This document shows, piece by piece, positions 1-64,000 of a stretch of DNA of 64,000 bases (the first letter of the stretch is position 1; every line of letters starts with the position of its first letter). A program made the translations under genes and the position numbers. Source of the stretch: Cliona cf. orientalis (Eukaryota; Porifera; Demospongiae; Clionaida; Clionaidae); assembly GCA_963930775.1 (NCBI GenBank), contig OZ005691.1, forward strand, positions 5,949,000 through 6,012,999, written 5' to 3'. Under the pieces are notes generated by a model. It saw only the letters and a program-made list of their open reading frames with translations, was not told where the DNA came from and searched no databases.

Positions 1-209
1 GAGCAGAAGGCCAAAAAATCCTATTATTCCTAATTTGCATGCATATCATGCTAATGAAGCAAAATTGATGCTCGAAAATCCTACTTAGTCTATTAGGATA
101 AAAGCCTAATCGGCAGCACTGCATGAGTAAATGAGCTAGTTTGATTAATTTATTGGTGGTATTATACTTGAAATAATATTATCGACGGAGCCACTATAAT
201 AATCTCTAT

Positions 210-782
210 AGTGCAACCAAGCAAGAGAGAAAAAATTCCAAAATTTTAGGCTAAGAATTGCACAGATATGCCTACTTGTTACCAGAATATGGTCACTACA
301 ACTGTACTGCATGTTTTCATAAAACTTCAGAAAAAATGATATTTCATGATTGGTAAGAAATTAAGACTTCACATTTGAGACTTAGCAACTTCAATACAAC
401 TGCTATCAGTCCACCAAAGTGGAGATGCTTACCGCCAATCAATTACTAATAGGAAAAAAGTTGCCTAACATAATATTTGACCCTCCGAATGGGGTTTATG
501 GGCAATACAATGCGTTGCAGAGCCTTCATACTTATGTACAAAAAAAACAATTATTTATGTGGATGTGCATCTATGGATAGAGTGTACACCCTCACCAGAA
601 AACCATACTCTTTAAATTTACTTCACATATTTTGGATAAAAGTGTTATCCTCTGAAGCCATAAATTACATATAATATCCCATAATTTTAATCCCATAGAG
701 AGTTTGTATCAAACAAGTTGGGTATCAAATTTCAACCTCTAATCTTGATTTTAAAAGTTTTGCTCTCTCGCTTGGTTGCACT
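210..782. repeat. Inverted-repeat element, probable MITE
   Basis: The ends are inverted copies: AGTGCAACCAAGCAAGAGAG at 210 and its near complement (ending GGTTGCACT) at 757-782. The interior has no convincing coding potential. Related sequence recurs at about 29670-29900, where the same terminus and the neighbouring motif around the words 'cgacggagccact' appear in the other orientation. The rest of 1-1190 holds nothing else I can assign. Confidence 0.55.
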
Positions 783-1189
783 GTTTATCAGTCTTAGGCC
801 AGAGCTAAAAGCCAACACCTAAGATACTCTAGTAAGGATCGAGGCTATAGGACTAAGTTTATTCAGTCCAACTGTGTTATTACCAGTATGTGTTTCATTG
901 ATCTGGATGATGTGCCCATTTTCACGGTTTTGCATGTTAATAATTATCACTCTATGTCCACCAACACTATCATAGAGTCGGTAGACTCTATAAGTAGGGA
1001 TGGCCCGGATATGCCATACATGTAATACATTACAAATACCCAAATATCTCAAAATAGGTAATTTTGTGAAATTTCTAAGTATAAAAATCAGAATCTCCAG
1101 CAAATTATGCATCTAATAAGACCAAGATCATTCATCAAAACAATTGTACACGTCAGAACCAGATGTTCAAAAAATAGGCCATTTGTCAA

Positions 1190-1222
1190 TCTTTCTTCTT
1201 TCTTTCTTTCTTTCTTTCTCAT
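1190..1222. repeat. (TTTC)n microsatellite
   Basis: A short run of TTTC units lies just left of the TTAA element. Confidence 0.85.
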
Positions 1223-1263
1223 TTCCAGGGCTACCTCAAGACTGTCTGGACCACTCACCTTAA

Positions 1264-2270
1264 GGTACCATTAAATTGCGTGGGCGTGAGGTGGGGGATA
1301 TGACACCTAAACCACATCAAAGTCATTAGTGAGGTGCATGTTGTGTAACCACGCCCTTTTAATTGCACAGGTCTCAGGGGTGTGGCTGCTAGAGCCGGAA
1401 GTGTTCATTTAATATCCTCCATGGACCGGAAGCCGAGCCGGAAGGGAGGGGCCAGGCCACGCCCAAAACAGCCCCACCCTGTTCCCCAAGGACCACCATT
1501 CTCAATCAAGTGCCTACTAACCACCGGATGTCCACCGGAAGCCCACAATCAATCCCAATTAAAACACACAGCTTCCTCAAGGCCAAAACACACACAAACA
1601 CTTGGAGGCCGTTCTGCCACACCGCCCACGCAAGAGCTCACCTCATTTCCTGTGTGGGCGGAGTAACAACACGTCATCGCAACCACATCCGCTTCAAACC
1701 ATCGTCAGCTTCCGTCCAGCCGTACAGGCCCCTCGATCGCACCGCCGTACAGTGCCTCATTAACAGACATGGCCTCACCTTTGACCTCCTGCCACGCCCC
1801 CAAAGCCTCCTCGCGGGGTTCAAAGGTCACCACCGCTTCCGGGACACGCCCACCTATCGCCGAGGCCAAGTCCCAGGCGCCGATGTCCAAGCACTGGCCC
1901 GTGAAGCCACGCCCAATCGGAAGCAATAAAACCTGCATTAACGCACACGCACACACTCCACACAGTGCCAGGAACACGCCCACATGCTTAATTAGGCCTA
2001 ATAAGCTTTTTTTTTTTTTTTTTTAAGTCGTTGCGGTTAATAGTTAAGAAAGAATGCTTTGATCTTGCTTTGATGTGGGCAATTACCGGCCTTTTCTTCA
2101 GGGGCCACTTCCGGTCGCTAATTACACGCGCATAATCATCCCTGGCCGATTCTGGACACGCCCACCTTCGACCAAAAGCACTCGTATGGCCTCTTCGGCC
2201 ACGCCCCTTCACGATTCGCTAATTGAATTAGCCATTCCTGACGCTCACGCCCACGCCATTAAATGGTACC
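1264..2270. mobile_element. TTAA-flanked MITE, copy 1
   Basis: The ends are terminal inverted repeats starting GGTACCATTAAATTGCGTGG on the left, with the near complement on the right. TTAA flanks both sides (1260-1263 and 2271-2274). A nearly identical copy lies at 52073-53506 and a third begins at 63898. The interior contains a poly-T run (about 2008-2024) and no recognisable protein. TTAA targets are typical of piggyBac-like and Kolobok elements; this is a non-autonomous member of an unassigned TTAA family. Confidence 0.85.
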
Positions 2271-2289
2271 TTAATTAATTTTTATATAA

Positions 2290-2720
2290 ATCCACTCTAT
2301 TTTGTAGCGCGCAGTGCAGTGGCACGCTAGTTTGGCGTTATCTTGACAGTTACGTAATAGTGGGTGTGTACGGCGCACTATCGAATGGGTGTGTCTGATA
2401 CGCCATTTTTATGATATAATGCGCATGCTCGGAATATGTTGCTATGGTGAAGTCATGTGACAGCGCCTGGCCCTAGGCGCCCAGATGCACGATCGATGAT
2501 TCGATTACTAAAGCGCGTGCAACGGCGCGCTGGACCGCTCATTGTTCAAGGCTCGAGGAACGGTAAGGCGCTAGGCATAAGCGAGCTGCTCGCTAGTGCT
2601 ACGCTGGATCCAGTGGATCGATCATAGACGCCGGTCTGATACGAAGGCGCAACCGGGCTCGACTCTGAGCAACGGTAAACGTACAGATCATAAAAATATG
2701 CCGGGTAGCTAGCTGCTGCC
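2290..2720. other. CpG-rich segment, no gene recognised
   Basis: This stretch is visibly richer in CG dinucleotides (many GCGC words) than the AT-rich surroundings. It could be a promoter or untranslated exon of a gene I cannot see, or part of an old element. No ORF, RNA or repeat match was recognised. The following 2720-2940 is featureless. Confidence 0.25.
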
Positions 2721-2948
2721 AACAGTAAAACTTAGAACTTGGTTTTCTCCCTAAGCGGAAAAGTATCATCGCTACTTGAGCTGCCTAAAGCAGCCTTCTT
2801 TGTCATCCTATTCATCATAATAATATTATCAGTTATGAGGGGCATGGGATTTTGCGCCGCACCTCCCATCTTCCCGGCACTTAATTAATCAGAAGTTGTG
2901 AGCACACCATTGATAAATTACACTAAGTGCAATAAAAAAGAACAGAAA

Positions 2949-3324
2949 CAAGTATAAAAACAATTGAATAAAATTGAAGAATGAAGTAGGGATGGCAGGA
3001 TCAAAAAGTACACAAACAAGAGATCATAGTAATCGCATCTACTATACATCCCTACGCTTGCTTTTTGAGGGGTGCAATAGTAATGCGATTGAATCAAACT
3101 AATAAACCCGAACCATCGTGACAACTAGGGAACAATCTGTACGAATGTCTCCCACATACTGCACTCAATAAACACGTCAACCATCATGTGCATGCACAAT
3201 AGTCAAGAAAAGCAAGCGTAGGGATGTATAGTAGATGCGATTACTATGATCTCTTGTTTGTGTACTTTTTGATCCTGCCATCCCTACTTCATTCTTCAAT
3301 TTTATTCAATTGTTTTTATACTTG
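2949..3324. repeat. Long inverted repeat (hairpin) with ~115-bp arms
   Basis: Sequence 2949-3065 returns as its essentially perfect reverse complement at about 3207-3324, separated by roughly 140 bp. Identity of the arms looks close to complete, so the duplication is young or kept by conversion. There is no coding sequence. A transcript would fold into a long double-stranded stem. Confidence 0.9.
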
Positions 3325-3583
3325 TGCATAATGTTATAATAATATAGCAGCTACGTACATGCACCTCATTCACGTGACATTTCAGAGTTCATGATCATAA
3401 TAATAATAGTTACTAGACACTGTTTACTATAATATATAGCTATAGGAGGTTTCTACGTGATTTAGGAGACCAAAGGGGTCTATGTAGAATCCCGAGTGAA
3501 GTGAGGGTTCTACTAAGCCCTGATGAGGTCTTCTGATCACATACTATTAGAAACCGACTACAATGCCCGTGAGCTTGACATTA

Positions 3584-4038
3584 CATAGGTGTATAGGAAC
3601 CATGGAGGCTCCAGGGGCTGGTGCCCCCCTATGTTTTCTGATAGCTAAATAGCAGTGGCGTAGGAAGCGGGGCGGCCGGGGCGGCCGTGGCCGCCCCACT
3701 TTTTGGCAAATCGAGGCCACACCCACCAATTTATTGCATGCCACTGAGCATGCTCATAGCCTCATTCAATAATCTAGCTAGCTAGACCGACGACCTTTTC
3801 CTACTCTCTACTGCAATAATTTACACTGTACCACCACCCATTGGATTGGAGGGTCTCCACTTAATCTAATTATAATTGGCTCCACCTATTGACACACCCA
3901 CAGCCTACCCACATTCAAAATGCTTCCTACGCCCCTGAATAGCTAGGTTCAATTTTATATACACTGATCATAGCTATTGCCCTTGCCTATAGATCTATAT
4001 ATAGAGCCCCTTTACCAAACCATCTTCCTACGCCTCTG
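3584..4038. mobile_element. hAT-like MITE (outer, nested pair)
   Basis: The termini resemble the CATAGGCGTAGGAACC / TTCCTACGCCTCTG type seen at 14492. It is flanked by the exact 5-bp duplication CATTA (3579-3583 and 4039-4043). Its interior matches the element at 14492-14657 in several blocks (ggctggtgcccc, cccttgcctatagat). A second element is inserted inside it. Confidence 0.75.
3653..3937. mobile_element. hAT-like MITE (inner)
   Basis: It begins CAGTGGCGTAGGAAGC and ends GCTTCCTACGCCCCTG. It is flanked by the 5-bp duplication AATAG (3648-3652 and 3938-3942), showing insertion into the older element at 3584. CAGNGGC termini are typical of hAT transposons; the 5-bp target size fits the hAT5-type group. 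Confidence 0.85.
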
Positions 4039-4043
4039 CATTA

Positions 4044-4810
4044 ATTTTTACTCACGGCTGCCTACAACAATCCTAACAATTTTTACAGAAAATTTACAGG
4101 TTTTTATATGAGATGCCATTTTACGTACAAGTTTATTTTACAAACTTATATGGGAAGTAGATACCTACTCCTGACCAATCAGATCACAGCATTTGTTACA
4201 ACTAGGATCTAAACGTAGCTAAACCAATCATGATATTGCAGAACTGAAGGTATGGCCAGACACGTGTGCACCCATAGTATCTGATAATTAAGTCAATCCC
4301 ATGCATCCTAATCTCGCTAGCCATGCCCTTTCAATCTCCAGAGAAGAGGGTCTGAATCGTCTGATGCCATCCTTGAGGTCACAGCCTGGGATGATACGAG
4401 ATTGCTTATTATAATCTTGCATAGCTACATGTCATGGCACGAGCTATAATACCGGTATAATATAATACAGCGAGACTAGATTTCATGTGTAATAAACAAC
4501 GCAATGACTAAAAGCCTGCATGGGATGGTTCATGTTATGGGTGGCACGACGCCAAAGATATTAGGTAAATAATTTGACCTATATAGTAATTGGTATTATC
4601 ATTATGGCTAGTTTGCACTATCTGAAGCCATGTAAATTTAAAAGGAGTGATGCTGCCACCTGGACCAAAAGGTCAAAAATTTAATTATTACAGCTATCAG
4701 CACCTCCATTAACCAGAGGTGAAGTTGTACACTCATGTGCCATAGAAAATTAATTCAATTTTTAAGGACTCCAGGTTGCAAATCATTACATTATTACGCT
4801 ATCAAGGTCT
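4044..4810. other. Intergenic, nothing recognised
   Basis: AT-rich sequence without ORF, tandem repeat or inverted repeat that I can support. Its right part may include 3' untranslated sequence of the minus-strand selenoprotein gene. Confidence 0.5.
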
Positions 4811-4812
4811 TA

Positions 4813-4895
4813 CAAAGTGTCAACTGCATTACAATAATCAGTTTGAAGCAATCTTACGATTAATGCTGCAAACTTCATGTGAAGTTCCCACTTTG
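4813..4895 (-). promoter_or_regulatory. SECIS element of the selenoprotein gene
   Basis: Read on the minus strand, an ATGA (4878-4875) is followed 13 nt later by an unpaired AA. The strand then returns through a matching arm to TGAT (4840-4837), giving the ATGA/TGAN quartet. Helix II is AGTTTGcAGC paired with GCTtCAAACT. The small stem AATC-gtaa-GATT could give a form-2 apex. Helix I can form from CAAAGTG (4895-4889) with CACTTTG (4819-4813). The element starts 16 nt after the stop codon and about 440 nt from the in-frame TGA, a distance SECIS elements tolerate. Confidence 0.8.
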
Positions 4896-4910
4896 CATAG
4901 AAGTAACTGT

Positions 4911-5913
4911 TTATTCGATAGCAGGTTGGTCCTTTAAGCAAGAGAACAGGTCATCAATGGGTGGCCTTTGGTAATATGTTGTCTGATGGAGAGCAAACAG
5001 AACTTTTCCGTCATTTTTCACTATGAAATCACCACCCATCATCCACAGATCGTCATCCTCATACACAAGGTCTGGAAAGTCAATCCCCTTTATCTTCTTC
5101 TCGCCATACTTGCACATTGCAATTGTGGTGAGGATCTTCAATATTCTGCGCAGTCCCAAATGCCTGTACAGTGTATGCTGAGGATCATTGTACGCAGAAA
5201 ATTGTGACGGATGTGCTTTCCTCCAGACCAGCCCATCTTCCCTTGTCCCGTTAGTTAGTATAACAACCTTGCACCCAAGCCGTTCAAATTCCGACAAAGA
5301 ATTCCACACAGCTTGGATGTGGTTGTTGCACGGAGGTCAGGCATAGTGGCGCTGGAGAAGAAATAGGGTGTAAGCTGACTCGGAGTACAGGCTGCTGATT
5401 GTTGTCTTTTCACCGGTGTCGATGTTGACGACTTCAGCATCCCCGGGAAAAGTGGATCCAACTATGGTCTTATCAGCCGAGACAATCTGTGCAAAGTACA
5501 TACATCCTTAAAATTATGATAAATCTGCACAGTATGGCGACCTAACTGACCTTATCTTCTTCCTTCTGCACATCAGCATCAGCTTGGGCTGTCAACTCAT
5601 TGTACTTTGATTCAATTGTACGCAGCTCTTCCACGCACTTCAGCACCTCTTCGTCGTCACCAAAGCTACTCCATAGTTGCTCCATTTCGCTTCTGGTGCT
5701 TACTCCAGTTTCCTCGAGCCATTTCCAGTATCCAGTCCACGTAGGTTCGACAATTTGGCGAATTCCCTTCGCGTCGGTCTGATCAGGTATTATAAAGGAA
5801 AACTGGACCCCTCCTATCTGAGTAAACTCCTTTCTTCCCGCCTCCACCACCCTGGTTAACGTGGCTACTAGCTTCTTAGTAGCACTGATGAACTTCTCCC
5901 TGTCTGACTCCAT
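4911..5913 (-). CDS. AhpC/TSA-like (peroxiredoxin-like) selenoprotein, two exons
   Basis: Exon 1 is 5913-5551 and exon 2 is 5486-4911. They join in phase 0 across a 64-bp intron, giving 312 residues if the in-frame TGA at 5339-5337 is selenocysteine (U171). The second exon has the thioredoxin-fold pattern of AhpC/TSA/PRXL2-type proteins. A beta strand ends in RHYA-U-PPC, so U171 and C174 form a UxxC redox motif in the usual peroxidatic position. It is followed by ERLGCKVVILTNG, LYRHLGL and GGDFIVKNDGKVLF. A SECIS lies directly downstream. The N-terminal 121 residues (helical, acidic end) are not recognised. The start at 5913 has a good Kozak context; an upstream in-frame ATG at 5958 overlaps the promoter's NRF-1-like site and is less likely. 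The role is probably thiol-peroxide redox, by family only. Without Sec readthrough the product would stop after 170 residues, before the conserved half. Confidence 0.8.
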
Positions 5914-6180
5914 GACTCGATGAGCAACTAATAATTTATTTTGAGCGCATATGCGCATGCGCTTAAGGGTACCGCGGACCGGGTGTGGCGCGCGCGGCGC
6001 GGCGCAGTGCGCGAGCGCAGCCTAGCCGGCCGGCTGGTTTGCAATATAATAGGATGATGTCATAACTAGACTCACGGGGCCGGGGCCGGGGTCACAGTTT
6101 GAACGGCGAGAAGAGAGAAGCAGGCTAACCGTATTTTTTGTCCTTGTATGTGATTCACTCTCAGCTCGATGACCTCCAAT
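5914..6180. promoter_or_regulatory. Bidirectional CpG-rich promoter
   Basis: About 270 bp separate the divergent start codons of the selenoprotein (minus) and Atg8 (plus). The block is the most CG-rich sequence locally (ggcgcgcgcggcgcggcg at about 5986-6003). It contains the palindrome GCGCATGCGC at 5953-5962, the NRF-1 core site typical of animal housekeeping promoters. No TATA box is obvious. Shared control of a redox gene and an autophagy gene is inferred. Confidence 0.7.
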
Positions 6181-7946
6181 ATGAAGTGGCAGTACAAAGA
6201 AGAAAAACCATTCGGTACGTTCTGGCCGTTAATCGTAGCTATCAAATAGTTTCTCTGTGCCTGGTGTGGTCCTCTGTCCATCCAGCCAGCTGTCCAAAAA
6301 GCCTTTACGTAGAGCATAGTAGGTCCCTGTGGTATGAAAGGAAGTTAGTACGGCATTAGTAATAAATTGCATGCTCACAAGTTGAGCACAGGTGAATTAA
6401 ATTTATAATTTTATGTACATGTAGATGTCAGATCTGCTGAATCATCAAAGATCAGAGAAAAGCACCCTGACAGAGTTCCTGTAAGTGACTGACACCAGTT
6501 GGTGCTTATAAACAAAGATCTGAATGTGGTTCATAGATGTGGAAGGCAGTGGTGCCTGGGTATAAACTACTGTAAAGCCACAACGACACTATAGTTTTAT
6601 ATGACTAGTTCAAAGTGATCCTCTGCGCAATGTTTATCGTTTATAATTTACGCATAACAGTTTCTAATCTATAGGCACTGAACTCTAATTTGAGCCTGCA
6701 GCTACACTATGCTATTCTATTCTGATCTGTTTAGTTGCACTAATTGCACTCGTGCATTGGATTATTGCATCATACATGAAGTGGCACATGTGGGGGGAGT
6801 GGAGGGACTCTTATCCTTGCTGTTGTTACCATCACCCATACATTAGCCTCATCCCCAGGCCACTCCCAATGCTTCAGTGTGTATACTGATGAAGTAGGAT
6901 AGCCTTGTTCACTGAAAGAATTAGGAGTGGCTTACGTACACGTAAGAAACTCACCACCCTCGTTTATAGACTACATAAGGAAGGGATTTCATGCAGCAAG
7001 GTTCTGAGCCTAGAGTTCGGTTTAATTTATGGAAGACATGCTGTATGTCTACCTTCTTCAGGTGATAGTGGAGAAGGTTCAGGGAGCACGCATTGCTGAC
7101 CTCGACAGGAAGAAGTACCTCGTACCTGGAGATTTAACAGGTGAGCGATGCGACTCGGTTCTTGTTTCTTAGCTAGTCTGTAGTATGATAATATTATAGT
7201 GATGTTCACTGTACATGTACATGTACATATACATAATACATGTAACTAGTAAGCACGTGAATGCATTAAACTTGTGTAGTACATTAGCAGTCACTAATTA
7301 CTGAACCATTTCTCTCTCTCTCCCTCTCTCTCTCTTCCCCCCTCCCTTCCTATAGTTGCACAGTTCATGCATGTACTGCGTCAGAGAATACAACTCGGAG
7401 CCACAGAGACTATCTATCTCATGGTCAATGGAGTAACCCCAGCAACAAGGTACGTACATGTAGTTTGATGTGCTTATCGTAGTTAGAACGTACACACAAG
7501 TTACAAGCATGCACAAGCATCCATACTTGTGCATGCTTGTGCATGTACACTAGTGTGCATACTCATGCAGTGAATATGGCTTGAGAGAGAGAGAGAAGAG
7601 AGAGAGAGAGAGGGAGAGGGATTCCTTATCATGTGGTTAGCAGCGTGAGAGGGACCACTGTACATACAACTGTACATGTACCTCTTATGTGAGAGCTAGC
7701 ATCATGTCATGTGGTGAAGTGATATCACTAGTCACCTTTCATGACTCAGCAGTTTACATAGGTATTCATGGAAATACCAAATGAAGTCAAACTCATTATG
7801 TCAGTAGGGTTTAGTACACGAACATTATGTATGCATTGACTATTACCATTATTCACAGCTCGAGTATGTCCAGTATCTACCAGCAGCATAAGGATGAAGA
7901 TGGGTTCGTCTACATGGCTTACAGTGGAGAGAACCACATGGGCTAA
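6181..7946 (+). CDS. Atg8-family ubiquitin-like protein, GABARAPL2/GATE-16 type, five exons
   Basis: Exons are 6181-6214, 6425-6480, 7062-7140, 7356-7449 and 7859-7946, all with GT/AG borders and consistent phases, giving 116 residues. Family landmarks are the start [23 protein letters not shown] (residues 22-36), [18 protein letters not shown], the QRIQL strand, and the end [17 protein letters not shown]. Residue choice (MKW start, RIQL, AYSGEN) points to the GABARAPL2 branch. Atg8 is conjugated through its C-terminal glycine to phosphatidylethanolamine on autophagosome membranes, by Atg7, Atg3 and Atg12-Atg5. Here the stop codon follows that glycine (G116) directly, so no Atg4 cleavage is needed to expose it. 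Animal homologues usually carry at least one more residue. The 3' UTR probably runs into about 8000-8250; 7947-8511 holds no other gene. Confidence 0.93.
7303..7340. repeat. (CT)n tract at Atg8 intron 3 acceptor
   Basis: A CT-rich simple repeat ends close to the exon 4 acceptor (AG at 7354-7355) and serves as its pyrimidine tract. A GA-rich run of similar kind lies at about 7582-7619 in the next intron. Confidence 0.7.
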
Positions 7947-8511
7947 CAGCTATAATATTATTATACAACACTTACACGCTTTATCATGATACAGTACAGG
8001 ATATGATAATTATATAACTGTTAACAGTGTTTCACTTTTTATTGTAATTGTATGCTGAGGGTTCCTTCTATCAGGACCCTGACAGTACACGACTATGTGT
8101 GTGTGTGTGTGTGTTGTATTTACTATTATGTATGCCATTGTGTGAACCCTATTATTACATATGTATGCTCATGATGCTGTACAGCTGTTGTGTTGTTCTT
8201 GTGCTGCATCCCTGCCATTGTATTTTCCTTCACATCACTATAGAATTTTAATACTCCTGTGTTGTACTAACTATTGATGCATGTGATAATGTCCCACTGT
8301 GTGTTTGAAATTGAAACTGCGCACACATATGGAACAAAAACAAGCTTAAGAGGCTAGCCAGCTCCTTCCACACTACACCTCCTGATAATTGTGGCTGCCA
8401 TAGTTGGGATCACATCACCTGTATTGTGCTATTACTATGTGATTTGTTCCAATTAAGCGAATCAAGTAATTTCGAAGTCGAGAGCTCTCTAGCTAGAATT
8501 CATTATCCAGC

Positions 8512-27821
<19,310 letters not shown>

Positions 27822-28019
27822 CAATTGAATGGACCTGCATGCATCTCATAGGTATATACATGTACTATATTATTTGTTTAGTCTCCAATTCATTATGCAA
27901 CATTAGGGTAATAAATACTTATTTTGTGTCACTAACTTTTATTCATAATAGATCTATCTAATAATAATATTATTATAAACACTTGACCATAATAGTAATT
28001 ATTATTATGAAAAACTTGA

Positions 28020-28430
28020 CCACGTGCCCAGTAGCTGACATAATGACAAACTCGACAGCGCCATACAGCTTAATTCTGAATATCGGGTTGGTCGCGGCAT
28101 GGCGCACAGCGTGCGTAAGACTAGCTTTATTTATCCACAGGATTATGTCAGCCAAGAGAACATGTGAAGTTCGGCCGGCAGTACTTGTCAGAGAAAGTAG
28201 CACTCAGCTTAATTGTATTCGCTGGATACATGCGTCAGATACTCTACATATAATAATAATTATTATTACATGTAGCTATACCGATTTTCAAGTCTCAGAA
28301 AGGCTTCATGGAGGCCCTGCATTTTCTGGCAATTACCTAATAGATTACACCATAGTTTTCATTACACTATAATTACCTCATAACCACAGAAAGTAAATTG
28401 CTACTGGGCGTGCAATGAAAAGACTACATC
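28020..28430 (-). repeat. Inverted copy of the ~500-bp repeat
   Basis: Reading the minus strand gives the same order of blocks as 15920-16400 ('gtaatctat', 'acttcacatgttctcttggctgacataatcctgtgg'). It lies just past the end of the NERD1-like gene. Confidence 0.7.
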
Positions 28431-28549
28431 CCGAGTCCCTCAAGAAAAGTATTCACTGCGCCTATTACATCAACAAACTGCGCATGCTCTGTATATACAC
28501 ATAATATGGGGGCGTGTGGCTTGAGCCGGTAGATCTTGACCCAGTATCA

Positions 28550-28862
28550 CAGTATATTTGGTACCCCCATTCCATATAGCTATCCTAGGATATTATGCAC
28601 CCTCCTGGGATATTTGGTACCCCTTTACGAGCTAGGAATTCTGGTACCCCCTACCAAATATCTTAAGAATTTTGGCACCCCCATACCAATAATTTACTAG
28701 GAAGTTTGGTACTCCAGGCCCTATTATCCTATATCCTAGAAATTTTGATCCCCCCACACCAAATTTCCTAGGAACTCTGGTGCCCCCTACCAAATATCCT
28801 AGAGATTTTGACATCCCACACCAAACTTTAATATCCTAGGAACTTTGGTATCCTACCAGAAA
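28550..28862. repeat. Minisatellite of ~45-50-bp units
   Basis: About seven diverged units follow the pattern 'atatcctaggaactttggta' plus 'ccccctaccaa'. Units alternate slightly in length and sequence. Confidence 0.8.
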
Positions 28863-28983
28863 TTTCTACTCAAAGTACATGTGCTGGGGTATAAAAATAA
28901 CAAATTAGAACTATAAACGAATAACAAGTAGCTACTATTGTTATATATTATATGAAATGTTACTTTTGTAAGAATTGTAGTAT

Positions 28984-29437
28984 ACCGTAGGATTGGTATG
29001 TTATGTGAGGTTAACTTTATGCGATTTTCTGCTTAAAAGTATTGTGCGATTTTTATTTATGCGATAATACCGTGAGCCAGACTCCACTCTCGAGGGTGGA
29101 TCTGGGCATGAGACTACCTGCTCTAGTAGAGGAAAGAGCTATCAGCACTTATAGGTGATTAACGCTGAAAATACTCACCAGTAGTCTGTAAATATCGGCA
29201 GCGTACTTCTCTCTGGCTCTTTCCAGACTCAAACTGTTGTATCGTTCGGCCAAACAGACTGAACGCTTATTAGCAGATCGATCGCGTGTGCAATATGACC
29301 CACATGTACGTGGTGCACGCCTCAGCCGGCCGCCCTATTGCGCAATGTATGTAATGCGCATATTTATTTTGCGATTTTTTTAATTGTGCGATTCGATAAA
29401 ATTTGCATAATCGCATAACTAAAAATACCAATCCACC
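28984..29437. mobile_element. MITE with GTAGGATTGGTAT termini
   Basis: GTAGGATTGGTATGTTATG at the left and CATAACTAAAAATACCAATC at the right are inverted copies. Both are followed inward by 'tgcgat' words. Positions 29440-29670 hold nothing recognised. Confidence 0.55.
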
Positions 29438-29669
29438 CTGTGGTACCAATGTTCTGGGACGATTGCCACTCCAACCATAAGTCACATTGTTTGCATTCAA
29501 TCATTTTATCTCAATTACTATGTCTCGGGCATGAGACAGGTGCAATAATATTATAGTTCAATCTTCCGATAAGGGAAATGTCAGATCTGTACCCATGCAG
29601 CAATTCACTTCTTTGGGAAAGGTGAAAATCTTCTCTCCTTCAGACTGGTAGCTGCAGGTGCAATTCTTA

Positions 29670-29900
29670 GCCTAAAAGAGAAAAGTTTTCTCTCTTGCTT
29701 GGTTGCACTGCATGTATAATATTATTATAATTCCTCTTTCTACCTAGCTATTATGTATGCAATGGATGGATTGCATGGATGAGGCTGCATTATTAATTTA
29801 TCAACAAGTGGGATATATAACTTCTTATAGGTGGTTGAGAGACTATAGTGGCTCCGTCGATATTTCAAGTATAATAGCACCAGTCAGTCAATCAATCAAA
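29670..29900. repeat. Fragment of the element seen at 210-782
   Basis: It carries 'tctctcttgcttggttgcact' and, further right, 'agtggctccgtcgatatttcaagtataata', which is the reverse of the sequence just left of 210. Partial copy. Confidence 0.5.
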
Positions 29901-30352
29901 CTCAGTAAATTTACTGACTAGTGGAGGAAGAGCTGCATGGGCCACAGCCTGTGGCTGTCAGTTAGAAAGTCAGTACCTTCAACTTACACGACGTCAATTA
30001 ATATCTATAAACTTGCTATATTAATACTAGATGACATTGTAGTTGGTGATCATAGCTGTTGCAAATTTGCACTATTGGTGATTATTGTACATTTTAATAT
30101 ACGGGAAGACTTGCATGGATAATAAGTATACTTACCTGTATGCAGTAACTGTGGTAGTGTCAGTTATGGGTATTTAAATAATTATCATGATTGCGCTAAT
30201 AGCAATTGCATATTATATTTTTGCATGCCTACATAAAAATAAGCTGATCTGCACACAGGTGCTACACTATTATAGCAAGCAGTTTTTATGGCACTATATC
30301 TATAGCTATATCTACATAGCTAGGTCAAGCAGTAACTGTTTCAAGCTGATCA

Positions 30353-31375
30353 GTGGAAATGGAAGGCTCGAACAACACTAGCTATGAAGCAAACTTTGCA
30401 GTAGGGAACATCAAACAGTTTATCATATTTAATAGTGTGCTCACGCCAATTTATGTACTTTTCTTGTTAGTACCATCACTGCTTGTGAATGGCACCATCA
30501 TTGCATTGTTTGTGAAGAAGAAGGAATTACGATCTCCACTCAGTGTCCTGACTGGAAACCAATGCTGCTATGGTATTCTGAGCAACCTTCTAAATGGTTT
30601 CCTTGTCCTAATTGTCTACCCTATTACTCTTAGTCATGGTAGCTGTGCACTGGAGCCAGTCATGGTGGCAATGTCAATATGGACACATTTTGGAGTCAGC
30701 ACTCTCAACCTTGCTGCTTTCTCTGTGGGAATATATTTCACACTGAAGTACAACAGTACTTCACACAAACTTACATACAGACAGGTATTGATTGTGGTTG
30801 CCATTGTCTGGGTGTATCCAGCCTTGTGGGCCATTGGCCTTGCCTATAGCACCAGGAATGTTACGAGTTTGAGGTGTCAGTTATACACCGATGATTTTGA
30901 GCTATTCGTACCAGATTCTTCTGCCTTTCAGGGTGAGCTGCATCAAATCATACTCTACATATGCCGAGATTTTGCAGTCGATATGATTTCCCGCACTCTA
31001 GTTGTCATCTTTTGTGTTGCTTCATACAGACTTTTTCGTAAATCAACAATCAACCCACCAGAAGGCCTAACTCGAAAGATGCTGCTCTTACCCATATTGA
31101 TGACTATCATGATATCAGTTGTAAATTTTTGTTCGGGTGTTTTGCTAATTGGAACCAACAATGGTTACGGTGGTATATCACTAGAGAACTTTGAGTCATC
31201 TCCACTCTACTATATCTCAACTCTCTTCCAGCTCTTTGTTGAATATAATGCACTTGCATACGCTTGTCTTCTCATCTATTTGAATCAGAAGCTTCAGACT
31301 ACTTTCATCGAGGGCGTCAAGTCTATGTGGTTTTGGTGTACACATCTTAACCAGAATGCCGTGGCTCCTGAATGA
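30353..31375 (+). CDS. Rhodopsin-like seven-transmembrane receptor (orphan), single exon
   Basis: 340 residues with an extracellular N-tail carrying an NNTS sequon, then seven hydrophobic segments (approximately 33-53, 66-90, 101-130, 143-165, 200-228, 245-268, 280-307). Class A landmarks are N46 followed by G in TM1, C98 at the start of TM3 with C175 in the second extracellular loop (likely disulfide), and W153 in TM4. The DRY motif at the end of TM3 is replaced by IYFTLKY, and no clear NPxxY is present. It is therefore a divergent receptor of unknown ligand, as in lineage-expanded orphan receptors of early animals. An upstream non-coding exon is possible. No neighbour suggests a pathway. 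Confidence 0.75.
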   Translation: MEMEGSNNTSYEANFAVGNIKQFIIFNSVLTPIYVLFLLVPSLLVNGTIIALFVKKKELRSPLSVLTGNQCCYGILSNLLNGFLVLIVYPITLSHGSCALEPVMVAMSIWTHFGVSTLNLAAFSVGIYFTLKYNSTSHKLTYRQVLIVVAIVWVYPALWAIGLAYSTRNVTSLRCQLYTDDFELFVPDSSAFQGELHQIILYICRDFAVDMISRTLVVIFCVASYRLFRKSTINPPEGLTRKMLLLPILMTIMISVVNFCSGVLLIGTNNGYGGISLENFESSPLYYISTLFQLFVEYNALAYACLLIYLNQKLQTTFIEGVKSMWFWCTHLNQNAVAPE

Positions 31376-31379
31376 TTTG

Positions 31380-31960
31380 CAGTGATGTGGATCATAATTT
31401 TAGTGGATTGCAAATTTCTTGCAATCAATTTTGTTTTGTCATTATTAAATATTAAACGCTAGCTATAATATTATCATGTGCCTTTAATTATTATTATTAC
31501 TGCTTTATAGCTTCCATAGCTGAAGGCCTGTTAATTACAGGATTGCAACAGCCTGACAGGATGATATAATAGTGAATTATAATAGTTGGTGATTGTTGGT
31601 TGTGTACATCAGTTTAAGGAAGATTTTGGCAGCATGGGAGAAACGCCTCAGGCAAGGACATGCGAAGTAATAGCAGCTAACGTCATGCAAGTTGGGCAGT
31701 GATTACTTAATTCCCAAGTTGTACTCGGAGGTGCATGTGTGACTAATAGTATACTATTATACATAATAGGGCAATACTACACCTGACCATATATCATGCA
31801 CCTAATAATACTCATCATGACATCTTGAATCATGTATAATTATAATATTATTGTAATATTATAGTATGGCCCAGACATGCCCATAATTACCAAATTATGA
31901 CTACTGGTATGTAGTAGAATAATACATTTATAATAACTGAACACATTAACAACCACCATC
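31380..31960. other. Intergenic, AT-rich
   Basis: There is no gene. A 20-bp word beginning AGGAAGATTTTGGCAGC at 31617 recurs inside the LINE at 32048, which may be a relic of an earlier insertion of the same family. Confidence 0.4.
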
Positions 31961-34404
31961 AGCTTTGAGGCCTTCTACATTAGACTCTGCGTTACTTTCA
32001 TTATTCATGACTACACTACCATGTCCATGTAATTGCAATGATCTTATAGGAAGATTTTGGCAGCATGTACTGGCAGAGTGTACAGTAATACCTCAGCTGG
32101 CAAATTCAGACCATCTTGGACTACGTGTTGTTCTTCATGGACATCCAACTGTACAGCATATTCATCAGAAGAAACGATCTATTTGGAGATATGCACATGC
32201 TGACTTTGACACAGCTTGTAACTTACTTGACGAGCTTGATCTGGACACCATTATTGACGATTCATCCATAGAAAATAGTTGGTCCAGATGGAAGGATGCT
32301 TTTCTAGCTATTATGGAAAGATGTATTCCCAAAGCCCAAGTACCAAATAGGAAAAACTTACCATGGCTGACTAAGGAGATCGTTAGACTAATAAGGAAGA
32401 GGAACTACTACTATCGAAGGTATCAGCGTGGAAGATGGGCAAAAGATCAGCAGAAATACAAGTCCCTCCGGAACAAAGTTATCACTATGCTGCGCGACTC
32501 CAAAGCAAAATTTTTTAATAACTTAAATCCAAAGTCCACTAAATCTTTTTGGTCTGCTGTTAAATATCTAAATAAGCAGGTGTCATCTATACCTACCCTC
32601 GTCAGAAATGGATGTTCCGTGGAAACCGACATGGATAAAGCGGATCTTCTAAACAGTTATTTTGCAGAATGCTTTAATAAATCTCAGCCCCCACTTAGTT
32701 CTGAATGCTACTGTTCACCAGATCCTGAGAGCTGTCCATTAGATCTTTTCTGCACAGAGGAAGAAATCTTTGAATTACTAGCTGGTATTGATACTACAAA
32801 ATCTAATGGACCTGATGGCATATCTGGGAAAATGCTGAAATCAACTGCTAGCAGCATCACTCCTGCACTAACTAAACTATTTAACCTCTCAATCAAGCTT
32901 GGTAAGCTACCGGCTGAATGGAAGTTGGCACGAGTGAACCCAATCCCAAAACAAGGTAGTAAATCTGATCCATCAAACTATCGACCGATCTCACTTCTGC
33001 CAGTCATCAGCAAATTAATGGAAAAACATATCCAAAAGTGTCTTCTTAAACATCTGCAGGAACATTCCCCTATTTCCGATAATCAGTGGGGGTTCAGTAA
33101 AGGAAAATCCACGACTGGGGCTCTTCTGACTGCAGTTGATAACTGGCACAGGTCGTTGGAATCTGGCAATGACGTGTGTGCGGTCTTCTTCGATCTCAGA
33201 AAGGCGTTTGACAGTGTGCCTCATAAATTGCTTTTGAATAAATTAGTTGAAATCAACACTGACCCACACCTAATCAAGTGGATAGCAGACTACCTGAGAG
33301 ATAGAGAACAATATGTTGGAGTAAATGGAGCTTCCTCTAACCCTTTGCCCGTTGTCTCTGGAGTGCCTCAAGGGTCGATACTCGGTCCACTCCTATTTTT
33401 GATTTTCATAGATGGAATCACTAGTGTCTCAATTTCCAATGGCAGTATGCTACTCTATGCCGATGATATCCTCCTTTACCGTGTGATCAGAAACCGCCAA
33501 GATCTTGTTCATATTCAGCAGGACATAAATTCACTACATAATTGGATCCAGGAAAAATATCTCCAATTCAATGCTTCAAAATGCAAGTATATGCTCATTA
33601 GTCGTAAGAGACAGCCATTGGTGTCATCAGATCTATTCACCATCAATAACCTAAAAATTGAAAAAGTAGAGCATTTTAAATACCTAGGTGTGTGGCTCTC
33701 CAGCAATCTTACATGGAACAAACACATTGAAGAGATTTGTAAAAGTGCCTCCAAACAAACTGGAATGATTTATCGTAAATTTTATCAAAATTCATCAAGG
33801 GAGACACTGCTGAACCTGTACATATCACTTATCCGACCACGTTTGGAGTATGCTGCACCTGTGTGGGATCCTAGCCATCAAACTCTTACTCAGGCTGTGG
33901 AGAAAGTTCAACGGTTTGCCTTAAAGATGTGTCTAAAAAATTGGTCCAGTACATACGAAGAACTGCTTACAGATTCCAAGCTTCCAACTTTGAAAGATAG
34001 AAGGACATTACTTAAACTGAGTTATCTTTTTCAGGTGATGAATGGATCTTTTTCGTTTCCAAATGCCCCCCTCACTCTGCGTCAAACTCGCACCCTGAGA
34101 AACTCTGAATGTCTATTGTTGGAGAGACCTATCGTACGAACGAATGCATATATGTACTCGTATTTTCCACATGTCATTTCTCTGTGGAATAGTTTACCCT
34201 CATTTGTTCATAAATGTACATCATTGTCATCTTTTAAGTATAACCTACGTAGTCATCTTGTGCCTTTATAACTTAGTCATGTTTTTCTTTTTGTTGTCTT
34301 GTTCTTTCTGGGTACATGCACGTTAGCAAGTTATCTTAATTGCTATTTTTGTATCCATGCTATAGAAGCAGAATTATTATAAACAAAAAAAAAAAAAAAA
34401 AAAA
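31940..34404 (+). mobile_element. 5'-truncated non-LTR retrotransposon (CR1/Jockey-like LINE)
   Basis: It ends in a poly-A tract (34384-34404) about 110 bp after the reverse transcriptase stop codon. On the left only the end of the APE-type endonuclease is present (a NSDHLG block, the conserved SDH site). The true 5' end, and any first ORF, are missing. The left boundary is approximate. Confidence 0.85.
31965..34271 (+). CDS. LINE ORF2 fragment: endonuclease end and reverse transcriptase
   Basis: 768 codons without a stop. Residues 1-60 are the C-terminal end of an APE endonuclease, with the SDH motif near residue 46. About 90-200 is a basic linker (RKRNYYYRRYQRG). About 280-560 is the reverse transcriptase: NYRPISLLPVISKLMEKHI, the DLRKAFDSVPH block, GVPQGSILGPLLFLIFI, and the catalytic YADD near residue 507. 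The C-terminal region with HIEEICKSASKQTG, RPRLEYAAPVWDP and the closing FKYNLRSH fits the CR1/Jockey group. In the family it nicks target DNA and primes cDNA synthesis from the element RNA. The apparent first ATG is probably internal, since the endonuclease is cut off. An unbroken frame suggests recent arrival. Confidence 0.88.
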   Translation: MRPSTLDSALLSLFMTTLPCPCNCNDLIGRFWQHVLAECTVIPQLANSDHLGLRVVLHGHPTVQHIHQKKRSIWRYAHADFDTACNLLDELDLDTIIDDSSIENSWSRWKDAFLAIMERCIPKAQVPNRKNLPWLTKEIVRLIRKRNYYYRRYQRGRWAKDQQKYKSLRNKVITMLRDSKAKFFNNLNPKSTKSFWSAVKYLNKQVSSIPTLVRNGCSVETDMDKADLLNSYFAECFNKSQPPLSSECYCSPDPESCPLDLFCTEEEIFELLAGIDTTKSNGPDGISGKMLKSTASSITPALTKLFNLSIKLGKLPAEWKLARVNPIPKQGSKSDPSNYRPISLLPVISKLMEKHIQKCLLKHLQEHSPISDNQWGFSKGKSTTGALLTAVDNWHRSLESGNDVCAVFFDLRKAFDSVPHKLLLNKLVEINTDPHLIKWIADYLRDREQYVGVNGASSNPLPVVSGVPQGSILGPLLFLIFIDGITSVSISNGSMLLYADDILLYRVIRNRQDLVHIQQDINSLHNWIQEKYLQFNASKCKYMLISRKRQPLVSSDLFTINNLKIEKVEHFKYLGVWLSSNLTWNKHIEEICKSASKQTGMIYRKFYQNSSRETLLNLYISLIRPRLEYAAPVWDPSHQTLTQAVEKVQRFALKMCLKNWSSTYEELLTDSKLPTLKDRRTLLKLSYLFQVMNGSFSFPNAPLTLRQTRTLRNSECLLLERPIVRTNAYMYSYFPHVISLWNSLPSFVHKCTSLSSFKYNLRSHLVPL

Positions 34405-34829
34405 CTGGTCACCCTCAGTGTATTTACGAGATCGAGTCTCAATCTAAAAAAGCCATAATAATCTGACATGGTGGCCAAGAGGGACACTGCTGTTGCAGTG
34501 CTGTGGCAGCCCATGTTAATGAATGCAGTGGAGTGCAGAACCATCACCGCTACGGGAACAAGGCACCTGGCTAGGTTATTATATACATAAACTGATAGCA
34601 TGTCCAGTTATTCTGTTGAATTATATCAATAATATTCGATAGACACAGCAACAACAGTACAATACAACAGTTACTCATATTATGCACAGAACTGAACTGA
34701 ACATGTGTTCCCTATAGCTAGCAGTCATGTGTTAGTCACGTGGCATTTGCACTCCCCCTCCAGTGAACTGGCCTGGTGAACGACCATTTAGAAAAGCCGA
34801 CAGGATACTGATTTAGAACATGTCATCCA

Positions 34830-36260
34830 AATCGGGTGACTCATGTAGGTGTAGCTGATTGAGATTCTGTGGTGACAGGAGGGGCAGCCAAGGGTGTGAT
34901 ATTAGTTTCCAAGTCACTATTGTTACCTAGGTGTGCAGGTCTGACTTGATTGAGGGAGGTAGTATCTCTTTTACCCTTGATATCAATGATGAAGTGCTTC
35001 ATAGAACTTTCTAAAACTTTGTATGGGCCATTATATGGAGGTTGGAGAGGTTTAGTGAACCGCATCTTGGCATACAAAGACATGAGTGCACATAGCTAGC
35101 GCATTGCTTATGTGTACTGGTCGCTGTGGGTGACTGCACGTACCATCTGCGGACAGGTGTGGCCTTTAATTCTGCACAATAGATTTCAAATTCTGCGGCT
35201 GGATCAGCAGGTGGTGTATCTTTGTTGAGATAGAAAAAGTCGACTGGCAGACACATATTAGTGCCATACACCAACTCTGGAGAAATAGCTACATTAAATA
35301 TCCTCCTTGAGGGCTGTTCGGATACCGAGAAGAACGAGCAGAAGAGATTCAACCCTGTGAGTGGAATTGGTATGGAATTTGAGGGCCGATTTGAGTTGGC
35401 AGTGAAGCTGTTCGATGAAACTGTTTGCAATTGGATGGTATGCAGTAGTACGGATACACTTAAGTGGATCCTAGCAGTTGCACCAGTTGTATCAAGAGTA
35501 TAATAATATTATACTATTGGTTATGTCCAACGAGCAGATTCAAATTGGGACCCATGATCAATTGTGACAGTGGAAGGGATGCCAAAATCTGGAAATCCAT
35601 CCACTAATGAAAGCATGTGCTACTGTATCTACTGTTATGGGGATGGCTTCTGGCTAGCGGGTGAATTGGTCATTGCAAGTAAGCAGGTAGGAATAGCCTC
35701 TTGACGGCGGCAGGGGTCCCACAATGTCAAGATGAATGTTATCGAATCTGGCATACAGGGTAGCAAACTTGATTAGCGGGGTAACTGCATGTATGCCTAT
35801 GAACTTTGGTCCTTTAGCACTGCAAGCAAGATTTTGCCCACCTTCGCACATCAGAATTGATACCTGGCCAAATATACCTAGTGGTGACCAACTTCTGCGT
35901 TGCTTGTATATATGCTGGGTGAGAGAGCGAGTGAAGCGAATCGAACACAGGACAGAGGAATTTGAGAGGAACAAATGGGCAAGGTGTTCCTGTGGATATG
36001 TCACATATGATGCTTATGTCTGATAGAGGTAATGGAACTTCTTTTAATGTGAAAGATGGGTGAGGAATTTGCCAATCAGGGTCTGGTGGCTGAGCTGCAG
36101 CCATACATCTCTGTGAATCCAGAACTGGGGACTGAGGCACTTGCAAGGCATTCATTTCAACGTGTGACAGTGCGTCTGCTGCTGGGTTGTTGACTCCTTT
36201 CAGCTCAATATCTTGCATCATGATGAGCCCCACCCACCAAATATTAATGTTATGCAATAC
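34830..36260 (-). pseudogene. Degenerate Ty3/gypsy-type pol remnant (RNase H end, integrase)
   Basis: On the minus strand, separate frame-shifted blocks follow pol order. There is an RNase H end (NPAADALSH, about 36190-36160), an integrase zinc-binding region (HSLSHPAY ... WPGINSDVRRWAKSCLQC, about 35940-35820), the integrase core (NIHLDIVGPLPPSRGY, about 35730-35690) and an integrase C-terminal block (GPYKVLESSMKHF ... LNQVRPAHL, about 35030-34930). Several frameshifts and stops separate them. No LTRs were found. It is an old LTR-retrotransposon fragment and cannot encode a full product. Confidence 0.8.
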
Positions 36261-36395
36261 ATGAGCCCTCCACTCCCCCCCCCCCCCCCCACAACATTTT
36301 ATACTATTACCTACAGTAAGTGAGAATTGAACTTGTGTAAAAACCTGACCGAGTCTGTATTCAGTGACTTTATACAAGGGAGCATTTTACACATA

Positions 36396-37045
36396 CAGTG
36401 GACTCTCCGAATAACGGACACCTTGGTACATAGGCTTCTGTCCTTTATTCGGGGTATGTCCTTTATTGGGGTGTTTTACCTTAGCCATTCCCCACTTTAT
36501 CTAATATTAATTTTATAGCCAATAGTTCATTGTTATAAAGAAATTTATGACATACTCAAGTGTTTTCATGACATTGTATTGCACTATTCAGTCTGTTTCA
36601 AGAAGTGATCTACTAGACGAGTGTCAATTGCGTCATGGTGGACGAATGGCTAGCTAGCTACTTGCCATTTGAGCACGTAAAGCAGTGGCTGTTGTCATTA
36701 CTATAGCTAGACAAAGTACTAGCTACCGTTTTTTAGTGTCTACATGTATTGCCGTCTTATTATTTTTGTACAGATTGTTAGTAATAATGCCATGAACTGC
36801 ATGTAAGACGGTCATGGGCGGGGTTAGCCACACCCACCGCCGTCCGTTAGTCGGAACGTTTTTTGCATAGTACTGTATTATTTCGTGCAAGCTGCTGTGT
36901 CCGTTATCCGGAATTCGGAGGTTGTCCGCTATTCAGGTGCTGCTACTGTATTAAACATATGGAGATATCGGTTGGTACATATAGCAGTGTCCGTTATTTG
37001 GTAGAGGTCCGTTATTGGGAGTGTCCGTTAATAGAGAGTCCACTG
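36396..37045. mobile_element. MITE with CAGTGGACTCTC termini and TA duplication
   Basis: CAGTGGACTCTCCGAATAAC on the left and its near complement ending AGAGAGTCCACTG on the right are flanked by TA (36394-36395, 37046-37047). Internal words 'gtccgttatt' are repeated several times. TA targets point to a Tc1/mariner/pogo-type non-autonomous element. A diverged half-terminus (CAGTGGAACCTCTCTTATCC) is at 62862. Confidence 0.85.
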
Positions 37046-37129
37046 TATTTGGATACACATCAACCATTATCATGGGAGAATTTTAAGTGAGGTCAAAGGT
37101 CACAATGTCATGTAAATTTTCCTCCAGTT

Positions 37130-40100
37130 ACTGTTAGCTCACAGTAGCTATTAGCTATAATAATATGGCATGATTTTACACCATTACAATAGCTGTGGTG
37201 GCAACTGGTGTAAAATTGTCCCTTATAATTATAATAATATTATAGTGCAGAGGTAAGTTAGCTATAATGTGGGAGAAGTTTACACAAGTAAACCCCTTAA
37301 CGTTGATGCAATATTGACCAAGTGGTGTAAAATCCTCCCATATAGCTAATTATACTTGACACACACTAGCTATCAAACACTCAGGATTTTACACCAATTT
37401 TGCTGGTGTAAAATTATCCCTTATAAAGTTACTCTAGGTTATAGCTATTGGTGTAAAATCATCCCATGAGTTACTCTATAGCTGGGTTTTGCTGGTATAA
37501 ATTTGTCCCATGAGTTACTCTAGGCATAAAACCCTATTTACAAGACTGCCAAAGCAGTATCTTGCCATTGGCTAGTGATGGTGTCTAGGAGACTTAAAAG
37601 ACGTACATTGTAAATCACTCAAATGTTGGTTTTTATCCCCTCAAAAGGCCGTTTTGTTGTGAAAACTAGCTTAGCTAGCTACCATGTTTTGTTGGTAAGG
37701 CATAATTATGCATGCAGTCGTTGCCAGGCTCTCTTTTTCCCTCCCCCAAGAAAGCCTGGGGACGAGGCTAATCTCTAGCTCTATTACTAGCTTCTAGCGT
37801 ATGCTTTTCTGTGGGGTCATGGGTCACATTAGATTTTAGCGGTAATTCACACCAACCTTATAGCTAATATCAATATGTTCTGAAAAGAGGACACCTCAAT
37901 TATATTCCTCCACTAAAACTGAGTCTACTGTATAGCTATAGGCTATAGGCTGGACACAATACACATCTGTCTTAGACTCTATGCTAACTGCTTGCACTGT
38001 ACCACATTTCTTCCTAATTATTATTCAATACCCCTTACTGAATTATGCAAAATGGCTTCCCACTTTCAGCAAAGTTTATAATTATGTGATAAACAGGATT
38101 GTAGCTGGAATATATACAATTATATTGTGCCAAATTTTCTGAAGAAACTTCATTCATAGCTACAGCTTGTGTAACTGGAACATAAATCTGTTTACGGTTT
38201 GCATGTGGTTGACACAACCCACATATAACATAGCACCAGTCTCCATATTTGATAGTGTTTGATCTGGCTGCAATAACTGTTGCAGTGAACACTTGTGACA
38301 AAAAGGCTATAAATTGAAGTACATTCGCAGTAAAGATTTAAATAACGAATAGTTGATGAGATGCCTATGCTACATGAAGTATTGATCACTATATTGGCCT
38401 TACCTTGCTTGGTATGTGGTGAAAATGATATTGTGTTGATTTCTACAACATTGGACGTGGACCTCAACTTTACGGTAGCTGATGTATGTCAATACAAACG
38501 TCTTAGTAGACACCTGGTCTGCATTCAGAATGAGCAGGTATATTATATACGTGCTGGAATGTGCTTAACACGACAGTACAACAATTCTATTGTTTTTGGA
38601 ATGTGTCCATATTTCCCCAATGAGTATTCTTGGTGGAGATTTTCAGAGTACTATTCTCTTCCATCCAATAGTACTCCAATGGAGCACTCATACCTGACTT
38701 GTGGGCCATACAATAGGGAAGGTCTGCTGTGCAGTAAGTGTAAGCCTGGGTATGGCCCTGCTGTGTACTCCTTCAGTCTGATGTGTGCAGAGTGCAGTGA
38801 TAACGGTGTCGGATGGGCACTTTACTTGCTTCTAGTTCTCTTTCCAATCACTGTATTCTACATCATTGTCATCATATTCAACATCCGTGCCACAGCTCCT
38901 CCTTTCACTGCATTTGTGATGATGTGTCAGGTATTTAGCACTATCGATCGAGTGTGTGTGCCCGTAAAAATGGTATTACAGGAGATGAAATCTCTTTCAG
39001 TGTTGATTGATGTTGTTCGAGTGCTGTGTGGAATATGGAACTTGGATTTTTTTCGCTATTTAGTTCCACCATTCTGTATGAGTAGACATCTTGGCAATAT
39101 GCAAGCTCTGAGTCTTGAGTACCTTCACATCTTGTATCCCTTTTTATTAATACTTGTCACTTTGATATGCATTGAACTTCATGCCAGAAATTTTAAACTG
39201 ATAGTTTTGTTGTGGAAGCCATTTCACATGATTGTTACTCGTCTTAGAAGATCCTTGGATCCAAGAGCTTCAATCATCAATGCATTTTCAACATTTTTGC
39301 TCCTTGCCTTGTCAAAAAGCATTGTGATTACAAATTATAGTTTTGCAGTTACTTCCATACATGTACATTTTGGGGTTATGCATGAACATGTATATTATCC
39401 AGCATTCTTATACGCAGATCCAACTATCCACTTCCGTTCCAAGCAGCATCTTCCCTATTTGATAGGATCCATTTTACTCCTTGTTTTATTCTTTGCTTTT
39501 CCCACACTATTGCTCTGTCTCTATCCAACAAGGATCTTTAGAAAGTTGCTCTCCCATTGTCTGTCATTACGCTGGCAGCACGCAGTGAGTACATTCATTG
39601 ATACGTTTCAAGGCCACTATAAGGATGGAACTAACGGAACGCGAGACTACAGAGCAGTGTCCAGTATTCACCTTCTTGTCATATTTGTAGTAATAGTTGT
39701 GAGTTTTGGCCATCAAATGAAAATACATTTCCTAGAGTATATACAGCCAGGCTTTATGATTATATCACTTTTCTATGCCCTAGTTCGTCCCTGTAAGCAA
39801 GAGTATGCTAATGTGATACAAACCCTTTTTTATGCATTGATAGCTTTTGTGGTGTACGCAGTTTCTTCAGCTAAGTTTCATAAACACGCATTTCACAACT
39901 TTCTTATGATGTTGCTATGTTTGCTTACTCCCCACGCTGTTTTGTGTATCTATGCGATTTACAAGATCATCAGAAGGAGTGGATTTAATTTGTTGTTCCT
40001 ACGCAGAGTGTTATGCAAGCGTGGTTCAGTGCAAAGCTCAAAGGTGTGTCAACTACTATATTATGAGTCTTATCCAAATGAGCACTCTCAGCTGTTAAAC

Positions 40101-41500
40101 GCTGCTGAACAACCTAATTGCAAAGAATAATTATTGTCCATCAATAACGAAGTTGGCCATAGAGACGTTTTCTTGTTAAAGAAGCAGTTGGTCTTCCTAT
40201 TTTCTTATCCTTGTGTTTACTTTAAGTCATTATTGAATATTTATTATGTATTCTATAAACAGTAATTATTTGTGATCTCTCTTAATTCCGAACATGCTTG
40301 ATTTCACCTACTATTAATGAAATAAGTTTACATGAGAAATTTGACGGCCTTAGTTGATCTTATCTACATGTACAATATTTGCAACAAAATTCTTTACAAT
40401 TTCAAGTATCAACCTCAACAGTGGAGGTCTTCCTCCTCTGGCTATATATATTAGTGATAAGACTCTGTAAAAACAGTAGCTGTGTCATATTATAGTTTTA
40501 TATCGTTGCTTAAGTTTTATTCATCATTGGTCGGTTTAATGGTTATCACTCACAGTAGTGCATAAGCTTGTGATACCATAATAATTATGGTGCATAATTC
40601 TTGTGGGTACCACATTTGTGGGAAGTCAAATAAGCATAGGCACGGCAGAAGTAGGTTAGATAGCACCTCTCTCACCTCTCATCTCTAGCCTGTTTAACAC
40701 AGTAACATAATATTGGTGACTTTCCGACTTTTCAGACCCTTAATTACTCTCCTAGGTTGCTCAACTCATTCTACCCCTTTGTTGGTGATCAGAATTCTGA
40801 CATCTACACAAGTTCCCCTTAAAGTTTCCTTATCTTTGCAGCCAACTTAACCGAAACTAGGGTAAGTCCATCACCCAGGCATATTCAGGTATTTCAGCAA
40901 CCCCAGTGCTATTATAGAAGAATGTTAATTAGGGTGATATTCACACCCATTTCCACTACAGATACCCAGTTAGGTACGTGGATGTTCCATAATTGGATGA
41001 GATGTGTATGGGATTGCTGGTAGATTGTATTACCTATAGTAGCAGCTTAATCCTGAAATGCAGACACCTCATGCACTATTAGACACTTGGCCTCGACCCA
41101 ATAGTAGCTATATTGCTGCCCATGCAAATTGATCTCGTCTGTAGCAGATGCATTGGCAGTAGATTTGTAGACTCACTTGTTAAACAAACACCAAGAAGTA
41201 CTAGATGCTAGATAGAGCATTACAAGTGTGCTGAAATTCTGTTACTTGCTTCCATGTGACATTGCATGTTCAATTTTAGCGGTAACTCACACCCACATTG
41301 TATCAATAACCTCTTTAGTGTTAAAGGTGCATGAGCATAATCATGTGAATCCAAAGCCCCACTTAATCCACTTGCTTTCTCACTATATTTCATTGAGCAT
41401 ACCTGCTTATACATAGAGTTCATTGACGCTGTTGGTAGGTTCCCAATAATCGTCTTCTGAAAGAACACTTTGTTTCTCCATGCCTTTTTCATCTTCCTGT
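37130..41500. repeat. Segmental duplication, block 1
   Basis: This block (tandem 'ggtgtaaaatcgtcccatgagttactctagg' units at 37190-37540, upstream flank, multi-pass gene copy B, downstream flank) recurs as block 2. Block 2 runs from 44600 to 46282 and, beyond the large transposon, from 58562 to about 63420. Order and orientation are kept, with small indels and one local inversion. The sequence around 40140-41180 has no gene of its own. Confidence 0.85.
38361..40130 (+). CDS. Cysteine-rich multi-pass membrane protein, copy B (intact)
   Basis: 589 residues in one exon, the paralogue of copy A (20232-21992). It has the signal peptide (...LVCGENDIV), the Cys-rich block CGPYNREGLLCSKCKPGYGP, about eight membrane segments and the same polar tail ending near EHSQLLNAAEQPNCKE. 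N-terminal residues 1-110 and the loop after SFAVTS differ clearly from copy A. The part from CGPY to about residue 330 is almost identical, which suggests gene conversion. The same upstream sequence (roughly 'gcagtaaagatt') precedes A, B and the split copy, so a promoter may have been copied along. The function is not recognised. Confidence 0.85.
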   Translation: MPMLHEVLITILALPCLVCGENDIVLISTTLDVDLNFTVADVCQYKRLSRHLVCIQNEQVYYIRAGMCLTRQYNNSIVFGMCPYFPNEYSWWRFSEYYSLPSNSTPMEHSYLTCGPYNREGLLCSKCKPGYGPAVYSFSLMCAECSDNGVGWALYLLLVLFPITVFYIIVIIFNIRATAPPFTAFVMMCQVFSTIDRVCVPVKMVLQEMKSLSVLIDVVRVLCGIWNLDFFRYLVPPFCMSRHLGNMQALSLEYLHILYPFLLILVTLICIELHARNFKLIVLLWKPFHMIVTRLRRSLDPRASIINAFSTFLLLALSKSIVITNYSFAVTSIHVHFGVMHEHVYYPAFLYADPTIHFRSKQHLPYLIGSILLLVLFFAFPTLLLCLYPTRIFRKLLSHCLSLRWQHAVSTFIDTFQGHYKDGTNGTRDYRAVSSIHLLVIFVVIVVSFGHQMKIHFLEYIQPGFMIISLFYALVRPCKQEYANVIQTLFYALIAFVVYAVSSAKFHKHAFHNFLMMLLCLLTPHAVLCIYAIYKIIRRSGFNLLFLRRVLCKRGSVQSSKVCQLLYYESYPNEHSQLLNAAEQPNCKE

Positions 41501-41623
41501 GTACAATTAATTGTTGTCTATTGAATACGCTATGTTGTATAATGACATTGTATTATGTATGAGCACTACAAGCAACAATAATACTGATAACATCCGCATC
41601 TTTTGATTTTCTTGTAGTGAAAG

Positions 41624-42723
41624 TTGGGAGCGTGTTCATTTGGCTATGGGTATGGGATATCTAAACTTTCCCTGCCGGATCGAAAAGTAGGGGCTCTCCT
41701 CCTCCTCAAAGTAAACAATTCTTTTACATCTATCCATTTCGGCAGCATTCATTTCCCCACCGCTCACCTAGTTTACAACAACGGGCACCCATTCTCTTAT
41801 ACCATTCCTCACAAAGCTGATTCCTGTAGTGTCATCCCTAGCTTCATATACAACATTTTCAGTTCCCTGGAGTAGATCCTTGAGTGAGTTAATCACCATC
41901 TTCCCTAGATAGTTCTAGCTTCTTGTGGCAAACTGGACTAGAAGGTACCGTAGGGAAAAAGACTCTAGTATCCTGAGTGGCTGCCTGCGTTTTTTCAGAA
42001 TCCTGCTTTATAGGCTCTTCTATTTGTCAATGAGCCTTCTTGTGTAGAGAAGATTGAAGGTCACTGTGTACATCAGCAACTGCCTGGGCTATCTGGATGT
42101 TGCCATTAGCATCTCGTTCGGCAGCTTCAATTAAAGGCTTCTCTAGGTGCCCTTACGGAGAAGATGGGAGGTGCATGTACGTCATTTGGAGTGCCGGGTG
42201 ATTCCTGAGCACCTGCAGTCTTCACACCTAGTCCTTTCTTCTTTGCTAGAAAGTTCCAAAGCCACTGATTGCTCCATTTCTTGCTAGATGGCGAGCGTCT
42301 TTTCTTAGGTTTGCTGTTGACTGCAGAAGGTAAGCCCTGACAATAACCGGGAGGATTTGGCCGTGGTACGGTGGTGGCGGTGAAGTGGACTGCAACGATG
42401 ACAGCACTTCTGGCTTCCAAAAGAGTTTCACTGTAGTCATATCACCACTATTCCAGACACTCCATGACAGCTTCTTTCCAGATGAGGCTGCTTTGGAGAT
42501 CACAAAGCATGCAGAGCACTTCAGGCAGCTGTTGCATTAAATGCTGTGTAGTGTGCATGTTTGATGGTAGAAGAGAGTTCTGTTTATCATTTAGTTCATA
42601 ATACTCTGGTTCCTTGCTAGTCTTTCCTGTTTCAGCCATAATGTCATCATCACCAGCTGCAGGCACTATCATGTTATTGGTCAAGGCCGAGGTCTGCAAA
42701 CATTGACTCAAGTTCAAAAACAT
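41624..42723 (-). pseudogene. Unrecognised minus-strand coding remnant
   Basis: Open blocks on the minus strand share protein-like composition but are broken by stops and frame changes. They are 42723-42448 (ending ...LIWKEAVMECLE), 42420-42127 (lysine/serine-rich KPKKRRSPSSKKW, then NQWLWNFLAKKKG), a stretch near 42120-41950 (AAERDANGNIQIAQAVADVH) and one near 41900-41780 (NVVYEARDDTTGISFV). They may be exons of one gene or one decayed transposon ORF. I cannot name a family. Confidence 0.35.
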
Positions 42724-42729
42724 TGGTTA

Positions 42730-43270
42730 ATAAGTAGCTATGCTTATGCATAAAGTTAGGAAGATATGTGACTGTTTACATGTATATATTATTAAGCATT
42801 CTGGTAAAGTTTATCATGCAGATTAGTTTGAATTAATTCAGAACTAATTTCATATTGAATATTTCTCTGTTTGAGACACATTTCTAGGGCACATTATGCA
42901 GATTCGGTTCAGAGCTACTTCTGGGCACTTGATGTGCAGCGGACTCACAGGTTTTCTTCCTCTCATTCACTGTTTTTCCTCACTGAGGTTTTTGTGTGTG
43001 TATTAGGGTTTTTTTTTCCTTGTGTATGCTAGGCATACCCCAAAAGACTGGACCAGGAAGAACAATGTATTATCATCAGTTGACATCACCAGTATTATTG
43101 ATATCATGAGTTTGATATCATGCATGGTCTGGCTAATTATTATCAATCAGTGTCATTTTTGTCAGCTACACTCCATAATCATGATGATTATTATTGTCAC
43201 CATTACCCAAACAGATAGATGGTCATGCAACAGCTGGGGGTGCAGTGCATACATATTGCACTAGATGAGA
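42730..43270. other. Intergenic, nothing recognised
   Basis: AT-rich sequence with no ORF of interest and no visible repeat structure. Confidence 0.5.
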
Positions 43271-43274
43271 GTAC

Positions 43275-43610
43275 TCATGTAGGCAGAGCCACTTGGGTAC
43301 CTAGCCTTTTGAGACCTACAGGTGATAGGTTGAAAGTATATATAGCTAATTATGGGAATAATATCTTTGTCTCGATAAGGTGTCCATAACTTGCATGTAT
43401 AATATTATGTACCATATAGTTACAGTGTGTGCTCTGACTGTTGTTTATTATGACATCTCTACATATAAAACTGCATTTCCACTTAGTCTAGTATTTTGAG
43501 ATAATACATGCGAGTCTATGGATGATACCACTTCGTAATTTTTCTAGACCCACTCCAATTGTGACTGATATGGACAGCGATGGACTGGCAGGTAAGCAAC
43601 GAGAGGGGGC
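43275..43610 (+). pseudogene. Duplicated intron 2 / exon 3 of the NERD1-like gene
   Basis: The sequence from 'aggcagagccacttgggt' to 'gcaacgagaggg' matches 9820-10190, including acceptor, the whole 44-bp exon 3 (TPIVTDMDSDGLA) and its donor. It is joined at about 43611 to the middle of a multi-pass gene copy. Confidence 0.85.
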
Positions 43611-44258
43611 ATGTAACGGTGTAGGATGGGCACTTTACTTATTTCTAGTTCTCCTTCCAGTCACTGTCTTCTACATCATTGTCATCATATTCAACATCCG
43701 TGCCACAGCTCCTCCTTTCACTGCATTTGTGATGATGTGTCAGGTATTTAGCACTATATTGATCGAGTGTATGTGCCCGTAAAAATGGTATTACAGGAGA
43801 TGAAATCTCTTTCAGTGTTGATTGATGTAGTTCGAGTGCTGTGTGGAATATGGAACTTGGATTTTTTTTGCCATTTAGTTCCGCCATTCTGTGTGAGTAG
43901 ACATCTTGGCAATATGCAAGCACTGAGTCTTGAGAACCTTCACATCTTGTATCCCTTTTTGCTAATACTTGTCACCTTAATATATATGCATTGAACTTCA
44001 TGCCAGAAATTTTAAACCAATAGTTTTGTTGTGGAAGCCATTTCACATGGTTGTTACTCGTCTTAGACGATCCTTGGATCCAAGAGCTTCAATCATCAAT
44101 GCATTTTCAACATTTTTGCTCCTTACCTTGTCAAAAAGCATTAATTATAGTTTGGCAGTTACTTTTTATTTTGAGGTTATAAATAATGATTATAAATAAT
44201 GATTCATATTACCAAGCATCCTTATATGCAGATCCAACTATCCACTTCTGTTCCAAGG
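43611..44258 (+). pseudogene. Multi-pass membrane protein fragment, copy C
   Basis: It corresponds to copy B from about 38803 to 39440 (GVGWALYL... to TIHFCSK). It has a frameshift near 43757 (extra bases in 'gcactatattgatcg'), another near 43982, and a deletion near 44142. The 5' part is replaced by the NERD1-like fragment and the 3' part by an inserted element. Confidence 0.85.
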
Positions 44259-44604
44259 CGTAGGAACCAGGGGGGCACCGGGGGCACGTGCCCCCCCCCC
44301 CCCCCCCCCAACCAGCAAGGAAGGGGGCCAGTGCCCCAACAGCTACAGCAATACCTGTACATGCTGTAATAGGCCTGACTATATGCAATATCATATTGAA
44401 TTTGAGAATAAGTAGCTACAACGTCTATTCTGATCGAATTACTTAGTCTATTCGTTTCTTCATTGTTACAACCTGGACTGACACTATATCATTAACACCA
44501 AAAGGGCGTAGTTTATACCCAAAGTGGGTGTGATCGCAAAAAATTTCGAAATATTACAATGCCCCCTCAACCATTACCATCTTCCTACGCCTATGTTACT
44601 GTTA
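44255..44604. mobile_element. hAT-like MITE remnant
   Basis: GGCGTAGGAACCAGGGGGGC at the left and TTCCTACGCC at the right are the family termini. Exact ends and target duplication are not clear. It interrupts copy C. Confidence 0.55.
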
Positions 44605-45987
44605 GCTCACATGCAGTATTAGCTATAATAAGGCATAATTTTACACCACTTCAATAGCTGTGGCGGCAACTGGTGTAAAATTGTACCTTATAATAATAGT
44701 GCAGAGGTAAGTTATATGGGAGAAATTTACACATGTAAACCCCTTAACTTTGATGCAATTGACCAAGTGGTGTAAAATCCCCCATATAATTATGCTTGCC
44801 ACACACTATCAACACTCACGATTTTACACCAATTTTGCTGGTGTAAAATCATCCCTAAAGTTACTCTAGGTTGTATTGGTGTAAAATCGTTCCATGAGTT
44901 ACTCTAGGTATTGCTGGTATAAAATCGTCCCATGAGTTACTCTAGGCATAAAACCCTACTTGTATAAGACTGTCCAAGCAGTATCTTGCCATTGGCTAGT
45001 GATGGTGTCTAGGAGACTTAAAGAGGTAAATCACTCAAACATTGATTTTTATCCCCTTGAAAGGCCATTTTATTGTGAAAACTGGCTTACAATGTTTTGT
45101 TGATAAGGGTTTGCGCATGCGCATGCAGTTGTTACCAGGCTCTCTTTCCCCTCCCCCAAGAACGCCTGCATGGTGACGAGGCTAATCTCTCTATTATATT
45201 ACTAGCTTCTAGCGTATGCTTCACTGTGGGGTCATGGGTCACATTAGATGTTGGCGGTAATTCACACCAACATTATATCAATATTATTAATTTTCTGAAA
45301 AGAGCTAGGACACCTCGATTATCCCTCCACTGAAACTGGGTCCCAAGGGTATTTGGATTACTGTATACAGGCTGGACACAACACACATCTGTCTTAGACT
45401 CTATGCTAACTGCTTGCACTGTACCGCATTTCTTCCTAATTATTATTCAACTACATTATGCAAAATGGCTTCCCACTTCAGCAAAGTTTAAAATTTTGTG
45501 ATAAATAGGATTGCAGCTGGAATATAGCTACAGTTATAATATTGTGCCAAATTTTCTAAAGAAATTCTATATAAACTGCATTTATAGCGACAGCTTGTGT
45601 AACTGCAACACGTGCACAAAACCAATATTGTTATGAAATGTACTGTGTTTATGCTAAAAAAATACAAGCTAAAAAATACGATTTTAATTTCAGCGCGACT
45701 TTCTGGTAAAGGTCGTCACACTCTACATTAACGTATTATGAGAAGTCCTATAGAATGCGAATTTTCTTGCGCTAATTAGATCTTGCATTTTATTTGCATA
45801 AACACAGTAAATCTGTTTACGGTTTGCATATGGTTGACACAACCCACTTACAACATAGCATCAGTCTCCATATTTGATAGTGTTTGATCTGGCTGCAATA
45901 ACTGTTGCAGTGAACAATTGCGACAAAAAGGCTATAAATTGAAGTACATTCGCAGTAAAGATTTAAGTATAACAAATAATTGATGAG
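44605..45987. repeat. Segmental duplication, block 2 left part
   Basis: It matches 37130-38360 in order ('ggtgtaaaat' units, 'gatggtgtctaggagactta', 'tctgtcttagactctatgctaac'). The MITE at 45649-45809 is an insertion not present in block 1. Confidence 0.85.
45649..45809. mobile_element. MITE with ACTGTGTTTAT termini
   Basis: ACTGTGTTTATGCTAAA at the left and TTTGCATAAACACAGT at the right are inverted. It is absent from the matching place of block 1 (about 38180-38190). Confidence 0.75.
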
Positions 45988-46299
45988 ATGCCTATGCTAC
46001 ATGAAGTATTGATCACTATATTGGCCTTACCTTGCTTGGTATGTGCTGAAAATGATATTGTGTTGACTTCTACAACATTGGACGTGGATCTCACCTTCAC
46101 TGTAGCTGATGTATGTCAATACAAGCATCTTAGTATATAGACACCTGCTCTGCATTCAGAATGAGCAGGTATATTATATACGTGCTGGAACTTGCTTAAC
46201 AAGACAGTACAATTATTCTGTTGCTTTTGGAATGTGTCCACATTTCCCCAACGAGTATTTTTGGGTGAGATTTTCAGAGTACACAGGAAATGTTCTCTT

Positions 46300-48640
46300 T
46301 CTAGGAGTAAGATATTGTTAACTTCCATTAAGAATATCATTCTACATGGTGGTAGAGATGTACTTAAAACAAGTTACACTTTCCTTACTCAAGTAAGCGG
46401 TTTCTTCCATCTTTTATTCATGATTTGGCATAGAAAATGAGCTTCTAATAATAAGAAAACTGATTCCACATGAAAGAATGGGTTTGACTTTATCAAAGCA
46501 TCGTTTCTTGTTGTTAGAAGTACGTTATCAATTAAAGATTTAAGATCTAGATTCAAGCTAAGACTTCTGACGTAATTGGCTACTAGCAACATTTCTTGAA
46601 CTATTTGGTTAAGAAATTTACTCCTCATATTAAGTTATACTTCTTTAATTAAGTTCACACCATTGTACTTAGGTAATAATTTCTAGACCAAATAGTAAGC
46701 AGAACAACGGATTTCTTAAATTCAGAATGATAAACCTATTTTCAGAAATAATTCAAATTATCCAGTATGTCCATAGTCTTTCACGGAGATAAAGTATCTA
46801 AAATTAAGAAAACAAATCCGCATATAGGAAGTGGATCTAACCTGATTCCTTTCTGTAAGAAACCCTTTATCACTTAAAGATTTTGGCTCTAATATCAAGT
46901 AATGGTTTCTGTCAGTGGCATTCTTTTATAATCATTATCATACTAGTAGCAACATTTTTGTTTAAGATACTCACTCCTCAGTTTAAGCACTACTTCTTTC
47001 ATTAAGCTCACACTATGTGTTTGTATAAGCAATACTTTCTAGGCCCATAAGTATACATGTAATTAACAAGTAAAATAGGGTTCTTAAATTCAGAATGACA
47101 CACTTAGTAATACCTTTAGAAGTATTCCTTCTTATCATAATATTATATTATAATACAAGTAAAGTGCAAAGTACACGGTGAAGCATCGCAATCTTTTCTT
47201 GATGACGTGGCACCGTTCTACAATCTGATTGGACGCGGCCAATCTCACCGCGCGGAACCAAAATTGAATACGCGTTTCACCAGACTCTTTTTCCGCGTGC
47301 GATAAAGAGGCTGGGCACGAGACTAAAGTTCTCACTCCACTCGAACGTCGAATCTACCACCAGACCATGACAAAGAGCAGACATCGCCTCTCGCTTTGCT
47401 CGAGGCTCGGTGGCCTGCCGAGCAGGCCTGTCGAAACGCGCGGTGCTTGCGCCGCTCGCTCGAGCTCGAGAATGCATCTCTATGGCCCCTAGGCCTTGGC
47501 AACCTCGTTTGTGCACACGGCACAACAATTCTGACCAATCGTGAGTCTTCTGAACTTGTAGGAGAGCGCATCTTTTATGCCCTCCAGGTTAGGACACGGA
47601 CTATATAAGAAAATTGATCGTCTGAAAAATATTTTTCGTTGTATATATATAATTATGTCCATAATCCTTCATAGAAATACAGTTTCTATAATAAGAAAAA
47701 CAAATCTACACAAAGGAATCCCGATTTCTTGCTATAAGAAACCTATATTAATAATAATATTATTATCACTAATGTTTTCTGTCAGTGGCATCATTATAAC
47801 TATCATACCAGTATATTATACTATATAGCAATATTGTTCTTGATTAAGAAACTCACTCCTCAGTTTTAGTGGTACCTCTTTTATTAAGCTCACCTTATCA
47901 CTTTGTATAAGCAATATTTTCTAAGCCCATATTATTATGTGTAACTGTTATAGAGTTCTTAAATTCAGAATGACAAACTCATCTTCAGAAGTATTCAATC
48001 TTATATCATGTCCATAAATTTCTTCTTCAAAGAAATACAGTTTCTAATAATAGGAAAATCAAATCCACATATTAAAGACTTTTGCTCTAATATCAAGTAA
48101 TATTTTCTGTCAATGGCATCCTTTTATACTCATTATCATACTAGTAGCAATCACTCCTCAGTTTAAGTATACTACTTTTTTAATTATAAGCTCACCCTAT
48201 GTCCCTTTGCAAGCAATACTTTCTAGGCCCATAATTACATGCAATTACCAAGTAATAGGGTTCTTAAATTCAGAAGGACAAACTTATCTTTAGAAGTATT
48301 CCGTCTTATCATATTAGGTCCATAATCCTTCATAGAAATGCAGTTCTAAAATAAGAAAACAAATCCATATCAAGGAATTCTTATTTCTTGCTATAAGAAA
48401 TCTATTATTATCACGTAAAGAGTTGGGCTCTAATATCAAGTAATGTTTTCTGTTATCATATAACTGCTAGCAAAATGTTCTTCATTTAGAAATTTATTCC
48501 TCAGATTAAGTCATGCAAACTTCTTTATTAAGCTCACATATTATGTACCATAATAATATCACTCTGTAAGTATAATATTTTCTAGCCCCATATCAATAAA
48601 AAATATTGCAAGATTCTCAAGTTAAACAAGGTCCTGTAAT
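46300..48640. repeat. Left subterminal repeat array of the large transposon
   Basis: Diverged units of roughly 350-450 bp share words such as 'aagaaaacaaatcca', 'ctctaatatcaagtaat', 'ttctgtcagtggcat', 'agcaatactttctaggccc' and 'gttcttaaattcagaatgaca'. About five units are seen, interrupted by repeat R at 47330. No gene. Confidence 0.8.
47330..47650 (-). repeat. Interspersed repeat R, copy 3
   Basis: It has the same sequence family as 11700-12025 and 26519-26945, inserted in the transposon's subterminal array. Confidence 0.75.
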
Positions 48641-48782
48641 ATTATTTCTAATACAATTGATGGCCAGCATTCTTCTTTTCCGAATTGTATAAAACTGATA
48701 TGGCTATACAATATTATAATACAGGTGCATGCATGCATAATATAATGCATTATCATAATATTATGTGTCCTAAATATGTCAA

Positions 48783-51700
48783 TTAGTCAACTAACAATGG
48801 ATATAGATCAATTCGAGGCTTGATCAGCAACTTCACTGAGGTCGTCTTTGTAGTTGTTAGTGGTTCATGAAAAAGGAGAGATGATGGATGTACAAAGGTG
48901 ACAGATGATGCCATGTTAACTACTTCATAAGCTCTACAGTTCTCTGAATATCCTAAAATATTGAGTACATGTACAGCTAAATAGGCAGTGCCACCCACTA
49001 GAAGTATGTCAAGCACTTCAGCATACACAGGGTGATACAAACTAGATACATCTTTCCTTTTTCCAATAACCAGGTAGCATCCTGAGCGATACCTTGTGCC
49101 ATGAATTTCTATCGATGAGCATCTTCAGTATATAGAGAATGTCATAATTAATCCTATCTAATCCACATGACATGGTATATATACCTGTAGATTTGCTTGC
49201 TTAGCTCATTGTGTGTGAAACTGACATTCAAATCTGCTGCATATGTAATGTTACTCAAGCTGACTGGTTTCACACCTGTCATAATTGTATAATGATGTTA
49301 AGCTAACAATGTTAAGAATTTAAGCTACCTTGATGTTCAATCGCACAGGAGCTATTGAATGTCACACTTGAAGATAATGCATAAGAGGCACATTGTTGAT
49401 GGTGTACTGCAAGTGTCCAACACAAAGCTTTGTAGCTCATTGTTTGTGCCCACCTTTTGAATTGCCTATGCTTCCCCTCCATTCTCATACACCAGTGGCG
49501 AACAGGTGGCCCCATTCTAATTAACATAATAATTAGTATGTCATAACAGGTAATAATCAAGGCTTGCATAATATGGATTACCTGATAATACTGCGAGGGA
49601 TGTGCACAAGATAATGGAATTTTGGTGTTAATCTCTTCCTATAGAGCAACAAAAATGTCATTAGATACTGCTCTATTGTGAACTGCAGATGAGGATCGAA
49701 TTTGCTCTTTGACAAGCAACGGAGAGAGCAACATGGCAACAATATCATGAAGCATCAAAAAGCATTCATAATGCTCTGGGTGAGATTCATGGACTATATC
49801 TCCGATAATCAATGGAAGAATGTGCAACAGACATCTCATTTGTGAGGCTGCACAACAATAAGAAGAAAATTGAAAGCATAATGTTATATACATGCATCAT
49901 CAAGGCAATGCCATCTAGTATTACAGCTGTTTATGTATATTTTAATTCAACTGCAATACATTTTGAGAATACGTACCTGTTTGCTTTCCCGTTAGATCTT
50001 CATCGTCGATATGATCTCTTACCAAGTGACTTGGCTTAGCAGCACTTTCAAAATAGGAATAATTGAATGACTTCACCTTGTGGTTGAAGGCTTCAACAGA
50101 TAGAGCTGGATTGTTGATCAAAATTTCTTTCAAGAACAGTCCTAGGTGTGCAGGAGCAACTCCTTCTAGCAGTACATGCATAATATCCTCAGGAAGTTGT
50201 TCTGTAATATCAAATCCCTCTGTATCTGAAATCATGCTCTCTCTATTTATTCCGTAAGTTACTGAATAGTGTTGTCGCTCTGCATTGGTTATGATCGGAT
50301 CCATCACTCGTTTACATTGTTGAGTGTATGCTTCTTTAGTACGAAGGAAGAATTCCCCCTCTCTGAACTGTGTGCATGCATATCATACTATTTATTACAT
50401 ATTATAATAATATATTATATATACCTTCTCTTGAATCTGCTCAAATGTAGCCATACAGTGTCGGCATTTTCTGTAAGCAAATCCAACTCCTTCCTTGAAT
50501 CCACCAACTCTGTGAACTGCTGGTGTATCACCCGTGAATGCAAGCAGTGCCCCTTGATAATTCTTCACAGAACCATTGATGTTAAAAGGATAACCACCAG
50601 GCTAAAGAATGAATAACATAATAATTGCTATAGCCACAATTAATGCAATAATAATAATTATTTATGAGACTCATGCATACTAGCTTGAGAAAGCTTTTTT
50701 AGATCATCAAAAAATGGGGTCAATATGTCATCAATCGTATATTGGCTGAACAGATCACACTCAAAGAGTGCTACCAAGTGGACGGCATCAAGTTTTGATC
50801 GCTGAGCAGGATCAATGTTGGCAATTGTGAAATACACTGCTCCTGCATGCATAAAAATACTTACATTATGTATACAGCTACCATCACAATAACAATATTA
50901 AATTTTACCTATTTTATTCTTTTTAGCTTTACTTCCCAATGGATTTGCTAATTCCACCTCATCATAGTATGCCACAATTTGTAGCGCATTAGGATTTGCA
51001 CTAAATATGACATGTTCTCTAAAGACTTCTCCGTCACACAGGTCTCCAAGCATTGGGCATGTCAGCTGATGTGGTCCTGAATCAATCTATAATAATGTGA
51101 TCTTGGTGTACATAATAAATTTTAGGCACATTAATGTTATGCACCTGTGCTCGAATGTGATCATTTTGAAGAATGAACTCCAAATTCTTCAGCAGAGGGA
51201 CGTATACAATCTGATCTGGCACATTGTCTAGAGTATTATTGCCGATGTGTGTTCCCAATGTTACCCTAATTGGATCCTAGATAAAACAAAAAACAAAATT
51301 ATCTACTATTATAATTATATAGTAGCACAATTAAATCTGCAACTTACACATGTGGGAAAATTCAACTTCATTCTTGCATTTATTGAATAGGATGTACTAA
51401 GACAATCAAGTGAATTTGCATGCTCGTTAAGCTTAGACACAATGGTTGTTGGGTCTGTACTTTCCACTTCTTGTATATCACTTGTTGCATTCATAATGAT
51501 CCCCCTGACTAGTGCTTGATTCATTTCCACAACTTCTTTGAGAAGGCTTTCTGTTACACCAGGTCTTTGTTTGAGCTTTAACAGATGTTCTGTAGCAACT
51601 CTAGTGACGTCCACTCTTGGTGATGTGGATGTGGCTGTAGTGAAATCAATGGTATCTGGGGCCGCTGTACCCAGTTCATCATCACAATCAGATGTAAATG

Positions 51701-52023
51701 GAGTACATTCTGGATCTGGTTCAGATGGGTCATGACTTGATTCCATCTCTGGATCATGATTTTTTTGTGATACTGCCACCACGATACAGTTCTGCATGGC
51801 TACTCCTAACGTGCTTATAGAAAGTGGCAGTGGAACGAAATGTTATTTTGCAATTGTTTATGCCACATTCAAATGAATTCCGACAGTTAGAATGGGAAGC
51901 TCGTATATGTCCAACCAGTACAGGTAGATGTGTAAAAATCGCATGGTATACAGTGCACTTCCAGGAATTCTTTAGTTGGCACGCCATCGAATCTGCGCAT
52001 GCGTACTTCGTAACCGCGCCCAC
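48783..52023 (-). CDS. Zinc-finger transposase-like protein of the 12.3-kb element, multi-exon, partly broken
   Basis: Probable exons, in transcription order: 52023-51348, 51276-51145, 51086-50909, 50842 to about 50690, about 50600-50425, 50367-49977, about 49845-49585, about 49523-49330, about 49277-49190, and a last exon ending 48783. The N-terminus has a C2H2 finger (C-x4-C-x12-H-x4-H) preceded by a finger-like stretch lacking one cysteine. Later blocks include FREHVIFSANPNALQIVAYY, NPLGSKAKKNKIGAVYFT, CRHCMATFEQIQEKFREGEF, DIMHVLLEGVAPAHL and HWCMRMEGKHRQFKRW. I remember these as a widespread 'uncharacterized' animal protein family of transposon origin, resembling CMC-type transposases. 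Two faults suggest inactivity: a frame change at an A7 run (T run at 51760-51766) and another near 49700. The exon ending near 50690 also lacks a clean donor. Confidence 0.75.
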
Positions 52024-53666
52024 ATAGATCGAATGTCACATGCACAGCGCAGCTGCAGCTGCCGTCAATTAAGGTACCATTAAATTGCGTGGGCGTGAGG
52101 TGGGGGATATGACACCTAAACCACATCAAAGTCATTAGTGAGGTGCATGTTGTGTAACCACGCCCTTTTAATTGCACAGGTCTCAGGGGTGTGGCTGCTA
52201 GAGCCGGAAGTGTTCATTTAATATCCTCCATGGACCGGAAGCCGAGCCGGAAGGGAGGGGCCAGGCCACGCCCAAAACAGCCCCACCCTGTTCCCCAAGG
52301 ACCACCATTCTCAATCAAGTGCCTACTAACCACCGGATGTCCACCGGAAGCCCACAATCAATCCCAATTAAAACACACAGCTTCCTCAAGGCCAAAACAC
52401 ACACAAACACTTGGAGGCCGTTCTGCCACACCGCCCACGCAAGAGCTCACCTCATTTCCTGTGTGGGCGGAGTAACAACACGTCATCGCAACCACATCCG
52501 CTTCAAACCATCGTCAGCTTCCGTCCAGCCGTACAGGCCCCTCGATCGCACCGCCGTACAGTGCCTCATTAACAGACATGGCCTCACCTTTGACCTCCTG
52601 CCACGCCCCCAAAGCCTCCTCGCGGGGTTCAAAGGTCACCACCGCTTCCGGGACACGCCCACCTATCGCCGAGGCCAAGTCCCAGGCGCCGATATCCAAG
52701 CACTGGCCCGTGAAGCCACGCCCAATCGGAAGCAATAAAACCTGCATTAACGCACACGCACACACTCCACACAGTGCCAGGAACACGCCCACACGCTTAA
52801 TTAGGCCTAATAAGCTTTTTTTTTTTTTTTTTCAAGGAGACCAGAACACTAAGCAGAAAAAAAAAAAAAACTGTCCAAAACCACCACATAGTTGAGCTGG
52901 ATGCTTAGTAGAGCCATACAATGCAAGCAGGCACCCTATACTTCAATTTTGACCAAAGTAGGTAAAGGTCGTCACGTTTGTGTGCGCGTGCCTAACGGGG
53001 ATTCCCCGTTTTTCACGTAGCGCGTGGGCGGAAAACATTGCAAACTCATGGCTTCCCTATACAAACATATGGGAAAACTTCAAAGGGCCGTAACTTTAAT
53101 TCTAAAGTGTGAATCAAAATTCCCTGCCATCAAAATTCTAGTTTTGACTCATTCTGCATGCTCATGTAAAAATTATCCCCCCAAGTACTCCCAAACCTCC
53201 CATGAATTAGATTATTTAATTATTTAATTATGCTTTTTTTTTCTACTTAGTGTTTAATTTAAGTCGTTGCGGTTAATAGTTAAGAAAGAATGCTTTGATC
53301 TTGCTTTGATGTGGGCAATTACCGGCCTTTTCTTCAGGGGCCACTTCCGGTCGCTAATTACACGCGCATAATCATCCCTGGCCGATTCTGGACACGCCCA
53401 CCTTCGACCAAAAGCACTCGTATGGCCTCTTCGGCCACGCCCCCTCACGATTCGCTAATTGAATTAGCCATTCCTGACGCTCACGCCCACGCAATTAAAT
53501 GGTACCTTAACTGCTTCAAGAATCTCTTTGAGAGAGCTCGAGAAGAGTACGAGTGGAGTTATCTAGCTACAGCTGCTTGCCGTGACTTCCAAATCTCTTT
53601 TGATTGTACAACTCCCGACAGAGTCCACGACTAAGGCGAGGATATCACACGGTGAACCTATAGACA
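52024..53666. promoter_or_regulatory. Central divergent promoter region of the large transposon, occupied by a MITE
   Basis: The two transposon genes start at 52023 (minus) and 53667 (plus). After removing the TTAA element only about 210 bp remain (52024-52072 and 53507-53666), so the original element had a compact bidirectional promoter. Core elements are not recognisable by eye. Confidence 0.5.
52073..53506. mobile_element. TTAA-flanked MITE, copy 2
   Basis: It is nearly identical to 1264-2270 over both halves and flanked by TTAA (52069-52072, 53507-53510). It differs by about 430 extra bp at the poly-T (about 52833-53264). The extra piece has inverted ends, AACACTAAGCAGAAAAAA and TTTTTTCTACTTAGTGTTT, and may be a further insertion. 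Confidence 0.9.
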
Positions 53667-56600
53667 ATGATGGAACAAGGTGTGTTAGCTTTGAGGCATG
53701 ATATTGTAGCTACACGAAACCTATCATTCGGTACGTATAAGCCTTACAGTAATTCTTTGTGACATAATTATAATCTTCAGTTAGCTTAGTAATATCAAGT
53801 AACTCTATACTTCAGGCAGGCCTAGCCATCTTAGTCCTCCATATCTAATCATTAAAGTATAGAGACAAAGTATTTCTTCCCCATTGGAATCCAAGAATGA
53901 GGTATAATATTTATTTGAAGGATACCATCTGTAAAGTTAGCTATAACCCTATAATCATGCAGTGTGATTGCTTTAAGTGCCGTACATCAGGCAAACTCAC
54001 CTTGGTTTTATATTTCTATACTGAATAAGCCACAAACTAAGCAAGTTATAAATTTATGCGTGATAGTTTTATACATACACTCAAGAATGCCGGCCGGGGG
54101 AGGGGGGTGCATAGTCATAAAGGTGCCGTGTAGATAGATCGTAAACAATTTGATTGTATTGTCCCTAATTATCATGCAGATAATGTTAATTGGGCTTAGT
54201 CTTATCAGATAATGCACACTTGTGTTCTATGTATGCATGATAGTAGCTATACTTAGTCTCGCCAAGCCGGACCCTTACGTGGGAGAAGAGGTTCTGGTGA
54301 TTTGCTATACACTGAGTTGTTGCATTACAATATACAGACTGTTTTATGTGACGTCACATTAAATTTAGCTATATTGCGTAGCACACGTTTGCCTATCATT
54401 ACAAATGGTGCCTGATATAGCAAACCACCAGATGCAGTGCAAGAGTCTGCATGATATAGGACCTGGTACATGTACTATTTTATGCTAAAACATTTCAGAT
54501 TTAAGGGACAGTCCTACAATTATCTTATTCATGAATCAGTAGCTATGCATAGTTTATGGTTTGTGCTAACCACTAAATTTTAGTAGCAAAAAAATTTTTG
54601 GGATTTAGACCACTTGGATTTCCTGCTAGCATAGCTAAAAATCATGCTTTATACAGGATCTGGAGAGCCAACCTTTCAGGAAGATATGACTTCTGAGCAA
54701 CTTGTTGATCATCTTGAGGATGTCTTTCCTAATTATGACTTTTCAGCAATTGATAGTAAGTTTATTGTTCTTACAACATTCATACCATACTTAAATATTT
54801 GTAATTATTCATTTACAATGTGATGTCGATGGAAAGCGTTTGCTCCAGCTATCTAGAAATGACATCGCCATTCTTTTTCCGAAAGAGGATCAATTTGTGC
54901 TGGGCATGGATCTCTTTAAATACGTTGAAACACTACGAGCTGCGTTGCCAAAAGAAGGAGCTACTGTACCAAAACAGCGAGAAAATGGTACATCCAATCC
55001 ACAACAACCGAAGTCCTCAAGCTCAGGAAATGGTGTAGCCAAGCCTCAACAAATTGCATCACGAAAGCGTCCCAGTTCAAGTCTGCCATTCACCCTTCCT
55101 GTGTTTGAGCCTGATCTTGAGCAAGCGATTGAAAAAGATGCTTTTTACAACCCACAAAAGCGAGCCAAACTCATTCGAAAGGCATGTGAAGCCATGGCTG
55201 GATACTGCCGTGAGAATAACATCACACCAACCACGGATTTACGCGAGGAGTTAGCCAAAACATTGGTTTCAATGGCTCCCCGAAGTCTTTCTGATCCAAC
55301 TACTGGCAAGAGAGGAGAGTCTTCTGCTTATGTGAGTAGCTATAATTTATTTGGAGGCTATAGTATATATGCATATACATAGTACACAGCTTCAATAGAG
55401 ACTATGGCATTGTGAAACTGCACTCTTGGGGGAGGTAATAATGCTTACCGTACTCGCTCTAATTATCCGAACGGCCAAAAATAATTATTAATATCGCCAT
55501 TCGGTGTTAAATAGAAAGTAAATAAATTCAGGCAATGGTTTGTTCGAGTGTAAATAGAACGGATCCGGTGCAAATGGAGAAAGCACTATTATAGCGACGA
55601 AGAAACAGTAGTCGATGTCCAACTATAGCTTTATCGTTGTCAGCTCTAGAGTTCTCAGTATCGCTATGCTCTCAGGAGCGATCGCAAAATGATCGCCATC
55701 TGTGTCTGTGTTACCTTTCCGCTCTTATATGCTGTCCAAGATGTGGTAGCCACACTCTTTGATGAACGTGGAAGAGTTGTCTCGAGCTCCTGCCATGCCG
55801 TACCGCGTGGCCGTTCGGTTGATTTTAATAGAGCGGATGAGAAAACTTGAAATTCAAGATGTTCGACGAATTAGGAAGGAAATAAATTACTTAAACTTGC
55901 CGTTCGGGCTATTAGAATGTTCGAATAATTAGAGCGAGTACGGTATTCCCCTGAACTGCCATCAGTTCAATAGTAAATTAATCTGCAGCCCCTTATTTTC
56001 TCGTAATCGTATACCCCTCACCCCCTAACACTTATAATATTAATTTTTGTCATTGCATGCATCTCTATTCATTTGCATGCTATGGTGTTTTTAGGAGGGA
56101 TTGCAAACTCAAATCAACAAATGGTTCTATAATAATAGTTTCCAAGCCAGGGTTGCAACTGGCCTGGTGAAAAAAAGGAAGAAGACGGAGGGCACCGATG
56201 ATAATGGTGGTGAGGATACCATCTTGACAGAAGATGATGAATCCCTCGAGAGGCATTGCAAGGAGGTTGAAACTGAGTGCAAAAGGAAAAAGCCTGATTA
56301 CTCCAAGTGCTTCCGATTGTTGGCCCTCACCATTGGTCATAGACGAAAGTGGCTCATGACTCTAACACCTACAAATAGAGTTGCCCTAAACATTGGGAGA
56401 TTTAACTGTTTAAAGGATCCTGATATGGTAAAGATTATAGTAACAGTAATAATAGTTTCAATAATCATACAATAATACTACTAAATTTCAGCTTTACAAT
56501 GAATTTCTGAAAAGAGCAACAGGACGTACTCTTGAAAGGAAGGAACAAGCTCAAGAGGAGATACTTGAGAATGTCAGGAGGTTCAGCGATTCCACAATTC

Positions 56601-57650
56601 CAGCTATCATTGAGCTTGCAAAGAACTCGGGTAGCGGCTCTCCTAAAGGGGTGGGAAGTGGAGGTTAGTTCAATACATATACACGTACCTTAGAAAATAC
56701 CGTAGATCGGGATATGTTTGCTGGTAAAATATTTCACTTGTAAAATAGGTATAGGTCGACGTACGTTACATAAAATATTATTTTCGTCGGAAAAAGTCAT
56801 TGATAAAAACTATTTAACAGTAAAAATTTTGCGATCTACGGTAACTTAATAATATATAATAATATAGCATCATAGGATATTATGCTATTTATTTTTGCTT
56901 TGGTGCAGAAAAGTTAATGTTTGCATTGAAATACGCAATGACTCAGCTGAAGTGCTGTAAGAAAGACAAGGTGGGAGAGGCCATTAAAGAAGTGTTAGTC
57001 ATAGAAGAGGTACGTATGTTTGATTCAGTTGTCAATATAAACTTCCAGATACCAAAAAGAATTGTAATTTTTGCCAAAATCGTCACGGTGACCTGCTCTC
57101 ATATATACATGCATAGTAGCTATAGTTATAAATTATCAAGGTGACCTTTACTATACTATATATAGGCTTGTATTTTTCCAACAAATGTCCATGGTTGGGG
57201 TTGCAGTATAGCTAACCATGCATGCATTTAATCTATAAATATATAACTTATTATACACCCATTTTTTCCACATGCATGCAGGAACCTTGTGCTACAGAGT
57301 TATCCAAAACAATCACGTCACCTTTTTTGTGTGCCAACGGTGAACCAGATAAGGTCAAGCAAATGTCAGTGATAGGAGAAAAGAAAGTGATCTGCACTCT
57401 ACCCAAGAATTCCCCCCTATGCCAAGGCCTCATTGCTGTTGTATGCTGCTACTATTTGTACCAGTTTGAGTACCCAAAAAATACTTATCAACTCTATGTC
57501 TTCCTGGCTGATAAGCTTTGCAATGCCCCCCTCGAGAGGAAACCCACCACTGTTTATAAGAATTTTATTAGAAGTGTAGAGATGTTCGAGCGTGAAGACT
57601 CGCCTGTGGATGAAATGGAAGGTAGCAGTGACTATAATAATAATTGCTAA
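53667..57650 (+). CDS. SAM-domain-like accessory protein of the 12.3-kb element, seven exons
   Basis: Exons: 53667-53730, 54657-54755, about 54822-55331, 56095-56427, 56492-56663, 56909-57009, 57282-57650. An N-terminal SAM-like domain reads LVDHLEDVFPNYDFSAID, then DGKRLLQLSRNDI...FVLGMDLFKYV. A basic linker (SRKRPSSSLPF) and a conserved block, KRAKLIRKACEAMAGYC to QTQINKWFYNNSF, follow. I remember this block from proteins labelled 'sterile alpha motif domain-containing protein 3-like', which are abundant in animal genomes and probably transposon-encoded. Then come a helical region (CFRLLALTIGHRRKWL) and a C-terminal domain of unknown role. SAM domains mediate oligomerisation; a regulatory or DNA-end-assembly role for transposition is inferred. 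All borders are GT/AG except the start of exon 3 (about 54822), where no AG fits. That acceptor may be mutated or misread. Confidence 0.72.
55448..55943. mobile_element. MITE with CCGTACTCGCTCTAATTAT termini
   Basis: The left terminus CCGTACTCGCTCTAATTATC and the right terminus GATAATTAGAGCGAGTACGG type match with one or two differences and have TA on each side. It lies in intron 3 of the SAM-like gene. Confidence 0.88.
56699..56841. mobile_element. Short MITE with ACCGTAGATCG termini
   Basis: ACCGTAGATCG at the left and CGATCTACGGT at the right are bounded by T/A-rich flanks. It is similar in layout to 25538-25716. It lies in intron 5 of the SAM-like gene. Confidence 0.75.
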
Positions 57651-57659
57651 AACCAAATA

Positions 57660-58550
57660 GGAAGGACTACTAGTTATATTATAGTGTTCGGAAGTAATTT
57701 AATCTTATCAATAGCCTCATACATTCTTTACCGGTCTTTATTGAAAGAATAAGTAAATAAATATTATAATACTGGGAGCTAATAGGATAAATTTGTAAAT
57801 AAGGAAGTTGAATACTATAGAGAAAAGGCTAATTCTGTTACCAAGAACACTAAGCTACCTAACTTAACAGTTAAATCACTGCTGCATAGAAACAGCGTAG
57901 GAACCTAGTACCAAAGGGAAGTATTATTTTCTAGTAATAAGAAATAATCAGGCTTATAGCATACTTATGTTACACTTGAGTACTAATTGCTATGTTTTAA
58001 AAAACAATTGCTGTAAATCACACAAACTTTGAAGAATCATGCTTGTGCTCATCGTGAGCAGTTGGTGACTACTTTAAAGTACTATAGAATCTAGAGAGAA
58101 GAAAATAATGTCTTAAAAGGAGGACTATTTTACTAAATAGAACTGGATGTGTTAAAGAACAGGAATAACTAGTAAAGAGAAACAGCTTCTTTGCATGAGT
58201 ACACACATACTTGTAACCAGCAATTCGTGATCTTATGTCAGTTAGCCACTCTTTCACTTAAATGAAGAACTTCATCTTCTTATATAAAGCTATTTTCTCT
58301 AAATTTAAGAGACTGCTATTCTTGCATGTTCTGGCTACTCCTCTACTTAAATGAAGAAAGTGACTTCTGGAATACAGAAGAATTTGCTGGTTGAAAGAAA
58401 GTAGTATTCTTACATAATCTATACTTAAATAAAGAAATCTTATCTTAAATACAGCGATTTGTTTCTGTACGGAAGAAAATGAGATTCTTATGTCAGTTAG
58501 CCACTATTTTTCTTCAATAAAGTACATTTTACTTTTTCAAAGTAACGGAT
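57660..58550. repeat. Right subterminal region of the large transposon
   Basis: AT-rich sequence with repeated words ('cttaaatgaagaa', 'gtcagttagccact', 'aagaaa...ctgttacg') in clusters. It is looser than the left array and contains no gene. Confidence 0.55.
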
Positions 58551-59799
58551 TTTTTTCCTGTGTACTATTCTCTTCCATCCAATAGTACTGATGTAGTTCA
58601 AGTGCTGTGTGGAATATGGAACTTGGATTTCTTTCGCCATTTAGTTCCGCCATTCTGTGTGAGTAGACATCTTGGCAATATGCAAGCTCTGAGTCTTGAG
58701 TACCTTCATGCACATCTTGTATCCCTTTTTGCTAATTCTTGTCACTTTGATATGCATTGAACTTCATGCCAGAAATTTTAAACCAATAGTTTTGTTGTGG
58801 AAGCCATTGCATTTCACATGGTTGTTACTCGTCTTAGAAGATCGTTGGATCCAAGAGCTTCAATCATTAATACATTTTCAAGATTTTTGCTCCTTACCTT
58901 GTCAAAAAGCATTGTGATTACAAATTATAGTTTAGCAGTTACTCCCATAGATGTACATTTTGGGGATATGCATGAACATGTATATTACCCAGCATTCGTA
59001 TACGCAGATCCAACTATCCACTTCTGTTCCAAATAGCATCTTCCCTACTTGATAGGCTCCATTTTACTCCTCATTCTACTCTTTGCTTTTCCCACACTAC
59101 TTCTCTGTCTCTATCCAACAAGGATCTTTAGAAAGTTACTCTCCCATTGTCTATCATTACGCTGGCAGCACGCAGTGAGTGCATTCATTGATACATTTCA
59201 AGGCCACTATAAGGATGGAATAAAATTCAAATGGAACTTGAGACTACAGAGTAGCATCCAGTCTTCACCTTCTTGTCATATTTGTAGTAATCATTATGAG
59301 TTTTGGCCATCAAATGAAAACACATTTCCTTGAGTATATACAGCCAGACTTTACAATTATGTCACTTTTCTACGCCATAGTTCGTACCTGCTAGTAAGCA
59401 AGAGTATGCTAATGTGATACAAAGCCTTTTTTATGCATTGATAGCTCTTGTGGTGTATGCAGTTTCTTCAGCAAAGTTTCATAAACACACATTTCACAAC
59501 TTTCTCATGATGTTGCTATGTTTGCTTACTCCCCACGCTGTTTTATGTATCTATGCGATTTATAACACTGGCGTAAGAACCAGGGGGGCTGGGGGGGGGG
59601 AGGCAATTGCCCCCCCCCCAGTCATAAGATTGGGGGGGGGGGGGCAGAGCCCCTCTGATTTTAGACTGCTGTACAAGCCAGGGGGTGGGGCTCACCCTCT
59701 GAGGTTTGCACTTTTCTTTTTCATCTGTTGCCACAATCAGAGTTGAGTTATTCATGATTGTGGTGTATCTTAGCCCCACAGTGTGTAGATATCAATAAT

Positions 59800-60288
59800 T
59801 ACCCCGCGTGCGCGCATGCGCAGCAGGGGGTAAAGCAATCGGTTTGTCTGTCGTCTGTCGTCTGTCGTCTGTCGTCTGTCGTCTGTCAGCATAAAAATCG
59901 GCAGATCTCAACATTTAGGCGAAAGTAGGGTCAATAAATGGGATAAAATGGAGTAAGACAGCGAAAAAACACCTTCTATCTCATTCTTAACCCTAGGCAA
60001 TACCCAGGGAAGCTACAAATCGTGCAAGTATGTCGGACACGCCTACATCGGACACGCCCACCTAGTACATTATGAAGTCTATTGCGCATGCTCGAGCTTC
60101 TCTACTATATAGGGAGTCTACTGCGCATGCTCGAGCTTCTCGACAGCAGCTTCTAGCAATGTCATTTGTGATCACGGATCTCAGAAAGAACGAAAAAGTT
60201 CGTGAGTAGCAAGAGAATAAACTTCAAAGAATTCAGGCCTCTAAGAAGAGGCATGGCCATGGGCGATATTGCCATGGCACGCGGGGTA
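59800..60288. mobile_element. Nested element with TACCCCGCG termini
   Basis: TACCCCGCGTGC and GCACGCGGGGTA are exact inverted ends. It is related to 18288-19261. A 7-bp tandem repeat (GTCTGTC units, about 59848-59887) lies near the left end. Confidence 0.7.
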
Positions 60289-60310
60289 TGTGCTCTATGA
60301 GCTCTAGTTA

Positions 60311-60361
60311 TCACATGTGAACACAGATCAGTAGTCACTACTGATCTGTGTTCACATGTGA
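60311..60361. repeat. Perfect 51-bp palindrome
   Basis: Two 25-nt arms starting TCACATGTGAACACAGATCA are exact reverse complements around a single central C at 60336. The palindrome sits just right of the nested element. Confidence 0.95.
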
Positions 60362-62044
60362 CAAGCTAAGAGTCCAGAATGTCCTCGAAAATGCACTAGA
60401 AAAGCTCTCAGAAGGTCTAAAACTCCAAAATTTTCCTGGGGGAGCATGCCCCCAGACCCCCCTAGCTTTCGCGTGCTACACGCACGGAAAGCGAGTCTTC
60501 ACCTGCTTACTTTCAGCCCCCCTGCTCAAAAACATCTTCCTACGCCACTGTATAAGATCATCAGATGGAGTGGATTTAATTTGTCATTCCTACACAGAGT
60601 GTTATGCAAGTGTGGTTCAGTGAAAAGCTCGAAAGTGTGTCAACTATATGAGTCTTATCCAAATGAGCACTCTCAGTTGTTAAACACTGCTGAACAACCT
60701 AATTGCAAAGAATAATTGTTATGATGATTTGTCCATCAATAACGAAGTTGGCCATAAAGATGCTTTCTTGTTAAAGAAGCAGTTGGTCTTCCTATTTTCT
60801 TATCCTTTTGTTTATCTTAAGCCATTTATTGATTGTTTATTATGTATTCTATATATATAATAATTGATCTCTCTTTCAAACATGCTTGACTTCACCTGCT
60901 AGCTATTAATAAAATAAGTTTACGAAAAATTGATGGCCTTAGTTGATTTTATCTACATGTACGATTATATTTGCAATAAAATTCTTTACAACATACATAA
61001 TAAGTTCAAGTACCAACCTCAATAGTGAAGATCTTCCTCCTCTGGCTATAGTCTTTGTAAAAACAGTACTAGCTGTGTCAAATTGTAGTTTTACAGCGTT
61101 GCTTAAGTTTTATCCATCGTTGGTTGGTTTTCATGAGCTTTTGATGCCATATGGTGCATAATTCTTGTGGGTACATTTGTGGGAAGTGATATAAGCATAG
61201 GCGCGGCAGAAGTAGGTTAGATAGCACTTCTCTCACCCCTCATCTCTAGCCTGTTTAATGCAGAAACACATTGGTGAACATAACTTTCTGGCTTTTCAGA
61301 CCCTTACTAAACCTTCTGCTATACACTGGGGGTTGCTGAAATGCCTGAATATGCCTGGGTGATGGACTTTCCCTAGTTTCGGTTAAGTTGGCTGCAAAGA
61401 TAAGGAAACTTTAAGGGGAACTCGTGGAGATGCCAGAATTCTGATCACCAACAAAGGGGGAGAATGAGTTGAGCAACCTAGGAGATTACAATGATATTCT
61501 GCTATAGATACCCGTTAGGTACATGGATGTTCCATAATGGATGAAATGTGTATGGGTTTGCTGATGGCCATGCAAGTGCATGGTTGATAACTGGGGCTCT
61601 CAACCCAAAGTCATGATTCAGTGAGTCAAGCCCCGGTCCCAAATACATGAGCAACTGAAAGTGGTATAGCTATATGTAATTATTATAGATGTTGAATGGC
61701 TATAAAGCCTGTACTGTGACCCAAGGGCACAGCCTGACAGGGAGGGGTCATAATTAAGTCAATATATACCTAATATGCGATATCTTATATATATATTGTG
61801 ATTGGTCAGTTTATTAGTACCAGTATTCAGTGTTATTGCTAACAAGATGAGAAATGTCAACTAACTATCACTAAGTTTCGAGAATGACGTCGTTTTGCAA
61901 GGAACCTTCTGCACAAATCTTGGTACCGAGTGGCTGGGATACTGCCAGCAGTATGAACAAAGAGAATGACACAATTAATTTTGTAAACCTTGCTGCTGTC
62001 GAGGAGCTATACAATGTAGCTGGGGCATCATTCCGAAAAATACC

Positions 62045-62240
62045 GTAAAGCAGGAAATTTGAGGGAGAAAACTTTCGCAAATTAGTAGGAAGGGAGCATT
62101 TCATGGAGAAAGCTTTTGCAGAATGTTAAACTGATTGCATAGCTGGGATACTATGGGTTGCCTAAAATTTTGAAAACTTTGCAGGTGGCTGTAAAATCGC
62201 GAAATTCGTGAAGGTTTCATCCTCGAAAGTTTCCCGCTAT
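62045..62240. mobile_element. MITE related to 22190-22386
   Basis: The left end AAGCAGGAAATTTGAGGGAG and the right end CTCGAAAGTTTCCCGCTA are inverted, with the same internal words ('aaaatcgcgaaatt', 'aaagcttttgca'). Confidence 0.65.
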
Positions 62241-62493
62241 AATAATAATAGTAGCTAACAGCACTAGTTGGGCTCTCCCTAACCTAGTGAAAAAGCTGTA
62301 TTGCCTTGAATAGTTAGCTACATATTTCATTACACCCTTGAGATACCTCTGGCAAGCACCACGATCCACTCTAACTATGGGTTGTCAGCTAGCGGTTAGT
62401 TGGTAGGATATCACTGACCGGCATATTTTAGTGGAGTGCATGCACTATTAATAAGAGTGTTGCGGAGTATTATGATTGCCTGGGAGAGATTGT

Positions 62494-62695
62494 CAGGCCC
62501 GTAGGCAGGGGGGTGCATGTGCACCCGCTTTTTCAGCATAATAATTGCATGTCACTTCACAGAAGTTCTTAATTGCATGAGCAATAGACTGAGGCTGCAT
62601 GCTATATTCCAACCCTTGTTGCGAGTACATTATAGTAATTAAATTAACCCATACATATGTGCACCCCCCTTTTAAAAAGTCTGGCTACGGGCCTG
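62494..62695. mobile_element. hAT-like MITE
   Basis: It begins CAGGCCCGTAGGCAGG and ends CTGGCTACGGGCCTG, with the 5-bp duplication ATTGT (62489-62493, 62696-62700). Confidence 0.88.
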
Positions 62696-63505
62696 ATTGT
62701 TATTGAAAAAATCCCTATTACATAGGAATCAGGATATAATTTCCCTTCCCTTCAATGTACTATAGTAGAGGTGCTTTCTAAATATTCCTTCTTTGTCCTT
62801 GAGAAGAAATATCGGCATTAAAATTTATGCTGGTTTCATATACATTCAAATTACATGCTACAGTGGAACCTCTCTTATCCAGCTTCCTGAATTGCGGACA
62901 TCTTGACATCTTGTTGATGCGATTGCTCATGTCAGGTACAGAGTGTATACTGCCTATACTAGCAGCTATGTATTTTAATCCTGAAATGCGGACACCTCAT
63001 GCACCATTAGACACTTGGCCTTGACCCAACAGAGTACATTGCTGCCCATGCGAATTCATCACTAGCTATAGCAGATGCAATGGTAGCTAGTAGATTTGTA
63101 GACTCACTTGTTAAACAAACAAACACCAAGAAGTACTAGCTAGATGCTAGATAGAGTAGCTATTACAAGTGTGCTGAAGTTATAATGTCTCTGTTAGCTA
63201 CTTGCTTCCATGTGCTTCACTGTGGGGTCATGGATCACATTACATGTTTAATTTTAGCGGTAGCTCACACCCACATTTTATCAATAACCTCTGAAAAGAG
63301 GACATGTATCTTGATTATCCCTCCACTAAAATTGTGTCCCATGGGTGTTTGGATTAGCTACTATTTATTATACAACACACATCTGTCTATGCTGCTTGCA
63401 TGCTACAGTGCACTATATATATATACCGCATTTCTTCCTAGTAACTGGATTACCACGCATGAAAAAAAATTATTTCAATTTTGAAAAACGCGCGTTTTTC
63501 TGGTA

Positions 63506-63897
63506 AAGGTCGTCAATGCAGCCCTAAAAGCTGAAATTTTGGAAGTCAAGGCGCTGCTAGCTGCAAAACAAAGTACACCTACTCCATGCCCAACATCGGA
63601 ATCTACTACCTACGCCGCCATGGCCGCTACTGTTGCACCCCGCCGCAGTCAACGACAGCGACAACTGCCGAGATCTAGAGTTGCATCCGCATCCCAGGAG
63701 CAAGGGGAGCTTAATTCCTCTAATTCCTCTAAACCGTCGACGAAAACCACCCGTGAATCGAAAAAGCGAGTTGCTGGTGCAAGGCGAGTCTGGGGCACCC
63801 TTCCTACAACACCAACAGCGGCTGTGATCAGTACCTTGAGAAAGCTGACTAAAGTTGGTAGCAAGCTGAGAGTGTTTCGCAAATCCAGAACTATTAA
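63506..63897 (+). CDS. Partial basic protein of unknown, probably transposon-derived, family
   Basis: An open frame (first ATG at 63539, readable from about 63506) encodes an alpha-helical start (ALKAEILEVKALLAAK), a Ser/Thr/Arg-rich middle (RRSQRQRQLPRSR) and a conserved-looking end (RVWGTLPTTPTAAVISTLRKL, then SKLRVFRKSRTI). I remember the last part from repeated proteins of uncertain role in invertebrate genomes. The frame is cut at 63898 by the TTAA element, and the window ends before it could resume. The left junction lies against a repeat terminus (TGGTAAAGGTCGTCA). Confidence 0.4.
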
Positions 63898-64000
63898 GGT
63901 ACCATTAAATTGCGTGGGCGTGAGGTGGGGGATATGACACCTAAACCACATCAAAGTCATTAGTGAGGTGCATGTTGTGTAACCACGCCCTTTTAATTGC
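63898..64000. mobile_element. TTAA-flanked MITE, copy 3 (cut by window end)
   Basis: It starts GGTACCATTAAATTGCGTGG after TTAA (63894-63897) and is identical to the first 103 bp of copies 1 and 2 as far as can be read. Confidence 0.92.

Follow-up and report, generated by a model that had tools for sequence, protein, structure and literature searches.

Plant En/Spm elements, with their proteins TNPD and TNPA, have CAC...GTG ends, a short target-site duplication and repeat-rich, asymmetric subterminal regions, and combine a tnp2-type transposase with a second protein. TNPA binds the subterminal repeats, a soybean CACTA element makes a 3-bp duplication (PMC2613891), and both En/Spm proteins are produced from one alternatively spliced unit (PMC1636069). 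According to the accessible text of DeMarco 2006 (PMC1636069), animal CACTA elements with 2-bp duplications are already known: SmTRC1 encodes a Transposase_21 relative, and 7 of its 14 copies are flanked by a 2-bp duplication. It has CCC ends, a 54-bp inverted repeat and alternatively spliced transcripts of one element; that text reports no relatives of the second protein and mentions no SAM partner. Accessory genes are likewise already known from fungal elements of the CMCT clade (EnSpm, Plavaka, ESTA), which, in the accessible text of Kojima 2025 (PMC12730594), carry a C(2)C motif between the second D and the last E of the catalytic site and have mostly CA...TG ends and duplications of 2-5 bp; some hold an additional gene that does not encode a transposase. 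RAG1/RAG2 and BbRAGL (ProtoRAG) are two-gene units as well, and their complex includes a chromatin-reading fold. In the RAG complex this fold is the PHD of RAG2; the ends of RAG elements resemble CACTATG and are flanked by duplications of 5 bp.

Here we analysed a 64,000-nucleotide stretch of DNA from Cliona cf. orientalis (the window), in which a mobile element interrupts a host gene (Table 1). We consider it about 85% probable that this is a DNA transposon of the CACTA/EnSpm type that moves by cut and paste and carries two spliced genes head-to-head, a figure that covers unit and class. The element shares its ends, subterminal layout and two-protein content with plant En/Spm but differs in having two divergent genes, a probable SAM protein, a 2-bp duplication and a predicted BAH-like C terminus. 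With SmTRC1 it has in common the Transposase_21 relationship in an animal and the 2-bp duplication. It resembles the CMCT clade in the C(2)C motif, ends, duplication range and extra gene, although in that clade the additional gene encodes a TET/JBP dioxygenase; the accessible main text of Kojima 2025 (PMC12730594) contains neither 'SAM' nor 'C2H2'. Unlike in RAG elements, the second protein is of SAM type rather than Kelch-PHD, and the reader-like barrel is predicted to be fused to the transposase. A literature search, which fell short of most subscription papers and of Repbase, turned up no published description of a SAM partner or of a BAH-like end.

Table 1. Features of the element in the window (positions are those of the window; exons of both genes were spliced by hand from open frames, without a transcript).
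Feature	Position	Strand	Basis
Left (transposase-side) terminus, CACAGGAAA	46282..46290	+	sequence at site; same end at C1:28042311
Right (SAM-side) terminus, TTTCCTGTG on +	58554..58562	-	sequence at site; same end at C1:28052640
Left target-site duplication, TA	46280..46281		flank comparison with paralogues; cf. TG at copy 2
Right target-site duplication, TA	58563..58564		flank comparison with paralogues
Left subterminal region with direct repeats (16-108 nt, several families), broken by nested insert	46429..48600		repeat search
Nested 494-bp insertion, absent from copy 2	47153..47646		alignment of copies
Transposase gene, about 10 exons, window copy broken	48783..51987	-	hand splicing of open frames; homology
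Transposase exons 1-5	51987-51348, 51276-51145, 51086-50909, 50842-50684, 50601-50425	-	hand-spliced
Transposase exons 6-10	50367-49977, 49847-49582, 49516-49329, 49275-49185, 49122-48783	-	hand-spliced
C2H2-type fingers at N terminus; FECGINNCKITFRSTATFYKHVRSSH clear by eye, first finger degenerate	51780..51987	-	translation by eye
Catalytic core, first-motif start to last-motif start	50184..50963	-	motif positions; sister alignment; sister's predicted RAG1 fold
Last exon, predicted BAH-like beta barrel	48783..49122	-	predicted
Nested 1438-bp insertion, TTAA duplication, GGTACCATTAAATTGCG inverted ends, absent from copy 2	52069..53506		alignment of copies
SAM-partner gene, start codon provisional	54656..57650	+	hand-spliced; relatives
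SAM-partner exons	54656-54755, 54819-55331, 56095-56427, 56492-56663, 56909-57009, 57282-57650	+	hand-spliced
500-bp inverted-repeat insertion in SAM-gene intron	55446..55945		alignment of copies runs across it
Right subterminal direct repeats, TCTTATGTCAGTTAGCCACT-type (D7, D20)	58231..58525		repeat search

The host copy is interrupted between RFSE and YYSLP. When the window flanks were fused with a single GTAC, they gave the sequence of uninterrupted paralogues at 38584-38675 (92% identity) and 20452-20543 (86%). The original prediction, which placed the element at 46283..58561 with a GTAC on either side, was therefore right about the insertion, as the paralogues run through the junction, and had to be corrected in its bounds: with the terminal C counted in at both ends the inserted DNA spans 46282-58562. 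GTAC is indeed present at 46279-46282 and at 58562-58565, but it is a palindrome around the TA duplication plus the element's own terminal C. A 4-bp duplication was rejected, as a second copy of the element (copy 2) shows TTGC / GTGG there; only 2 bp and a terminal C fit both the window and copy 2.

Copy 2 is complete (C1:28042311-28052640) and identical to the window element at 10,186 of 10,289 aligned bases. Its flanks, fused with a single TG, match 118/118 bases at C1:23209102 and 99% at C1:25228662. Another locus with both genes and the same termini had been named as the test of the prediction; copy 2 has both, with the termini at the expected places, as well as an empty site. The 8-9-bp termini with their C, which belongs to the element, were likewise correctly called and recur there. 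Since the 494-bp and 1438-bp nested insertions are absent from copy 2 and mainly account for the 1,951 bp by which the window element is longer, the predicted size of 12.3 kb comes down to about 10.3 kb for the element proper.

The head-to-head gene pair was also found in three relatives, at C1:25.24 Mb, C3:2.93 Mb and C5:9.78 Mb. Those at C1:25.24 Mb and C3:2.93 Mb are flanked by a TA duplication and carry CACTGGAAAAA termini, with 13 and 11 identical bases, respectively; end pairs of this quality occurred in 1/200 and 3/200 random sequences of like dinucleotide composition. When the two elements are compared, their ends match from the very first base onwards, with 80% identity along 145 bp at the SAM end and 72% along 133 bp at the transposase end, which independently confirms both boundaries. 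Termini were sought in the C5:9.78 Mb relative and none were found. All four elements whose ends were located (the window element and copy 2 belong to a single family) thus carry CACAGGAAA or CACTGGAAAAA termini of the CAC...GTG form and a 2-bp duplication (TA in the window, TG in copy 2, TA in both relatives), and empty sites were found for the window element and copy 2. That identical ends recur in another full-length copy, and that two relatives have ends of their own, confirms that the insertion is real and beyond chance. Beyond this genome, four partial metagenome or assembly proteins were matched.

CACAGGAAA is in excess genome-wide (2252 and 2232 sites, compared with 932 and 979 when the pattern is reversed). 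We rejected these sites as copies of the family because the window element's own end sequences were found at just two genomic places and because the four inverted pairs seen, ~365 bp apart, all have 3-bp duplications. A longer pairing in L065 (3373/5141) lacks a duplication, and L068 and L069 have no inverted pair.

The host gene has two intact paralogues in the window, open frames of 594 aa (38346-40127) and 601 aa (20187-21989), and judged by eye they encode a multi-pass membrane protein. Several paralogous copies lie within the window, and open-frame inspection showed the interrupted one to be a decayed paralogue in its own right.

The first gene of the element is a transposase, for which C2H2 fingers at the N terminus, an RNase-H DDE core resembling that of RAG1 and including C(2)C, and a BAH-like barrel at the C terminus are predicted. 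Two divergent spliced genes had been expected: the divergence holds in the window, copy 2 and the relatives, whereas the window transposase is not intact. Small frame-disrupting insertions lie in its finger exon and seventh exon, a further small insertion lies at a splice donor, and copy 2 is open at all three broken points. The window copy is defective and therefore says nothing for activity. In the window, the first D (DEVELANPLG) and the second D (GDTPA) are followed by CRHC, which places C(2)C between the second D and the E, and then by ExxxH and the E in EDIMHVLLEGV. In an alignment of 57 sisters D96, C214 and H284 are invariant and D190, C211, H280 and E288 are present in at least 90%. 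Of the H(3-4)H before the last E, the distal H occurs in 29/29 rows (one row being the query). The proximal H varies within the group, being E or Q in the SAM clade; it is Q in C1:6.68 Mb and L028, L in L016, L018 and L019, and F in L026 and L027.

The predicted fold of sister P0008 is an RNase-H DDE fold, surrounded by RAG1-like domains, that matches RAG1 over the core and HzTransib more weakly, so that the fold check proposed with the original prediction gave the expected core, in a sister rather than in the spliced window protein. P0008 shares 59% identity with L015, and L015 in turn shares 39% with the window protein along 166 residues. None of the BAH and C2H2 matches reaches the curated cut-off: zf-C2H2 models score 0.018-0.041 in the C1:25.24 Mb relative, and in L076, where fingers are visible by eye, the Pfam scan lists none.

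In a core tree of 28 rows stitched from tblastn pieces, out of 81 transposase loci of this genome, the window element, copy 2, the C1:25, C3 and C5 relatives and L024 group with a support of 1.000. The window transposase matches sisters L015-L019 at 37-39% identity. Sisters L018 (29.7 bits) and P0120 (32.1 bits) exceed the 28.6-bit cut-off of the Pfam model Transposase_21, which represents the tnp2 family of En/Spm; L015 and five of the six sister P proteins scanned stay under the cut-off, P0001 has no match, and the window protein scanned against Pfam gave no PF02992 (Transposase_21) match. Its sole Pfam transposase match is Plavaka, under the cut-off (16.6 bits against 26.3; 0.0049). This match, together with TA in three of the four duplications, as named for ESTA in the accessible text of PMC12730594, could place the transposase in Plavaka or in the TA-duplicating ESTA group rather than in EnSpm proper. 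We regard this placement as unlikely, given the two sisters that pass Transposase_21 and the TG duplication of copy 2.

The second gene probably encodes a SAM-domain protein. The SAM-like region comprises its N-terminal 60-70 residues and is split by an intron. A partner profile searched against the PDB gave SAMD1, LCP2 and ERG as best matches (0.01-0.02), and among its 17 matches up to E 10 were twelve SAM or PNT proteins and five ribosomal proteins. Pfam SAM families scored 0.0022-0.27 in partner proteins, all under the cut-off (SAM_2 at 0.0022 in the L076 copy), and the L076 SAM region, searched as a single sequence against the PDB, gave no match to a SAM chain at E values under 0.3. Domain scans of the window protein and its relatives found no known domain and no enzyme domain in the rest of the protein; DUF6019 matched one of four members (7.2e-5). 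Four aligned partner proteins are 29-33% identical. They presumably resemble the 'SAMD3-like' proteins of fish and cnidarians.

Genome-wide, transposase matches clustered into 81 loci and partner matches into 50, the latter from 11/11, 5/27 (the others lay in loci already counted) and, with a more distant SAM query, 66/66 rows. Within 12 kb of a transposase locus lay 39 of the 50 partner loci, 38 of them divergent, one tandem and none convergent, where 0.52 chance neighbours were expected. By-eye grouping of near-identical copies reduced the 38 divergent loci to about 27 families. No transposase was nearby at 11/50 partner loci and no partner was detected at 42/81 transposase loci, some of which are fragments or distant 800-900-aa frames. 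The proposal that this locus ties both protein types into one mobile unit was thus borne out: the defined ends, 2-bp duplication, empty sites and family-wide linkage and orientation show a single unit.

As to the role of the SAM protein, we lean slightly towards a transposition helper, by analogy with TNPA. The transposase fingers would bind the 9-13-bp ends and its DDE site would cut, in a cut-and-paste reaction; the SAM protein would, like TNPA, bind the subterminal repeats, and SAM-SAM contacts would bring ends or transposase together. For the BAH-like barrel, a contact with histones or nucleosomes is possible. As predicted, the subterminal regions are repeat-rich, with direct repeats on both sides. 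In copy 2, the 8-10-mers exceeding random sequences are AT-rich and mostly on the left (transposase) side; neither the repeat search in the window nor the 8-10-mer comparison in copy 2 gave a clear motif shared by left and right.

Alternatively, the SAM protein could be an anti-silencing or chromatin-targeting factor without action at the ends, comparable with the TET/JBP genes of fungal transposons. Two chromatin proteins, SAMD1 and L3MBTL3, are among its SAM profile matches. Dioxygenase genes in EnSpm, Plavaka and ESTA elements have also been proposed to aid escape from silencing (Kojima 2025, PMC12730594, in its accessible text). The transposase, however, is already predicted to have a BAH-like barrel, and domain scans detected no enzyme domain in the SAM protein; such a role appears improbable to us. 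Still less likely is that an ancestral element picked up the SAM gene as cargo and has carried it passively, without a role in transposition: the 42 transposase loci at which no partner was detected would fit this, but the divergent placement recurs at 38 loci (about 27 families), with 29-33% identity among the four proteins aligned, and implies a long retention unexpected for cargo. That the genes are neighbours by chance or large tandem duplication, with coincidental ends, as the several host-gene copies in the window might suggest, is already refuted by the recurrence of the ends at a second place in the genome, with empty sites for both insertions, and by 38 divergent pairs among 39, on many contigs.

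Two sets of uncharacterised proteins thereby become one mobile unit with defined ends, and these CACTA elements have a second protein retained genome-wide. A predicted RAG1-like core stands beside a putative chromatin-reader-like barrel and a probable SAM subunit, and the partner needs of a RAG1-type transposase become testable independently of RAG2. Tentatively, and with rather less confidence than in the helper role itself, animal CACTA/EnSpm elements might as a class be two-component machines, in which a RAG1-fold transposase with a fused BAH-like reader acts with an obligatory, separately encoded SAM subunit polymerising on subterminal repeats; the many 'SAMD3-like' genes of animals would then be helpers or domesticated descendants, and RAG1/RAG2 a parallel within the same fold. 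For annotation, caution is advisable, as such SAM genes may be transposon genes.

Two further candidates were dropped in the course of the analysis. A second accessory gene, suggested by a protein beside the C3 relative and inside L024, gave 143 matches that by eye are unlinked to these transposases. A partner-less clade of intron-less sisters was rejected when the more distant SAM query showed a partner gene beside them. At C1:30.67 Mb, a partner gene lies on the minus strand where the pairing pattern placed one (profile E 3.8e-10; 1.4e-5 among 100 frames); it had been missed by an earlier partner search.

The host copy interrupted by the two-gene transposon is a decayed member of a group of repeated single-frame genes of 594-601 aa, found uninterrupted at window positions 20187-21989 and 38346-40127. 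Judged by eye from their sequences, these genes would encode multi-pass membrane proteins. The window copy of the transposon (46282-58562) itself contains a nested insertion (Table). In an alignment with the second full copy (C1:28042311-28052640), 9 of the 34 length differences counted were exactly 4 bp.

A sister family is represented by three near-identical open transposase frames of 643 aa (C1:14.93, C7:6.39 and C5:3.60 Mb), each with a divergent partner match beside it, and this family may have been active recently. The short inverted-repeat elements (L064-L067) have the same CACAGGAAA tips as the two-gene transposon, yet their duplications are 3 bp long (ATA, GAA, ACT and TTT); perhaps they are moved by a sister CACTA family.

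SAM-partner genes were also detected on their own. No transposase of the two-gene transposon's family was found in the surroundings of the orphan gene in the stretches L062 and L063; between its matched parts lie open frames that, by eye, resemble hAT. At three other loci (Table), no transposase was found within 12 kb, and we regard these loci as candidates for host-adopted genes.

Location of nested, inverted-repeat and SAM-partner features (C1 and C4, contigs of the same genome)
Feature	Location	Size	Remarks
Nested element	window 52069-53506	1.4 kb	TTAA duplication, inverted GGTACCATTAAATTGCGTGGGCGTGAG ends
Inverted-repeat element	C1:1951958	~365 bp	among L064-L067
Inverted-repeat element	C1:2582736	~365 bp	among L064-L067
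Inverted-repeat element	C1:3296803	~365 bp	among L064-L067
Inverted-repeat element	C1:3457770	~365 bp	among L064-L067
Orphan SAM-partner gene	C1:28329816-28336409		L062, L063
SAM-partner locus	C4:4385418-4386815		parts within a 340-aa open frame
SAM-partner locus	C1:17846661-17850199		
SAM-partner locus	C1:24960357-24963091		

The open-frame protein at C3:2934502-2935314, which had 142 further matches in the genome, probably belongs to another mobile family. Its members carry an 'NPK' motif close to the start, and copies on different contigs are up to 100% identical.
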